Shown: positions 1 to 61,102 of the stretch, piece after piece
How positions within the stretch are numbered: the stretch's first letter is position 1
How the letters are laid out: every line of letters begins with the position of its first letter
NCBI GenBank assembly: GCA_030041385.1
Contig: JASHNY010000123.1
Span: forward strand, 1-61,102
Length of the DNA stretch: 61,102 nucleotides
DNA from: Alphaproteobacteria bacterium
GTDB lineage: Bacteria > Pseudomonadota > Alphaproteobacteria > ATCC43930 > CGMCC-115725
Reading direction: 5' to 3'
Made by a program: the position numbers and the translations under genes
The notes under the pieces: generated by a model
Database searches by the model: none
What the model was told of the DNA's origin: nothing
What the model saw: the letters and a program-made list of their open reading frames with translations, nothing else

Positions 1-1116
1 GGCGGCATAGGCCAGCCGCACCAGCACCATCTCGGCCGCCTGCACCGGCGACGGTGCCGCCTGCACCTCGTCGATCCCTTTCAGCAGCATCTGCCACGCC
101 CGCGCCAAGACCGGCATGGTCAAGGCCGCGGCGAGCGGCGCGGCGCGGTCGCGGTCGCCGGCGATCAGCGGATCGTCGGCGCCGGCCGCGGGCACGAGCT
201 TGAGCCGGGTCACGAAATGGCAGAAATCCAGCAGGTCCTGCAACACCATCAGCGGGTCGGCCCCGCCCTGGTAGAGGCTCGCCATGCGGTCGAGCGCCCC
301 GGCCGCATCGCCCTTCAATACGGTCTCGAACAAATCGCCGACCAGGCCGCGATCGGCGATGCCGAGCATGTCGCGCACCGCCGCTTCCTCGATCGTCCCG
401 GCGGCGAGCGCGATCGCCTGGTCGAGCAACGACAGCCCGTCGCGCACCGAGCCGTCGGCGGCGCGGGCAATGAGGCCGAGCGCCTCCGGGGTCACGGCGA
501 TGCCTTCGGCCTCGGCGATCTTGCGGTAATGCGCCGCCAGCAGCTCGGCCGGCACGCGCCGCAGCGAGAACCGCTGGCAGCGCGACAATACCGTCACCGG
601 TACCTTTTGCACCTCGGTCGTGGCAAACACGAATTTGACGTCGGGCGGCGGCTCTTCGAGCGTCTTCAACAAGGCGTTGAAGGCGTTCTTCGACAGCATG
701 TGGACTTCGTCGATGATGTAGACCTTGAACCGCGCCGAGACCGGGCGGTAGCGGATGCCGTCGGTCAGGTCGCGGATGTCGTCGACGCCGGTGCGCGAGG
801 CGGCGTCCATCTCGATGACGTCGACATGGCGATCCTCGGCGATGGCGCGGCAATGGTCGCACACCCCGCACGGCGTCACCGTCGGGCCGCCGGCGCCGTC
901 GGGGCCGACGCAGTTGAGGGCGCGGGCGATGATCCGCGCCGTCGTCGTCTTGCCGACTCCGCGCACCCCGGTGAGGATGAAGGCGTGCGCGATCCGCCCG
1001 GTGTGAATCGCGTTCGACAGCGTGCGCACCAGCGCTTCCTGGCCGATTACCTCGGCGAAGCTTTGCGGCCGGTATTTGCGGGCGAGCACCCGGTAATGGG
1101 TCGCGGGATCGGTCAT
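1..1116 (-). CDS. dnaX: DNA polymerase III gamma/tau subunit (C-terminus cut by window edge)
   Basis: This encodes the clamp-loader ATPase of the replicative DNA polymerase III holoenzyme. Reading the minus strand from the ATG at 1116 gives 372 codons with no stop before the window edge. Residues 50-57 form a Walker A loop (GVRGVGKT), followed by a zinc-binding stretch with four cysteines in a CGVCDHC context and a Walker B/DEVH-like segment (IIDEVHML). The conserved start (HYRVLARKYRPQSF) fits the family N-terminus. The C-terminal tau region lies outside the window, so any programmed frameshift site cannot be judged. It begins 19 bases after the SRP RNA on the same strand, the usual alphaproteobacterial ffs-dnaX arrangement, and may share its transcript. 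Confidence 0.97.
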   Translation of the reverse strand, partial: MTDPATHYRVLARKYRPQSFAEVIGQEALVRTLSNAIHTGRIAHAFILTGVRGVGKTTTARIIARALNCVGPDGAGGPTVTPCGVCDHCRAIAEDRHVDVIEMDAASRTGVDDIRDLTDGIRYRPVSARFKVYIIDEVHMLSKNAFNALLKTLEEPPPDVKFVFATTEVQKVPVTVLSRCQRFSLRRVPAELLAAHYRKIAEAEGIAVTPEALGLIARAADGSVRDGLSLLDQAIALAAGTIEEAAVRDMLGIADRGLVGDLFETVLKGDAAGALDRMASLYQGGADPLMVLQDLLDFCHFVTRLKLVPAAGADDPLIAGDRDRAAPLAAALTMPVLARAWQMLLKGIDEVQAAPSPVQAAEMVLVRLAYAA

Positions 1117-1135
1117 TGGCGCGCACGGAAATCGG

Positions 1136-1236
1136 GTGGGAGACCGTGCGAACGACCCAGGCCGGAACTCGTTACGGCTGCTTCCTTCCGGACCTGACCG
1201 GGTTGGCGAGGGGCCTGCCCGCCGACGACCTCCCAC
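1136..1236 (-). ncRNA. ffs: Signal recognition particle RNA, small bacterial type (4.5S)
   Basis: The minus strand contains the almost invariant SRP core GGTCAGGTCCGGAAGGAAGC, which carries the GGAAG tetraloop and the symmetric loop that bind Ffh. The ends are set by a 7-bp terminal helix, GTGGGAG at 1236-1230 with CTCCCAC at 1142-1136, giving about 101 nt, normal for a bacterial small SRP RNA. A TATAGT hexamer at 1245-1240 could be its -10 box, although it sits close to the predicted 5' end and no convincing -35 was found. dnaX starts 19 bases downstream and leaves no room for a terminator. Confidence 0.95.
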
Positions 1237-1559
1237 GCCACTATATCAGGAGCGGACGGTTGCGAGGCAAGTTTCCCGATCCGTCGGGATTGGACCCGCC
1301 TGACTTCAAGTTCCGTGCCGTTCCGGGGCGGCCCGCAGGGCTGAGCCCGGAATCCAGGCACATGGACGGCGCCGGAAGCGGCGGCCGCCACAACTTCGTC
1401 AGAACGGCCGGTGTTCATGGGTTCCGGGTACGCTGCGGCGCAGCGCCCCGGAATGACAATGGATTTGCGCATCGATCATTCGGCGATCGCGGTGACAATC
1501 CATGTCGCGGCGCCGAGACTGACCCAACCGCCGCTTCTCCGCGCCGCCGGCCGGCGCCC
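1237..1559. repeat. Intergenic region with family E palindromic repeat fragments
   Basis: No gene was found in these 323 bases. Imperfect palindromes built on a TTCCGGGG...CCCGGAATCC theme lie at about 1320-1354, and a second unit (GGTTCCGGG ... CCCCGGAATGAC) at about 1422-1457. Related units occur at 25975-26036 and 28883-28963. Open frames through this stretch have no family resemblance and are translations of the repeat. Confidence 0.6.
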
Positions 1560-2009
1560 CTAATTCGCCGCGGCGAATTCGCATTCGGTAACCTGGCGCA
1601 GCATCTTGCGCATCTTGGCCGCGCGCTTGCGGCCGAACGTCTCGTCGAAGCGGGACTGGGCGAGCGCCCAGCACTCGCTGCCGGCGCGCTGCCGCACCGC
1701 GCCGGTTTGCGACAGGCGCAACTCCCGCCGGCGCCGGTCGGCGGCGGGCGCGGCGATCTCGATCAGCCCGTCGCGCTGGAGCGGCAGGATGTTGCGCCCC
1801 AGCGTGGTGCGGTCCATGACGAGGGCGGCGGCCAGCGCGTTGATCGTCATCGGCCCCTTGCGCTGCAATGAGCTGAGGATCGCATATTGCGTCGCGCGCA
1901 GGCCGATTGGCGCGAACAGCCGGTCGTAGAACTGGGTCACGTGCCGCGCCGCCTGGCGGATGGCGAGGCAATTGCAGTTCCCGAGACCGTCCGCACCATC
2001 GGCAGCCAT
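1560..2009 (-). CDS. MarR-family transcriptional regulator
   Basis: This is a 149-residue winged-helix DNA-binding protein with the MarR layout: an N-terminal dimerisation helix, a helix-turn-helix around residues 55-80 (MTINALAAALVMDRTTLGRN) and a basic wing with the DRRRREL signature. Such proteins usually act as dimeric repressors released by phenolic or other small ligands. The start has a strong AGGAGG Shine-Dalgarno sequence. It lies 71 bases downstream of the TcuA-like flavoprotein gene on the same strand, so it may report on that enzyme's substrate; this is inference. The gap holds a near-palindromic GGGTATATGCCC at 2038-2049, a possible operator. Confidence 0.9.
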   Translation of the reverse strand: MAADGADGLGNCNCLAIRQAARHVTQFYDRLFAPIGLRATQYAILSSLQRKGPMTINALAAALVMDRTTLGRNILPLQRDGLIEIAAPAADRRRRELRLSQTGAVRQRAGSECWALAQSRFDETFGRKRAAKMRKMLRQVTECEFAAAN

Positions 2010-2080
2010 CGCGTTCCTCCTGGGATCGGGAATAACCGGGTATATGCCCTTATTTATGCGCAGCTACGCGCAGATCGCGG

Positions 2081-3580
2081 TCAAGCGTTGCGGCCGACCT
2101 GCCGGCCGGCACTGGTGCCGGCGATCTTGCCGAACACCGAGCCCGAGACCAGGCCGGTGCCGCCGGGATAGTTGAAATAGAACAGGCCGCCGACCAGTTC
2201 GCCGGCGGCGTAGAGCCCGGCGATCGGCTTCTGCGCGGTGTCGAGCACGCGCCCGTCATTGTCGATGCGCAATCCGCCGAAGGTAAAGGTGACCCCGCAG
2301 GTCGTGCAATACGCCTCGAAGGGCGGCTTTTCCAGCGGCATCGCCCAGTTGGTCTTGTCGATCTTGAGGCCCTTTGTCGTACGCCCGTCCTTGACCGTCG
2401 GGTTGTAGGGGATGTCGCGCTGCACCGCGGCATTGTACTCGCGGATCGTCTGCAGAAAGCGCGGCTTGTCGACCGGGGCGTACTCGGCCATCTTGTCGGC
2501 CAGTTCCTCGACCGTGTTGGCGGTGACCTTGGTCACCTGGCGGATGCGATATTCGTCGCGCTGCAGGTGCACGACCTGCTGGTCGAAAATCTGCCAGGCG
2601 AACTGGTGCGGCTGGTTCAAGATCTCGCGACCGTATTTGGCATAGGTGTAATTGCGGAAATCCGCACCTTCGTCGCAGAAGCGCTCGCCGTTGGCGTTGA
2701 CCATCACGGCGAACGGATAGGAATGCTTCTGGAAATTGTCGCCGACCGCGAGGTCGCCGAACTCGGGCGCGTTGTAGTCCCAGCCGACCGCGTGGCAGCC
2801 CGACCAGTTGCCGTAGGCCATCGCGCCGATTTCCAGCGCCATCGCGATGCCGGCGCCGGTGTTGAAGCGGGTGCCGCGCACCTTGGCCAGGTCCCAGCCG
2901 GGGCCGAGATAACGGGTGCGCATCTCGGCATTGGCCTCGAACCCGCCGCACGCCAGCACGATCGCCTTGGCGCGGATTTGGGTGGTCTTGCCCTCGATCT
3001 TGGCGACGATCCCGTGGACGCCGTCGTCATCGGCGATCAGTTTCTCGCCGCGCGCCTCGTAGGCGACCGTGATGCCGCGCTCTTCGGCCGCCTTGAACAG
3101 CCCCTCGACGAGGCCCGGCCCGCCGCCCCACGCTTCGAGCGCGAGGCCGCCCCAGAACACGAACTTGCCGTCATGCTTGAAGGCCTGGCGCGAATACATC
3201 GGGGCGAAGCGGATGCCCTTCCCGCGCATCCACAGCAGGGTTTCCTGGCTCCTGGTGATCAAGAGCTCGGCCATGTCGGGGTTCGACTTGTAGTCGGTCA
3301 GGCGGCCGAGATCGTCGTAGTACTTGTCTTGGCTGTAGGTGCCGAAATCGCTGGTGGCGATCTCCTGCTCGCTGAGGTCGCACAATTTCAGCAAATCCTC
3401 GACGCCGTTATAGACAAAGCGCAGCGCGCCGGCGGTATAGCGGCTGTTGCCGCCGCGCTCGTCGAACGGCGCCGCCTCCAATACCAGTACGCGCGCCCCG
3501 TTTTCCTGCGCCGCCAGCGCCGCGCACATGCCGGCGTTTCCCGCGCCGACGACGACGACGTCGTATTCGCCTGAAACCAT
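2081..3580 (-). CDS. FAD-dependent tricarballylate dehydrogenase-like protein (TcuA family)
   Basis: This 499-residue flavoprotein belongs to the fumarate reductase/succinate dehydrogenase flavoprotein superfamily. It has an N-terminal dinucleotide-binding loop (VVVGAGNAG), an ERGGNSRYTAGALR segment typical of TcuA, and a C-terminal FAD-contacting segment (GLYAAGELVGG). TcuA oxidises tricarballylate to cis-aconitate. Related enzymes act on other small acids, so the substrate is a family-level assignment. The start at 3580 was preferred to an upstream ATG at 3658 because GGAGGG lies just before it and the Rossmann strand begins immediately after it. No TcuB electron-transfer partner or TcuC transporter is adjacent. 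A MarR regulator lies downstream. Confidence 0.85.
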   Translation of the reverse strand: MVSGEYDVVVVGAGNAGMCAALAAQENGARVLVLEAAPFDERGGNSRYTAGALRFVYNGVEDLLKLCDLSEQEIATSDFGTYSQDKYYDDLGRLTDYKSNPDMAELLITRSQETLLWMRGKGIRFAPMYSRQAFKHDGKFVFWGGLALEAWGGGPGLVEGLFKAAEERGITVAYEARGEKLIADDDGVHGIVAKIEGKTTQIRAKAIVLACGGFEANAEMRTRYLGPGWDLAKVRGTRFNTGAGIAMALEIGAMAYGNWSGCHAVGWDYNAPEFGDLAVGDNFQKHSYPFAVMVNANGERFCDEGADFRNYTYAKYGREILNQPHQFAWQIFDQQVVHLQRDEYRIRQVTKVTANTVEELADKMAEYAPVDKPRFLQTIREYNAAVQRDIPYNPTVKDGRTTKGLKIDKTNWAMPLEKPPFEAYCTTCGVTFTFGGLRIDNDGRVLDTAQKPIAGLYAAGELVGGLFYFNYPGGTGLVSGSVFGKIAGTSAGRQVGRNA

Positions 3581-3850
3581 CGCATTCCCTCCATGCGGCC
3601 GCGTGGGCCGATTCGCCTCGCTCAAGCAACGAGTAGCGCGCGCGGCGAGCGGGGGCAAGGGCGGCCCCTGCCGATGGTCGCGCCTCGCCCCGCCGGGTTG
3701 CGCCGGGCGAGCGAACCTCTATGGTGTGGGCCGCCGCGCCGGCGGCAGCCGGCACCGCTTCCATCCCTGTCCTCTGAACCTTTGGGGGGCGCGGGTCATC
3801 CCGGGCCGGCGACGGGGCGCGGGAGCGCGGGCGCCCGCGAAATTGTGGCG

Positions 3851-5281
3851 ATGGACGAAGCTTCGATGCCGCCCAGGGACGAGTGCGCGAGGCCCGAGGC
3901 CAACGGGCCGGAACCCGAGACGGCGGTCGCCGAGCCATCGGTCAGCCACCCGCCGCGCGCCCGGGGAAATTACCGCAGCCTGATCGTCCTGGCGCTGGTG
4001 GCGCCGATTGTCGGTGCCGGCGCCGGCTTCATCGACGCCGGTTTCCGCCTGGCGCTGGAGCATGCCGACACGTGGCGCAACCTGTTGCTGGCGCACGCCC
4101 ATCGCCACGCGGCCGCGGGGTTTGCTCTGGTGATCCTCGGCTGCGCCGCCGCCGCTGCGCTCGGCGCCTTTCTGGTGCGGCGCCTCTCGCCGCATGCCTC
4201 GGGCAGCGGCATCCCGCAGATCGAGGCGGCGCTGAACAAGGAGCTGCCGCCGGCCCCGCCGAGGGTGCTTCCGGTCAAGTTTTTCGGCGGCCTGTCGGCG
4301 ATCGGCTCGGGGATGGCGCTCGGGCGCGAGGGGCCGAGCGTGCAGATGGGGGCGGTCGTCGCCCATCTCGTCGGCCGGCTCTTCTGCAAATCCGATGAAG
4401 ACCTGCGGCTGTTGCTGGCGGCCGGCGCCGGCGCCGGGCTTGCCGTCGCGTTCAACGCGCCGATCGCCGGGGCGGTGTTCGTGCTGGAGGAGCTGGTGCG
4501 GCGCTTCGAGCCGCGCATGGCAATCGTAGCGCTCGGCGCGTCGTCGACGGCAATCCTGATCTCGCGGCTGTTTCTCGGCGATGCGCCGGACTTTCAGGTG
4601 ACGATCCTGGGGCCCGTCGCCGGGGCCACCGGGCCGCTGCCCTATGCCGCCGACGCGACCTGGCCGCTATACGTGGGCCTCGGCCTCGTCGCCGGCCTCG
4701 CCGCCGCCCTCTACAACCGCGGCCTTCTCGGCGCTTTCGTCTGGGCGGGCCGGTGCACCGCGGTGCCGGTCGAGGCGAGGGCCGCGGCAATCGGCGTGGT
4801 GGTCGGGCTGGTGTGCTGGTTCTTCCCGGCGCTCGCCGGCGGCGGCGACGACATCACCCAGCATTTGCTGGCCGGCGGCATGGCGATCGGCGCGATCCCG
4901 CTCGCCTTCGCGATCCGCTTCGGGCTGGGGGCGATCTCGTATGCAGCGCGCACCCCGGGCGGGTTGTTCGCGCCGATGCTGGTGCTGGGCGCCCAGATCG
5001 GGCTGGGTTTCGGCGCACTCTGCGCGGCTTCGTTCCCGCATCTCGGCATCGTGCCCGAGGCGTTCGCGGTGGTCGGCATGGCCGCGTTCTTTACCGGGGT
5101 GGTGCAGGCGCCGGTTACCGGCATCGTGCTCGTCACCGAGATGACCGCCGCGTTCACAACCCTGCTGCCGATGCTGGCGGCCTGCTTCGCGGCGATGCTG
5201 GTGGCGCATCTGACCCGCACCAGCCCGGTCTACGACGCGCTGCTGTCGTACCTCGTCAAGGGCGCGCGGGCGCCCGACTGA
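3851..5281 (+). CDS. clcA: ClC-family chloride/proton antiporter
   Basis: This 476-residue multi-pass inner-membrane protein has all the ClC selectivity motifs: GSGIPQ, GREGPSVQMG (the gating glutamate) and GGLFAPML. It also keeps a glutamate in FVLEEL matching the internal proton glutamate of E. coli ClcA, and a tyrosine in SPVYDALL matching Tyr445. These residues predict a proton-coupled exchanger rather than a passive channel. The first 35 or so residues are a charged cytoplasmic extension. The reading frame stays open upstream to about 3593, and no good Shine-Dalgarno sequence marks a start, so the exact start is uncertain. The 270 bases upstream hold no other recognisable gene. Confidence 0.93.
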   Translation: MDEASMPPRDECARPEANGPEPETAVAEPSVSHPPRARGNYRSLIVLALVAPIVGAGAGFIDAGFRLALEHADTWRNLLLAHAHRHAAAGFALVILGCAAAAALGAFLVRRLSPHASGSGIPQIEAALNKELPPAPPRVLPVKFFGGLSAIGSGMALGREGPSVQMGAVVAHLVGRLFCKSDEDLRLLLAAGAGAGLAVAFNAPIAGAVFVLEELVRRFEPRMAIVALGASSTAILISRLFLGDAPDFQVTILGPVAGATGPLPYAADATWPLYVGLGLVAGLAAALYNRGLLGAFVWAGRCTAVPVEARAAAIGVVVGLVCWFFPALAGGGDDITQHLLAGGMAIGAIPLAFAIRFGLGAISYAARTPGGLFAPMLVLGAQIGLGFGALCAASFPHLGIVPEAFAVVGMAAFFTGVVQAPVTGIVLVTEMTAAFTTLLPMLAACFAAMLVAHLTRTSPVYDALLSYLVKGARAPD

Positions 5282-5311
5282 TCCCCCGCAAAAGCCGAAG
5301 TCAGGGCCGGT

Positions 5312-6085
5312 TCACCACAATCTCTTTGCGCCCCAGGCGAGAAAGCCGTCGTTCCTGAGCCCGGGCTTGCCGTAGCCGAGCCGGTCGCCGGACAGGGTCC
5401 AAACCGAGCCGCCGGCGGCTTCGAGAACGGCCTGGCCGGCGGCGGTGTCCCATTCCATCGTGGTGCCGAAGCGCGGATAGAAATCCGCCTCGCCGGCGGC
5501 GAGCACGCCGAATTTGAGCGCGCTGCCGCAGACCTGGCGCTCCAGCACCGGCCGCCCCGCGAAATACTCGCCGAGCCGGCGGCTGTTTTCGTGGCTGCGG
5601 CTGTGGATCACGACCACCCCTTCCGGCGCCGGCGTGCGCGCCCGGATCGGCTCGAACCCGCCGCCGGCGCGCCGCCGCCTTGCGGTGCCGGGGCCGTGCG
5701 CGGCATAGGTGACGCCGACCGCCGGGCCGTGGACGACCCCCAGCACCGGGCGCCCATGCTCGACCAATCCGATCAGCACCGCGAACTCGTCGTTGCGGCG
5801 GATGAATTCGCGGGTGCCGTCGAGCGGGTCGACCAGCCAGAACCGCGACGCCGGCGAGGCGAAGCCGCCCTCCGGGGCGGTCTCCTCGGAAACCACCGGA
5901 ATCTCGGGAAAGGCCGCGCGCAACAGCGCGACGATGATCCGCTCCGACGCGAGGTCGGCCTCGGTCACCGGGGTCTTGTCGTCCTTCTCGCGCACCTCGA
6001 AGGTGTCGGCATAGACGCGCATCACCGCCTCGCCGCCGGCCTCGGCCGCGCGGATGGCGATGTCGAGCAATTTGTCACTCATCAT
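5312..6085 (-). CDS. cysQ: 3'(2'),5'-bisphosphate nucleotidase CysQ
   Basis: This 257-residue member of the Li-sensitive, Mg-dependent inositol-monophosphatase superfamily removes the 3' phosphate from PAP and PAPS, the by-products of sulfate assimilation. The metal and catalytic residues are visible: E67-E68 in VVSEE, D86 and D89 in DPLDGT, and a late EWDTAAG motif. Two consecutive ATGs (6085, 6082) are possible starts. It is convergent with the ClC gene, 30 bases away, and its upstream side carries family B palindromic repeats. Confidence 0.93.
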   Translation of the reverse strand: MMSDKLLDIAIRAAEAGGEAVMRVYADTFEVREKDDKTPVTEADLASERIIVALLRAAFPEIPVVSEETAPEGGFASPASRFWLVDPLDGTREFIRRNDEFAVLIGLVEHGRPVLGVVHGPAVGVTYAAHGPGTARRRRAGGGFEPIRARTPAPEGVVVIHSRSHENSRRLGEYFAGRPVLERQVCGSALKFGVLAAGEADFYPRFGTTMEWDTAAGQAVLEAAGGSVWTLSGDRLGYGKPGLRNDGFLAWGAKRLW

Positions 6086-6116
6086 ACACCCGCGGAACCG
6101 CAGGGCGGCCGGCGCG

Positions 6117-6230
6117 TCCTTCGAGACGGCTGCTCCGCAGCCTCCTCAGGAGGAGCGTTTTCTTTAATACCATCAAAATCATACCTCATCGTGAGGAGCG
6201 GACGCGGTCCGCGTCTCGAACGACGCAAAG
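6117..6230. repeat. Pair of family B palindromic repeats
   Basis: Two inverted copies of the TTCGAGACG...CTCCTCA(G/C)GATGAGG-type element face each other: one from about 6118 (CTTCGAGACGGCTGCTCC) to 6156 and one from 6184 (CCTCATCGTGAGGAGCG) to 6229. They are separated by an AT-rich stretch. The same family occurs near 33330, 51212, 51325 and 60350-60750. Confidence 0.75.
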
Positions 6231-6260
6231 TGCGCCCGCAGCGATGCACCAGCCACCCGG

Positions 6261-8594
6261 TCATGCCGCCTTCGCCGCGGTCGCAGCACGGATTCGGCGC
6301 CACAGAGCCTCGCGGGTCAGGGGCATGTCGATGTGCTCGATGCCGAGCTCGGCCAGCGCATCGACGACCGCGTTGACGAGGGCTGGCGGGGCGCCGATCG
6401 CCCCGGCTTCGCCGGCGCCCTTGAGGCCCAGCGGATTGGTGCGGCACGGCACGACGTTGTAGCGGAATTCGAGCGCCGGCAGGTCGTCGGCGCGCGGCAA
6501 GGCGTAATCGGTCAACGAGCCGCTGACGAGCTGGCCGCTGTCCGCGTCGAACACGACATGCTCCAGCATCGCCTGGCCGATCCCCTGGGCGATGCCGCCA
6601 TGCACCTGCCCGGCCAGCAGCAGCGGGTTGACGACATTGCCGAAATCGTCGACCACCAGATAGCGCAATACGGCGATGTCGCCGGTATCGGGATCGATCT
6701 CGACCTCGCAGACATGGCAGCCGTTGGGAAAGGTCGGCGCCGGCGGGGTGAAATGCCCGCTCTCGGCAAAGCCGGGTTCGAGGCCGGGCGGCAGTTGCGC
6801 GGGGTTGAAGGCGGCGCGGGCGACCGCCTCGATCGGCACCGCGCGGTCGGTGCCGGCGATCGTAAAGGCGCCGTCGGCAAAGGCGATGTCGGCCTCGGCC
6901 GCCTCCAGCAGGTGCGCCGCGATCTTTCTGCCCTTGGCGACCAGCTTGTCGGCGGCATGGACGAGCGCGGCGCCGCCGACCGGCAGCGAGCGCGAGCCGC
7001 CGGTGCCGCGGCCGAACGCGACCGCGTCGGTATCGCCCTGCACGACGCGGATTTTGTCTGGCGCGACGCCGAGCCGCTCGGCGGCGAGCTGGGCATAGGC
7101 GGTGTGATGGCCCTGGCCGGACGATTGCGTCCCCATCAACAGGGTCAATGTGCCGGAAGGGTCGAAGCGCAATTCGGCGAACTCGTCCGGCGGCATGCCC
7201 GATTGCTCGATATAGACGGCGAGGCCGAGCCCGCGATAGCGCCCGCGCGCCCGCGATTCGGCCCGGCGCGCGGCGAAGCCGGCGGTGTCGAAGGCGGTGA
7301 GCGCATCGTTCATGTTGCGGACGAAATCGCCGCTGTCGTAGGTGAGGCCGAGCGGCGTCGCATAGGGCATCGCCGCCGGGGCGATGAAATTGCGCCGTCG
7401 CAATTCGGCCGGCGCGACGCCGAGGCGGCGGGCGGCGACATCGAACAGCCGTTCGAGGGCATAGGCCGCCTCCGGTCGCCCGGCGCCGCGATAGGCATCG
7501 ACCGGCACGGTGTTGGTAAAGACGCCCTTGACCCCAACGTGGATCGCCGGGATGCGATAGACGCCGCTATGCATCACCGCGCCCGAATAGGTCGGGATTT
7601 CGGGCGCGAAATTCGACAGATAGGCGCCCATATTGGCGGTGATCGCCACGTCGAGCGCGAGGAAATGCAGCTCGGCGTCGAGCGCCAGGTCGAGCCGGGT
7701 GACATTGTCGCGGCCGTGGGTGTCGGTCATGAACGAATCGCTGCGCTCGGGCACCCATTTGACCGGCCGCCCCACCCGCCTTGCCGCCCACAGCGCCAAT
7801 ACGTGCTCGGGATAACAGAACAGTTTCATGCCGAACCCGCCGCCGACATCGGGCGTCACCACGCGGATGCGGTTCTCCGGAATCTTGAAGACGAAATCGG
7901 CCAGCACGTTGCGGATGAAGTGCGAGCCCTGGGTCGAGCTCCACAGCGTGTATTGCCCGGTGCCGGCATCGTAGGCGCCGATCGCCCCGCGCGGCTCCAT
8001 CGAATTGACGACGATGCGGTTGTTGACGAGGGTCAGCGCCACGCGATGCCGCGCGCCGGCGGCGGCGCGCTCGACCGCGCCGCGGTCGCCGACCTCCCAG
8101 TCGAAGCACAGATTGCCGGGATGCTCGTCCCACACCTGCGGCTGGCCGGGATCGGCGGCGTGCGCGGTGTCGGTGGCGGCGGGCAGCGGCTCGTAATCGA
8201 CCGCGATACGCTCGGCGGCGTCGTGCGCGATGGCGGGCGTCTCGGCGACGACCAGCGCGACGCTGTCGCCGACATGGCGCACGCGGTCGCGCACCAGCGC
8301 CGGGCGCGGCGGCAGCGCCGCACCGTCGACGCCGCTGAGGCACGGGATCGTGCCGATGCCGTCGGCGGCAAGGTCGGCGCCGGTCAATACCGCCAAGACC
8401 CCGGGCAATGCCGCCGCCTCGCCGGTGTCGATCGCGCGGATGCGGGCATTGGCGTGCGGCGAGCGCAGGACCACGGCATGGGCCTGGCGCGGCAGGGTGA
8501 TGTCGTCGAGATAGGTGCCGTGCCCGGTGATGAAGCGACGATCCTCGACCCGGCGGACCGGCTGGCCGACGCCGAATTGCCTCGATTGCTGCAT
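6261..8594 (-). CDS. Xanthine dehydrogenase/CoxL-family molybdopterin-binding large subunit
   Basis: This is a 777-residue molybdenum hydroxylase large subunit. It has the aldehyde oxidase/xanthine dehydrogenase a/b hammerhead domain (residues about 20-130) followed by the Mo-cofactor domains. The active-site loop reads AYRGAGRPEA, the form II pattern, not the AYRCSFR of genuine form I CO dehydrogenases. The catalytic glutamate is present in LKGAGEAGAIG. Substrate is unknown; form II enzymes include many aldehyde or N-heterocycle hydroxylases. The start at 8594 is supported by GGGAGGGG upstream. No FeS (small) or FAD (medium) subunit gene adjoins it, although these are normally needed for electron transfer. 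Confidence 0.92.
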   Translation of the reverse strand: MQQSRQFGVGQPVRRVEDRRFITGHGTYLDDITLPRQAHAVVLRSPHANARIRAIDTGEAAALPGVLAVLTGADLAADGIGTIPCLSGVDGAALPPRPALVRDRVRHVGDSVALVVAETPAIAHDAAERIAVDYEPLPAATDTAHAADPGQPQVWDEHPGNLCFDWEVGDRGAVERAAAGARHRVALTLVNNRIVVNSMEPRGAIGAYDAGTGQYTLWSSTQGSHFIRNVLADFVFKIPENRIRVVTPDVGGGFGMKLFCYPEHVLALWAARRVGRPVKWVPERSDSFMTDTHGRDNVTRLDLALDAELHFLALDVAITANMGAYLSNFAPEIPTYSGAVMHSGVYRIPAIHVGVKGVFTNTVPVDAYRGAGRPEAAYALERLFDVAARRLGVAPAELRRRNFIAPAAMPYATPLGLTYDSGDFVRNMNDALTAFDTAGFAARRAESRARGRYRGLGLAVYIEQSGMPPDEFAELRFDPSGTLTLLMGTQSSGQGHHTAYAQLAAERLGVAPDKIRVVQGDTDAVAFGRGTGGSRSLPVGGAALVHAADKLVAKGRKIAAHLLEAAEADIAFADGAFTIAGTDRAVPIEAVARAAFNPAQLPPGLEPGFAESGHFTPPAPTFPNGCHVCEVEIDPDTGDIAVLRYLVVDDFGNVVNPLLLAGQVHGGIAQGIGQAMLEHVVFDADSGQLVSGSLTDYALPRADDLPALEFRYNVVPCRTNPLGLKGAGEAGAIGAPPALVNAVVDALAELGIEHIDMPLTREALWRRIRAATAAKAA

Positions 8595-8659
8595 GCACGC
8601 CCCTCCCAACCGGCTCGGGCCCGAACATAGAACAATTTCGCCCGCGGTCGAATCGCGCC

Positions 8660-8665
8660 TACAAT
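8660..8665 (+). promoter_or_regulatory. Possible -10 box for the CVNH-like gene
   Basis: TACAAT matches the sigma70 -10 consensus at five of six positions and lies 43 bases before the start codon, in the spacer between divergent genes. The -35 region 17 bases upstream (TTCGCC) is weak. Confidence 0.3.
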
Positions 8666-8708
8666 CGCCTGACCGGGAAAGACCCCGGCCGCAGAGGGGG
8701 AGGCGGCG

Positions 8709-8972
8709 ATGAGGATGGTCTTGCGGGCGATGGCCGCGATCCTCTTGTGCGCGTGGCTGCTGCCGGCCGCCGCGGTCCAGGCGCAGGCGCTGCCGCGCGG
8801 CTCCTACCTGCGCACCTGCCACCATGTCGGCGTGACCCGGCACGCGACGCTGTTCGCCACCTGCCGCCGCATCGACGGGCGGTGGCGGCGGACGAGCCTG
8901 CACCGGGTCGATCGCTGCGTCGGCGACATCAGCAACCGCGACGGCCGCCTGTTCTGCGGGTACGGGGGCTGA
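8709..8972 (+). CDS. Small secreted cyanovirin-N-like (CVNH) protein
   Basis: This 87-residue protein has a cleavable signal peptide (about residues 1-25, ending near VQAQA). The mature part matches one CVNH repeat: GSYLRTCHHVGV, then LFATCRR-DGRW-TSL, then CVGDISNRDGRLFC, with four conserved cysteines. Full cyanovirin-type lectins have two such repeats; here there is one, as in several bacterial secreted proteins. Sugar binding is possible from family membership but not demonstrable. A purine-rich GGGGGAGG lies upstream of the ATG. It is divergent from the CoxL-like gene. Confidence 0.8.
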   Translation: MRMVLRAMAAILLCAWLLPAAAVQAQALPRGSYLRTCHHVGVTRHATLFATCRRIDGRWRRTSLHRVDRCVGDISNRDGRLFCGYGG

Positions 8973-9014
8973 ACCGCGCCCGCGCTATTGACTTGTCGGG
9001 TGTTCGGGTGCACC

Positions 9015-9195
9015 GATCCGGGCGGCGGATCAATTCCGTAGTGTGGTGGATTTGAAGTTCGCATCATTTTGGGGCGGTCTCGTTGGCGAACGTCAAATCC
9101 GCAAACCACACCAGCTTTCATAGAGTTGCTCGTGTGCTTTCGAATCCGAAATTCGCTTGGTGCCTTACCCCGAGTTATGGCGAATTCCGGATTCG
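9015..9195. repeat. Three successive inverted repeats upstream of a VOC dioxygenase gene
   Basis: Hairpin 1: GATCCG-GGCGG-CGGATC at 9015-9031. Hairpin 2: arms 9041-9062 and 9086-9111, pairing 21 of 22 positions with a 4-base bulge around a 23-base loop. Hairpin 3: arms 9141-9156 (CGAATCCGAAATTCGC) and 9180-9195, pairing 15 of 16 positions, again around a 23-base loop. In hairpins 2 and 3 the stem next to the loop is alike (GAAGTTCGC, GAAATTCGC). Hairpin 3 ends 7 bases before the Shine-Dalgarno sequence of the next gene, so it is probably an operator or a structured leader. Confidence 0.7.
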
Positions 9196-9213
9196 GCACA
9201 CCAGGAGGCGATC

Positions 9214-9762
9214 ATGGCATCACCGAAAAAGCTGTCGCACCTCGTCTTGCAGACCAACCGCCGGCCAGAGATGATCGAATGGTATTGCACCGTGCTCGGC
9301 GCCGAGCTGCTTTACGAAAACAAGTTCATCGCCTTTATCAGCTATGACGACGAGCACCACCGGGTCGCCTTTATCGACCCCGGCCCGCTCGCCGACAAGG
9401 CGCCGAGCGAAGGCAAGACCGCGCGCGCCGGCGGCGAAGTCGGATTGCACCACGTCGCCTTTACCTTCGGCAGCCTCGGCGAGCTGGCCGACCATTACGT
9501 CGAGCTGAAAGGGCAGGGCATCCGTCCGCATCGCTGCGTCAATCACGGCGTCACGACCTCGATGTATTTCTACGATCCCGACCGCAACCAGGTCGAACTT
9601 CTGGTCGACAATTTCGCCACCGCGGCCGAGGGGCAGAACTACATGCGGCGGCGCTCGGCCACCGACAAGAACCCGGTCGGCATCGATTTCGACCCCGACG
9701 AGCTGGTCGCGCGCGTGCGCAACGGCCTCAAGATCGAGGATCTGGTCGAGATCAACGCCTAG
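9214..9762 (+). CDS. VOC-family extradiol-type dioxygenase
   Basis: This 182-residue protein has two vicinal-oxygen-chelate beta-alpha-beta-beta-beta modules. The expected metal ligands are present: H9 in LSHLVLQ, H80 in GLHHVAF and a late glutamate in NQVELLV, the 2-His-1-carboxylate set of Fe(II) extradiol dioxygenases that cleave catechols. An AGGAGG Shine-Dalgarno sequence at 9203-9208 fixes the start; an upstream in-frame ATG at 9157 lies inside a hairpin. The substrate is not predictable. The control region upstream is unusually structured. Confidence 0.85.
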   Translation: MASPKKLSHLVLQTNRRPEMIEWYCTVLGAELLYENKFIAFISYDDEHHRVAFIDPGPLADKAPSEGKTARAGGEVGLHHVAFTFGSLGELADHYVELKGQGIRPHRCVNHGVTTSMYFYDPDRNQVELLVDNFATAAEGQNYMRRRSATDKNPVGIDFDPDELVARVRNGLKIEDLVEINA

Positions 9763-9849
9763 GCTCGCATTCGTCGTCCGTCGGTCCGAGGCGGCTGCCG
9801 GACGACGATAACCGGCCCGACCGGTGGTGTGCGCGTCGGCTCCGCATGC

Positions 9850-9864
9850 TATATGATGGGGCGA
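9850..9864 (+). promoter_or_regulatory. Putative promoter of the helicase gene, possibly leaderless
   Basis: TATGAT at 9852-9857 is a near-consensus -10 box placed so that transcription would begin at or next to the A of the ATG at 9864. No Shine-Dalgarno sequence precedes that ATG. The -35 region is not recognisable. Confidence 0.35.
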
Positions 9865-12122
9865 TGCCCGATCCTGCAGCCCTGTCGCCGATGCCCGCGG
9901 CGGCGCCCTATCTTGCCGGCCTCAACGACGCGCAGCGCCGCGCGGTCGAGGCGGTCGACGGGCCGGTGCTGGTGTTGGCCGGCGCCGGCACCGGCAAGAC
10001 CCGCGTTCTGACGGCGCGGCTCGCGCACATCCTCGCGACCCGGCGCGCCTATCCCGGCGAAATCCTGGCGGTCACCTTCACCAACAAGGCGGCGCGCGAG
10101 ATGCGCGAGCGGCTGGAGGCGCTGATCGGGCCGGCCGCCGAGGGGGTGTGGCTCGGCACCTTCCACGCGCTTGCCGTGCGCATCCTGCGGCGCCACGCCG
10201 AGCTGGTCGGGCTGCGGTCGAACTTCACGATTCTCGACCCCGACGACCAGCTGCGCCTGTTGAAGCAGGTGCTCGCCGCCGCCGATATCGACGAGCGACG
10301 CTGGCCGGCGCGCGGCGTTTTGGGGTTGATCGAGCGGTGGAAGGATCGCGGCCTCGTGCCCGACAAGGTGCCCGCGGGCGACGCCGGCGATTACGCCAGC
10401 GGCCGCGCCATCGAGTTGTACCGGCGCTATCAGGAGCGGCTCGCCACGGTCAACGCCGCCGATTTCGGCGATCTGCTGCTGCACAACCTGACGCTGTTCA
10501 CGCGCGAGCCCGAAATCCTCGAGCGCTACCAGCAGCGCTTCCGCTATCTCCTGGTCGACGAGTACCAGGACACCAACGTCGCCCAGTATCTGTGGCTGCG
10601 CCTCCTCGCCCAGCGCCACCGCAACCTGTGCTGCGTCGGCGACGACGACCAGTCGATCTACAGCTGGCGCGGCGCGCAGATCGAAAACATCCTCAAATTC
10701 GAGAGCGATTTCCCCGGTGCGCTGGTCGTGCGGCTGGAGGAGAACTACCGCTCGACCCCCGACATCCTCGCCGCCGCTTCCGGGGTCATCGCCCACAACA
10801 GCGGCCGGCTCGGCAAGACGCTGTGGACCCGCGCCGCGGACGGCGGCAAGGTCGTCGTGCGCGGGCTGTGGGACGCCGAGCAGGAGGCGCGCTGGGTCGG
10901 CGAGGAGATCGAGGCGTTGCAGCGCCAGGGCCACGCGCTGAAGGAGATCGCGATCCTGGTGCGCGCCGGGTTCCAGACCCGCGAATTCGAGGAGCGCTTC
11001 ATCGCCCTCGCCTTGCCCTACCGGGTGATCGGCGGGCCGCGCTTTTACGAGCGGGCCGAAATCCGCGACGCGCTCGCCTATCTGCGCCTCATTCAGCAGC
11101 CGGCCGACGATCTCGCCTTCGAGCGCATCGTCAACACCCCGCGCCGCGGCATCGGCAATGCCTGCCTGCAGCAACTGCACGGCGCCGCCCGCTCTGCACA
11201 GATCCCGCTGGTTGCGGCGGCGCGCGACCTGGTCGCCGGCGACACGCTGCCGCGCGCGGCGCGCAACTCGCTCGGCAACTTCCTGCTGGCGCTCGACCGC
11301 TGGCGCGCCGAGGCCGAGCACCTGCCGCATACCGACCTCGTGCAGCTCGTGCTCGACGAATCGGGCTATACCGGGATGCTGCAGGCCGACACTGCGCCCG
11401 ACGCGCCGGGGCGGCTCGAAAACCTGAAGGAACTCGTCGTCGCGATGGCGGATTTCGAGAACCTTGCCGGGTTTCTCGAACATATCGGCCTGGTCATGGA
11501 CAATGCCGCCGATCACGGCGGCGACGTGGTCAGCCTGATGACCTTGCACAGCGCCAAGGGCCTCGAATTCGACACGGTATTCCTGCCGGGCTGGGAGGAA
11601 GGGCTGTTTCCGAGCCAGCGGGCGATGGACGAGCACGGGTTGGGCGGCCTCGAAGAGGAACGCCGGCTCGCCTATGTCGGGCTGACCCGGGCGCGGCACC
11701 GCGCCTACGTGTCGTTTGCCGCCAACCGCCGCATCCACGGCCAGTGGCAAAGCGCGGCGCGCGCCCGCTTTGTCGACGAATTGCCGGATGCGCATATCGA
11801 TATGACCGCCGAGCCCGGCCTCGGTCCCGCCGGCGGCGGCTGGGCGGCTTCCTCGCCGTGGGGCGCGAGCTGGAACGCCGGCAATGGCGGCGAGCGCATG
11901 GTGCACACGCCGCCGCGCCCGCCGCTGCTGCTCGCCGGCACCAGGCCGCCCGCTCGCGGCCAGGAGGTGCCGAGGGTCGGCGGCTTCTCGGTCGGCGACC
12001 GGGTGTTTCACCAGAAATTCGGCTACGGCGTGATCCGCCAGGTCGAAGACAACAAGCTCGCGGTCGATTTCGAGCATGCCGGCGACAAGAAGGTCATGGA
12101 TGCCTTTGTCGAACGCGCCTGA
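9864..12122 (+). CDS. uvrD: UvrD/PcrA-type superfamily 1A DNA helicase
   Basis: This 752-residue ATP-dependent 3'-5' helicase is of the kind used in excision and mismatch repair and in clearing replication forks. Seen motifs are Q motif (LNDAQRRAV), Walker A (AGAGTGKT), Ia (TFTNKAAREM), Walker B (VDEYQDTN), III (GDDDQSIYSWRGA), IV (EENYRST), V (LMTLHSAKGLEFD) and VI (LAYVGLTRARH). The C-terminus has the small Tudor-like domain of PcrA/UvrD (VGDRVFHQKFGYGVI). The ATG at 9864 is preferred to 9846 because the latter overlaps the likely -10 box. Confidence 0.96.
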   Translation: MPDPAALSPMPAAAPYLAGLNDAQRRAVEAVDGPVLVLAGAGTGKTRVLTARLAHILATRRAYPGEILAVTFTNKAAREMRERLEALIGPAAEGVWLGTFHALAVRILRRHAELVGLRSNFTILDPDDQLRLLKQVLAAADIDERRWPARGVLGLIERWKDRGLVPDKVPAGDAGDYASGRAIELYRRYQERLATVNAADFGDLLLHNLTLFTREPEILERYQQRFRYLLVDEYQDTNVAQYLWLRLLAQRHRNLCCVGDDDQSIYSWRGAQIENILKFESDFPGALVVRLEENYRSTPDILAAASGVIAHNSGRLGKTLWTRAADGGKVVVRGLWDAEQEARWVGEEIEALQRQGHALKEIAILVRAGFQTREFEERFIALALPYRVIGGPRFYERAEIRDALAYLRLIQQPADDLAFERIVNTPRRGIGNACLQQLHGAARSAQIPLVAAARDLVAGDTLPRAARNSLGNFLLALDRWRAEAEHLPHTDLVQLVLDESGYTGMLQADTAPDAPGRLENLKELVVAMADFENLAGFLEHIGLVMDNAADHGGDVVSLMTLHSAKGLEFDTVFLPGWEEGLFPSQRAMDEHGLGGLEEERRLAYVGLTRARHRAYVSFAANRRIHGQWQSAARARFVDELPDAHIDMTAEPGLGPAGGGWAASSPWGASWNAGNGGERMVHTPPRPPLLLAGTRPPARGQEVPRVGGFSVGDRVFHQKFGYGVIRQVEDNKLAVDFEHAGDKKVMDAFVERA

Positions 12123-12152
12123 CGCCGGATTTCGGTTGGACCGGCGCGGTGC

Positions 12153-12206
12153 GTCCCCGGCCTTCGCCGGGGCAGGCTTCTGCCACAAACCTCCTCAGGA
12201 TGAGGA
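12153..12206. repeat. Fragments of family E and family B repeats
   Basis: CCCCGGCCTTCGCCGGGGCA is a tight hairpin (family E core), followed at about 12191-12206 by CTCCTCAGGATGAGG, the end signature of family B. They lie between the helicase gene and the ThDP enzyme gene. Confidence 0.55.
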
Positions 12207-12312
12207 AGGCTGTGCGTTGGACGCAAGGCGCGAGTCGCGAAGCGCGCCTGCTAGCACCACCAACGATCAGACGCTAGGCTTGGCTCAGAACCCAAAAACG
12301 GGAGCGAGGCCG

Positions 12313-13959
12313 ATGCTGGTCATGGACGCGATCACCGAGATGCTGAAGCGCGAAGGCATCTCGACCATGTTCTGCTTTCCGACGACGCCGATCATCGAGG
12401 CTGCGGCGGCAGCGGGCATTCGCCCGGTGGTGTGCCGGCAGGAGCGGGTCGGCGTGCACATGGCCGACGGCTGCGCCCGCGTGCAGAACGGCCGGCCGCC
12501 CGGCGTCTTTGCGATGCAATACGGGCCCGGCGCCGAAAACGCCTTTGCCGGCATCGCCTCGGCCTATTCGGATTCGACCCCGATCCTCCTCTTGCCGCTG
12601 GGCCATCCGCGCGACAGCGCCCAGATGTTTCCGCTGTTCAACTCGACCCGCACCTACGCCTCGGTGACCAAGCAGGTCGAGCCGGTGCTCTTGCCCGAGC
12701 ACACGGTCCCGGCCTTGCGGCGCGCGTTCAACGCGCTGAAGAACGGCCGATCCGGGCCGGTCATGGTCGAGGTGCCGGCCGATGTGATGACCGCCGAATT
12801 CCCCGGCAACGACGTGCATTACGAAACCGTGCGGCGCACCCGCTCGGCCGGCGACCCGCGCGACATCGAGGATGCGGCGAAATTGCTGATCGAAGCGAGC
12901 TGCCCGATGCTGATCGCCGGCCAGGGCGTGCTCTACGCCGAGGCCTGCGACGAGTTGCTGGCGCTTGCCGAATTGCTCGACGCGCCGGTGATGACGACGA
13001 CCGACGGCAAGAGCGCCTTTCCCGAGGACCATGCGCTGGCGCTGGGCTCCGGCGGCACGGTTTATACCGGGCACGGCCGCCATTTCCTGCACGCCTGCGA
13101 CGTGATCGGTGCGGTCGGCACGTCGTTGACCAAGCACAACATTTCGACGCCGATCATCCCCGAGGGCAAGCAGATCATCCAGATCACCAACGATGCCCGC
13201 GACCTCAACAAGGCGCACCCGACCGCACTGCCGATCCTCGCCGACGCCAGGCTCGCACTCGCTCAGCTGTGCGAGGCGGTCAAGGACCGGCTCGGCGGCA
13301 AGCCGCGCACAACCGGCGCACGGGCGACGATCGCCGCGCACAAGGCCGAATGGCAGCAGCGCTGGCAGGCCAAGCTCCGCTCGACCGAACGGCCGATCAA
13401 CCCGTATTTCGTGATGTCGGAGTTCATGCGCGTGATCCCGTCGGAGGATGCGATCGTGACCCACGATTCCGGCAGCCCGCGCGACCAGCTGTTGCCGATG
13501 TACGTCGCCAGGAAGCCGCGCGGCTATCTCGGCTGGGGCAAGTCGCACCAGCTCGGCACCGGGCTCGGCCTTGCGATCGGCGCCAAGGTCGGCGCACCCG
13601 ACAAGATGTGCGTCAATTTCATGGGCGATGCGGCGTTCGGCATGACCGGGCTCGATTTCGAGACCGCGGCGCGCAGCGGCATCCCGATCACGACGATCGT
13701 CCTCAACAACTCGACGATGGCGATCGAGACGCACGCGATGGCGTTCAGCCACGAGCGCTACAAGACCCGCGACCTCGGCGGCAATTACGCCAATATCGGC
13801 CGCGACCTCGGCGGCTGGAGCGAACGCGTGACCGACCCCGCCGATGTCGGCCCGGCGATCCTCCGCGCCCGCCGCGTCAACGAAGATGGCCGCGCCGCGC
13901 TGCTCGAATTCATCACCAGCGCCGAAACCGCGTTCTCGCACCGGCGGGGCGCGGCGTAA
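12313..13959 (+). CDS. Thiamine diphosphate-requiring enzyme, acetolactate synthase-like
   Basis: This 548-residue protein has the three-domain ThDP-enzyme fold. An N-terminal Pyr domain carries the activating glutamate (E44 in CRQERVG), a central Rossmann-like domain follows, and the C-terminal PP domain shows the ThDP/Mg motif, MGDAAFG followed some 25 residues later by NNSTM. It resembles acetolactate synthase large subunits and benzaldehyde-lyase-like enzymes. No regulatory small subunit or ilv gene is near, so a catabolic carboligase or decarboxylase is as likely as a biosynthetic role. The reading frame stays open upstream to 12076, but the ATG at 12313 follows a GGGAGCGAGG sequence and starts at the conserved domain. 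Confidence 0.85.
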   Translation: MLVMDAITEMLKREGISTMFCFPTTPIIEAAAAAGIRPVVCRQERVGVHMADGCARVQNGRPPGVFAMQYGPGAENAFAGIASAYSDSTPILLLPLGHPRDSAQMFPLFNSTRTYASVTKQVEPVLLPEHTVPALRRAFNALKNGRSGPVMVEVPADVMTAEFPGNDVHYETVRRTRSAGDPRDIEDAAKLLIEASCPMLIAGQGVLYAEACDELLALAELLDAPVMTTTDGKSAFPEDHALALGSGGTVYTGHGRHFLHACDVIGAVGTSLTKHNISTPIIPEGKQIIQITNDARDLNKAHPTALPILADARLALAQLCEAVKDRLGGKPRTTGARATIAAHKAEWQQRWQAKLRSTERPINPYFVMSEFMRVIPSEDAIVTHDSGSPRDQLLPMYVARKPRGYLGWGKSHQLGTGLGLAIGAKVGAPDKMCVNFMGDAAFGMTGLDFETAARSGIPITTIVLNNSTMAIETHAMAFSHERYKTRDLGGNYANIGRDLGGWSERVTDPADVGPAILRARRVNEDGRAALLEFITSAETAFSHRRGAA

Positions 13960-13968
13960 CTACCCTCA

Positions 13969-14063
13969 CCCTCTCGCCGTGGCCGGGCTTGACCCGGCCA
14001 CCCACGTCTTCCCTTTTTTTTCGAGGCCCTTGGCCGGGCTTGACCCGGCCACCCACGTCTTTC
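13969..14063. repeat. Two direct copies of family A palindromic repeat
   Basis: Copies A1 (13981-14011) and A2 (14032-14063) share the hairpin GGCCGGG-CTTGA-CCCGGCC followed by ACCCACGTCTTC. A T8 run lies between them at 14014-14021. A2 ends five bases before the GIY-YIG start codon. An inverted third copy begins at that gene's stop codon. Confidence 0.9.
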
Positions 14064-14068
14064 GCGCG

Positions 14069-14353
14069 ATGAGTGCCTGGGTCTACATCATGACCAATCG
14101 GCGGAACGGCATCCTGTATGTCGGTTCGACCGTCCATTTAGCACGCCGCGCCTGGGAGCACCGCGAGGACGTTGCTGATGGCTTTACAAAGAAGTATGGC
14201 CTTAAGCGCCTCGTCTACGCCGAGGAGCATTCGACACTCCTTGGGGCAAGACAGCGGGAAATGAATATCAAGCACTGGCCAAGGAAGTGGAAAGTTCAGC
14301 TCATTCACCGCGACAACCCATTCTGGGAAGACCTCTACGATGAGCTGATCTGA
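14069..14353 (+). CDS. Single-domain GIY-YIG nuclease
   Basis: This is a 94-residue protein made of just a GIY-YIG endonuclease domain. The signature is VYI at residues 5-7 and YVG at 17-19, followed by R27, H31 and a C-terminal segment (NPFWEDLYDELI) typical of the small YhbQ-like group. Its codon use is less GC-biased than its neighbours (TTA, ACA, ACT, CTT and CCA occur), which suggests recent arrival. No Shine-Dalgarno sequence is visible. Inverted family A repeats end five bases before the ATG and begin at the stop codon. It is either a repeat-associated selfish gene or a housekeeping-like nuclease of unknown role. Confidence 0.88.
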   Translation: MSAWVYIMTNRRNGILYVGSTVHLARRAWEHREDVADGFTKKYGLKRLVYAEEHSTLLGARQREMNIKHWPRKWKVQLIHRDNPFWEDLYDELI

Positions 14354-14382
14354 AGACGTGGGTGGCCGGGTCGAGCCCGGCC
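14352..14382. repeat. Inverted copy of family A palindromic repeat (A3)
   Basis: The reverse complement of this 31-base unit matches A1 at 30 of 31 positions (GGCCGGG-CTCGA-CCCGGCC then ACCCACGTCTTC). The TGA stop of the GIY-YIG gene occupies 14351-14353, so the repeat begins inside the stop codon. Confidence 0.9.
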
Positions 14383-14405
14383 AGGGCGAATAGAAAAGAT
14401 CGAAT

Positions 14406-15578
14406 CTACCCCGCCATGGAATAGCGCGGATCGGCGGCGAGGCAATCGGCCTCGGGCAGGCCAAGCTCTTTCTTGACGAGGTTCGTGCCGAGCACCATCG
14501 CCACCATCTTGTATTGCGCGTGGCGGCGGCTCATGCCCTCGCGGCCCATGCCGCAATCCGACGAGACGATCAGCCGTTCCGCCGGAATGCCCTGCAGCGC
14601 CTCGCGGATGATGGCGGCGACCTGGTCCGGCCGCTCGATCTGCAACGTATGATGGTCGATGACCCCGATCACCACCTTCTTGTCGGTGACGAGGCGGCCG
14701 ATCGCCTCCAGATCGCCGGTGCCGGAGGAGCAGGTTTCGAAGGTGATCGCGTCGGCATCGACCTCGTTGAGCGCCGCCAGGGTCGGCTGATAGCTCTGCA
14801 CGTCGCGAAAGATGCGCTGCTGCGCCGGGTTGCCCCAGCAGGTGTGGCACCAGACCTCGGTCTTCGCGCGCAACCCCTTGACCGTGTTGTTGAAGATCTT
14901 CACGAGATCGGCGATTTCGAGGCGGCCGAACGGCTTGCCGCGCGCCGGCACCATGTGGATTTGCGGCTCCTCCATCTGGATCACCGGGCAGCCGGCGTCG
15001 GCGAGCTGGTGCAGTTCCTGGTTGATCGCCTCGCTGAACGCCCAGACGCGCTCGACCGGGTCCTGGTAATGCTCGTCACGCACCGCGGCGGCGAGCAGTT
15101 CCGGCATGATCGTGCCGAACTTGACCGGGCGCCTGGTCAGCCGCTGCGCCACCTTCCACATCGCGGCGTATTGCAGATTGCCGGGGCCGAGCGGCCCGAC
15201 GATGCGCGGCAACACCCGCGCTTCGAGCTGGTCGTGCAAGATCATCCCGCGCGGTACGGCGGCGAGGTTGACGCTGGGCACGGTGAGCGCCACCTCGCGC
15301 GACAACCCGGCCATGTGCGTCAGCGGATAGCTCTGCCAGCTCCACCCGGCGATCTCCTCGTCGTAATGCGCGTCGCCGTCGGTGCAGATGTCGAGCCCGG
15401 CCACCTCCTGCGCGCGCAGATGGGTCGATACGGCGTCTTCGTATTGCTCGCGCCAGCGCGCGTTGACCATCGCTTCGAGGAAACTCTTCGACCCTAATTG
15501 CGCCGTGTGCCAGGCGGGGCGCGGCAAGGAGCCGATGATCGAGGTCGGCAGCACGACGCCCGCGGATGCCTTGTACAT
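14406..15578 (-). CDS. Cobalamin-independent methionine synthase II (MetE C-terminal-like) family protein
   Basis: This 390-residue TIM-barrel protein resembles the C-terminal catalytic half of MetE. The zinc thiolate ligands of the family are recognisable as H and C in WCHTCWGN and a later C in SSDCGMG, with a Glu-rich ITFETCSSGTG strand between. The MetE N-terminal half is absent, as in the stand-alone family whose members transfer methyl groups between varied donors and thiols. A GGGAG sequence precedes the ATG. It heads a minus-strand pair with the alpha/beta hydrolase located upstream in the transcription sense. Confidence 0.85.
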   Translation of the reverse strand: MYKASAGVVLPTSIIGSLPRPAWHTAQLGSKSFLEAMVNARWREQYEDAVSTHLRAQEVAGLDICTDGDAHYDEEIAGWSWQSYPLTHMAGLSREVALTVPSVNLAAVPRGMILHDQLEARVLPRIVGPLGPGNLQYAAMWKVAQRLTRRPVKFGTIMPELLAAAVRDEHYQDPVERVWAFSEAINQELHQLADAGCPVIQMEEPQIHMVPARGKPFGRLEIADLVKIFNNTVKGLRAKTEVWCHTCWGNPAQQRIFRDVQSYQPTLAALNEVDADAITFETCSSGTGDLEAIGRLVTDKKVVIGVIDHHTLQIERPDQVAAIIREALQGIPAERLIVSSDCGMGREGMSRRHAQYKMVAMVLGTNLVKKELGLPEADCLAADPRYSMAG

Positions 15579-15608
15579 GTTGATGCTCCCTGTTCATGTC
15601 GCCGATCT

Positions 15609-15675
15609 CGCCACCCTCTCCCGCAATGCGGGAGAGGGAAGGGGCCGACGCCGAAAGGCGTGGGAAGGGTGAGGG
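15609..15675. repeat. Family C palindromic repeat
   Basis: The core hairpin is CCCTCTCCC-GCAAT-GCGGGAGAGGG, followed by AAGGGGCCGACGCC and ending GGAAGGGTGAGGG. The same family occurs at 46916-47018. It fills the space between the MetE-like and hydrolase genes. Confidence 0.7.
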
Positions 15676-16482
15676 CTACCCGCGCCGTTGCAGGAAATCG
15701 AGCGTGGCCTTGGCCGCGGCGTCGGCATGGGTCGCGGCGACGTGGTAGGAGTTGCCCGGCAAGACCACGAGTTCCGAATCGGGAATCTGCTGCTGCCAGG
15801 CGCGGGTGTCGGCGACCGTCGCGAGCCCGCTTTCCGCGGTGGTGACGACCAGGGTCGGGCAGCGGATTTTGGGCACATCCGCACGAATGTCGGCGCAGGC
15901 GATCGTGCCCATAAAGCCGAGCTGGGTCGACAGGGCGGTGCGGCCCATGAACCGGGTCCACCACTCGAACCCCTCCTGCGGAAAGCTGCTGCCGAGCCGG
16001 CTGCCCATGTTCTGCAGCGCCCAGTATTCGACCCCGTGCTCCTCGAACTGGCGGACCAGTTCCGGCACGCGCTCTGCGGCGCCGGCGCGCAATGGCGGCG
16101 GGGTGCCGACGACGGTCAGGGTCATCACCCGCTCCGGCCGGCGCGCGGCGAAGGCCCGCGCGACCGTGCCGCCGATCTTGGCGCCGACGAGATGGAACCG
16201 CGCGGTGCCGAGATGGTCCATCAAGAGGCAGAAATCCTCGATCAGACGGTCGAGCGTCCAGGGATAGTCGCGCGGCATCGCGGTCGAGCGGCCGAAGCCG
16301 CGCATGTCGGGCCGCACCACCCGGTAATGCCTGGCGAGCGCGGGGACCCAGCCATACCAGGCCAGCCCGCTTTCGGCGTTGCCGTGCAGCATCAGCACCG
16401 TCGCGGGCTCGCGCCACGGGTCGGTGAAATCGTCGATCTCGTAATGCAGGTCGCAATCGGATGACGGACGGAATGTCGGCAT
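15676..16482 (-). CDS. Alpha/beta-fold hydrolase with lysine in place of the nucleophile serine
   Basis: This 268-residue protein has the alpha/beta hydrolase layout: oxyanion HGN motif at residues 33-35, RPDMRGFGRS after strand 4, and a C-terminal histidine in SYHVA. The nucleophile elbow, normally GxSxG, reads V99-G-A-K102-I-G-G, with an AAG codon clear in the DNA. The usual acid position also looks altered (VVTTAESGLA). The protein is otherwise intact and full length, so this is a subfamily feature and not an obvious pseudogene. It may be a non-hydrolytic or binding member. Its substrate is unknown. Confidence 0.82.
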   Translation of the reverse strand: MPTFRPSSDCDLHYEIDDFTDPWREPATVLMLHGNAESGLAWYGWVPALARHYRVVRPDMRGFGRSTAMPRDYPWTLDRLIEDFCLLMDHLGTARFHLVGAKIGGTVARAFAARRPERVMTLTVVGTPPPLRAGAAERVPELVRQFEEHGVEYWALQNMGSRLGSSFPQEGFEWWTRFMGRTALSTQLGFMGTIACADIRADVPKIRCPTLVVTTAESGLATVADTRAWQQQIPDSELVVLPGNSYHVAATHADAAAKATLDFLQRRG

Positions 16483-16510
16483 GGCATTTCCTCCCTTGCT
16501 TCACCGCCGG

Positions 16511-16548
16511 CCCGAGATTGCCGCGTCGCTCCGCTCCTCGCAACGACG
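16511..16548. repeat. Family D palindromic repeat fragment
   Basis: CCCGAGATTGCCGC ... CTCCGCTCCTCGCAACGAC is a half unit of the GAGATTGC...TCGCAATGAC element seen complete at 25354-25421 and 49229-49314. Confidence 0.55.
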
Positions 16549-16555
16549 GCGGCTG

Positions 16556-17377
16556 CTAGGCCGCGGCGACCTTGCCAACGCCTTCGATCACGGTGTCCCA
16601 ATCGTCCACCTCGCGGTCCTGCGGGTGGACCATGATGTGCTGGACGCCCGCCTCGGCGAAGGCGGCGACCCGCTCCTTCATCATGCCGACATCGCGGCCG
16701 TCCCAATGGCTGCGCACCGAGATCGTGAACCCGGGCTCGGGCCGGTCGCGGCGCAGGCGCTTGACCACCTCGGCGGCCTGCGCCGGGTTGACCTGGCTGC
16801 CGTGCCAGCCGTCGCCGATCTTTACGGTGCGGCGGTGCGCCGCTTCGCTGCGGCTGCCGTGCCACATCGGGATCGGGCTCACCGGCTGCGGCAGCATCGT
16901 CATGTCCTTGATCTCGGCAGGGATGTGCTTGGCCTCGAAGGTGACCGGGTCCTGCGACCAAACCGCCTTCATCATCGCGATGCCTTCGTCCATGCGCTTG
17001 CCGCGCTCGTGGAACGGCGCGCCGAGCGCGGCGAATTCAGGCTCCAGCCAGCCGACCCCGACCCCGAGAATGAGCCGCCCGCCCGACAGGTTGTGCAAGG
17101 TCGAGAGTTCCTTGGCGAGCGGCAGCGGGTGCCGCATCGGCAATACCAGCACGCTGGTGCCGAGCCGCACGCGCTCGGTCACCGCAGCGACCCAGGTCAG
17201 CGTCAATACCGGGTCGTAAAACAACGGCGAGCGCGGAAACTGCGCGCGCGGTACGATGATGTGCTCGCTGACCCACACGTCGCTGAGGCCCAACCCCTCG
17301 GCGCGCTGGGCGTGGCGCTTGATCAAGGCCGGGCTCGCCTGGCTGCCGGCGTGCGGCAGATGCATGCCGATCTGCAT
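16556..17377 (-). CDS. Luciferase-like (LLM class) F420-dependent oxidoreductase
   Basis: This 273-residue TIM-barrel protein belongs to the bacterial luciferase-like superfamily, in the subgroup usually annotated as F420-dependent (TIGR03619-like). Visible marks are WVSEHIIVP near residue 35, VRLGTSVLVLPMRHPL, the flavin-phosphate-contacting LSGGRLILGVGVGW, and a C-terminal QHIMVHP strand. The cofactor could be F420 or FMN; no F420 biosynthesis gene is in the window. It is divergent from the SDR gene at 17450, which could share a pathway. Confidence 0.85.
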   Translation of the reverse strand: MQIGMHLPHAGSQASPALIKRHAQRAEGLGLSDVWVSEHIIVPRAQFPRSPLFYDPVLTLTWVAAVTERVRLGTSVLVLPMRHPLPLAKELSTLHNLSGGRLILGVGVGWLEPEFAALGAPFHERGKRMDEGIAMMKAVWSQDPVTFEAKHIPAEIKDMTMLPQPVSPIPMWHGSRSEAAHRRTVKIGDGWHGSQVNPAQAAEVVKRLRRDRPEPGFTISVRSHWDGRDVGMMKERVAAFAEAGVQHIMVHPQDREVDDWDTVIEGVGKVAAA

Positions 17378-17449
17378 CGTAATCCCTTCCCCTCATGCCT
17401 CGTTCCCCTAAGATGCCTGCAACCGGCAGCTTCGGCAAAGGGGGCAGCG

Positions 17450-18214
17450 ATGCGCTTTACCGACAAGGTCGCGTTGATCACCGCCGTCGCCAGCGGCATC
17501 GGCCGCGCCACCGCCGACATCATGGCGCGCGAGGGCGCGGTCGTCGTCGGCGCCGACAACAATCCCGAACGGCTGGAGGCGGCGATGGCGGCGATCCGCG
17601 CCGCCGGCGGGCGGGCGCATGCCCGCGTCTGCGATGCGCTCGACGAGGCACAGGTCAACACAACGGTCGCCGCGGTCGCCGATGAGTTCGGCCGCATCGA
17701 CATCCTCGTCAACGCCGTCGGCGGCAGCACGATCATCGAGAAATCCGGCGCCACGGTCGACGAATTGACCTTTGCCGAATGGCAGAAATTGATCGACTTC
17801 AACCTCAGCGGCACGTTCCTGTTCACTCACGCGGTCGTGCCGGTCATGCAGCGCCAGCGGGCCGGCAAGATCGTCAACCTGTCGTCGATCGCCGGGCGCG
17901 GCCGCAGCGCCGCATCGTCGAGCGCCTACGCCGCGGCCAAAGGCGGGATCATCGCCTTCACCAGGAAATTGTCGTACGAGCTCGGGCCCTACGGCATCAA
18001 CATCAACGCGATCGCGCCGAGCACGACGCTGACCGAGCGCATCCGTCCGCATTGGGAGCGGCGCAGCCAGGAGGACAAGGCGCGGGCGATCGACAACACC
18101 CCGCTGCGCCGCGTCGCCGAGGCGGTCGATCAGGCCAAGGTCATCTGCTTTCTCGCCTCGGCCGACGCCGATTTCGTGACCGGCGTCACCATCGATGTGA
18201 CCGGCGGCAGCTAG
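17450..18214 (+). CDS. Short-chain dehydrogenase/reductase (SDR)
   Basis: This 254-residue classical SDR has a cofactor-binding loop TAVASGIGRA (residues 11-20), an NAVGG motif near 88-92, an active-site serine around 145 in NLSSIAGRG and the catalytic Y160-AAA-K164. The end (DFVTGVTIDVTGGS) is full length. D36 after strand 2 suggests NAD preference. A purine-rich AAAGGGGG precedes the start. A divergent LLM oxidoreductase lies upstream and an esterase-like hydrolase downstream. Confidence 0.92.
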   Translation: MRFTDKVALITAVASGIGRATADIMAREGAVVVGADNNPERLEAAMAAIRAAGGRAHARVCDALDEAQVNTTVAAVADEFGRIDILVNAVGGSTIIEKSGATVDELTFAEWQKLIDFNLSGTFLFTHAVVPVMQRQRAGKIVNLSSIAGRGRSAASSSAYAAAKGGIIAFTRKLSYELGPYGININAIAPSTTLTERIRPHWERRSQEDKARAIDNTPLRRVAEAVDQAKVICFLASADADFVTGVTIDVTGGS

Positions 18215-18216
18215 AA

Positions 18217-18260
18217 ACGCGGCCGTCCCGGCCGCATGCGGGCGAGACGCCCGCGCTCCC
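18217..18260. repeat. Family F palindromic repeat
   Basis: Two nested dyads, CGCGGCCGTCCCGGCCGC and GCGGGCGAGACGCCCGC, lie side by side. A close copy is at 60555-60601. The unit ends directly before the AGGAG ribosome binding site of the next gene. Confidence 0.7.
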
Positions 18261-18272
18261 AGGAGAACAATC

Positions 18273-18968
18273 ATGGCGAATTACGTGCTGATTCACGGCT
18301 CGTACCAGGGCGGCTGGATCTGGAAGGACGTGGCGGGTCGGCTGCGTGCGGCCGGGCACACCGTCTACGCGCCGAGCCTCGACGGTTGCGGCGAACGCAA
18401 GGATGCGGTGCGCCCGGGCATCACCACCGAAACCCATGCCGACGAGATCGCCCAGCTGCTGTTCTATGAAGACCTTACGGATGTCGTGCTGGTCGGCACC
18501 AGCTCGGGCGGCATGGTCGCCTGCCGGGTGGCGGAATTGGCACGCGAGCGAATCGGACGGCTGGTTTTCGTCGACGCGCTGGCGCTGCTTCCCGGAGAGA
18601 AGATCCGCGACATCGTCACCCGCTCGACCGCGACCGCCGGGCCGGGCGGGCTGACCGCCGGGCCGACGCGCGAGGATGCCGCCAACCGGCTGTTCGCCGA
18701 TCTCGACCCGAAAACGCGGGCCTGGGCGCTCGACCGCTATACCCAGCATCCGATCGGCATCTACGAGAGCCCGGTCCGCCTGGAAAAATTCTGGTCGCTG
18801 CCATGGCAGGCGAGCGTGATCTGGTGCCGGCGCGCGCAGAACCCGGGCGAGGCGCATCAGCGCCGCACCGCCGAGCGGCTGAAGGCGCGCTGGACCGAGC
18901 TCGACACCGGCCACTATCCGATGCTGAGCATGCCGGCCGAGCTCGCTGCCCTGCTGGTTGCGGGATAG
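18273..18968 (+). CDS. Alpha/beta hydrolase of the EstC/plant-esterase type
   Basis: This 231-residue alpha/beta hydrolase begins directly with the first strand (NYVLIHGSYQGGW). That N-terminus is typical of the methylesterase/hydroxynitrile-lyase group and of bacterial EstC-like carboxylesterases. The nucleophile elbow is G75-T-S77-S-G79 and the catalytic histidine lies in DTGHYPM near residue 213. AGGAGAACAATC before the ATG is a good ribosome binding site. The substrate is unknown. Confidence 0.88.
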   Translation: MANYVLIHGSYQGGWIWKDVAGRLRAAGHTVYAPSLDGCGERKDAVRPGITTETHADEIAQLLFYEDLTDVVLVGTSSGGMVACRVAELARERIGRLVFVDALALLPGEKIRDIVTRSTATAGPGGLTAGPTREDAANRLFADLDPKTRAWALDRYTQHPIGIYESPVRLEKFWSLPWQASVIWCRRAQNPGEAHQRRTAERLKARWTELDTGHYPMLSMPAELAALLVAG

Positions 18969-19105
18969 CGCGGTCGCACCCCGCCCATCGGGCCGATGGC
19001 CGCAGCCGGCGCGGCGCTGTTGCCGGGGTGCGGCCGGTGGCGTAACAAAGACAGAGCCATACCGGCATCGGCGGCCTGTGGCCGCGGTCGATCGGGGTTT
19101 GCCGC

Positions 19106-21097
19106 ATGATCGACGAGATCGGGCATTTCGCCCTGGTGCTCGCCTTGTGCATCGCTGCCGTGCAGGCGTCGTTGCCGCTCCTCGGGGCGGCGCGCGGCGA
19201 CGGCGCGTTGATCGCGCTGGCGCGACCGGCGGCGCTCGGCCAGTTCATCTTTGTCGCGATCGCGTTTTTCGCCTTGATGCACGCCTACGCGGTCTCCGAT
19301 TTCTCGCTCGTCAACGTCGCCACCAATTCCAACAGCAACACGCCGATGCTGTTCAAATTGAGCGGCGTCTGGGGCAACCACGAAGGCTCGATGCTCCTGT
19401 GGGTGTTCATGCTGGCGCTGTTCGGCGCGGCGGTGGCCACCTTCGGCCGCAACCTGCCGCCGGCGTTGCGCGCCCGGGTGTTGGCGGTGCAGGCGATGAT
19501 CGGCGTCGGCTTCCTGCTGTTCGTCCTGCTGACCTCGAACCCGTTCCTGCGGATCAGCCCGGTGCCGCTCAACGGCGCCGGGATCAACCCGATCCTGCAG
19601 GACCGCGGCCTCGCCTTTCATCCGCCCTGCCTTTATCTCGGCTATGTCGGGTTTTCGATCTCGTTCTGCTTTGCCATCGCCGCCTTGATCGAGGGCCGCG
19701 TCGACCCGGCCTGGGCGCGCTGGGTGCGGCCGTGGACGCTCGCGGCCTGGTGCGCCTTGACGGTCGGCATCTCGATGGGCAGCTGGTGGTCGTATTACAC
19801 GCTCGGCTGGGGCGGCTGGTGGTACTGGGACCCGGTTGAAAATGCCTCGTTCATGCCATGGCTCGCCGGCACCGCGCTGTTGCATTCGGCGCTCGTCGTC
19901 GAGCGGCGGGAGGCGCTGAAGACCTGGACCATATTGCTGGCCATATTGACCTTTTCGCTGAGCCTCGTCGGTACCTTCCTGGTCCGCTCGGGGGTATTGA
20001 CCTCGGTTCACGCCTTCGCCTTCGATCCGCGCCGCGGCGTCTTCATCCTGTTGATGCTGGCGGTCTACACCGGCGGCGCCTTGACCCTCTACGCGCTGCG
20101 CGCACCGCGGCTCGTGCCGGGCGGATTGTTTGCCCCGATCTCGCGCGAGGGCGCGTTACTGCTCAACAACATCCTCTTGGCGAGCGCCGCCGCGACCGTG
20201 TTCATCGGCACGCTCTATCCGCTGTTCCTGCAGGTCGTCAGCGGCCAGCGCGTGTCGGTGGGGCCGCCCTATTTCAACCTGACCTTCGGGCCGATCATGG
20301 TGCCGCTGCTGGTGGCGATGGCGGTCGGACCGATGCTGCCGTGGAAGCGCGGCGATCTGTGGGCGGCCTTGGCGCGGCTCAAATTGGCCTTTGCCGCCAC
20401 CGTGGTTGTGGCGGTGGCGACACTGGCGATCGCCGGTGTCCGGTCGCTCGGGCCGGCCTGCGGATTGGCATTGGCGGCGTGGCTGTTTGCCGGCACGGCG
20501 GTTGAGATGGCCGAGCGCCTGCGGCTGTTCCGCGAGCCGCTCGGCGATACGCTGCGGCGCGCCGTGCGCCTGCCGCGCTCGGCCTGGGGCATGACCTTCG
20601 CCCATGCCGGCATGGCCTTCGTGATCGCCGGGATCACCGGCTCGGTGTCGTGGACCGAGCAGCGGGTCGTCGCCGCCCATCCGGGCGATTCGTTCCGCCT
20701 CGCCGGCTATACGATCGTGCTCGACGACGTGAAGAACGTGCGCGGGCCCGATTACACCGCATTGCGCGCCGACATGCGCCTGATGCGCGACGGCAGCCTG
20801 GTCCGCGAGCTGCATCCGGAGAAGCGCTTCTTTCCGGTCGAGAACGGCACCGCCAGCGACGTGGCGATCCGCACTAACCTGGTCGCCGACGTCTATGCCG
20901 TGCTCGGCGCCGCCGACGGCAAGGGCGGCTACACCTTGCGCCTCTACTACAACCCGCTGGTGCCGTGGATCTGGCTCGGCGGATTGGCCATGGCATTCGG
21001 CGGCATGGTGTCGCTGACCGACCGGCGCCACCGGGTCGGCGCTCCGGCGCGGCGCCGGGGCCAAATCGCCGCGCCGACGGCGCAGGCGGCGGAATGA
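19106..21097 (+). CDS. ccmF: Cytochrome c-type biogenesis heme lyase CcmF
   Basis: This 663-residue polytopic inner-membrane protein of the system I cytochrome c maturation pathway has the periplasmic tryptophan-rich WWD domain near residues 230-250 (WGGWWYWDP followed by ENASFMPW) and conserved histidine-bearing periplasmic loops. With CcmH it transfers heme from CcmE to apocytochrome CXXCH sites. It is the first gene of a tight operon; the next start codon overlaps its stop (ATGA). The ccmABCDE genes are not in the window. Confidence 0.97.
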   Translation: MIDEIGHFALVLALCIAAVQASLPLLGAARGDGALIALARPAALGQFIFVAIAFFALMHAYAVSDFSLVNVATNSNSNTPMLFKLSGVWGNHEGSMLLWVFMLALFGAAVATFGRNLPPALRARVLAVQAMIGVGFLLFVLLTSNPFLRISPVPLNGAGINPILQDRGLAFHPPCLYLGYVGFSISFCFAIAALIEGRVDPAWARWVRPWTLAAWCALTVGISMGSWWSYYTLGWGGWWYWDPVENASFMPWLAGTALLHSALVVERREALKTWTILLAILTFSLSLVGTFLVRSGVLTSVHAFAFDPRRGVFILLMLAVYTGGALTLYALRAPRLVPGGLFAPISREGALLLNNILLASAAATVFIGTLYPLFLQVVSGQRVSVGPPYFNLTFGPIMVPLLVAMAVGPMLPWKRGDLWAALARLKLAFAATVVVAVATLAIAGVRSLGPACGLALAAWLFAGTAVEMAERLRLFREPLGDTLRRAVRLPRSAWGMTFAHAGMAFVIAGITGSVSWTEQRVVAAHPGDSFRLAGYTIVLDDVKNVRGPDYTALRADMRLMRDGSLVRELHPEKRFFPVENGTASDVAIRTNLVADVYAVLGAADGKGGYTLRLYYNPLVPWIWLGGLAMAFGGMVSLTDRRHRVGAPARRRGQIAAPTAQAAE

Positions 21098-21627
21098 AGC
21101 GGCGACGCTGGGTCTTTCTCGCTCCCGCGGCGGTGTTCGGGCTGATGGCGGCGGCGTTCTACTGGGGACTCGGCCTCGACACGATGGTATTGCCGTCGCC
21201 GCTGATCGACGAACCGGCACCGCATTTCGCGCTGCCGCCCTTGCCCGGCCACCGCGACGGGTTTTCGTCGGCCGACCTCAAAGGCCATGTCAGCGTCGTC
21301 AACGCCTTTGCCTCGTGGTGCGTGCCTTGCCGGGACGAGCAGCCGGCATTGAACGCATTGGCCCGAACAAAGCGCGTGCCGATCTATGGCATCGATTACG
21401 AGGACAAGCCGGCCGACGCCCTCGCCTGGATTGGCGCGCTCGGCGATCCCTACACCCGGATCGGGGCGGATAGCGGCCAGGTCGGCATCGATTGGGGCAT
21501 TTACGGAGTGCCCGAGACCTTCCTCGTCGATGCCGACGGGCGCATCCGCTACAAGCATGTCGGCCCGTTGACCGAGGCCGATATCCACCGCACGATCCTG
21601 CCGCTGGTGGCCCGGCTCGAGCGATGA
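21094..21627 (+). CDS. ccmG: Thiol:disulfide interchange protein CcmG/DsbE
   Basis: This is a 177-residue thioredoxin-fold protein anchored by one N-terminal membrane helix. The redox motif is W75-C76-V-P-C79 and the CcmG-specific acidic region and GVPETF cis-proline loop are present. It keeps apocytochrome cysteines reduced in the periplasm for heme ligation. The ATG at 21094 overlaps the ccmF stop by four bases, which marks translational coupling. Confidence 0.95.
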   Translation: MKRRRWVFLAPAAVFGLMAAAFYWGLGLDTMVLPSPLIDEPAPHFALPPLPGHRDGFSSADLKGHVSVVNAFASWCVPCRDEQPALNALARTKRVPIYGIDYEDKPADALAWIGALGDPYTRIGADSGQVGIDWGIYGVPETFLVDADGRIRYKHVGPLTEADIHRTILPLVARLER

Positions 21628-22094
21628 TGCGCCTCGCCTTTGCCGCGATCGCGACGGCCCTGGCGCTGATCGCGCAGCCGGCCCGGGCGGTGCAGCCCGA
21701 CGAGATGCTCGCCAACCCGGCGCTCGAAGCGCGGGCGGAGGCGGTCGGCCGCGAATTGCGCTGCCTCGTCTGCCGCAACCAGTCGGTCGAGGATTCCGAT
21801 GCCGGCCTGGCCCACGATCTGCGGGTCCTGATCCGCCAGCGCATCGCCCGGGGCGAGACCAATACCCAGGTGGTCGCCTATATCCGCTCGCGCTACGGCG
21901 ATTTCGTGCTGCTGAAGCCGCCGTTCAAGCTCGACACCGCCTTGCTGTGGGGCGGGCCGTTCCTGCTGGTCTTGCTCGGCGCCGGGCTGGCCTGGCGGTT
22001 CTATCGCCGGCAGCCGCCGGTCGCCACGCCGCCGTTGAGCGAGGATGAGCAGCGGCGGCTCAGCGCACTGCTCGACGACGGGGCGCAACCGTGA
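21624..22094 (+). CDS. ccmH: Cytochrome c maturation protein CcmH
   Basis: This 156-residue protein has a signal peptide (to about residue 22), the LRC47LVC50RNQS redox motif and a C-terminal membrane helix (about residues 105-125) with a short cytoplasmic tail. It presents reduced apocytochrome to CcmF. The start overlaps the ccmG stop (ATGA); a second ATG follows three bases on. Confidence 0.95.
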   Translation: MMRLAFAAIATALALIAQPARAVQPDEMLANPALEARAEAVGRELRCLVCRNQSVEDSDAGLAHDLRVLIRQRIARGETNTQVVAYIRSRYGDFVLLKPPFKLDTALLWGGPFLLVLLGAGLAWRFYRRQPPVATPPLSEDEQRRLSALLDDGAQP

Positions 22095-23023
22095 GCGTGG
22101 GCCTGGCCGTCGCGCTCCTCGGGCTGACCGCGCTGGCGATGGCGCTATTGCTGGTGCCGCTGCTGTGGCACCAGCGCCCGGCCGAATCGAGCGAGCCCTA
22201 CAACCTCGCGGTCTATCGCGACCAGCTTGCCGAGATCGACCGGGATGTCGGCCGCGGTCTGCTGGGGCCGGAACAGGCCGACGCCGCCCGCGCCGAGATC
22301 GGTCGCCGCGCGCTCTCCCTCGGCACCGGCGCGGCGCCGCCGCCCCCGTCGCGGCGCCTCCTCGCTTTCGCGACCAGCGCGGTCTTGATGGTGCCGTTCG
22401 TCGCCTGGATCCTCTATTGGCAGCTCGGCTCGCCGGCGCTTCCCGATGCGCCGTTCGCCGCGCGCCAAGCCGCCGCCGCTGCGGTCGCCGGTGCCGGGGC
22501 GCCGCTCGACATGGCGCAGGCGGTCGCGCGCCTCGCCGCTCACATGCAAAAGCAGCCCAACGATCTGCGCGGATGGGTACTGCTCGGCCGCTCCTATGTC
22601 GATCTCGGGCGCTACCAGGATGCGGTCGACGCCTATCGCCATGCCGTCCAATTGTCCGGCCGGCGCGCCGACCTCGTCGGCGATTGGGGCGAAGCGCAGG
22701 TGCTGGCCGCCGGCGGCACGGTCACGCCAGACGCCAGACAGGCGTTTGAAGCCGCGCTCAGCAGCCCCGAGACCGCGCCGCGCTCGCGCTATTACCTGGC
22801 GCTCTACCAATACCAGCAGGGCAACCCCAAGGCGGCATTGCAGAGCTGGGTCGATCTCGAAGCCGACTCCCCTGCCGACGCCGCCTGGATGAAGCTGCTG
22901 CGCCAGCGCATCGCCGACACCGCGAAGGCGCTGGGCATCGACCCGGCGACGCTGAAGCCGTCGTCCGCCAAAGCCTTGCCGGTCGCGCCGCGCGCCACCG
23001 CCGCTCAGCCGGCGAGTCGGTAG
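22091..23023 (+). CDS. ccmI: Cytochrome c maturation protein CcmI
   Basis: This 310-residue protein has two membrane helices (residues about 5-25 and 95-115) separated by a cytoplasmic loop with the YRDQLAEIDRD leucine-zipper-like motif. A periplasmic TPR-containing domain follows (MAQAVARLAAHMQKQP, WVLLGRSYVDLGRY). It acts as the apocytochrome chaperone of the heme-ligation complex. The start is a GTG overlapping the ccmH stop (GTGA). Its 3' end overlaps the convergent amidohydrolase gene by 19 bases. Confidence 0.93.
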   Translation: MSVGLAVALLGLTALAMALLLVPLLWHQRPAESSEPYNLAVYRDQLAEIDRDVGRGLLGPEQADAARAEIGRRALSLGTGAAPPPPSRRLLAFATSAVLMVPFVAWILYWQLGSPALPDAPFAARQAAAAAVAGAGAPLDMAQAVARLAAHMQKQPNDLRGWVLLGRSYVDLGRYQDAVDAYRHAVQLSGRRADLVGDWGEAQVLAAGGTVTPDARQAFEAALSSPETAPRSRYYLALYQYQQGNPKAALQSWVDLEADSPADAAWMKLLRQRIADTAKALGIDPATLKPSSAKALPVAPRATAAQPASR

Positions 23024-24051
23024 AACCGGCTGGCGGTGCCGGAAAACAGCGCCGTCTTCTCGGCCGCCGAGCAGCCCGCGGCGAGGCGCTTGAACGCATT
23101 CCAGAACACGTGATAGCTGCCGCTGCCCTTATCGACCGGGAAATTGCTTTCGAACATCGCGCGCTCGGCCCCGAACGCGGCGATGCAGGTTTCGATATAG
23201 GGCCGCCACAGCCGGGCGAGCGTCTCCGAGCTTGGCGGCTCCGGCTGCTCGTGGACATCGAACCCGAACATGCGCATGCCGAGCCCGCCGAGCTTGATGT
23301 GGACATTGGGGCACGCCGCCAGTTCCTTGATGCGCCCGCTCCATTCGGCGAACACCGCGTCGCGCTTGCCGGCGTAAGGGCCGAGGCCGATCGCGCCGCC
23401 GACATGGTCGAGCACGATCGGCGTGTCGGGAAACGCGCGCGCCAGGTTGAGGAGTTCGCCGAGCTGGGTGTGGTACATCCACGCATCGAAGCAAAGGCCA
23501 AGCGGCGCCAGCTTGGCAAACCCCTCGCGCACGCGCCGGTCCATCAGCATGCCCGCCGGGCGCAACACCGGCGACCCCCATTCGGCCTGCTGCGGATGCG
23601 TCGCGGTGATGAAGCGGATGCCGCGAAACCGCCCGCCGCCGGCCGCGATCTCGGCCTCCAATACCTTCTCGACCGCGGCACCGAGCAGCAGATCGGCGGT
23701 GCCGACGATGCCGGCGCACACGCGGGTCTTGCCGAACGTGCCGCTCGCCGCCATCGCCGCGACGCCATTGGCGAACTCGACCTCGCCGACCGGGCGCAGT
23801 TCGGCCGGGCCGGCGGCGCGGTACATCGACAGCCATTCGAGATAAACCGTGGCGACGATGTTGTGCCCGCTATTGGTGTCGGCGAGCAATTCGGGCAGCA
23901 GGTAGCGGCCGGTCTCGGGCCGGTCGACCAGGTGGTGGTGCGGATCGACGATCGGCAGATTCGGCTCGATAATCTCCTCGCGCCGCGACGCCAGCCAATC
24001 GTTGCGCGGCGTGAAATGGCCGGTCGGCGAGACCGGAGTTGTTTGTGCCAA
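23005..24051 (-). CDS. Amidohydrolase-family (PDC hydrolase-like) metal-dependent hydrolase
   Basis: This 348-residue TIM-barrel hydrolase of the amidohydrolase-2 group has the metal-binding VDPHHHLVD motif near residues 35-43, a histidine after strand 4 (YHTQLGELLNL), DHVGG, and the terminal aspartate strand MFESNFPVD. Relatives hydrolyse lactones such as 2-pyrone-4,6-dicarboxylate. It sits at the downstream end of a long minus-strand run of degradative-looking genes, which supports a ring-cleavage-product hydrolase role by inference. Confidence 0.85.
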   Translation of the reverse strand: MAQTTPVSPTGHFTPRNDWLASRREEIIEPNLPIVDPHHHLVDRPETGRYLLPELLADTNSGHNIVATVYLEWLSMYRAAGPAELRPVGEVEFANGVAAMAASGTFGKTRVCAGIVGTADLLLGAAVEKVLEAEIAAGGGRFRGIRFITATHPQQAEWGSPVLRPAGMLMDRRVREGFAKLAPLGLCFDAWMYHTQLGELLNLARAFPDTPIVLDHVGGAIGLGPYAGKRDAVFAEWSGRIKELAACPNVHIKLGGLGMRMFGFDVHEQPEPPSSETLARLWRPYIETCIAAFGAERAMFESNFPVDKGSGSYHVFWNAFKRLAAGCSAAEKTALFSGTASRFYRLAG

Positions 24052-24076
24052 GGCTTCTCTCCCTTCAATTCACCTT

Positions 24077-24155
24077 GGCCGGGCTTGTCCCGGCCATCCA
24101 CGTCTTCCGTTCTGGCGGCAACCTATAAAGACGTGGGCCCCCGGGACAAGCCGGG
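24077..24155. repeat. Inverted pair of family A repeats without a gene between them
   Basis: GGCCGGGCTTGTCCCGGCC followed by ATCCACGTCTTC (24077-24107) faces an inverted copy (AGACGTGGGCC, then CCCGGGACAAGCCGGGG) at 24129-24155. Only about 20 bases separate them. The geometry is that of the repeats around the GIY-YIG gene, but with no open reading frame inside. Confidence 0.8.
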
Positions 24156-24179
24156 GAACCGAGAAAATGGGGAAACGCT

Positions 24180-25256
24180 TCAGTCGTTGGCGCGGCGCAG
24201 CGCCTCGCACACTGCCGCGGTCACCTCTTTCGTCGTCGCCCGGCCGCCGAGATCGGGGGTGTGCAGTGCCGGATCGGCGGTGACCCGCTCGATCGCGCGC
24301 ATCAGCCGCGCCGCCGCAGGTTTTTCGCCGAGATGATCGAGCAGCATCACGCCGGTCCAGAACGTGCCGACCGGGTTGGCGATGCCCTTGCCGGCGATGT
24401 CGAAGGCCGAGCCGTGGATCGGCTCGAACATCGACGGTGCGGTGCGTTCGGGGTTGAGGTTGGCGGTCGGCGCGATGCCGATCGAGCCGGCAAGCGCGGC
24501 GGCGAGGTCCGACAGGATGTCGGCGTGCAGGTTGGTCGCGACGATCGTGTCGATCGATTGCGGCTTCATCACCATCCGCATCGTCATCGCATCGACCAGC
24601 ATCTTGTCCCAGGTCACGTCGGGAAATTCGCGCGCGGTTTCGACGGCGATCTCGTCCCACATCACCATCGCGTGGCGCTGGGCGTTGGACTTGGTGACCA
24701 CGGTCAGCAATTTGCGCGGACGCGAGCGGGCCAGTGCAAAGGCAAAGCGCATGATCCGCTCGACCCCGTGCCGGGTCATCATCGACACGTCGGTGGCGAC
24801 CTCGGACGCCATGCCGCGATGCACGCGACCGCCGACCCCGGCATATTCGCCTTCCGAATTCTCGCGCACGATGACCCAGTCGAGCTCCGGGCCGGAGACA
24901 TGGCGCAGCGGGCTGGTGATGCCCGGCAGGATGCGGGTCGGCCGCACATTGGCGTACTGGTCGAGGCCCTGGCAGATTTCGAGCCGCAGCCCCCACAGGG
25001 TGATATGGTCGGGGATGTCGGGGGCGCCGACCGCGCCGAACAGGATCGCGTCGCAGCCGCGCAGAAGCTCGGCGCCGCCCGCCGGCATCATCACGCCGTG
25101 CTTGCGGTAATAATCCGAGCCCCAGTCGAAGTTCTCAAAATCGAGCGCGAACCCGCCGTCGCGCTCGGCGCAGACACGCAGGGCCTCGACCCCGGCATCG
25201 ACCACCTCCGGGCCGATGCCGTCGCCGCCCATCGCCGCGATTTTGTATGTGCGCAT
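24180..25256 (-). CDS. Tartrate/D-malate dehydrogenase (isocitrate/isopropylmalate dehydrogenase family)
   Basis: This 358-residue NAD-dependent beta-hydroxyacid oxidative decarboxylase shows GDGIGPEV at the start, FDWGSDYYRKHGVMMP (the tartrate/D-malate dehydrogenase version of the early loop), VRENSEGEYAGVGGR, and the NLNPERTAPSMFEPIHGSA cofactor region. These marks place it with tartrate dehydrogenase/DmlA and not LeuB. It could feed tartrate- or malate-like acids from the neighbouring pathway to central metabolism. The adjacent genes are the amidohydrolase and VOC dioxygenase genes on the same strand. Confidence 0.88.
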   Translation of the reverse strand: MRTYKIAAMGGDGIGPEVVDAGVEALRVCAERDGGFALDFENFDWGSDYYRKHGVMMPAGGAELLRGCDAILFGAVGAPDIPDHITLWGLRLEICQGLDQYANVRPTRILPGITSPLRHVSGPELDWVIVRENSEGEYAGVGGRVHRGMASEVATDVSMMTRHGVERIMRFAFALARSRPRKLLTVVTKSNAQRHAMVMWDEIAVETAREFPDVTWDKMLVDAMTMRMVMKPQSIDTIVATNLHADILSDLAAALAGSIGIAPTANLNPERTAPSMFEPIHGSAFDIAGKGIANPVGTFWTGVMLLDHLGEKPAAARLMRAIERVTADPALHTPDLGGRATTKEVTAAVCEALRRAND

Positions 25257-25316
25257 TTCCCCTCATCCGCCTCACTCCCCGGACAGCCCGCCCGTGCGGG
25301 CGGTTCCGGGGATCGC

Positions 25317-25421
25317 CGCTCGGCACCCCCGGCTTTCGCCGGGGCAGACTGAGACGTCATTGCGAGGAACGCAGTGACGAAGCAATCCCGACGAGATTGC
25401 TTCGCTGCGCTCGCAATGACG
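25317..25421. repeat. Family E core hairpin and complete family D repeat
   Basis: CCCCGGCTTTCGCCGGGG lies near 25326-25344. It is followed at 25354-25421 by the D unit GTCATTGCGAGGAACGCAG ... GAGATTGCTTCGC ... CTCGCAATGAC, whose ends are inverted copies of each other. Confidence 0.7.
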
Positions 25422-25434
25422 AAAAGGTGAGGGG

Positions 25435-25953
25435 CTACTCCGCCGCCGCGGGCTGGGCGATCGGCGGGCCGTCGCGGCGGATTTCCGCGTCCCACGGACC
25501 GGGGAAGCGGCCGCTGCCGGTCTTCTCGCGGGTGAAGACGTGGTAATCGACCGGCCATTCGGCACGCGGCATCTCGTAAAACACTTCGACGCCGTTGCCG
25601 TCCGGATCGCGCAGATAGATGCCGAGCGAGATGCCATGGTCGGCGATGCGCTCGATCGGCACCCCCTTTTGCTTGATCCGGTGATAGAACTCCTTCAGGT
25701 CGTCGAGCGATTCGAGCCGCCACGCCATGTGGTTGAGCCCGACCTGGCCGCGCGCCTGCAACGGCGCGTCGTCGCCCAATTGCATCAGCGCGACCTCGTG
25801 CGACTGCTCCTCGTCGGCCGACATGAACGCGGCCCAGCCCGGCCGGTATTCATAGGTGTGCAGGCCCAGCAGCTCCTCGTACCACTCTTTCGACCGCTCG
25901 GCGTTGCGCACGTAAAGATTGACGTGCTGCAGATACATCGGACGCTTCGGCAT
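25435..25953 (-). CDS. VOC-family extradiol dioxygenase (catechol 2,3-dioxygenase-like)
   Basis: This 172-residue protein has two VOC modules and the ligand set H10 (LQHVNLYV), a histidine in GLNHMAW and a glutamate in NGVEVFYE, as expected for Fe(II) extradiol ring cleavage. The start at 25953 was chosen because GGGGAGAAG precedes it; the open frame continues to 26010, but that extension translates a family E repeat. It lies between the tartrate-type dehydrogenase and the HpaB-like monooxygenase, which fits a ring hydroxylation then cleavage order. Confidence 0.85.
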   Translation of the reverse strand: MPKRPMYLQHVNLYVRNAERSKEWYEELLGLHTYEYRPGWAAFMSADEEQSHEVALMQLGDDAPLQARGQVGLNHMAWRLESLDDLKEFYHRIKQKGVPIERIADHGISLGIYLRDPDGNGVEVFYEMPRAEWPVDYHVFTREKTGSGRFPGPWDAEIRRDGPPIAQPAAAE

Positions 25954-25974
25954 CGGCTTCTCCCCGACGTAATT

Positions 25975-26036
25975 GTCACCCCGGCGAAAGCCGGGGTCCC
26001 TATCGAGCATGGGTTCCGGCTGTCGCCGGAATGACG
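25975..26036. repeat. Family E palindromic repeat
   Basis: GTCACCCCGGCGAAAGCCGG, then a spacer, then GGTTCCGGCTGTCGCCGGAA and TGAC. It ends about 20 bases before the 3' end of the HpaB-like gene. Confidence 0.75.
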
Positions 26037-26055
26037 GCGATGGCTGCCGACAACT

Positions 26056-27516
26056 CTACCACTCTTCGTCGCTGCGGCCCAAAAACTCCGATACCCGCTC
26101 CATGACCGGCCCTTTCGGGTAGACCGCGGCGAGCGCGCGGGCGCGGGTCAGCGGGTCGCTGGCGAAAAACCGCTCGTACAATACCTGGCGGCTGCCGAAG
26201 GCGTTGCCGGCGACATCCCAGGCGAGGCGGAACAGTTTGACCCGCTCTTTCGCGGCGATCGAGTCGGTGGCGAGGTACTGCTCGATCTGCGGCGCCAGCG
26301 GCCCCGAAAAATCCTTCTCGCTCGGGGTCAGCAGAAAGCTCGACGAGCCAAGCAATTGCAAAATCTCGATCATCCGCGGATAGGCGGTCATGAACAGGTT
26401 GCGGGTGCTTTCGGCGGGCAGGATCGCCGGGCACATGACGCCCCACTGGTCCAGTTCGGCATCGGCCTCGGCGGCGCGCATGCAGGCGCGGGTGAGTTCG
26501 GTGGTCAGCATCAACTCGCCGATGCGTTCCTCGGTGTGCGGCAGATGGGCGTTGCCGAGCGCCTGGGTCATCAGCAGCGCGAGGCCGAGCACGAATTCGC
26601 ATTTGGCGAGGTTTTTCGCCGCGCCCTGATGCGCCGAATGGGCGGTCGAGTGGGTGACGTGCGGCACCGCGTTGAGGCGGTTGACGTCGTAGAGCAGAAA
26701 CACCCGCTCCCACGGCACCAGCACGTCATCAAAAAACACGATGCAGTCCATCTCTTCGAAGCGCGAGCCGAGCGGCTGGTCGAAATGCGAGCGGCCGAGG
26801 TCGAAGCTGTCGCGGCAGAGGAATTTGAGCCCCTTGGTGCCGCACGGGATCGAGAAGCTGACCGCGAACGGGCTGTGGTCCTCGCTGTGCCGGGCAAGGC
26901 GCGGCGAATACACCGCGATCTCGTCGGCCAGCGGCCCCAAGGTCGCCAGGATGCGGGCGCCGCGCACGACGATGCCGGCCGAGGTCTCGCGGATCACCTG
27001 CAGCGCGGTGCCCTCTTCGAGGTTGAACATGCCGGAGACGTTGCGGCTCTTCTGCAGATTGATCAGCGCGTGGGTCAGGACGATGTCGTTCTCGCGCAGA
27101 TACTCGACATAGCGGCGCATGTTGTCGCCGAATTCGGGCCGCTTCTCGCCGAAGAAATCCGCCGCCGCGCCCCAGGCGGCAAAGGTTACGTTCATGAAAT
27201 CGGGCGAGCGGCCCATCATGCCGCAGCTGGCGCGCGCCCAGTTCAGCATCATCTGGGTGCGGGTTTCGAGTTCGTCGCGGGTTTTCGGGTTCGAGAACGA
27301 GCGCCCGACCTTGTCGCCGCTCGACGGTGACTTGTAGGTCATCACCTTTTTGAGCTTGGCGTCGTGCTGCATGTCGTAGAGCCGGGCGATCGCGCGCACC
27401 CCGCCGGTGAGCCCCGGATGCGTCGTCACATCGCGGACCCGCTCGCCGCCGAGCCAGATTTCGCGCTCCTGCGCCCTCAAGCCCTCGACATATTGCTGAC
27501 CGGTGCGTGCGGGCAT
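26056..27516 (-). CDS. 4-hydroxyphenylacetate 3-hydroxylase (HpaB) family flavin monooxygenase
   Basis: This 486-residue protein has the HpaB acyl-CoA-dehydrogenase-like fold: an N-terminal helical part, a central beta barrel (VVRGARILATLGPLADEIAV, then SFSIPCGTKGLKF) and a C-terminal four-helix region. Such enzymes use reduced FAD from a separate reductase (HpaC) to ortho-hydroxylate phenols; related proteins are 4-hydroxybutyryl-CoA dehydratases. It lacks the cysteine/histidine FeS set of the dehydratases as far as can be read, so oxygenase is favoured. GGGAGGACCT precedes the ATG at 27516. No HpaC homologue is adjacent. Confidence 0.85.
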   Translation of the reverse strand: MPARTGQQYVEGLRAQEREIWLGGERVRDVTTHPGLTGGVRAIARLYDMQHDAKLKKVMTYKSPSSGDKVGRSFSNPKTRDELETRTQMMLNWARASCGMMGRSPDFMNVTFAAWGAAADFFGEKRPEFGDNMRRYVEYLRENDIVLTHALINLQKSRNVSGMFNLEEGTALQVIRETSAGIVVRGARILATLGPLADEIAVYSPRLARHSEDHSPFAVSFSIPCGTKGLKFLCRDSFDLGRSHFDQPLGSRFEEMDCIVFFDDVLVPWERVFLLYDVNRLNAVPHVTHSTAHSAHQGAAKNLAKCEFVLGLALLMTQALGNAHLPHTEERIGELMLTTELTRACMRAAEADAELDQWGVMCPAILPAESTRNLFMTAYPRMIEILQLLGSSSFLLTPSEKDFSGPLAPQIEQYLATDSIAAKERVKLFRLAWDVAGNAFGSRQVLYERFFASDPLTRARALAAVYPKGPVMERVSEFLGRSDEEW

Positions 27517-27616
27517 AGGTCCTCCCTGCGGGCGACGGCAAAACCGTATCGTAGTGCTTCGCCAGGCCGAAGTTAACCCGGCTTCGGCCCGGCGCGCCCG
27601 ACCCTTCCCTGCCGGC

Positions 27617-28861
27617 TTACTTCGCCGCGTCGCGGACCTTGCTGAAATCGATCGCGTTGCTGGCCGAGGCGACATCGCCGAGCCGCGACCCCCTGGTCAC
27701 CGCGAGCGCGGCGCGGGCGGCCTCGTTTTCGGTGATCTTGGCCATGATCGCCTCCTTGGCGCGGTCGAAGACGCCGCGGTTGGTGGCGACGAACTCACGC
27801 GATTCGCGCAGTTTCGCAAGGTAGCCGTTGATCTCGGGGATCACGTAGCGGGCCACCATGTCCCAGCTGCGAAAGGTATTCTCGGGGTTGGCCCAGTCGT
27901 GGACGAAGCCGACGACGGTGCCGAAGCCGCCGCTCATCTCGAACACCTGCTTGAGCCGGGCCACGAGGTCGTCCGGGGTGCCGATCGTCGCGGCGGCGCC
28001 AGGGCCGAAGCCGGTCTTCTCGATCGCTTCGTCGGGGTCCTTGAACGGTGTCGCGCCCGGCCGCTGCAAGGTGCCGACGATGTATTCGTTATGGTGGCGC
28101 AGCAATCCGTGGCGGGCCTCGGCGATCGCCTGCTCGCGGGTCTCGGCGATGTGCCACGACAGCAAGACGCGCCAATCCTTGCGGCTGACGGTCTGGCCGT
28201 GCTTCAGCGCCGCGGCTTCGGCAAAGCCCCATTGGGTCGGCAATGCGTTGAGCCCTTCCTCGGCCAGCGACCCGATCGAGATGACGCCGCAGCCGTGCTT
28301 GCCGGCGAGCGTCATGCCCGAGGGGCTGATCTGCGAGGCCACGGCAAACGGCATGTCCTCCTGCAGCGGCAGTAATTGCAACGCCGCGTCCTGCAGCGTG
28401 AACCAATCGCTTTTCGCGGTGACCCGCTCGCCCCGCATCAGGCGGCGGATGACGCCGATCGCCTCGTCCTGGCGGTCGCGCTGCACCATCGGGTCGATGC
28501 CGAGGCTGTGCGCGTCGGAGGCGAGCGCGCCGGGACCGGAGCCGAAGATCGCCCGGCCGCCGGTCATCCAGTCGAGCTGCACCATGCGCTGCGCGACGTT
28601 GAACGGATGGTGATAGGGCAGCGACACGACCCCGGTGGCGAGCTTGATCCGCTGCGAGCGCTCGCCCGCCGCGGCGAGGAACATCTCGGGCGAGCCGATC
28701 ATCTCCCAGCCGCTCGAATGGTGCTCGCCGCACCAGAACTCGTCGTAGCCGAGCTTGTCGAGCAGTTCGACGAGGTCGAGGTCGCGGCGGAACTGCAGCA
28801 TCGGGTTCTCGCCGACCGGATGATGGGGGGCGAGAAACGCACCAAAGCCTAAGCGGGGCAT
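27617..28861 (-). CDS. LLM class flavin-dependent monooxygenase
   Basis: This 414-residue bacterial-luciferase-like protein shows the FWCGEHHSSGWE active-site strand near residue 42, RIKLATGVVSLPYHHPF, MTGGRAIFGSGPGA and a late FVHDWANPENT region, like limonene/alkane-type monooxygenase alpha subunits. It would use FMNH2 and oxygen. GAGGAGAATTCC before the ATG is a strong ribosome binding site; the open frame upstream of it runs into a repeat. It is transcribed towards the HpaB-like gene with a gap of about 100 bases. Confidence 0.87.
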   Translation of the reverse strand: MPRLGFGAFLAPHHPVGENPMLQFRRDLDLVELLDKLGYDEFWCGEHHSSGWEMIGSPEMFLAAAGERSQRIKLATGVVSLPYHHPFNVAQRMVQLDWMTGGRAIFGSGPGALASDAHSLGIDPMVQRDRQDEAIGVIRRLMRGERVTAKSDWFTLQDAALQLLPLQEDMPFAVASQISPSGMTLAGKHGCGVISIGSLAEEGLNALPTQWGFAEAAALKHGQTVSRKDWRVLLSWHIAETREQAIAEARHGLLRHHNEYIVGTLQRPGATPFKDPDEAIEKTGFGPGAAATIGTPDDLVARLKQVFEMSGGFGTVVGFVHDWANPENTFRSWDMVARYVIPEINGYLAKLRESREFVATNRGVFDRAKEAIMAKITENEAARAALAVTRGSRLGDVASASNAIDFSKVRDAAK

Positions 28862-28882
28862 GGAATTCTCCTCAATCAGGTC

Positions 28883-28963
28883 GTCACCCCGGCGCAGGCG
28901 GGGCGCGCCGGTCAGCCGCTCGTGCGTTTGCAACCGTGGGTCCCGGCCTCGGCCGGGATGACA
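28883..28963. repeat. Family E palindromic repeat
   Basis: GTCACCCCGGCGCAGGCGGG, a longer spacer, then TGGGTCCCGGCCTCGGCCGG and GATGAC. It lies between the LLM gene and the DUF1330 gene. Confidence 0.7.
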
Positions 28964-28967
28964 AAAA

Positions 28968-29258
28968 CTACACCCCTTCGACGATCCGCATATCGCGGTC
29001 TGCGCCCTTGCCTAGCACCCGCAGCGCCTCCTGATAGCCGGGGCTGTCATGGGCGGCTTCGGCCTTGGCGACGCTGTCGAATTCGATGATCACGGTGCGC
29101 TGCAGCAGCCCCGCCTCGTAGGCCTTCGCCGCGGTGCCGCGGGCGAGGAACCGGCCGCCCGCCGCCTGGATCGCCGGCCCGGCGAGCTTGGCATAGCCGG
29201 CCAGGGCCTCGGGATCCGAAACCGACCGGTAGGTCGCCACCCAATAGGCTTTCGCCAT
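28968..29258 (-). CDS. DUF1330 domain protein
   Basis: This 96-residue ferredoxin-like alpha/beta barrel protein of the DUF1330 group starts AYWVATYRSV, continues with GGRFLARGTAAKAYE and ends near DRDMRIVEGV. DUF1330 proteins resemble EthD/antibiotic monooxygenase-like dimers and often sit in catabolic clusters; no reaction is established. GGGAGAGAG before the ATG at 29258 sets the start. Confidence 0.85.
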   Translation of the reverse strand: MAKAYWVATYRSVSDPEALAGYAKLAGPAIQAAGGRFLARGTAAKAYEAGLLQRTVIIEFDSVAKAEAAHDSPGYQEALRVLGKGADRDMRIVEGV

Positions 29259-29330
29259 CGCTCTCTCCCATCCGAAGGCTCTGCGGGAGAGCCTAGCGCG
29301 CGCGGCGGCTTTCGCCAAACCCTCCGCGCC

Positions 29331-30368
29331 TTATTCCGCCGCGTCCGCCGTTCTCGGCGCGTCGCTGAAATGCGGCATGATCTCGCGGGCGAAGCGGCGG
29401 ATGTTGGCGATCGAGCCGCCGAAATTGATCAATACGTATTCGACGCCGCCGGCGCGCAGGGCCGCGATCTTGGCGGCGATCTGCTCGGGCGTGCCGAAAA
29501 TCGCGGTTTCGTTGCACAGATGGCGGGTTTCCGCCGCGCTGTGCACGAAGCGCTCGCGGTCGTCGCCGGGGCGGATGGCGAGACGGTTGACCCTGAGGTG
29601 GCCCTGGTAGCGGCGTTCCAGCGCCCGGTCGAGGTCGTCCTTGGTGTCGGCGAAATGCACGGCGCGGGCGACCCCCACCTGCAGCGGGTCGAAGCGGCGG
29701 CCGCGCGCCTCGATGTCGCGCTTGAACTGGGCGACATGGCGCAGCACGTCCTCCGGCATGTCGTACTGGCCGAGCAGCAGATTGTAGCCGCGCTCGGCGA
29801 CCTGGCGCACCGAGCGCTCGCTGCCGGCGCCCATCCAGAACGGCGGGTGCGGGCGCTGCGCCGAGGGCGGCTCGACGACGATGTTGTCGTAGCTCCAGTA
29901 TTTGCCGCGATGCGAGAACGGCTTGTCCTCGACAAAGGCGCTGGTGATCACCGCCATCGCCTCGTCAAAGCGTGAGTCGGCCTCCTCCATCGGCATGGCA
30001 AAGCCGGAAAACTCGTTCCAGCGGTACCCCTTGCCGACACCGAAATCGAGCCGCCCGCCTGACAGCAGATCGAGCGTCGCGGCCTGCTCGGCCAATAGCA
30101 CCGGGTTGTGCCACGGCAATACCAGCACGGCGGTGCCGAGGCGCAGCGACCGGGTGCGGGCGCCAAGCCAGGTCAACAGGTTGAGGCTCGCCGAAACCTG
30201 CCCGAAACCGGTGAAATGATGCTCGACGACAAACGTGCTTTTGTAGCCCAGCGCCTCGGCCTCGACATTGTTGGCGATCCACTCGTGAAAGCCCTGGCTC
30301 GAGTCGGTCAACACGTCGCCCGGCTCGGGGCGCTTCGCCTGGGCACTGCCGAAAAGGCCGAATTGCAT
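29331..30368 (-). CDS. LLM class flavin-dependent oxidoreductase
   Basis: This 345-residue luciferase-like TIM barrel has STFVVEHHFTGFG near residue 45, RLGTAVLVLPWHNPVLLAEQ, LLSGGRLDFGVGKGYRWNEF and the C-terminal GTPEQIAAKIAALRAGGVEY. It is the second LLM enzyme of the minus-strand run and the first gene after the divergent promoter region shared with the amidohydrolase at 30542. CAGGAG precedes the start. Confidence 0.88.
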   Translation of the reverse strand: MQFGLFGSAQAKRPEPGDVLTDSSQGFHEWIANNVEAEALGYKSTFVVEHHFTGFGQVSASLNLLTWLGARTRSLRLGTAVLVLPWHNPVLLAEQAATLDLLSGGRLDFGVGKGYRWNEFSGFAMPMEEADSRFDEAMAVITSAFVEDKPFSHRGKYWSYDNIVVEPPSAQRPHPPFWMGAGSERSVRQVAERGYNLLLGQYDMPEDVLRHVAQFKRDIEARGRRFDPLQVGVARAVHFADTKDDLDRALERRYQGHLRVNRLAIRPGDDRERFVHSAAETRHLCNETAIFGTPEQIAAKIAALRAGGVEYVLINFGGSIANIRRFAREIMPHFSDAPRTADAAE

Positions 30369-30435
30369 GATGCGGTGCTCCTGTTACGCAACGCCAAGGT
30401 AGGCACGGCACGGCGATATTCAAAATACCGGAATC

Positions 30436-30450
30436 CTATCGCCGCGATAG
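30436..30450. promoter_or_regulatory. Palindrome in a divergent promoter region, candidate operator
   Basis: CTATCG-CCG-CGATAG is a perfect 6-bp dyad around a 3-base centre. It lies midway between the divergent starts at 30368 and 30542, in a locally AT-richer stretch. The cognate regulator is unknown. Confidence 0.35.
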
Positions 30451-30541
30451 CGATGTAGCATGAAAGCCGATGCCTGTTTCGCGGCTTTCGGTTCGGCACG
30501 TTCCGGGCTAGCCTGCCGCAAACGGCCCCGGGAGAGATGCG

Positions 30542-31381
30542 ATGCTGATCGTCGACTCGCAAATCCACATCTGGGAAAACGCCAGGATGTCGGCGCATCA
30601 TCGTCAGATCCCGACCTATTCGGTGGACGATGCGCTCGCCGAAATGAAATCGGCCGGGGTCGACGCGGCGGTGATCCATCCGCCCTCGACCCTCGGCGAG
30701 GCGGTCAACGTGCTCGCGGTCGCGGCGGTCGCGGCGCACCCCGACAAATTCTGCATCCTCGGCCATTTCGACCTGCAGGCGCCGAACAGGGAAGAGATCG
30801 TCCGCAACTGGAGGTCGCGGCCGGGCATGCTCGGCTTCCGCTTCACCTTCAACCAGCCGCATCAGGCAAGCTGGTGGACCGACGGCTCGCTCGACTGGTT
30901 CTGGGCCGCCTGCGAGAAACAGGGCTACCCGGTCGGACTGCTCGCCGGCGGCCATATGGCCGCGCTCGGCAACATCGCCGAGCGGCACCCGGGCCTCAAA
31001 TTGCACATCGACCATCACGGGCGCGGCGGTGGCGGCGGCGCCGGCACCGACGATGCGGCCTTCGCCAATCTCGGCGAGATGCTGGCCTTGGCCAAATTGC
31101 CCAACGTCGCGGTCAAATTGTCGGGCGCGCCGAGCTATTCGAGCCAGCCCTACCCGTACACGAACATCCACAAATACATCCGGCAGATTTTTGACGCGTT
31201 CGGCCCGCAGCGCTGCTTCTGGGGCACCGACATCACCCGCATGCCGTGCAGCTATCGCCAATGCGTGACGATGTTCACCGAGGAGTTGCCGTGGCTGAAA
31301 GGCCGCGACCTCGACCTCGTGATGGGGCAGGCGATATGCGATTGGCTCGGCTGGCAGCGCCCGGCGCCGGCGCACGCCTGA
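30542..31381 (+). CDS. Amidohydrolase-family metal-dependent hydrolase
   Basis: This 279-residue TIM-barrel member of the amidohydrolase-2 group has the starting metal motif DSQIHIWE, a strand with LHIDHHGRG, and a terminal CFWGTDITRMP aspartate strand. A GGGAGAG sequence precedes the ATG. It is divergent from the LLM gene and so probably co-regulated with the minus-strand degradative run. The substrate is unknown. Confidence 0.85.
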   Translation: MLIVDSQIHIWENARMSAHHRQIPTYSVDDALAEMKSAGVDAAVIHPPSTLGEAVNVLAVAAVAAHPDKFCILGHFDLQAPNREEIVRNWRSRPGMLGFRFTFNQPHQASWWTDGSLDWFWAACEKQGYPVGLLAGGHMAALGNIAERHPGLKLHIDHHGRGGGGGAGTDDAAFANLGEMLALAKLPNVAVKLSGAPSYSSQPYPYTNIHKYIRQIFDAFGPQRCFWGTDITRMPCSYRQCVTMFTEELPWLKGRDLDLVMGQAICDWLGWQRPAPAHA

Positions 31382-31535
31382 CTTCCGTTACGTCCTTTGA
31401 CGCGGCTGACAGGGGCTGGGGGCAATAATATCATCCGCCACCGCGGGTTGCGTTCGCACGATGCGGGCGCCGGGGATGGCGGGCCGGAGGGAGACGTACC
31501 TTGTCCAAGACCGGGATTGCTCGCTGGGTGACGCC

Positions 31536-31802
31536 ATGATCGGTCCACCGGGACTGCCGAAGCTCGGCCGCCGCATCTTCTCGTTTGCCGCGGCGCCGCT
31601 GCCGCTGCGGCGGCGCCAGCATGCGTGGCGCTGGCTCGCCGCCCTCTACGTCGCCGGAATACTGGCGCATTTCAGCCACCACATGGCGTTCGACCTGCCC
31701 GCCGACGGCATCGACCCGACATTCGGCGCCGCCTTGGCGAGCGCGCCGACCAGCCTGGTGTGGCCGGCCGACCTGATCCACACGCTGATCGATCTCGGCT
31801 GA
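31536..31802 (+). CDS. Small hypothetical membrane protein
   Basis: This 88-residue protein has no recognised family. A basic segment (PLRRRQHAW) is followed by one probable membrane helix (WLAALYVAGILAHFSHHMAF) and a short C-terminal part with a second hydrophobic patch. The reading frame is open back to 31461. No convincing Shine-Dalgarno sequence precedes the chosen ATG. It is convergent, six bases apart, with the next gene. Confidence 0.5.
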   Translation: MIGPPGLPKLGRRIFSFAAAPLPLRRRQHAWRWLAALYVAGILAHFSHHMAFDLPADGIDPTFGAALASAPTSLVWPADLIHTLIDLG

Positions 31803-31808
31803 TCGCGG

Positions 31809-32270
31809 TCAGCGGCGGCGGTTGCGGCCGCGCAGAAACCGGTACCACGCGGCGATCACCAGCAAGAGGCCGAGGCAGCCGAAAATCACTGCCGGCGGCA
31901 GGCGCGGGTGAGGCTGGTTCGGGTTGTTGCCGACGCGGACCGTCGCCCGCGCGACTTCGGTGCCGTTGCTCGCCTCCGCGGTCCAGAACCCGTCGCGGTC
32001 GGCAGCGAAATGAAACTTGCCGTCCTTGTCGGTGCGACCGGTCGCGACCGGTCGATTGGGATCGCCGGGTGCGAACACCTCGACCTGGGCGTCGGCCATC
32101 GGCTTGCCGTCCTGGGTGACGAACTGCACATCGACCGTGTGTTGCGCGAACAGGTCGAAGGCGACAGCCGGAACCGGGCCCAAACCGCTCAGCCCCAGGG
32201 CGAGGGCCAGCACGCCCGCCAGCCAGGTTCGGCGGCGCCGGCCGAGCGAAGAACGGCGCACCTCCCGCAT
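31809..32270 (-). CDS. Membrane-anchored protein with an Ig-like/carboxypeptidase-regulatory-like domain
   Basis: This 153-residue protein has an N-terminal signal sequence with a basic start (RRSSLGRRRR then a hydrophobic stretch to about residue 38). An extracytoplasmic beta-sandwich-like domain (VDVQFVTQDGKPMADAQVEV, TGRTDKDGKFHF) follows, then a proline-rich linker and a C-terminal membrane helix ending in RFLRGRNRRR. The repeat style resembles carboxypeptidase-regulatory or NikL-type periplasmic domains. Function is unknown. It is downstream of the MeaB gene by 35 bases on the same strand. Confidence 0.6.
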   Translation of the reverse strand: MREVRRSSLGRRRRTWLAGVLALALGLSGLGPVPAVAFDLFAQHTVDVQFVTQDGKPMADAQVEVFAPGDPNRPVATGRTDKDGKFHFAADRDGFWTAEASNGTEVARATVRVGNNPNQPHPRLPPAVIFGCLGLLLVIAAWYRFLRGRNRRR

Positions 32271-32305
32271 GGCGACGGCACTCGGCGATGTTCCGAACAA
32301 CGTGT

Positions 32306-33286
32306 TCACCCGCCTGAGAACAGGTCCAGCAATTGGCGCGCTGCTGCGGTCACCGTGCAAGCGCCGGCAACGACCGCGCGCTCGCTGTCGCCGAGCCTGG
32401 CGGCGACCGCCGGATGGCTGCGAAACCGCGCGACAAGGCCATCGCCGAGCTCGGCCCACAGCGCGGCCTTGGCTTGCGCCGCGCGCCGCTCCGCCCATAG
32501 CCCGCCGGCTTCGAGCACGGCACGAAACCGCGCCACCTCGTCCCAGATCTCGGCGACGCCGGTGCCTTCACGCGCGGAGATCGCCCGCACCGCCACCTCC
32601 CAGCCCGGCACCGAGGACGGCATCAGCCGCATCGCATTGGCGTATTCGGCGGCGGTCTCGCGGGCATGGGGGGCAAGCGCCCCATCGGCCTTGTTGACGA
32701 GGATCAGGTCCGCCAGTTCGATGATGCCGCGCTTCAACCCCTGCAACTCGTCGCCCGCGGCGGGCGGCAGGATCAGCACGAACATGTCGACCATGTCGGC
32801 GACCGTGGTCTCGGCCTGGCCGGCGCCCACGGTCTCGACGATCACCGTGTCGAACCCGGCCGCCTCGCAGACCAGGATCGCCTCGCGGGTGCGGCGCGCG
32901 ACGCCGCCCGTTTGCGGCCCGGCCGAGGATGGCCGGATGAAGGCCGCCGGGTGGCGCGCCAATTCGCCCATCCGCGTCTTGTCGCCGAGGATCGCGCCGC
33001 CGCCACGCTTCGAGCCGGGATCGACCGCGAGCACGGCGAGGCGCCGCCCACCGGCGACGCCGTCGAGCCCGAAGCGCTCGATGAAGGTCGATTTGCCGGC
33101 GCCCGGCGGGCCGGAAATGCCGATGCGCGTGGCCCCGCCGGTCAGCGGCAGGATGGCGGCGAGCAGGGCCTCGGCCGCGTCGCGGTGATCGGGCCGGGTC
33201 GATTCGACCAGCGTGACCGCACGGGCAAGCGCCCGCCGGTCGCCCGCCCGCAGGGCGGCGGCGAGGTCGGCAACAGTGTCCGTCAA
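32306..33286 (-). CDS. meaB: MeaB/ArgK G3E-type GTPase chaperone
   Basis: This protein of about 326 residues belongs to the MeaB family, which guards adenosylcobalamin-dependent methylmalonyl-CoA mutase. Motifs are P-loop GPPGAGKST, AILGDKTRM with the preceding VDPGS (usually VDPSS), TREAILVCEAAGFDTVIVET, VGAGQAET and G4 LVNKAD. No in-frame ATG exists near the domain start. The TTG at 33286 (or GTG at 33307) is proposed, and the upstream ATG at 33370 lies in a repeat and is doubted. No mutase gene is in the window. Confidence 0.85.
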   Translation of the reverse strand: MTDTVADLAAALRAGDRRALARAVTLVESTRPDHRDAAEALLAAILPLTGGATRIGISGPPGAGKSTFIERFGLDGVAGGRRLAVLAVDPGSKRGGGAILGDKTRMGELARHPAAFIRPSSAGPQTGGVARRTREAILVCEAAGFDTVIVETVGAGQAETTVADMVDMFVLILPPAAGDELQGLKRGIIELADLILVNKADGALAPHARETAAEYANAMRLMPSSVPGWEVAVRAISAREGTGVAEIWDEVARFRAVLEAGGLWAERRAAQAKAALWAELGDGLVARFRSHPAVAARLGDSERAVVAGACTVTAAARQLLDLFSGG

Positions 33287-33329
33287 TCTCGCGTCATTCC
33301 GGGGCACCGCACCGCGGCCATGATTGCGC

Positions 33330-33369
33330 CCTTCGAGACGCGGGCTGCGCCCGCTCCTCACGATGAGCA
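33330..33369. repeat. Family B palindromic repeat
   Basis: CCCTTCGAGACGCGGGC ... CCGCTCCTCACGATGAGC is a single B unit upstream of the meaB start. Next to it, TTGATC-AATG-GATCAA at 33373-33388 forms a separate small palindrome. Confidence 0.7.
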
Positions 33370-33483
33370 ATTTTGATCAATGGATCAAACACTAGCGGCA
33401 TCAAACAATGACCTGATCCTGCGGAGATCGCGAAGCGGTCGTCTCCAAGGATGAGACGGCAAATCCGCGCCGCGGTCCGGGTC

Positions 33484-35325
33484 TCACTCCGACACCAGCT
33501 CCGCCTCGCGGCGCGCCGCCTCCTGCTGCTGCGCCCACATCGCCGCATAGATGCCGCCTTCGGCGAGCAGGGCGTGATGGTCGCCGCGCTCGACGATACG
33601 GCCGTGGTCAAGCACGAGGATTTCGTCGGCATCGACGACGGTGGACAGGCGATGGGCGATAATCAGCGTCGTGCGGTCGGTCGCGACCTCGGCGAGGCTC
33701 GCCTGGATTTCGCGTTCGGTTCGGGTATCGAGGGCCGAGGTGGCTTCGTCGAAGACCAGGATCCGCGGGTCCTTGAGAATGACCCGGGCGATCGCGACGC
33801 GCTGCTTTTCGCCGCCCGACAATTTGAGGCCGCGCTCGCCGACCAGCGTGTCGTAGCCGTCTGGCAAGGCGGTGATGAACTCGTGGATATGGGCGTGCCG
33901 CGCCGCCTCTTCGATCTCGGCGCGGCTGGCGCCGGGTCGGCCGTAGGCGATGTTGTAGAAGATCGAGTCGTTGAACAGCACGGTATCCTGCGGCACCACG
34001 CCGATCGCCCGCCTGAGGCTGTCCTGCGTCACCTCGCGGATGTCCTGGCCGTCGATCTCGATCGCGCCGGCATCGAGATCGTAAAAGCGGAACATCAGCC
34101 GCGCGATCGTCGATTTGCCGGCGCCGCTGGGGCCGACGATGGCGACGGTCGCCCCCGGCGCGATGCGGAAATCGACCTGCCGCAGGATCGGCCGGCGCGG
34201 GTCGTAGCGGAAATCGACGCGGCGGAAGGCGACCGACCCGCGCGGCACGGCGAGCGGCGGCGCGCCCGGGCGATCGACGATCTCGGCCTTGATCTCCAGC
34301 AGGTTCACCAGCTGTTCGAGATCGGTCAGCGACTGCTTGATGTTGCGATAGACCATGCCGAGGAAGTTGAGCGGCGTGTAGAGCTGGACCAGGTAGGCGT
34401 TGACCATGACGAAATCGCCGACCGTCATGTGCCCGGAGGCGACCCCCGCGCCGGCCCGGATCATGACCCCGATCAACCCGGCCGCGATGATCGCGCCCTG
34501 GCCGACGTTCAACAGCGCCAGCGTCGTCGCGCTCTTCACCGCGGCCCGCTGATAGGCATGAAGCGAGCGGTCGTAGCGCGCGGCCTCGTGCGCCTCGTTG
34601 GCGAAATACTTGACCGTCTCGAAATTGAGCAGCGCATCGACCGATTTCGCGTTCGCCTCGCTGTCGCGCTCGTTCATCTCGCGGCGAAAGCGGACCCGCC
34701 AATCGGTGATCGCAAAGGTAAAGGCGATGTAGAAAACGATCGTCGACAGCGTGATCGTGGCAAACGTCCAGTCGAACAGGCGCCACAAGATGGCGCAGAC
34801 GACAACAATCTCGATCAGCGTCGGCAACACATTGAACAGGATGAACGACAGCAGGAAGTCGATCGCCTGGGTGCCGCGCTCGACCGCCCGCGCCAGGCCG
34901 CCGGTGCGCCGTTCGAGATGAAAGCGCAACGACAGCGAATGCAGGTGGCGAAACGCCGCCAGGGCGAGCCGGCGCACGGCGAGCTGCTCGACCTTGGCGA
35001 AGACCGCGTTGCGCCCTTCGTTGAAGGCCTGCGCCAGGACCCGGGCGACGCCGTAGGCGACGATCACCATGACCGGCACGACGACGATCGCCGCCGCCTT
35101 GCCGCCGAGCGCATCCACCGCCCGCTTGTAGAGGAACGGAACGCCGATATTGACGAGGCGGCCGGCGACCAGCAGGACCATCGCCGCGGCCACCCGCGCC
35201 CGCAATTCGAAAGACTGGCGCGGCCACAGATAGGGCGCCAGCTCCTTCAACGCGCGCAGCCCGTCGATCAGCCGCCCCTTGGGCCCGGCCATGATCGGCG
35301 GCGGCATGCTCCCATAGGGGCTCAT
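33484..35325 (-). CDS. ABC transporter ATPase/permease of the ATM1/ABCB7 type
   Basis: This 613-residue half transporter has an N-terminal six-helix membrane domain (residues about 35-320) and a C-terminal ATPase domain. The ATPase shows Walker A (VGPSGAGKST), the Q-loop VPQDTVLFND, signature LSGGEKQRVAIARV, Walker B (ILVFDEATSALD) and an H-loop (IIAHRLSTV). NFETVKYFANE in the membrane domain is characteristic of the ATM1/HMT1 group, which exports glutathione-conjugated metals or sulfur species. Its ATG overlaps the stop of the MFS gene upstream (ATGA), so the two are translationally coupled. Confidence 0.93.
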   Translation of the reverse strand: MSPYGSMPPPIMAGPKGRLIDGLRALKELAPYLWPRQSFELRARVAAAMVLLVAGRLVNIGVPFLYKRAVDALGGKAAAIVVVPVMVIVAYGVARVLAQAFNEGRNAVFAKVEQLAVRRLALAAFRHLHSLSLRFHLERRTGGLARAVERGTQAIDFLLSFILFNVLPTLIEIVVVCAILWRLFDWTFATITLSTIVFYIAFTFAITDWRVRFRREMNERDSEANAKSVDALLNFETVKYFANEAHEAARYDRSLHAYQRAAVKSATTLALLNVGQGAIIAAGLIGVMIRAGAGVASGHMTVGDFVMVNAYLVQLYTPLNFLGMVYRNIKQSLTDLEQLVNLLEIKAEIVDRPGAPPLAVPRGSVAFRRVDFRYDPRRPILRQVDFRIAPGATVAIVGPSGAGKSTIARLMFRFYDLDAGAIEIDGQDIREVTQDSLRRAIGVVPQDTVLFNDSIFYNIAYGRPGASRAEIEEAARHAHIHEFITALPDGYDTLVGERGLKLSGGEKQRVAIARVILKDPRILVFDEATSALDTRTEREIQASLAEVATDRTTLIIAHRLSTVVDADEILVLDHGRIVERGDHHALLAEGGIYAAMWAQQQEAARREAELVSE

Positions 35326-36488
35326 GGATCCCCCGGAACCGCGCGCGGCAGGCGCCGGCCGACAGCCAGCGCCGCGACCACCAGCAGAACGCCCCACCAG
35401 AACGGAGAGGCGCGCCCGAGCCCGGCAAACAGCACCCCGGCGATGGCCGGGCCGATCACCCGCGAAAGACTGCCGACCGATTGCGCGACGCCCAATATTT
35501 CGCCCTGGCGTTCGAGCCCGGCACGGCGCGAGATCAGGCTGTTCAGCGACGGCTGCATTGCGCCCATGCCGAGCGCCAGGAAGGTCATCGACACGATCAG
35601 CGGCGCCAGCGCGCGCGATTCCGGCAGCACGAAAAGCCCGACCGCGATCAGGGCGAGGCCGCCCTGCATCAGCCGCTCCTCGCCGAACCGGCTGGTCAGC
35701 CTGCCGATCAATCCGCCCTGCATGATCGCCGACAACAATCCGACATAGGTGAAAATATAGCCGACCTTTGCCGGGCCCCATGCGAATTGACGCATCGCCC
35801 ACAAGGCAAAAGTCGCCTCCATCCCGGCGAAGGCGAGGATCACCAGGAACAGGACCAGCAGCAGCCGCGACAGTTCGGGGCGCGTCAGGGCTTCGCGGAT
35901 CGCCGCGACGCGGCTGCGCGCGGCATTCGCCCGCGCCTCCGGCTTCAAGCTCTCCCGCAATACCGCGACGACGCCGAGAAACGCCAGCATCGACAATCCC
36001 GCCGCGATCAATCCAGGCGTCCGCAGGTCGGCGGTCGCGAGGTTGTTGCCGGCGACGACGCCGCCGAGCGCCGGCCCGATGATGAAGCCAAGGCCGAAGG
36101 CGGCGCCGATCATCCCCATGCCGCGGGCACGGTTTTCCGGGGTGGTCACATCGGCGATATAGGCCTGCGCGGCGGCGATGTTGCCGGCGCAGGCGCCGGC
36201 CAGCGCCCGCGCGGCATAGAGCATCCACAGCGCCGAGGCGAAGCCGAGCCAGGTATAGGCGCAGGCCGCCGCGATCATGCTGGCCATCAGCACGGGCCTT
36301 CTGCCCACCCGGTCCGACAACCGCCCCCATACCGGCGCCGTCACCATCGACACCAGCGAATACACCGCGACGAGGATCGTCACCTCTTCCGGCGTGGCGC
36401 CGTAACGCTCCGCGTAAAAGGGCAATAGCGGGATGACAAGGCCGAAGCCGACCAGGTCGATGAAGACGATGAGAAACAGGACCGGCAT
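35322..36488 (-). CDS. Major facilitator superfamily transporter, TetA-like
   Basis: This 388-residue carrier has 12 predicted helices. The MFS loop signature after helix 2 reads GRLSDRVGRRPVL, and helix 5 has GFIIGPALGG, the drug/proton antiporter motif C. It resembles TetA-type exporters and may export a drug or metabolite. It forms a two-gene operon with the ABC half transporter downstream. Confidence 0.9.
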   Translation of the reverse strand: MPVLFLIVFIDLVGFGLVIPLLPFYAERYGATPEEVTILVAVYSLVSMVTAPVWGRLSDRVGRRPVLMASMIAAACAYTWLGFASALWMLYAARALAGACAGNIAAAQAYIADVTTPENRARGMGMIGAAFGLGFIIGPALGGVVAGNNLATADLRTPGLIAAGLSMLAFLGVVAVLRESLKPEARANAARSRVAAIREALTRPELSRLLLVLFLVILAFAGMEATFALWAMRQFAWGPAKVGYIFTYVGLLSAIMQGGLIGRLTSRFGEERLMQGGLALIAVGLFVLPESRALAPLIVSMTFLALGMGAMQPSLNSLISRRAGLERQGEILGVAQSVGSLSRVIGPAIAGVLFAGLGRASPFWWGVLLVVAALAVGRRLPRAVPGDP

Positions 36489-36698
36489 GGGTGAGGGTTG
36501 ATACGCGCCCGCGCCGGGTCGAACAATAGCGGATCAGCGGCGGCGCCGCGCCCCGGGACGGCGCTGCGGCAATCGGTCCGCTGTCCGGTGGTGCCCTGCA
36601 TCGAGCCGAGAGAACCGATACCGCGGCGGCCGAACCGGTCCTAAGATGCCCCCGCACCCGCGCTAAAGCGGGGTTTGCGGCCTGCGGAGGGATCGGCG

Positions 36699-37580
36699 AT
36701 GAAGCTGGGACGGCTGGGCGTGTGGAACGCGATGGACGCGATGAGCGCGGCCGACGGCGCCGCCTTTGCGCGGCGGGTCGAGGCCTGGGGCTATGCCGCG
36801 CTGTGGCTGCCGGAAAGCCGCGGGCGCAACGTGCTGGTGCACTCGTCGTGGCTGCTCGCCAATACGGCAAGGCTGATCGTGGCGCCGGGCATCGCCAACA
36901 TCTACGCCCGCGACCCGATGGCAATGGCCAACGGCCAGCGCGCCCTGGCCGAGCAATCGGGCGGCCGCTTCCTGCTCGGCATCGGCGTCTCCCATGCACC
37001 CTCCGTCGAAGGGCTGCGCGGCCACAACTACGGCCGCCCGATCGCGACGATGCGGGCCTATCTCGAGGCGATGAATGCGGCCACCTATGCCGCACCGGCG
37101 CCGCCGGAAAAACCGCTGACGATCCTCGCGGCGCTCGGCCCGCGCATGCTCGCCCTGTCGGCCGAAATGGCCGATGGCGCGCATCCCTATAATGTTCCGC
37201 CCGAGCACACCGAGGAGGCGCGGCGGATCATCGGGCCGGGCAAATTGCTGTGCCCCGAGGTCTGGGTATTGCTCGAAACCGACCCCGCGGCGGCGCGCGC
37301 CGCAGCGCGGCAGGCGCTGACGCCCTATCTGCGGCTCGACAATTACGCCAACAATTGGCGCCGGCTCGGCTTCGGCGACGCCGACATGGCGGGCGGCGGC
37401 TCCGACCGGTTTGTCGATGCCAACGTCGCCTGGGGCGATGAAGCCGCGATCCGCAGGCGCATCCAGGCGCACTGGGACGCCGGTGCCGACCATGTCTGCA
37501 TCCAGACCATCCGCCGGGACGGCGCGCGGCTGCCCGACGAGCGGCTGCTCGGCTTGCTGGCGCCGGGTTCGGGCGGCTGA
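36699..37580 (+). CDS. LLM class F420-dependent oxidoreductase (TIGR03620-like)
   Basis: This 293-residue luciferase-like protein has YAALWLPESRGRN near residue 32, RLIVAPGIANIYARDP, SGGRFLLGIGVSHAP and a C-terminal ADHVCIQTI strand. The ALWLPE form of the first strand is typical of the actinobacterial/alphaproteobacterial F420 subgroup. GGAGGGATCGGCG precedes the start. It is divergent from the MFS gene. No F420 genes are seen, so the cofactor is a family-level guess. Confidence 0.85.
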   Translation: MKLGRLGVWNAMDAMSAADGAAFARRVEAWGYAALWLPESRGRNVLVHSSWLLANTARLIVAPGIANIYARDPMAMANGQRALAEQSGGRFLLGIGVSHAPSVEGLRGHNYGRPIATMRAYLEAMNAATYAAPAPPEKPLTILAALGPRMLALSAEMADGAHPYNVPPEHTEEARRIIGPGKLLCPEVWVLLETDPAAARAAARQALTPYLRLDNYANNWRRLGFGDADMAGGGSDRFVDANVAWGDEAAIRRRIQAHWDAGADHVCIQTIRRDGARLPDERLLGLLAPGSGG

Positions 37581-37708
37581 CGCCGGCGGCCCGACCCCGC
37601 GGAAGGCGGCCTTGACGCATTCCGCGGCGCGGCCGACATTGTGCCGCGCCGACCATTCCGGGCGGTCCCGCGTGCCGGGCCGCCGCAATCTGCGGAGAAG
37701 GCGAGCAG

Positions 37709-38101
37709 ATGTATTCGGAAACGACCCGCGCGATCACGATCACGGTCCGGCCGTTCTATCTCGAACAGCATTCCTCGCCGGCCGACAATCATTACGTCTG
37801 GGCCTATCACGTCCGCATCGAGAACGGCGGCAGCGAGACGGTCCAATTGCGCAACCGGCACTGGCGCATCACCGACAGCTCGGGGCGGCTTCAGGAGGTG
37901 CGCGGGCCGGGCGTCGTTGGCGAGCAGCCGGTGCTGGGACCCGGCGAAAGCTTCGAATACACCAGCTCCTGCCCGTTGCCGACGCCATCGGGGATCATGG
38001 TCGGCGACTACGAGATGTCGACGCAGGATGGCGAGCGCTTTCTGGCGCGCGTCCCTGCTTTTTCGCTCGACAGCCCGCAGGAGCCGATACGCCTCAACTG
38101 A
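37709..38101 (+). CDS. apaG: ApaG protein
   Basis: This 130-residue fibronectin-type-III-like beta-sandwich protein is of standard ApaG length. Conserved marks are [37 protein letters not shown] and [17 protein letters not shown]. ApaG is linked to Co/Mg resistance and diadenosine tetraphosphate levels in enterobacteria; its biochemical role is unsettled. The gene stands alone, with folE 88 bases downstream in the same direction. Confidence 0.96.
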
Positions 38102-38189
38102 GCGCGCCCAGATATTTGCCATACCCCCCGCGGGCGCCGCAGCGCCGGACATCGTGCCGGACCGCCGCCCCGCCAAGAAAGAAAGCCTG

Positions 38190-38858
38190 ATGCCGTCGAT
38201 TGCAAATTCCCCCAACGTCGTTCCCGCCACATCGGCGATCCGCCGCAAGCCGTCGCACCCGATCTCCCGTCCGAGCCGCGAAGAAGCCCTGGAGGCGGTG
38301 CGCACCCTCATCCGCTGGGCCGGCGACGACCCCGCGCGCGAGGGGCTTGCCGGCACCCCGGACCGGGTGGTGCGCGCCTACCGCGAATATTTCAGCGGCT
38401 ACGAAGAGGACCCGGTGGCGCTGTTGCAGCGGACCTTCGAGGAGATGGACGGCTATGACGAGATCGTCCTCCTCAAGGACATCCGCTTCGAATCGCATTG
38501 CGAGCACCACATCGCGCCGATCATCGGCAAGGTGCACATCGCCTATCTGCCGAACAATCGCGTCGTCGGCATCTCGAAACTGGCGCGGCTCGTCGAGGTT
38601 TACGCCAAGCGCCTGCAGATTCAGGAAAAGATGACCGCCCAGGTGGCCAACACGATCGATGAGGTGCTGCAGCCCAAGGGCGTCGCCGTGGTCATCGAGG
38701 GGGCGCACCAGTGCATGACCACGCGCGGCGTCCATAAATCCGGGGTCAACATGGTGACGAGCCGGATGCTCGGCGTGTTCCGCACCGATCCCACCAGCCG
38801 GCGCGAGGTGTTGGCGATGATCGGCACGCCCGCGGCCGGAACCGGCGAATACGTCTGA
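38190..38858 (+). CDS. folE: GTP cyclohydrolase I
   Basis: This 222-residue type I enzyme makes 7,8-dihydroneopterin triphosphate for folate. The zinc ligands lie in [10 protein letters not shown] and in a later [19 protein letters not shown] and RFQ-like residues of the family core are present. The frame is open far upstream, but the ATG at 38190 gives a normal length with a short disordered N-terminus. folC lies elsewhere in the window, beside accD. Confidence 0.96.
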
Positions 38859-38876
38859 ACCAATCCTGAGGCAGCC

Positions 38877-39404
38877 TCACCCCGCTGCCGGCGGCGACGG
38901 CCCCGGCGGCGCGGGGGCAACGATCTCGCGCCATTCGACCGCGCCCGGCGCCGACCCGAAGCGCAGGCGGATGCGGTATTTCTGCCAGTCGCGGCGATAG
39001 GCGACCGGGTCGGGCAAGACGATCGAGGCCTGCGACACCACGATCAGCGTTTCGCCCTGGCTGCGCAACGCCGGGGCGGCGACCGGGTTCGGCAGGATCA
39101 ACTCCGCGGGGCTGGCGCCCGACAATTCCGCCGGCAGGCCCGGCACGCCGGTGATCCGCGGCGAGTCGGTAACGTCGATCGATTCAGACGGGATGGCGGT
39201 GCCATCGGGCGCGATCAATTCCGCCTGACGCAGCGGCAGCCGGTCGGCAGTCTGGATCACGATCGTATCGGCGAGGCCATGCGGCGGAAAGCTCGCCGAC
39301 ACCGACGCGGTCGGCAACGGCGCCGGGCCGCTGCCGGTGCAGGCGGCGACGAGCAGAAACGGCAGAAGGCTCGGCAGCATCCAAGCCGGCGCAACGCGGC
39401 GCAT
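38877..39404 (-). CDS. Hypothetical lipoprotein
   Basis: This 175-residue protein has a basic N-terminus, a hydrophobic core and a lipobox LVAAC with the acylated cysteine at residue 22, so an outer- or inner-membrane lipoprotein is predicted. The mature part is rich in beta-prone segments and ends in a proline/alanine tail. No family is recognised. GGAGGGGTT before the ATG at 39404 is a strong ribosome binding site; the frame is open further upstream but without one. It is convergent with folE. Confidence 0.7.
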   Translation of the reverse strand: MRRVAPAWMLPSLLPFLLVAACTGSGPAPLPTASVSASFPPHGLADTIVIQTADRLPLRQAELIAPDGTAIPSESIDVTDSPRITGVPGLPAELSGASPAELILPNPVAAPALRSQGETLIVVSQASIVLPDPVAYRRDWQKYRIRLRFGSAPGAVEWREIVAPAPPGPSPPAAG

Positions 39405-39557
39405 AACCCCTCCGGGCATCAGGCGGAACATCTCCATCCGCCATCGGTTTAGCGCGAACCGCCCGCCGTCGGAAGGGCCGGAGGCGGGCGGTGGCGGGCA
39501 GCGTGCCCGCATGGCAGAATTGCCTGCGCAACGGGCCGGATCGGCGAGGAGGGCGGG

Positions 39558-40640
39558 ATGGGTGACGGGTCTGCGGTCGCGAGCGCCGATATCGGCCGGG
39601 TCGAGGACCAGTTTTTCACGATCCGCGATTTTCGCCTGGGCAACGGCACGGTGATGCCGGAGGCGACGATCGCCTATGAAACCTACGGACGGCTGCAGCG
39701 CCACGGCCGCAACGCGGTGCTGATCACGCACGGCTATACCGGCAGCCATCACCAGGCCGGGCGCAATCCCGCCAATGGCAACCTGGCCGGAGCCTGGGAC
39801 GGGCTGATCGGGCCGGGCAAGGCGATCGACACCGACAAACTGTTCGTCGTCGCCTCGAACATGCTGGGCTCGTCGTTTGGCTCAACCAACGCCGCGAGCG
39901 CCAACCCGGCGACCGGCCAGCCCTATGGCCCCGATTTCCCGCACATCACGGTCCGCGACATCGTCGCCGCGCAAAAGGCGTTGATCGAATGGCTGGGGAT
40001 CGGCCACCTCGTCGCCGTTGCCGGCCCGTCTTATGGCGGCTATCAGGCGTTCCAGTGGGCCACCGCCTATCCCGACCATATGGACGCGATCGTGCCGGTC
40101 AACACGGCGCCTTACGGCTCGGCCAATACGGCAAGGCAGCTGGCCGAGGTGACCGCGCGCCTCGCCAGCGACCCCGAGTGGCATCACGGGCGCTATTACG
40201 GCAAGGGCGGCGCCAAGACCGCGCTCACCGAAATCCGCGTCGAGACGCTGAAGCGCTATGGCATCGAGGCGGCGTTGGCGGCGCGCTACCCCGACCCGGC
40301 GGCACGCGAGGCCGCGATCCGCGAAACTGCCGCGGACTGGGCGGCGAAATGGGACGCCAATTCGCTGATCATTCTGCGCCGCGCCCTGCTCGGCTTCGAC
40401 ACCCGGCCGGACTTCGCGCGGATCAAGGCCAAAGTGCTCTACGTGCTGTGCCGCACCGACGCGCTGTTCCCGCCGGCGATCGCCCCGGCGGTGATGGCGG
40501 CGTTGAAGGCGGCCGGCGTCGACGCACGCTATTTCGAACTGGACAGCGACCTCGGCCATTCGTCGAGCGGCCCGGAGCACGCCAAATGGTCGCCGGTGCT
40601 GCGCGAATTCCTGGCGCCGCTGGTCGCCCGGGCGATATAG
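39558..40640 (+). CDS. Alpha/beta hydrolase of the homoserine O-acetyltransferase (MetX)-like family
   Basis: This 360-residue protein has MetX-type features: an N-terminal YETYGRL strand, HGYTGSHH, the nucleophile elbow AGPSYGGYQ (GxSxG) and a C-terminal DLGHSSSGPEH histidine. The clear acetyl-CoA/homoserine positions of true MetX cannot be confirmed by eye, and many such genes encode esterase-like relatives, so it is called MetX-like. GAGGAGGGC lies before the ATG. It is convergent with the CtpA-type protease gene. Confidence 0.82.
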   Translation: MGDGSAVASADIGRVEDQFFTIRDFRLGNGTVMPEATIAYETYGRLQRHGRNAVLITHGYTGSHHQAGRNPANGNLAGAWDGLIGPGKAIDTDKLFVVASNMLGSSFGSTNAASANPATGQPYGPDFPHITVRDIVAAQKALIEWLGIGHLVAVAGPSYGGYQAFQWATAYPDHMDAIVPVNTAPYGSANTARQLAEVTARLASDPEWHHGRYYGKGGAKTALTEIRVETLKRYGIEAALAARYPDPAAREAAIRETAADWAAKWDANSLIILRRALLGFDTRPDFARIKAKVLYVLCRTDALFPPAIAPAVMAALKAAGVDARYFELDSDLGHSSSGPEHAKWSPVLREFLAPLVARAI

Positions 40641-40654
40641 CCCTTCTGTCCGCG

Positions 40655-41983
40655 TCAGCGCCGGCTGGTCTGCCGCAGCGGCCGCCGGTGATGCTGCAGG
40701 TAGTCGACCGCCGCGGTCAGTTGCGCGTCCTGGGCGGTGCCGATCAGTTTCGGGTTGATCGGCCGGTCGGCTTCGGCGCCTGGTCCGGTCGGACGCGGCG
40801 GCGAGGTCTTGGTCGGGGCGAGTGCGCCGGTCGGCTTGAGGGTGCCGAACAGGTCGCTCTCGTGGGTTAGAATCGCGTTGGCGACCTCTTCGTTCTCGGG
40901 CAGCCGTACGGTGATGTCGGGCGTGATCCCGCTGCCCTGGATCGAGGCCCCGGACGGCGTGTAGTAGAGCGCGGTCGTCATGCGCAGCGCGCCCTGGTCG
41001 TCGACCGGGATGATGCTCTGCACCGATCCCTTGCCGAAGCTGCGGGTGCCCATCACCACCGCGCGGTGATTGTCCTGCAGCGCGCCGGCAACGATTTCCG
41101 AGGCCGAGGCCGAGGCCCCGTTGATCAACACCACGAGCGGCACGCCGCGGATGCGGTCGCCATCGGCCGGCGCGGCGAAGATGCGATTTTCGTCCGGGTC
41201 GCGTCCGCGGGTCGTGACCACCGTGCCCGAATCGAGAAAATCGCTGGCAACGTCGATCGCCGCGTCGAGCAGGCCGCCCGGGTTGTTGCGCAGGTCGAGG
41301 ATGAACCCGGCGAAATGGCCGCCGGCCTCGTGCCGCATCTCGGCCATCGCCGCCCGCAGTTCGGCCGGGGTGTTGTCGTCGAACGTGGTGAGCCGGACAT
41401 AGCCGATCCGCCCCGGCTCGAGCGTTGATTTTGCCGAGGCGACGTGGATGACCGCGCGCACGATCGGCACCTCGAACGGCGCGCGGTCGGCGCGGGCGAT
41501 GGTCAGCACGACGCGGGTGCCGGGGGCGCCGCGCAGCCGTTTGACGACCTCCTCGATGTCCATGCCGACGGTCGGACGCCCGTCGGCCTTGATGATGCGG
41601 TCGCCCGGCTCGATGCCGGCGCGCGATGCCGGAGTCCCCTCGATCGCCGCGATCACCTGCGGCACCCCGTCCTCGACCGAGATCTCGATGCCGACGCCGC
41701 CGAACTGGCCGGTCGTCGTCGCCACCAATTCGCGATACTCGGTCTCGCTGAGATAGTCGGAATGGGGGTCGAGCCGTTCCAGCATGCCCTTCAGCGCATC
41801 GACTTCGAGCTGGTGTTGCTTGACCGGAACGACGTAGCTCTTTTCGACCTCGTGCATCGTCTCTTCGATCAGGTCCAGATTCGAAGAGTCGCCTGGCGGC
41901 GGGTTGGGCGGCGGCGTATTGCAGCCCGCCAGCCCGACAACGATCGCCGCTGCCGCGGCGAGGCGCGCGGTGCGGCCGGTCAT
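40655..41983 (-). CDS. C-terminal processing peptidase (S41 family), lipoprotein
   Basis: This 442-residue protein has a lipoprotein signal (GLAGC, acylated C21), a PDZ domain (GVGIEISVEDGVPQVI, RAGIEPGDRIIKADG) and the S41 catalytic core. In that core NGASASASEIV holds the active serine and GTRSFGKGSVQ the lysine of the Ser-Lys dyad. CtpA-type proteases trim periplasmic or outer-membrane proteins. Its ATG overlaps the stop of the GST gene upstream (ATGA). Confidence 0.93.
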   Translation of the reverse strand: MTGRTARLAAAAAIVVGLAGCNTPPPNPPPGDSSNLDLIEETMHEVEKSYVVPVKQHQLEVDALKGMLERLDPHSDYLSETEYRELVATTTGQFGGVGIEISVEDGVPQVIAAIEGTPASRAGIEPGDRIIKADGRPTVGMDIEEVVKRLRGAPGTRVVLTIARADRAPFEVPIVRAVIHVASAKSTLEPGRIGYVRLTTFDDNTPAELRAAMAEMRHEAGGHFAGFILDLRNNPGGLLDAAIDVASDFLDSGTVVTTRGRDPDENRIFAAPADGDRIRGVPLVVLINGASASASEIVAGALQDNHRAVVMGTRSFGKGSVQSIIPVDDQGALRMTTALYYTPSGASIQGSGITPDITVRLPENEEVANAILTHESDLFGTLKPTGALAPTKTSPPRPTGPGAEADRPINPKLIGTAQDAQLTAAVDYLQHHRRPLRQTSRR

Positions 41984-42621
41984 GCTTCGCAATCCGGCTG
42001 GGCGCGCGGATGCGCCTGGGCAAAAGCGTCGAGCGTCATACAGGTCTCGTAAATCCGCCGGATCGTCGGGAAGGGTGCAAGATCGAGCCGATAGCGTTCG
42101 CTGTTGACAACCTGCGGCACCAGGGCGATGTCGGCAAGGCCGGGGGCATCACCGTGGCAAAATGCGCCGGTATGCGGGCTTGCCGCGAGCAGCGGTTCGA
42201 GTGCGCCAAACCCGGCATCGATCCAGTGATTGTACCACTGGGCGAGCGCCGCCTCGTCGTGGCCGAGCGGCCCGTGCAGATAGCGCAGCACGCGCAGATT
42301 GTTGATGGGATGGATGTCGCAGGCGACGATCGCGGCGAGCCCGCGCACCCGGGCGCGGCCGGCCGGGTCGCCCGGCAGCAGCGGCGGGTCGGGATAGCGT
42401 TCATCGAGATACTCGATGATCGGCAGCGACTGGATCAGCGTCAGCCCGTCGGTCTCCAGCGCCGGCACCAGCCCCTGCGGGTTGATCGCCCGATAGCCCG
42501 GCTGTTCCTGCTCGCCGCGCCGCAGGTGAATGAAGGCCTGCTGATAATCGAGCCGCTTGAGGTTGAGGGCGATGCGCACGCGAAATGCCGCGGACGAGCG
42601 AAAAAAGCCATAGAGCTTCAT
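41980..42621 (-). CDS. maiA: Maleylacetoacetate isomerase, zeta-class glutathione S-transferase
   Basis: This 213-residue GST-fold protein has a start, MKLYGFFRSSAAFRVRIALN, matching the zeta signature (SSCSWRVRIALN in most members, with AA here in place of CS). It also has NPQGLVPALE, IEYLDERYP, and the C-terminal QVVNSERYRLDL region of maleylacetoacetate isomerases. The family isomerises maleylacetoacetate or maleylpyruvate in tyrosine/gentisate breakdown. No homogentisate genes adjoin it, so the substrate is not certain. Confidence 0.87.
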   Translation of the reverse strand: MKLYGFFRSSAAFRVRIALNLKRLDYQQAFIHLRRGEQEQPGYRAINPQGLVPALETDGLTLIQSLPIIEYLDERYPDPPLLPGDPAGRARVRGLAAIVACDIHPINNLRVLRYLHGPLGHDEAALAQWYNHWIDAGFGALEPLLAASPHTGAFCHGDAPGLADIALVPQVVNSERYRLDLAPFPTIRRIYETCMTLDAFAQAHPRAQPDCEA

Positions 42622-42711
42622 GACCGGCGCCTGTGGTCGAGGAATCGCGTGCGCGACAGGCGCAAAACTACTCCGCCGCTGCGGCCGCGCAAAGGCCGCC
42701 GGCGGTGCCGG

Positions 42712-43098
42712 CTATTGTGTGAGCGTCCCGCCGGTACGGTTCAGGTAACGGGCGTCCTGCTCGTGCGAGCGGACATCGTTGGCCGGCAGGTGACCCTCGC
42801 CGGCCGCGCGCCACAGGTCGACGAAATTGGCCGCCGCCGCGCCCGTCGTCGCCGCCGGCGAATCGTCTGCCGTCTGCGGATGCGGCGTGCCGAGCTCGAT
42901 CCGATAACAGGCCTGGCGCTGCACGGCATCGAACTGGTTGAAGGTCGGGTTGCGCAGCTCGCATGTCCGCAGCGCGTCGCGCAGGCCCGGATCGCTCGGG
43001 TAAACCGCGTCGTAGTAGGCAACGACGCGCGAGGCCTGGGCGATGCCGACCGCAACGATGCCGGCCGCAATCAGCAGCGAAACCCGCGACAGCTTCAT
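42712..43098 (-). CDS. Hypothetical exported or membrane-anchored protein
   Basis: This 128-residue protein has a short basic start and one hydrophobic segment (VSLLIAAGIVAVGIAQA) that could be an uncleaved anchor. The extracytoplasmic part contains two cysteines (CELRNP, QACYRIEL) that might form a disulfide, then a low-complexity alanine/threonine linker. No family was recognised. Codon usage resembles that of the neighbours. It is in line with the DivK gene upstream and 90 bases before the GST gene. Confidence 0.6.
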   Translation of the reverse strand: MKLSRVSLLIAAGIVAVGIAQASRVVAYYDAVYPSDPGLRDALRTCELRNPTFNQFDAVQRQACYRIELGTPHPQTADDSPAATTGAAAANFVDLWRAAGEGHLPANDVRSHEQDARYLNRTGGTLTQ

Positions 43099-43141
43099 GG
43101 CCTCGTCCTGCCGCCGGCGCGGCCAAACGTCGCAGAAATCG

Positions 43142-43549
43142 CTAGCATTCGACCGGCCCTCCGAGGAATTTTTCGACCATCGCCAGAAACTCCCGCAACA
43201 TGATCGGCTTGGCGATATAGGCGTCGCAGCCGCTGTCGCGGGTCCTGCGCTCGTCGCCGGACATGGCGAAGGCGGTAACGGCGATGACCGGAATGTCCCG
43301 CGTCGCCGCGTCGTGCTTGAGCCGCCTTGTCGCTTCGAGGCCCGAGATGTCGGGAAGCTGGATGTCCATCAGGATCAGATCGGGATGGCAGCGCCGGGCC
43401 AAGTCGAGGGCAACCTCGCCATGGCTGGCTTTCAGGATCGCGTAACCATGCGCCTCCAGCACATCGTTAAGCAACCGCATATTGAGATCGTTGTCCTCGA
43501 CGATCAGGATCCGTTTTGGGGCAGAGCGTGCGGACTCGTCACCCAGCAT
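43142..43549 (-). CDS. divK: DivK-like single-domain response regulator
   Basis: This 135-residue CheY-like receiver has no output domain. The acidic pocket is E18-D19 (LIVEDND), the phosphoacceptor D62 (LILMDIQLP), with TAFAMSGDE and the conserved lysine in YIAKPI. The sequence around DLNMRLLNDVLEAHGY is close to Caulobacter DivK, which relays cell-cycle phosphorylation between DivJ/PleC and CtrA regulation. The upstream 90 bases include an AT-rich stretch likely to hold its promoter. Confidence 0.9.
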   Translation of the reverse strand: MLGDESARSAPKRILIVEDNDLNMRLLNDVLEAHGYAILKASHGEVALDLARRCHPDLILMDIQLPDISGLEATRRLKHDAATRDIPVIAVTAFAMSGDERRTRDSGCDAYIAKPIMLREFLAMVEKFLGGPVEC

Positions 43550-43700
43550 GGCGATGGACCGTGCCGGCGCGCGAAGGCAGCGGCCGGCTTCGCGCGGACC
43601 CTAGCCGCAATCCCGGGGCTTTGCCGCGAAATTAGTGGTTAATTATTTAGAATTACATCTTTTTTGGCGGCGGCGAGTGCGGCCGCGGCGATCCGCCCGA

Positions 43701-44684
43701 TTAGTGAAGCCGCGGCGCCTTCATCATCCGGGTGCGATCGGTGGAGGCAATGCGCACGGTGCGCGCATCGTTGTCGCGCACGACCTGGAGCACCACCTCG
43801 CTGCCGGCCGGGCCGCTCGCCCATACCCGGCGCCAGAACGAAGCCAGGGTCGATACCGGCTCGTCGCGCACCGCGACGATTCGGTCGCCGGGCCTGAGCC
43901 CGCTTTTGATCGCCGGGCCGCGCTCCGACATGCCGGCGACAACGACGGCGTTGTCGTCCTCGACCTCGGCGGCGTAGAGCCCGAGCCACGGCCGCGGCGG
44001 GCGGTTGGGCCGGCCATAGGTCAGCATGTCGTCGAGAATCGCCGGCAGCAGGTCGATCGGCACGACCATGTTGACATCGCGGCGCAACTGGCGGCCGCTC
44101 GAATGCTGTACATGCAATGAGCCGATGCCGATCAGCATGCCTTCCGACGAGATCAGCGCGGCGCCGCCCCAGAACGGGTGCGCCGGCGCCGTGAAGATCG
44201 CGCGGTCCAGCAGGTACTCCCAGTGCCCGGCGAATTCCTGACGGGCGACGACCGTCGCCGCGATCGCATGGCGCCGCCCGCCCTCGGCGGCGATGATGGC
44301 GCGGTCGCCGGCGCCGACCCTCACCCCGGTGCCAAGCTCGATCGGCGACACCGCCAGCCGCCCGAGCGCCTGGACGAGACCGAAGCCGGTCTCCTGGTCA
44401 TAGGCGAGCAGGTGCCCCGGCACCGCCCCGCCGACGCTGGAGGTGAGCCAGATCGATTCCGCCTCGGTGATCAGGTAGCCGATGGTCAGCACCAGCCCGT
44501 CGCGCCGGATCAGGACGCCGCTGCCAGCGCGCTCGGTGCCCAGCGTCTGCGCCGTGAACGCATCCTCGGGGATCGTGGCCTGCAGCCCGAGAACGCCGGC
44601 CAGCGTGTTGTCGAGGTCGAACGCGCAATCCGCCGGCTTGGGCTGAAGCTCGCTCGGGATTTCCCATTCGATGTTTCGCGGCAT
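43701..44684 (-). CDS. HtrA-like (S1C) protein with PDZ domain and degenerate catalytic residues
   Basis: This 327-residue protein has a trypsin-like double barrel (residues about 25-225) followed by a PDZ domain ([19 protein letters not shown]). The catalytic positions do not match active HtrA proteases. Where LTNNHVV is expected it reads LTIGYLI (no histidine). The aspartate strand reads [10 protein letters not shown], and the GNSGGP serine motif is replaced by [11 protein letters not shown]. No signal peptide is evident, so it may be cytoplasmic. A pseudoprotease scaffold or regulator is likely. It is divergent from groES and upstream of divK. Confidence 0.82.
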
Positions 44685-44794
44685 GGTCGCGGCCCGTCGT
44701 TGGCAGTCTGCCGAGTATAACGCGCCCGAGAGTGCGCCGCCCCCATCATGTTGTCAAAGTCCTGCCGCGCCTGGGGTTCAAGGGCCCGGCGCGC

Positions 44795-44823
44795 TTGACA
44801 AGATTTTCACCCCCCACTATCTC
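44795..44823 (+). promoter_or_regulatory. Sigma70-type promoter of groESL
   Basis: TTGACA at 44795-44800 and TATCTC at 44818-44823 are separated by exactly 17 bases. Transcription would start near 44830, inside the CIRCE element. Confidence 0.8.
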
Positions 44824-44826
44824 AGC

Positions 44827-44850
44827 AGCACTCTTGTGCCAAGAGTGCTA
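44827..44850 (+). promoter_or_regulatory. CIRCE operator (HrcA binding site)
   Basis: AGCACTC-N9-GAGTGCTA matches the CIRCE inverted repeat (TTAGCACTC-N9-GAGTGCTAA) in both half-sites and the nine-base spacing. It overlaps the predicted transcription start and lies 35 bases before the groES ATG, so HrcA repression of groESL, relieved by heat shock, is expected. hrcA itself is not in the window. Confidence 0.95.
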
Positions 44851-44884
44851 CCGGGTAGAGCCAGAGCTTGCGAGGAGGGTTTTC

Positions 44885-46824
<1,940 letters not shown>

Positions 46825-46857
46825 CCTGTCCGAACCCTCTCGTTGTTACGGTTGCCG

Positions 46858-46894
46858 CTGCCTGCCCGGATTCCCTCCGGGCAGGCAGTTTTTT
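46858..46894 (+). terminator. Rho-independent terminator of groESL
   Basis: A perfect 12-bp stem (CTGCCTGCCCGG at 46858-46869 with CCGGGCAGGCAG at 46877-46888) closes a 7-base loop and is followed at once by TTTTTT. It starts 33 bases after the groEL stop. Confidence 0.95.
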
Positions 46895-46915
46895 GTCTGG
46901 CGCAGCCGGCGCGAT

Positions 46916-47018
46916 ACCCTCACCCTTCCCGTCGCCGGCGCGATGGGCCCCTTCGCTCTCCCGCATTGCGGGAGAGGGTGGCGAGCGGCGGCATCGCCGG
47001 CGCGAAACGGGTGAGGGG
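46916..47018. repeat. Family C palindromic repeat
   Basis: Outer ends CCCTCACCCTTCCCG and CGGGTGAGGGG are inverted, as are GTCGCCGGCGCGATG and CATCGCCGGCGCG. The centre has CTCTCCCGCATTGCGGGAGA, the same core hairpin as at 15609-15675. Its last bases form the purine-rich site before the GNAT start codon. Confidence 0.85.
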
Positions 47019-47019
47019 A

Positions 47020-47478
47020 ATGGACTTCACGATTCGCCCCGCGCGGCGCGCGGATGTGCCGGCGATCGTCGCCTTGCTCGCCGACGACCCGCTCGGGCGC
47101 GGCCGTGAGCTGCCTGCCGACCCGCTGCCCGCCGCCTATTGGCAAGCCTTCGACGCGATTGAGGCGCAGCCCGGCAATGCTCAGCTCGTCGCCGAGCGCG
47201 CCGGCGCCGTGGTCGGCTGTCTGCAGCTGACGATCATCCCCGGCCTGTCGCGGCGGGGCATGACGCGCGGGCTGATCGAGTCGGTGCGCGTTGCCGCGCC
47301 GTGCCGCAGCCAGGGCATCGGTGAAGAGCTGATCCGCCACGCCATCGCGCTCGCCCGCGCCAAAGGCTGCGGTCTCATGGAGCTGACCAGCGACAACTCG
47401 CGCGGCGACGCCCACCGGTTTTACACGCGGCTCGGCTTTGCCGCGAGTCATGTCGGCATGAAGTTGATGCTGGAGTGA
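47020..47478 (+). CDS. GNAT-family N-acetyltransferase
   Basis: This 152-residue acetyl-CoA-dependent acetyltransferase starts DFTIRPARRADV, with acetyl-CoA-binding motif A as SVRVAAPCRSQGIGEELIRHAI (R/QxxGxG/A loop) and a C-terminal HRFYTRLGFAAS strand. The acceptor substrate is not predictable. The ribosome binding site (GTGAGGGGA) is contributed by the end of a family C repeat. Confidence 0.9.
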   Translation: MDFTIRPARRADVPAIVALLADDPLGRGRELPADPLPAAYWQAFDAIEAQPGNAQLVAERAGAVVGCLQLTIIPGLSRRGMTRGLIESVRVAAPCRSQGIGEELIRHAIALARAKGCGLMELTSDNSRGDAHRFYTRLGFAASHVGMKLMLE

Positions 47479-47563
47479 CTCCACGGCAGTCGCGCCGGGC
47501 AGGGTTGCTGTTGTGCGACGTGGCGAATCCTTGTCACGCGGCAGCGCGCCTCCCATACTGACG

Positions 47564-48151
47564 ATGATGCGGCGACCTGCGACCAACCCGGTTTTCGCGC
47601 CGGAACCCGAACCGCCCGCCCGGCTATGCGATCATCCCGGGTGCGAGTGCGGCGGGGATTACCGTGCGCCGCGTTCGCGGCTCGAGCTCGACCGCTATTA
47701 CTGGTTTTGCATCGATCACGTGCGGGAATACAACGCCGCGTGGAACTATTACGCCGGGATGAGCGAGAGCGAGATCGAACGGGAGATCCGCCACGACACG
47801 GTTTGGCAGCGCCCGAGCTGGAAGCTCGGCGCGCGCCACGGCCCGGCCTATCAGGCGCAGGTGCGCGACCCGTTCGGCTTTTACGCCAGCGGCGAGGCAG
47901 GCACCCGCCCGAACGGCGGCCGCAACCGGGACCGCGGCGACGCGCCGGCGCGCGCGGCCTCCGCGACCGAACAGGCGTTGGCGGTTTTCGATATCGACCC
48001 GCCCTTCACCCCGCTGCGCCTCAAATCGCGCTACAAGGCCCTCGTTAAAATGCACCATCCCGATGCTCATGGCGGCGACAAGGCCGCCGAGGAGAAGCTC
48101 AAGATCATCAACCAAGCCTACGCCACCTTGAAAGCCAGCTATTTCGGCTGA
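47564..48151 (+). CDS. J-domain (DnaJ-like) protein of the cobST locus
   Basis: This 195-residue protein has a C-terminal J domain (about residues 130-195) with the essential HPD in KMHHPDAHGG. The N-terminal half carries a cysteine/histidine cluster (LCDHPGCECGG then YYWFCIDHVREYN) that could bind zinc. This architecture is common in alphaproteobacteria immediately upstream of cobS. The J domain would stimulate DnaK, perhaps for assembly of the cobaltochelatase; that role is inference from position. ATGs at 47564 and 47567 are both possible. Confidence 0.88.
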   Translation: MMRRPATNPVFAPEPEPPARLCDHPGCECGGDYRAPRSRLELDRYYWFCIDHVREYNAAWNYYAGMSESEIEREIRHDTVWQRPSWKLGARHGPAYQAQVRDPFGFYASGEAGTRPNGGRNRDRGDAPARAASATEQALAVFDIDPPFTPLRLKSRYKALVKMHHPDAHGGDKAAEEKLKIINQAYATLKASYFG

Positions 48152-48206
48152 ACAATAGGGCGACAAGGCTGACCTTCCCTACCCTCGATCAGGACACTCG
48201 AAAATA

Positions 48207-49208
48207 ATGCCTACCGTAGAACCAGCGGAATTGGCACCGACCCCGGTCGGCATGCCCGACATCACGGTCTCGGTGCGTCAAACCTTCGGGATCGACAGCG
48301 ACCTTCAAGTTCCGGCCTTCAGCATGCCGAGCGAGCATGTGCCCGACCTTGACGACGCCTACCGTTTCGATCGCGACACGACCCTGGCAATCCTCGCCGG
48401 GTTCGCCTTCAACCGGCGGGTCATGATCCAGGGCTATCACGGCACCGGCAAATCGACCCATGTCGAGCAGGTCGCCTCGCGCCTCAACTGGCCGTGCATC
48501 CGGGTCAACCTCGACAGCCACATCAGCCGCATCGATCTCGTCGGCAAGGACGCGATCGTACTGCGCGACAACAAGCAGGTGACCGAGTTCCGCGAGGGGC
48601 TCTTGCCTTGGGCGTTGCAGCATCCGGTGGCGCTGTGCTTCGACGAATATGATGCCGGGCGCCCGGATGTGATGTTCGTGATCCAGCGCGTGCTGGAGGT
48701 GGACGGCAAATTGACCCTGCTGGACCAGAACCGGGTGATCCGGCCGCACAAGGCGTTTCGCCTGTTCTCGACCGCCAACACGGTCGGGCTCGGCGACACC
48801 AGCGGGCTTTACCACGGCACCCAGCAGATCAACCAGGGCCAGATGGACCGCTGGAACATCGTCACCGCCCTCAACTATCTGCCGCACGACACCGAGTGCG
48901 AGATCGTGCTGGCCAAGGTGCCTTCCTACGACAACGAGGAGGGAAGGCGCCGGATCAGCGCGATGGTGGCGTGCGCCGACCTCACCCGCAACGGCTTCAT
49001 CAACGGCGACATCTCCACCGTGATGTCGCCGCGCACGGTCATGACCTGGGCCGAAAACGCGAAAATCTTCAACGATGTCGCGTTCGCCTTCCGGCTCACC
49101 TTCCTGAACAAGTGCGACGAGACCGAGCGGCCGGCCGTGGCCGAGTACTACCAGCGCTGCTTCGGTACCGAACTCGCCGAGACCGGCATCAACGCGACGC
49201 TGATGTGA
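48207..49208 (+). CDS. cobS: Cobaltochelatase subunit CobS
   Basis: This 333-residue AAA+ ATPase of the aerobic cobalamin pathway has Walker [10 protein letters not shown] near residue 76, Walker B-like [10 protein letters not shown], a sensor STANTVG and a CobS-typical start ([14 protein letters not shown]). With CobT and CobN it inserts Co(II) into hydrogenobyrinic acid a,c-diamide. cobT follows in the same direction after a family D repeat. cobN is not in the window. Confidence 0.97.
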
Positions 49209-49228
49209 GTGCGGAGCGGGTCTATGGT

Positions 49229-49314
49229 GTCGTTGCGAGCGCGGCGAAGCAACCTCGCCCCGACGGAAGCCCAAGCGGCATGAGATTGCCGCCCTTCGGG
49301 CTCCTCGCAATGAC
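49229..49314. repeat. Family D palindromic repeat between cobS and cobT
   Basis: GTCGTTGCGAGCGCGGCGAA at one end and GAGATTGCCGC ... CTCCTCGCAATGAC at the other form inverted ends. The unit nearly fills the 135-base gap between cobS and cobT. Confidence 0.75.
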
Positions 49315-49343
49315 TGGGAATTTGTGAAGCGGGCGGAGGCGTC

Positions 49344-51194
49344 GTGTCGCAGGATTTCTCGCCGGCCGAAATCTTCAAGCGCGCGACCGCATCGACATTG
49401 CGGGCGATTGCGGAGCGCGATGACCTGACGATCGGCTTCGGACCCGAGCCTGCCGGGGTTTCGGGCGTTCGGGTCAAACTGCCCAACCCGGCGCGCGACC
49501 TGCCGCCCGACGAGGCGGCGCAGTTGCGCGGCGCCGCCGACAGCCTGGCGTTGCGGCTCAAGTACCACGACGATGCGATCCACGCCAAACGCCTGCCGGG
49601 CGGCCCGCTGGCGCGGTCGATCTTTGAGGCGGTCGAGCAGGCGCGGGTCGAGGCGCTGGGCGCGCGGCGTATGGCCGGCGTTGCCCACAATATCGGCGCA
49701 ATGCTCGACGAGCAGTACCGCCGCCAGGGTTTCGAGCGGATCACCGAGCGGACCGAGAGCACGATGGCCGAGGCGGTGCGGCTGTTGACCCGCGAGGCGC
49801 TGACCCGCGAGGCGCCGCCGCCCTCGGCCAGGCGCGTCGTCGATCTGTGGCGGCCGTGGCTCGAAGGCAAGATTGCGCGCGATCTGAGCGAGCTTGACCG
49901 CTCGATCCTCGATCAAGACGCCTATGCCCGCATCACCCGGCAGATGATCCAGGACATGGATCTCGATCTCGGCGAGATCGATGAATCCGATTCGGACGAT
50001 CAGCAAAGCCAGGGCGACGAGGCGGAAGGCGACAACCAGACCGACAGCGGCGAAAGCGCCGCCACCGGGGCGCAGCCCTCAATGGACGGCGCGCCCGCCG
50101 ACAGCGCCGGCGACGACGCCGAGGAAGACGGCGAGGCCGATGCCGACGGCGAGATGATGCCCGGCTCCAGCGACGACGATCCCGGCCGGCCCGGCCGGCC
50201 CGGCATGCTGCCGCGCGCCCGCGGCGACGACACTGCGGTCTATCGCGTGTTCAACAGCGAAGCCGACGAGGTCGTCGACGCCGAGGAATTGTGCGATACC
50301 GACGAGTTGACCCGGCTTCGCCACCTGCTCGACCAGCAGCTCTCCCACCTGCAAAGCGTGATCGCCCGCCTCGCCAACCGCCTGCAGCGCCGGCTGCTCG
50401 CCAAGCAGACCCGCGCCTGGGAATTCGATCTCGACGAGGGCATCCTCGACGCGGCGCGGCTGGCGCGCGTCGTCGCCAACCCGATCCTGCCGCTCGCCTA
50501 CAAGCGCGAGCGCGAGATGGAGTTCCGCGACACCGTCGTCACCCTGCTGATCGACAATTCGGGCTCGATGCGCGGCCGCCCGATCACGGTGGCGGCGATG
50601 AGCGCCGACATCCTCGCGCGCACGCTCGAACGCTGCGGCGTCAAGGTCGAGATTCTCGGCTTCACGACGCGGGCGTGGAAAGGCGGCCAGGCGCGCGAGC
50701 GCTGGATCGCCGCCGGCAAGCCGGCCAACCCGGGCCGTCTCAACGACCTCCGCCACATCGTCTACAAGGCGGCGGACGCACCGTGGCGCCGCGCCCGGCG
50801 CAGCCTCGGCCTGATGCTGCGCGAAGGCATCCTGAAGGAAAACATCGACGGCGAGGCGCTGGCCTGGGCCTATAACCGCCTGCTCGGCCGGCCCGAGGAA
50901 CGGCGCATCCTGATGGTCATCTCCGACGGCGCCCCGGTCGACGATTCGACCCTGTCGGTCAATCCCGGCAACTACCTCGAAAAGCATCTGCGCGAGGTGA
51001 TCCGCGACATCGAGCGCGGCGGCAGCGTGGAGTTGACCGCGATCGGCATCGGCCACGACGTCACCCGCTACTATCGCCGCGCGGTCACCATCGTCGATGC
51101 CGAGCAATTGGGCGGCGTCATGCTCGAACGGCTGGCCGAATTGTTCGAGGAAGAGGAAACCCTGCCCCGCGGCCGGCGCCGCGCCGCGGCTTAG
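49344..51194 (+). CDS. cobT: Cobaltochelatase subunit CobT
   Basis: This 616-residue partner of CobS has an N-terminal helical domain (residues about 1-210). A long acidic linker rich in Asp/Glu follows (about 210-300), then a C-terminal von Willebrand factor A domain with an intact MIDAS motif (DNSGSMRG near residue 410). The start lies at GTGTCG... with GGGCGGAGG upstream. It acts with CobS as the AAA+ motor of cobalt chelation. Confidence 0.96.
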
Positions 51195-51211
51195 GAGGGC
51201 GGCCTCGGTAC

Positions 51212-51396
51212 GCCGCCCGCTGTCGTTCCTCATCGTGAGGAGCGCCCGCAGGGCGCGTCTCGAACGACGCACGATCCGGCCTGAGCAAATTGCCGCCCGC
51301 TCAGGATGAGGGAGGCCTGAGCATGCCGCCCGCTGTCGTTCCTCATCGTGAGGAGCGCCCGCAGGGCGCGTCTCGAACGACGCACGATCCGGCCTG
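51212..51396. repeat. Identical 72-bp direct duplication of a family B unit
   Basis: Copies at 51212-51283 and 51325-51396 are identical over 72 bases by eye. Each holds the B hairpin CATCGTGAGGAGCGCCC ... GGGCGCGTCTCGAACGACG. They lie between the convergent cobT and NiCoT-like genes and could also help stop transcription. Confidence 0.9.
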
Positions 51397-51413
51397 GCCA
51401 ACCGGCAGCCGGC

Positions 51414-52280
51414 TCACACCGTCGCCGCGATCCCGAACGCCAGCCCGATTGCGGCGATAAGCCCGCCGCTCAGCACCTCGCCATAGCGCTCCAACCTGGC
51501 GAGGTTCATGCGCTGCAATGAGGCCGTCGAGCCGACGCACAGCACGACGTAGGTGGCGATCGTGCTGGCCGCGAAGGCGACGGCCATCGGCCCGATCAGC
51601 CCGCCGCCGTACGACCCCGCGGCAAAGAATACCGGGATGCCCTCGACCATCGGCGACGAGCCGAGGATCAGCACCAGCGCCCCGCGCCCGGGCATCCGGT
51701 GGCGATGGCGGTGCAACGGCGGCTCCCCCGCCGCGGAGATGTCGTGCTCCGTCCCGCCCTCATGGTCGTGCCAGTGCACGTGCGGCAGCCCGCCGCCATG
51801 GCGGTGGATGTGGCGATGCCGCAGCGCCACGGCGACGCCGGCCCCTGCCGCCGCATACAGGGGGTCGGCGATCCATTCCGGCTCGTCGTCATCGTGGCGA
51901 TGATGACCGTGGCGATGGTCGTGGTGATGGCGATGGGCGTGGCCGTGGCGGCGAGCCTGCCGGCCCGGCAATTCGCGCCAGGCCGAAACCGCGACCCAGG
52001 CGCCGAAGGCGACCAGCGCCGCGCTCGACGCAAGGTCGACGACGGCGCCGAAGCGCCGGGCCAGTGCCGCGCCGCCGAACCAGACGGCGAGGCCGAGCAG
52101 CACGGTCGACATGACATGGCCGAACCCGGCCCGTGCCGCGGCCCAGGCGGTCTCGCCGCGGGACCAGCCCTGCTGCCGGGCGAGGATCGCGATCGGCAGC
52201 CAGTGGTCGGGCACGACCGTGTGCAATACCCCGACGGCGACGACCCCGCCGATCAACAGCAGTTGCGGCGCGGCGGTCAT
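51414..52280 (-). CDS. His-rich NiCoT/RcnA-like membrane protein, probable Ni/Co transporter
   Basis: This 288-residue protein has about six membrane helices. The second part of helix 1 carries H20-x4-D25-H26 (LHTVVPDHW), the HX4DH pattern of nickel/cobalt permeases. A long central loop is packed with histidines (GHAHRHHHDHRHGHHRH, RHRHIHRH, HVHWHDHE), as in RcnA/NicO-type metal transporters. Import or export cannot be decided from sequence. It is the second gene of a coupled pair: its ATG overlaps the XRE regulator's stop (ATGA). It converges on cobT, which fits cobalt homeostasis. Confidence 0.75.
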   Translation of the reverse strand: MTAAPQLLLIGGVVAVGVLHTVVPDHWLPIAILARQQGWSRGETAWAAARAGFGHVMSTVLLGLAVWFGGAALARRFGAVVDLASSAALVAFGAWVAVSAWRELPGRQARRHGHAHRHHHDHRHGHHRHDDDEPEWIADPLYAAAGAGVAVALRHRHIHRHGGGLPHVHWHDHEGGTEHDISAAGEPPLHRHRHRMPGRGALVLILGSSPMVEGIPVFFAAGSYGGGLIGPMAVAFAASTIATYVVLCVGSTASLQRMNLARLERYGEVLSGGLIAAIGLAFGIAATV

Positions 52281-52612
52281 GTTTCGTCGCCGTGCGTGTG
52301 CCGGTGGTCGGGATCGTCGTGGCGGTGCGGGTGGGTATGCCGCGTGCCGTCCGCATGCTCGTGCTCGTGCTCGTGAAAGACGATTTCGAGCCGGCGGCCG
52401 AAGGCCGCGGCGATGCGGCACAGCGTCTTGAGGCTCGGCACGTGATCGCCGCGCTCGAGGCGCGAGATCATCGATTCGGTCATCCCCAATCGCTGCGCCA
52501 GCTGCCTCTGCGTTTCGCCGGACGCCGTGCGCAGCGCCAGCAATTTGTGCGCGCACTGAACCCCGATCGCGGCATCGTCATGCGTCGTGGAGACGGCCGC
52601 GGCGTGCTTCAT
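52277..52612 (-). CDS. XRE-family regulator with a histidine-rich C-terminal tail
   Basis: This 111-residue protein has a Cro/C1-type helix-turn-helix (about residues 30-65: TQRQLAQRLGMTESMISRLE). The tail holds 11 histidines in about 35 residues (FHEHEHEH, RHTHPHRH, DHRHTH). The tail looks like a metal-binding sensor attached to a minimal DNA-binding domain. Two matching dyads lie just upstream (52626-52667), and the NiCoT-like gene is translationally coupled downstream. A Ni/Co-responsive autoregulated repressor is the working inference. The ATG at 52612 is preferred; a TTG at 52633 lies inside an operator. Confidence 0.82.
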   Translation of the reverse strand: MKHAAAVSTTHDDAAIGVQCAHKLLALRTASGETQRQLAQRLGMTESMISRLERGDHVPSLKTLCRIAAAFGRRLEIVFHEHEHEHADGTRHTHPHRHDDPDHRHTHGDET

Positions 52613-52625
52613 GATGATACCCGTT

Positions 52626-52677
52626 CTTAGCAAATTCGCTAAGTCCGACCTTAGCGAAAATGCTAAGTGCGGGTCAA
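52626..52677 (-). promoter_or_regulatory. Twin dyad operators and promoter of the XRE-NiCoT pair
   Basis: CTTAGC-aaattc-GCTAAG (52626-52643) and CTTAGC-gaaaat-GCTAAG (52650-52667) are two perfect 6-bp dyads with identical half-sites, centred 24 bases apart. On the minus strand TTGACC (52677-52672) and TAAGGT (52653-52648) can be read as -35 and -10 with an 18-base spacer, so both dyads overlap the promoter, the layout of an autorepressor. Confidence 0.8.
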
Positions 52678-52693
52678 GCGAGCGGCGCCCGGG

Positions 52694-54520
52694 TCAGCGG
52701 GAAGCGAGGCGGGTAAAGCCGTCGGCGCTCCACTCTTCGCTGCCGACCCCGTTATGGACGAAGAACAATCCGTTGGGATCGTATTTGGCCTTGACCGCCT
52801 GGAGCCGCGGATAGTTCGCGCCCCAATAGGAATGCTGCCAGCCCTTTTCGAAGAAATTGCTTTCCGAGACATAGGAAGCGGGTTCCGGAGCCACCTTGCG
52901 CAGCTCGCCCATGGCTTTCCCGACGATCGCCGCCTCGGCGCGGGCATCGGCGATGTCGGGCGCATAGCCGGGGATGCCGGGATAGGCAGGCGGGCCAAAA
53001 CTGCCGATGAGCGCCAGTGCAAAGGCGGAGAGCACGGCCGGGTTGGTCGCCGTGTCGCGCGACGCGGCGATCGCGTCCTCGGGCGCGCCCGCCAACCCCT
53101 TGTTGCAGTGGATCTGGAACCCCCAATGCCGGCTCGCCGCGTAGAGCGCGTCAGCAAGCCTCTCTTGCTGGTCGCCCTGGAGCAGCGCCGCCGGCAACCA
53201 CAGGGTCTCAAAGCCGCGCCAGAACGCGCCGATCTCGTCGTGGTCGCCCATCCAGGAAAAATCGCGTGGGTTCGCCCCGGGCCGGGGATCGCTGACGATC
53301 GCGGCGGGGCTGTCTTCCTTGCGGAACTCGGCGTCCCACCAGTTTCGCGCCGGCATGTCGGCGATGATCGGCTTGCGGATCAGCCGGTAGTCCTGCGGCG
53401 ACGCTGCGATCCAATCGAGAAAAGGCTGCCACACGGCCTCCGCGCTCGCTTTGTCGAGCCCGCGCGACACCATCACGACCGCCAGCGTATCGTTGCGCTG
53501 AAAATGGACGGCCTCGCCCCAATGCGGGTTGCACAGCCGGTCTGCGTAATGGCGAACAAAGGCGCGGATCAGGTCGCGGAACGCCGGGCCTGACATCGCC
53601 TTGACGGCAAAGACGGCCGAGCCTGCCCGATCGGCCAATTCGTGGGTCTTGAGGGTCAGGCGGGTCACGGCGCCGAAGCTGCCGCCGCCGCCGCCCTTGA
53701 GCGCCCAGAACAGGTCGGGGTTGGTGCAGGCATTGGCGATGCGAATTTTGCCGTCGGCGGTGACCACTTCGGCCTCCAGCAGCGAGGCGGCGGCGGTACC
53801 GTAATGCTTGGAGAAGGTGCCGAAGCCGCCGCTCTGGATAAGTCCGGCGACGCCGACCGTATTGCAGCCGCCGCCCTGGACGTAGCGCCCGGCCCTGGTC
53901 GTCACCGCGTCGTAGACATGCAGCCAGATCGCCCCGGCGCCGACCGAGACTGCCGGCACCGGCGTCGTCGCGCAGCCCTGCGGGACGAAGGCGTCATGCA
54001 AGACGATGTCGTTCATCGCCCGCGTCCAGATCAGCAACGAATCGGCCGCGTTCGAGGTGCCCTGATAGCTGTGTCCGCCGCCCTTTACGACAAGACGCAG
54101 CCGGTGCTCGCGCGCGAAATCGACCGCGGCGGCGACATCGGCGGCGGTTTTGGCCGCGACCGCATAGGCGCTCGGCGCCGACATCCAGGCGTCGGCCCAG
54201 CCGGTGCTCTGCGTCAAACCCGGCTGGTCGCCAATGAAAAACGGGTTGCGCAGATTGCGCAGCAGCTGCTGACAGGCGGGGGTGTCGGGATTGCCGCTAC
54301 AAGCCGCCAGCGGCGATTCGACCTTGATGAGGCGCCCGCCAACCGCCGCTTTCAGCCTGTTCCACTCGGCCGGTCCCGGCCATTGCGGGTCGCCCGGCCG
54401 CACCCGTCGAAACATCGCGTCGGCCGCGGCAGCCCGCGACGGCGCCACCAGCCTTCCGGCTACACCCAGCAACGGTGCAGCACCCGCGGCCGCGAGCAGA
54501 CTCCTCCGGCGCATCGTCAT
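52694..54520 (-). CDS. Tat-exported FAD-linked oxidase with berberine-bridge (BBE) domain
   Basis: This 608-residue protein has a Tat-type signal (MRRRSLLAAAGAAP). The VAO-type FAD domain has GGGHSYQG, whose histidine is the usual covalent flavin ligand, and YVQGGGCNTVGV, whose cysteine is the second ligand of bicovalent BBE enzymes. A C-terminal BBE segment (YWGANYPRLQAVKAKYDP then LFFVHNGVG) completes it. It probably oxidises a sugar or alcohol in the periplasm with oxygen or another acceptor. GGAGGTTTGC precedes the ATG. The substrate is unknown. Confidence 0.9.
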   Translation of the reverse strand: MTMRRRSLLAAAGAAPLLGVAGRLVAPSRAAAADAMFRRVRPGDPQWPGPAEWNRLKAAVGGRLIKVESPLAACSGNPDTPACQQLLRNLRNPFFIGDQPGLTQSTGWADAWMSAPSAYAVAAKTAADVAAAVDFAREHRLRLVVKGGGHSYQGTSNAADSLLIWTRAMNDIVLHDAFVPQGCATTPVPAVSVGAGAIWLHVYDAVTTRAGRYVQGGGCNTVGVAGLIQSGGFGTFSKHYGTAAASLLEAEVVTADGKIRIANACTNPDLFWALKGGGGGSFGAVTRLTLKTHELADRAGSAVFAVKAMSGPAFRDLIRAFVRHYADRLCNPHWGEAVHFQRNDTLAVVMVSRGLDKASAEAVWQPFLDWIAASPQDYRLIRKPIIADMPARNWWDAEFRKEDSPAAIVSDPRPGANPRDFSWMGDHDEIGAFWRGFETLWLPAALLQGDQQERLADALYAASRHWGFQIHCNKGLAGAPEDAIAASRDTATNPAVLSAFALALIGSFGPPAYPGIPGYAPDIADARAEAAIVGKAMGELRKVAPEPASYVSESNFFEKGWQHSYWGANYPRLQAVKAKYDPNGLFFVHNGVGSEEWSADGFTRLASR

Positions 54521-54538
54521 GCAAACCTCCGACGTTTG

Positions 54539-55120
54539 TTAAAGCGCCCGTCTGGCGTTCAGCGCCGCGGTCAGGGTGCCTTCGTCGAGATAGTCGAGCT
54601 CGCCGCCGATCGGCACGCCCTGCGCCAGGCGCGAGACCTTGGCGCCGGTCGGCTCGGCGCGATCGGCGATGTAATGCGCCGTGGTCTGGCCCTCGACCGT
54701 GGCGTTGAGCGCGAGGATCAATTCCATGCCGGGGCCGAGCCTGGTGATCAGGCGCGAGATGTTGAGGTCTTCCGGCCCCACCCCGTCGAGCGCCGACAAG
54801 GTGCCGCCGAGCACGTGATATCGCCCGCGGAAGGCGGCGGTGCGCTCCAATGCCCACAGATCGGCAAGGTCCTCGACGACGCAGATCACCGTGGCGTCGC
54901 GTTCGGGGTCGCGGCAGATCGCGCACGGGTCCATCGTGTCGAGGTTGCCGCATTGGCTGCATGGGCGGACCGCGGCCGCCGCCCCCTGCATCGCCGCCGC
55001 CAACGGCATCATCAGCCCTTCGCGCCGCTTGATCAGGTGAAGCGCGGCACGGCGCGCCGAGCGCGGGCCGAGGCCCGGCAGCCGGGCGAGAAGCTGGATC
55101 AGCGTGTCGAGTTCGGACAT
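54539..55120 (-). CDS. recR: Recombination mediator protein RecR
   Basis: This 193-residue protein has a helix-hairpin-helix ([17 protein letters not shown]), a zinc finger with C54, C57, C66 and C69, and a Toprim domain ([28 protein letters not shown]). It loads RecA at gaps with RecO/RecF. In many bacteria recR lies with dnaX and ybaB; here it is over 50 kb from dnaX with no ybaB beside it. Confidence 0.97.
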
Positions 55121-55170
55121 GGCGGCCTATGGCGCCGCACTATGCCCGCTCCGACCGTCGCGAGAAAGGC

Positions 55171-55506
55171 TTAGCGCGGCTGAATATCCTCTTTGCCGCC
55201 GGGGCTGCCGGGCGGCGGAATCACCGGCATCGACTGGCTGCCCGGGTGCGGCGGCTTCATCGTCATATGCGGGTCGATATTGGCCTGCGGCGGACGGATC
55301 ACGCCGTTATGCGGCCGGCCCGACCCTTGCGTCTGCGGCTCTTGCGTCTGCGGCTCTTGCGTCTGCGGCTGCGCCGGAGACTGGATGCCGCCGCCGCTGT
55401 TCTGGTCGGCGACGGTCGCAAGCGCGGCGTGCGCAGGCGCCGGCACGGCGATCCCCGCCGCGAGCACGGCCGCCGCCATGCCCGCCAGCAATCCTGCCTG
55501 GGTCAT
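55171..55506 (-). CDS. Small secreted proline/glutamine-rich protein with PQTQE repeats
   Basis: This 111-residue protein has a signal peptide (to about residue 27, PAHA). The mature part is low complexity, with three tandem PQTQE units encoded by a 15-base DNA repeat (about 55328-55373), then a proline-rich tail (RPPQANIDPHM, PVIPPPGSPGG). No enzyme domain is present. It may be a periplasmic or cell-surface spacer protein; function is unknown. Confidence 0.65.
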   Translation of the reverse strand: MTQAGLLAGMAAAVLAAGIAVPAPAHAALATVADQNSGGGIQSPAQPQTQEPQTQEPQTQGSGRPHNGVIRPPQANIDPHMTMKPPHPGSQSMPVIPPPGSPGGKEDIQPR

Positions 55507-55576
55507 CGGACGCTCCCGTCAGGTTTGCGTTGCGACTGACATAGGCCGCCGGCCCGGCGTGTCAATGCGCACCGCC

Positions 55577-56875
55577 TCAGCCGTTTTCGGCCAACACCAC
55601 CCCGGCGAGATGCAATGAGCCGCAGATCAGGATGCGTCCCGCCGGCCGCCGGCCGGCGAGCGCGCGCACCGCTGCATCGACGGAGGGTGCGGTCTCGGCG
55701 GCGATGCCGACTGCGTGCGCCGCCGCGGCGATCGCGGCATCGGGCAGCGGGTTTTCCTCGCCGGGGATCGTCACCGCCTGCAATGAGCGCGCATAGGGCG
55801 CCATCGGCCGCAGGAAACCGGCCGCGTCCTTGGTGTTGAGCATGCCGACGACGAGATCGAGCGGGCGGTCCCGCCACTCCGCGGCGACCGCACCCAGCAC
55901 CTCGCCAGCGGCCGGGTTGTGCCCGCCGTCGAGCCACAATTCGCCGCCGGGCGGCACCTGCGCGACAAGCGGCCCGCGACGCAGCAGCTGCAACCGCGCC
56001 GGCCAGTCGATATGGCGCAACCCGGCAGCGAGCGCCGCCTCCGGCACGGCGAACCCGGACAGCGCTTCGAGGCAGGCGAGCGCGGTGCCGGCGTTCAGCA
56101 CCTGGTGCGCCCCGAGCAAGGACGGGCGCGGCAGGTCGAGCCGCCAGCGCGCGCCCTCGTAGCGCATGCCGGCGCCGTCTGCACGACAACGCCACTCATG
56201 CCCGGCACGGTAGAGCGGCGCGCCGATCGCGGCACCGCGCGCGCCGATCACCGCCGCCGCCTCCCCCGGCTGCGGTGCGACCACGCCGGTCACGCCGGGC
56301 TTCAATATGCCGGCCTTCTCGCCGGCAATCGCCGCCAGCGTGTCGCCGAGAAACGCGACGTGGTCGATCGATACCGGGGTGATCGCGCTGACCGCCGGCC
56401 GCGCCACGACGTTGGTCGCGTCGAGCCGGCCGCCGACCCCGACCTCGAGCAGCACGATGTCGGCCGGAACGCGGGCAAAGGCAAGAAATGCCGCCGCCGT
56501 GGTGATCTCGAAAAAGGTGATCGGCGCGTCGCCGTTGGCCCGTTCGCATTCCTCGAGCAATCCGATCAGCGCGTCTTCGTCGATCAGCCGCCCGGCCAGC
56601 CGGATGCGCTCGTGAAACCGCACCAGATGCGGCGAGATATAGGCATGCACACGGTACCCGGCGGCTTCGAGGCTGGCGCGCATGATCGCCACGGTCGAGC
56701 CCTTGCCCTTGGTCCCGGCAACGTGGACAACCGGCGCCAGGCGCGCGTGCGGGTTGCCAAGCGCCGCCAGCAACCGCTCGATCCGGCCGAGCGACAGGTC
56801 GATCTTTTTCGGATGTAGCCGGGTCAGCCGGTCGAGCACCCGGTCGCTGCCGGCATGGCCGCCGCTGTCGGTCAC
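55577..56875 (-). CDS. folC: Bifunctional folylpolyglutamate synthase/dihydrofolate synthase
   Basis: This 432-residue ATP-dependent Mur-ligase-fold enzyme adds glutamate to dihydropteroate and to folates. Visible are the P-loop HVAGTKGKGST, YISPHLVRFHERI, EVGVGGRLDATNV, DHVAFLG and GGHNPAAG. The start is a GTG (56875) overlapping the accD stop (GTGA), so the two are coupled. The accD-folC order is common in alphaproteobacteria. The frame stays open through accD, which is not coding in that frame. Confidence 0.96.
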   Translation of the reverse strand: MTDSGGHAGSDRVLDRLTRLHPKKIDLSLGRIERLLAALGNPHARLAPVVHVAGTKGKGSTVAIMRASLEAAGYRVHAYISPHLVRFHERIRLAGRLIDEDALIGLLEECERANGDAPITFFEITTAAAFLAFARVPADIVLLEVGVGGRLDATNVVARPAVSAITPVSIDHVAFLGDTLAAIAGEKAGILKPGVTGVVAPQPGEAAAVIGARGAAIGAPLYRAGHEWRCRADGAGMRYEGARWRLDLPRPSLLGAHQVLNAGTALACLEALSGFAVPEAALAAGLRHIDWPARLQLLRRGPLVAQVPPGGELWLDGGHNPAAGEVLGAVAAEWRDRPLDLVVGMLNTKDAAGFLRPMAPYARSLQAVTIPGEENPLPDAAIAAAAHAVGIAAETAPSVDAAVRALAGRRPAGRILICGSLHLAGVVLAENG

Positions 56876-57765
56876 AAGGGCTCCGGCACCGGCAGGGCCG
56901 GGTGCGGTCGCTCGCGGTCGCGCAATAACGACAGGATGCGCCCGAGCGTCGCCGCCAACTGGCCGCGCGGCACCACCATGTCGACCAGGCCGTGCTCGTA
57001 GAGGTACTCGGCGCGCTGGAACCCCTCGGGGAGTTTCTCGCGGATGGTTTCCTCGATGACCCGCGCGCCGGCAAAGCCGATGACCGCGCCCGGCTCGGCG
57101 ATGGCGATGTCGCCGACCATCGCCAGCGAGGCCGAGACGCCGCCGGTGGTCGGGTCGGTCAACAGCACGATGTAGGGCAGCCCGGCCTCCTTGACCAGGT
57201 CGGCGGCGAGGATCGAGCGCGGCAATTGCATCAACGACAGGATGCCCTCCTGCATCCGCGCCCCGCCCGACGACGGCGCCACGATCAACGCCGCCTGATG
57301 CGCGACCGCTCGCCGCGCCGCGGCAATCAGCGCCTCGCCGACAGCCGTGCCCATCGACCCGCCCATGAACTCGAACTCGAAGGCGGCGACGATCGCTTCC
57401 TGGCCACCGATGCGGCCCTCGGCCAGCGCCACCGCGTCGCCGCTTGATCCGAGCCCGGCCTGCGCCTCCTTCAGGCGGTCGGTGTAGCGCTTGCGGTCGC
57501 GAAAGCGCAGCGGATCGGCGGCGACCTTGGGCAACTCGATCCGCTCGAACCTGCCGTCGTCGAATAGATGGCGAAACCGCGCCTCGCCGCCGATGCGGAA
57601 ATGGTAGCCGCAATTGCGGCACACTTCGAGATTGGCCGCCAACTCGCGGTGAAACAGCATCTGCTCGCAGCCCGGACACTTCTTCCACAGATTGTCCGGT
57701 ACCTCCTTGCGTCGAACGACCGCGCGGATTTTCGGCAGAACGACATTTGACAGCCAGTTTGGCAT
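56872..57765 (-). CDS. accD: Acetyl-CoA carboxylase carboxyltransferase beta subunit
   Basis: This 297-residue protein has the N-terminal zinc finger C30-x2-C33 ... C49-x2-C52 and the crotonase-like carboxyltransferase domain (FEFMGGSMG, APSSGGARMQEG, TTGGVSASLAMVGD, GFAGARVIEETI). With AccA it moves carboxyl from biotin to acetyl-CoA for fatty-acid synthesis. It starts two bases after the VOC gene stop and overlaps the folC start. Confidence 0.98.
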   Translation of the reverse strand: MPNWLSNVVLPKIRAVVRRKEVPDNLWKKCPGCEQMLFHRELAANLEVCRNCGYHFRIGGEARFRHLFDDGRFERIELPKVAADPLRFRDRKRYTDRLKEAQAGLGSSGDAVALAEGRIGGQEAIVAAFEFEFMGGSMGTAVGEALIAAARRAVAHQAALIVAPSSGGARMQEGILSLMQLPRSILAADLVKEAGLPYIVLLTDPTTGGVSASLAMVGDIAIAEPGAVIGFAGARVIEETIREKLPEGFQRAEYLYEHGLVDMVVPRGQLAATLGRILSLLRDRERPHPALPVPEPL

Positions 57766-57767
57766 CT

Positions 57768-58136
57768 CTATGCCGCGGTATAGCAGACGGCCTCGATATT
57801 GTGGCCGTCGGGGTCGAGGACGAAGGCGCCGTAATAATCGGCGCGGTATTGCGGGCGCAGCCCGGGCCTGCCGTTGTCCCGCCCGCCGGCGGCGAGTGCC
57901 GCCTCATGGAAGGCCGCGACCGCTGCCCGGTCGGGCGCGAGAAAGGCGACATGGCTGCCGGTCGTCACCGCGTCGCGCTTGCCGATCCAGAAGAACGCCT
58001 TGCGGCCAACCCCATAGCCTGAAAAATTGTCACCGTCGGCATACAGACGGACAATGCCGAGCGTCGCCAGCGCGCGATCGTAAAACATGCGTGCCCGGCC
58101 GAGGTCGCTGACCCCGAGCGTGACGTGGTCGAGCAT
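57768..58136 (-). CDS. VOC/glyoxalase-like protein inserted between trpA and accD
   Basis: This 122-residue protein is a pair of VOC modules starting [12 protein letters not shown] and ending DPDGHNIEAVCY. Candidate metal ligands are H4, a histidine in SHVAFLAPD and the glutamate in NIEAV, as in the glyoxalase/bleomycin-resistance group. Its ATG shares one base with the trpA stop (TGATG), and only two bases separate its stop from the accD ATG. It is thus a full member of the operon, though not part of the usual trpBA-accD-folC set. Function is unknown. Confidence 0.85.
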   Translation of the reverse strand: MLDHVTLGVSDLGRARMFYDRALATLGIVRLYADGDNFSGYGVGRKAFFWIGKRDAVTTGSHVAFLAPDRAAVAAFHEAALAAGGRDNGRPGLRPQYRADYYGAFVLDPDGHNIEAVCYTAA

Positions 58137-58969
58137 CAGGCCCGCTCCCGGCGTGCCGCCCTGATGCCCGACGCCAGCGCGCTGATCTCGCCGAGCACGG
58201 CATCGACGAGGCCGGGTTTCGCGCGGCCGTCGCCATCGAGATTTTGCGCGACGCGATCGACGAGGGCCGAGCCGACCGCCGCGGCGTCGGCGGCGCGGGC
58301 AACCGCGGCCGCCTGCTCGGGGTTCTTGATCCCGAACCCGACCGCGACCGGCAGGTCGGTGTGGCGGCGCAACCGCGCCACCGCCTCGCGCACGGCCCCG
58401 GAATCGGCCGAGCGCGTACCGGTGATGCCGGCAATCGCGACGTAATAGAGAAAGCCGCCGGCGCCGCGGACGATCGTGGGCAGGCGCCTGTCGTCGCTGG
58501 TCGGGGTGGCGAGGCGGATCACGTCGAGCCCCGCCTCGCGTGCCGGCCCCGCCAACTCCGCGTCCTCCTCGGGCGGCAGGTCGACGATGATCGCGCCATC
58601 GATCCCGGCGTCGACCGCGTCGCGGGCGAAGGCCTCGGCGCCGTAGCGGTAGATCGGGTTGTAATAGCCCATCAACACATAGGGCGTGTCGGCGTCGCGC
58701 TCGCGCAGGTGCCGCGCCAGCGCCAGCGTCTTGCGCAAGGTCATCCCCGCCTTCAGCGCGCGCTGGCCGCCGGCCTGGATCGCCGGCCCGTCGGCCATCG
58801 GGTCGGAAAACGGCATGCCGATCTCGATGAGGTCGGCGCCGGCGGCGGCGACCCCCTCGAACAGCCGGGTCGAGGTTTCGATATCGGGGTCGCCGGCAGT
58901 CAGATAGGCGACGAGCCCGGCCCGCCCCTCGGCTTTGAGCGCGGCAAAGCGCCGGGCGATGCGGCTCAC
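58136..58969 (-). CDS. trpA: Tryptophan synthase alpha subunit
   Basis: This 277-residue TIM barrel cleaves indole-3-glycerol phosphate to indole. Catalytic E49 lies in [16 protein letters not shown] and the aspartate in [18 protein letters not shown] and VGFGI are the phosphate-binding parts. The start is a GTG at 58969 with GAGGTGGT upstream. A family A repeat pair lies in the 97-base gap to trpB. Confidence 0.97.
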
Positions 58970-58985
58970 GACACCACCTCGTCAC

Positions 58986-59051
58986 GGCCGGGCTTGACCC
59001 GGCCACCTCGCAAGCGTTTCGAGATCCCCGGGTCAAGCCCGGGGATGACGA
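58986..59051. repeat. Inverted pair of family A-type palindromes between trpB and trpA
   Basis: GGCCGGGCTTGACCCGGCC at 58986-59004 and an inverted companion, CCCCGGGTCAAGCCCGGGG, at about 59027-59045, followed by ATGACG. They could attenuate or stabilise the trpB-trpA transcript. Confidence 0.75.
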
Positions 59052-59066
59052 TAGAAGGACGGCGGC

Positions 59067-60278
59067 TCACAGCGTCACCCCGAGATGTTCGGCGACGGCG
59101 AAGATGTCCTTGTCGCCGCGCCCGCACAAATTCATCACCAATAGGTGGTCGCGCGGCAGGCCTGGCGCGATCTTGGCGACATGGGCGAGCGCGTGCGCCG
59201 GCTCCAATGCCGGGATGATGCCTTCGAGCCGGCTGCACAATTGGAACGCGGCGAGCGCTTCCTTGTCGGTGATCGAGACGTATTCGACGCGCCCCAGATC
59301 GTTGAGCCAGGCATGCTCCGGCCCGATGCCGGGATAGTCGAGCCCGGCCGAGATCGAATGCGCGTCCTTGATCTGGCCGTCGTCGTCCTGCAATAGGTAG
59401 GTGCGGTTGCCGTGCAACACGCCGGGCCGGCCGCCGTTCAATGAGGCGGCATGGAGGCCGGTGTCGATGCCGTGGCCGCCAGCCTCGACCCCGATCATCC
59501 TGACACTCGGCTCGTCGAGAAACGGGTGGAACAGCCCCATCGCGTTCGACCCGCCGCCGATGCAGGCGACGAGCGTATCGGGCAGGCGCCCTTCGGCCTG
59601 TTGCATCTGTACCCGCGTCTCGTTGCCGATCACCGACTGGAAGTCGCGCACCATCGCCGGATAGGGGTGCGGGCCGGCGACCGTGCCGATCACGTAGAAC
59701 GTGTCGTCGACATGGGCGACCCAATCCCTCAGCGCGTCGTTCATCGCGTCCTTCAAGGTCGCGGTGCCGGAATGCACCGGCACCACCTCGGCGCCGAGCA
59801 GCTTCATGCGGAACACGTTGGGCTTTTGCCGCTCGATATCGGTGGCGCCCATGTAGACGACGCAGGAAAGGTCGAAGAGCGCGCAGGCGGTCGCGGTGGC
59901 GACACCGTGCTGGCCGGCACCGGTCTCGGCGATGATGCGGCGCTTGCCCATGCGCCGCGCCAAGAGGATTTGCCCGAGCACGTTGTTGATCTTGTGCGCG
60001 CCGGTATGGTTCAGCTCGTCGCGCTTGAAATACAGCTTGGCGCCGCCGAAATGGCGGGTCAGCCGCGCGGCGAAATAAAGCGGGCTCGGCCGCCCGACGT
60101 AATGGTCGAGGTAGTAGTCGAGCTCGGCCTGGAAGCTCGGATCGGCCTTGGCCTTGGCATAAGCCTCCTCGACCGCGAGGATCAGCGGCATCAGCGTCTC
60201 GGCGACGTAGCGCCCGCCGTAAATCCCGAAATGCCCGCGCTCGTCCGGGCCGCTACGGTAGGTGTTGAGGGTCTGCAT
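59067..60278 (-). CDS. trpB: Tryptophan synthase beta subunit
   Basis: This 403-residue PLP enzyme condenses indole and serine. The PLP lysine is in HTGAHKINN (near residue 92), the glycine-rich phosphate loop is [10 protein letters not shown], and [13 protein letters not shown] is the family signature. The start context is weak (no clear Shine-Dalgarno sequence). Upstream lie 600 bases of repeats and not trpF, the usual first gene of this block in alphaproteobacteria. Confidence 0.98.
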
Positions 60279-60887
60279 CGGTTCTTAATGCACCACGTCG
60301 GCACCGAGGTCACGAGGAAATCCCTGCACAACGGCACCACCAACGCCCCTCATCCTGAGCGCGAGCGCGGCGAGCAGTCGAAGGACGCACCGCGCTTGGG
60401 CCAAGCGTCCTTCGAGACGCGCCCCGGCTGCGCCGGACCGCTCCTCAGGATGAGGCTTCGAGACGGCGCTGCGGGTGCTCCTCAGGATGAGGTTGGGCGG
60501 AGAACGGCGTCACCAATGCCCCCTCATCCCGAGCGCGAGCACAGCGTGAATGTCGGAGCGCGGCCGTCTCGGCCGCAGGCGGGCGGGACGCCCGCGTTCC
60601 ATTTTCCACGACGCAGGGTGGGCGAGAACGGCACCACCAACGCCCCTCATCCTGAGCGCGAGCGCAGCGAGCAGTCGAAGGACGCACTGCTGTTGGGGCC
60701 AAGCGCCCTTCGAGACGCGACCCTCCGGGCGCTCCTCAGGATGAGGACCGATTAGGCGGGGCATCACCGGCATTCCTCATCCTGATGATGACGAATACCG
60801 GTGCGTGGCGTTAAAGACCTCTCTGATCCCGGGGAGGCGCGGCGCGCCGTCTCGAAGGACGCAGGGTGCCGATGCAGCAGACTCTAG
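60279..60887. repeat. Intergenic block of family B and F repeats
   Basis: No gene is recognised here. Several B units alternate in orientation: CCTCATCCTGAGCGCGAGCG with GCAGTCGAAGGACGC near 60352-60392 and again near 60650-60690, with inverted CTTCGAGACG...GCTCCTCAGGATGAGG ends near 60409-60455, 60448-60492 and 60710-60747. The two long copies are almost identical over some 60 bases, including a GGCACCACCAACGCC lead-in. A family F unit lies at about 60555-60601. Promoters for trpB and the right-hand gene must lie within or beside this block. Confidence 0.8.
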
Positions 60888-61102
60888 ATGCCTGAGCAGG
60901 TTTGGCGCATCGTTGCGGAGGTCCGCGGCGCCGAAGGGGCGGCGGCCGTTGCCGCGCTGCTGGACGAGGGCGCGGACGGGCTGAGCCTGTTCGAGGAGGC
61001 CGGCGATCTGTGGCGCCTCGACGCCTATGCGCCGGCCCGGCGGCTCGACGCGGCGCTGGAAATCCGCGTCAGGCTGGCGGCTTCGGCGGCGGGCGGCGCG
61101 GT
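60888..61102 (+). CDS. prmA: Probable ribosomal protein L11 methyltransferase, N-terminus (cut by window edge)
   Basis: An ATG at 60888 opens a frame of 71 codons with no stop before the window edge. The start (QVWRIVAEVRG), LSLFEEAGDLWRLDAY and the following alanine/arginine-rich helix resemble the N-terminal substrate-recognition domain of alphaproteobacterial PrmA, which trimethylates L11. The SAM-binding domain lies outside the window, so the call rests on the N-terminal pattern only. It is divergent from trpB. Confidence 0.55.
   Translation, partial: MPEQVWRIVAEVRGAEGAAAVAALLDEGADGLSLFEEAGDLWRLDAYAPARRLDAALEIRVRLAASAAGGA

Follow-up and report, generated by a model that had tools for sequence, protein, structure and literature searches.

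Which enzyme, if any, spreads the CGTC REPs? These elements, a class that includes Neisseria dRS3 and Rickettsia RPE-4/RPE-6, rank with the most abundant repeats in the genomes of Alphaproteobacteria and other groups. A 2013 study stated that they "lack a dedicated transposase" (Di Nocera et al., 2013; PMC3733652), and the question of where they come from has stood ever since. The question is raised by a locus in a 61,102-nt contig of an alphaproteobacterial genome (JASHNY010000123.1; the whole stretch is hereafter called the window), where a small GIY-YIG nuclease gene stands between inverted copies of a palindromic repeat, family A. The first-pass annotation, made from sequence alone, saw here a possible minimal mobile unit and proposed that the nuclease plays for family A the part that RAYT transposases play for their REPs. 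The proposal is supported: CGTC REPs likely (probability about 0.65) have their cognate enzyme in the small GIY-YIG nuclease, which would do the work of a RAYT with an unrelated fold. That the protein cleaves and mobilises REPs is still an inference from its fold and from the RAYT analogy, without assay data.

The window gene, its repeats and its protein

The enclosure of the gene by inverted family A repeats, as first annotated, holds. On the left, two copies lie in direct orientation, each composed of a 19-nt hairpin and a CCACGTCTT extension; the inner one ends at 14063, the number given beside the ATG in the first-pass annotation; the start codon itself lies at 14069, after the claimed gap of 5 nt. 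The right copy begins within the TGA stop codon (14351-14353), again as claimed. The right arm is 95% complementary to the outer left copy over 38 nt and 94% complementary to the inner one over 34 nt, and the inverted-repeat score of the 250-nt gene flanks, 34, compares with a maximum of 18 in shuffles (n = 1000) and a best value of 23 among other 285-nt intervals of the window (n = 1174). The gene was also said to be less GC-rich than its neighbours, and it is: 54.7% GC versus 67-70%, and 69.5% GC3 versus 88-92% (0.885-0.923), in five neighbouring genes. An Rfam search gave no match.

Table 1. Features of the window locus and related repeats in the window
Feature	Position	Strand	Remarks
Outer left REP copy, family A	13979..14010	+	GTGGCCGGGCTTGACCCGGCCACCCACGTCTT; hairpin -19.8 kcal/mol
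Inner left REP copy, family A	14031..14063	+	97% identity to outer left copy
GIY-YIG nuclease gene	14069..14353	+	94 aa, single-domain, C-terminal NPxWxDLY motif
Right REP copy, family A, inverted	14352..14389	-	38-nt arm, 95% complementary to 13974-14011
Gene-less REP pair, family A, tails-inward	24077..24155		REPIN-like
Lone CGTC-type REP, family other than A	25974..26000	+	TGTCACCCCGGCGAAAGCCGGGGTCCC
Gene-less REP heterodimer	58986..59051		Two stems; CGTC tag on left copy (CGTCACGGCCGGG...)

The family A repeat folds into a hairpin with an ACCCACG tail and meets the CGTC REP design (8-9 bp stem, 4-5 nt loop, CCA-type tail); the REPs of the window genome match the published layout, CGTCAT, stem-loop, ATCCA (Di Nocera et al., 2013; PMC3733652). 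The CGTC tag is missing from all three copies at the window gene. It is found elsewhere, at 58986, in other copies of the same genome (L007, L024, L027) and in congeners or relatives (L037, L221). Family A copies away from the gene can read CGTCATGGCCGGG...CCGGCCATC, but the tag has been lost from the three beside it. Both gene-less pairs listed by the first-pass annotation are real. The first is arranged tails-inward, like the pair around the gene, and is possibly a non-autonomous relative of the window unit; the second joins two stems.

One point needs correcting: family A is not confined to the window locus. A genome-wide search of the 4.39-Mb draft recovered 21 copies of the 19-nt core at no more than one mismatch and 17 copies of the 26-nt form at no more than two. 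The same draft carries three small GIY-YIG genes. The two paralogues of the window protein are 44-50% identical to it and also lie between inverted palindromes, the families of which (GTCATCCCGGCG...CCGGGACCCAT and GTTCCGGG...CCCGGAATGACG) differ from family A and from each other.

The sole Pfam match of the window protein is PF01541 (E 2.3e-11); the HUH/Y1 tyrosine transposase domain (PF01797) was not found in it by the Pfam scan. Tyr6, Tyr17, Gly19, Arg27, His31 and Glu64 are invariant in an alignment of 37 relatives and, because these active-site residues are unchanged, the enzyme is probably active, a judgement that rests on conservation without activity data. The AlphaFold2 model is a single domain (pLDDT 94.4), for which Foldseek returns the UPF0213 structure 1zg2 as the best match and Slx1 (6seh) as the next. 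The Slx1 family cuts branched DNA. The protein meets the criteria of the GIY-YIG superfamily (the GIY...YIG strands, the catalytic Arg and Glu, the fold) and fails those of UPF0213, having an NPxWxDLY region, present at the C-terminus as NPFWEDLYD, and flanking REPs.

Nuclease genes and their REP families across genomes

Small NPxWxDLY GIY-YIG genes between matched inverted CGTC REPs occur in many phyla; the pattern is seen in Proteobacteria, Elusimicrobia, Nitrospirota, Chloroflexota, CPR, Bacteroidota and Cyanobacteria. The layout is that of a gene with inverted REPs on its two sides, one or two CGTC-class REPs per side, at a median distance of 31 nt from the start and 14.5 nt from the stop; where the orientation is clear, the CCA tail mostly points toward the gene. 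Tails-inward dimers of the same families, without a gene, are dispersed in the genome. An inverted pair scoring at least 24 flanks 44 of 77 GIY-YIG genes, versus 2 of 645 other genes at the same loci (Fisher 1e-46) and 1 of 1303 random intervals. These 77 loci had been chosen by similarity to the query, and the comparison was hence repeated on evenly drawn alphaproteobacterial genomes, where, at a score of at least 20, the pair was found at 21 of 39 GIY-YIG loci and at none of 163 control genes. For the scan of the collection, closer relatives were used, the broader alignment being too diverse. A strict CGTC-REP scan places a REP on both flanks of 52/122 GIY-YIG genes and 2/749 controls; by the same scan, the REP density is 3.67/kb in GIY-YIG flanks versus 0.116/kb elsewhere, a difference of about 30-fold. 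The association of gene and repeats is thus shown.

The first-pass annotation held that it would be refuted if GIY-YIG homologues generally lacked flanking repeats. This is false for the NPxWxDLY type and true for UPF0213-type genes, which are without NPxWxDLY and are not REP-flanked (0/9). About 40% of the GIY-YIG loci in both locus sets have no clear matched pair, and no matched REPs were found at the GIY-YIG genes of Rhizobium K1/93, Sinorhizobium C101 and Photobacterium. Named records with the pattern include N. gonorrhoeae (where the gene lies among dRS3 repeats), S. meliloti, Novosphingobium aromaticivorans pNL2 and Azospirillum lipoferum, as well as Rhizobium, Shinella and Sphingobium, and in Spirosoma (Bacteroidota) and Planktothrix (Cyanobacteria) the genes are flanked by repeat types of their own. 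Two PLSDB entries filed as plasmids, 2.2 and 3.7 Mb long, are probably mislabelled chromosomes (L266, N. gonorrhoeae NZ_CP119142.1; L267, S. meliloti CP090106.1).

Every GIY-YIG gene has a REP family of its own around it. For 13 genomes that hold several such genes, the left repeat scores a median of 21.5 against the right repeat of the same gene and 11.0 against that of a paralogue (p = 3e-8); because the comparison is made within genomes, neither host composition nor one dominant REP family can explain the match. Over 100 loci, protein similarity and REP similarity correlate (rho 0.41 versus a permutation maximum of 0.155); shared host ancestry inflates this second test and leaves the within-genome test unaffected. 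Genome G022 holds 44 REP copies from families whose sequences are mostly the same as those flanking two of the GIY-YIG genes there, and its congener G013, which has no such genes, holds one copy of those families. G043 has a single NPxWxDLY GIY-YIG gene and 25 copies of the REP motif, almost every one belonging to the family around that gene. In G123 alone, NPxWxDLY GIY-YIG genes number about ten, several with differing REP families.

Repeats equally common with and without the nuclease would likewise have refuted the proposal. They are not equally common: in 95 evenly drawn genomes, the narrow REP motif is found in 16 of 33 genomes with the gene and in 5 of 62 without it (p = 1.3e-5). The exceptions are REP-bearing genomes that lack a small NPxWxDLY GIY-YIG, namely G008, G108 (78 copies of a REP pattern), G013 (22) and G018 (11), in which the only GIY-YIG proteins are UvrC- or UPF0213-type or weak fragments; a suspected GIY-YIG remnant in the REP-rich G108 proved spurious. 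G008, a 99% complete genome, has 66 family A hits, largely heterodimers of two near-identical stems (GGCC.. / GCCC..), and neither a small GIY-YIG gene nor a Y1 transposase was found in it. Its uniform REP copies suggest recent spread, and this is the main fact that the nuclease reading leaves unexplained. RAYT-REP systems also leave orphan REPs, as in E. coli strains (PMC3733652).

Occupied and vacant sites

The GIY-YIG gene and its REPs are present or absent as one block. In Azospirillum lipoferum 4B AZO_p3 (L269:2860-3478), a unit with a REP dimer on either side of the GIY-YIG gene interrupts the suf operon between sufB and sufC. These two genes adjoin each other, without a REP, in A. oryzae, A. 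ramasamyi and A. sp. B510 (about 95% identical), and the sufB-sufC matches of A. brasilense, A. argentinense and A. thermophilum are also of the shorter kind; by parsimony over these sites, the unit was gained in A. lipoferum. G126, a congener of G043, has none of the unit in the corresponding spacer and no REP there, and another vacant site without a REP is found in Shinella. In the congeners of the window genome, gene order has changed and the genes beside the window locus are separated, so that no clean empty site could be identified there. Vacant sites, for which the first-pass annotation had proposed to look in related strains, were found in Azospirillum, Sphingobium, G126 and Shinella.

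At the fnrL-RR site of Sphingobium plasmids, the unit is present in seven and the site is empty in others. In the plasmids TomTYG64 (L283) and TomTYG74 (L285), the unit is replaced by a single palindrome, CGTCACCCCGGGTCAAGCCCGGGGTGACG or a variant, which carries CGTC at both ends and consists of the outer halves of the left and right REPs, joined together. This doubly tagged palindrome is possibly a scar of excision or deletion at the hairpin loops, an insertion target being the alternative. Further scars of this kind were essentially not found in 1.5 Mb of loci (one borderline hit, L145), so the excision footprint rests on the one Sphingobium locus. No target-site duplication was seen; the spacers have diverged. 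In G123 and G127, two species, a GIY-YIG gene occupies the identical place, and movement must therefore be rare.

Explanations and known systems

That the nuclease mobilises REPs is only inferred. In the proposed mechanism, an Slx1-like GIY-YIG nuclease would recognise the hairpin of its cognate REP, in single-stranded or cruciform DNA, and cut it at the loop or at the base of the stem; this would release or copy the REP-bounded segment, which repair would then join at a new place. Under this scheme the gene unit would be autonomous, and REPs without a gene, as dimers or monomers, non-autonomous. A bolder reading, which could as easily prove wrong as right, sees in the REP-associated GIY-YIG nucleases a new class of DNA mobility enzymes, whose work is to recognise hairpin-ended CGTC REPs, excise them and spread them. 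REP mobilisation would then have been invented twice, independently, and this second system would be found across many phyla, with the doubly tagged palindrome as its excision footprint.

One alternative is homing: a free-standing homing-type GIY-YIG endonuclease would cut REPs, insert itself by repair and parasitise them without spreading them. GIY-YIG is a classic homing-endonuclease domain (PMC1564403), and the single palindrome at the gene-less Sphingobium sites looks as if the gene had entered its loop. Homing is nonetheless unlikely. That palindrome is tagged at both ends, unlike an ordinary REP, and resembles a deletion scar; the gene-less Azospirillum, G126 and Shinella sites have no REP, so the REPs came or went with the gene; flank sequences vary yet match left to right; and REP copy number follows the gene, as G022 and G013 illustrate. 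We also consider it improbable that the nuclease merely resolves REP hairpins or cruciforms for the host, with the flanking REPs serving as operator, terminator or target of autoregulation and no mobility involved. Such a role would suit the Slx1-like fold and the cutting of branched DNA, the REPs within about 30 nt of start and stop, which could control the mRNA, and the stable position in G123 and G127; against it stand the patchy presence of the gene, its low GC, the roughly ten paralogues in G123, the mirror-oriented REPs on both sides, the insertion into the suf operon and the presence or absence of the unit as a block.

Mobilisation in trans, in which the REPs are moved by Y1/RAYT or another transposase, with the GIY-YIG gene as a passenger trapped between two REPs, could account for REP-rich genomes without the gene; it is very unlikely, as the same small gene would have been caught in many phyla, each time with its own REP family, and CGTC REPs are reported not to be associated with transposase genes (PMC3733652). 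A search of eight REP-bearing genomes for Y1 transposases turned up three genes, confined to two of the genomes and none of them REP-flanked; RAYT was rejected on this search as the general REP mover. Chance, by which any small intergenic gene would fall among the REPs of a REP-rich genome, has in its favour only that REPs are common in some of these genomes, and is all but excluded by the control genes (2/645 and 0/163), the random intervals (1/1303) and the UPF0213-type genes (0/9).

The preferred reading, a cognate nuclease of CGTC REPs, has its closest precedent in the RAYT/TnpA-REP systems (REPtrons). There, too, inverted palindromic REPs enclose a nuclease gene and recur at other places in the genome, each REP family has one enzyme, dimers without a gene are dispersed, and few gene copies go with many repeats. 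By analogy, the GIY-YIG unit would work like a REPtron, yet it is not a RAYT: RAYT is an HUH/Y1 tyrosine transposase, whereas this defining domain was looked for and not found in the single-domain GIY-YIG protein, and RAYT REPs carry a GTAG tag, whereas here the tag is CGTC at most loci and is absent from the copies at the window gene. The repeats at most GIY-YIG genes are the CGTC REPs of Di Nocera et al. (2013), and the genes of N. gonorrhoeae, S. meliloti, N. aromaticivorans and A. lipoferum lie among them; that paper makes no mention of an association with GIY-YIG (PMC3733652), and the family A copies at the window gene differ in having lost the tag. UPF0213 and the prokaryotic Slx1-like single-domain GIY-YIG proteins (1zg2, 1ywl; PMC1564403) resemble the window protein in fold and size and are its closest solved structures, but their genes have neither the NPxWxDLY motif nor flanking REPs. 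Homing endonucleases of the I-TevI type share the catalytic domain and selfish behaviour; the window-type protein, by contrast, has no DNA-binding extension, and its gene is enclosed by inverted palindromes rather than by an intron. Insertion sequences and MITEs also combine a gene between inverted repeats with gene-less derivatives, but here the ends are hairpins instead of simple terminal inverted repeats and there is no transposase fold.

No prior report linking GIY-YIG to REP, REPIN, RAYT, dRS3 or CGTC repeats was found in the open literature; subscription journals and preprints were outside the search. If the reading is correct, the small GIY-YIG enzyme is the missing partner that spreads a large class of bacterial repeats, REP-type elements have evolved around two unrelated nucleases, and a function is at hand for many genes annotated merely as 'GIY-YIG nuclease family protein'. 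A cognate nuclease would also make the origin of CGTC REPs directly testable.

On a Planktothrix agardhii plasmid (L276), the small GIY-YIG gene is part of a defence island, with a type IIL restriction enzyme (MmeI) on one side and DISARM drmA on the other.
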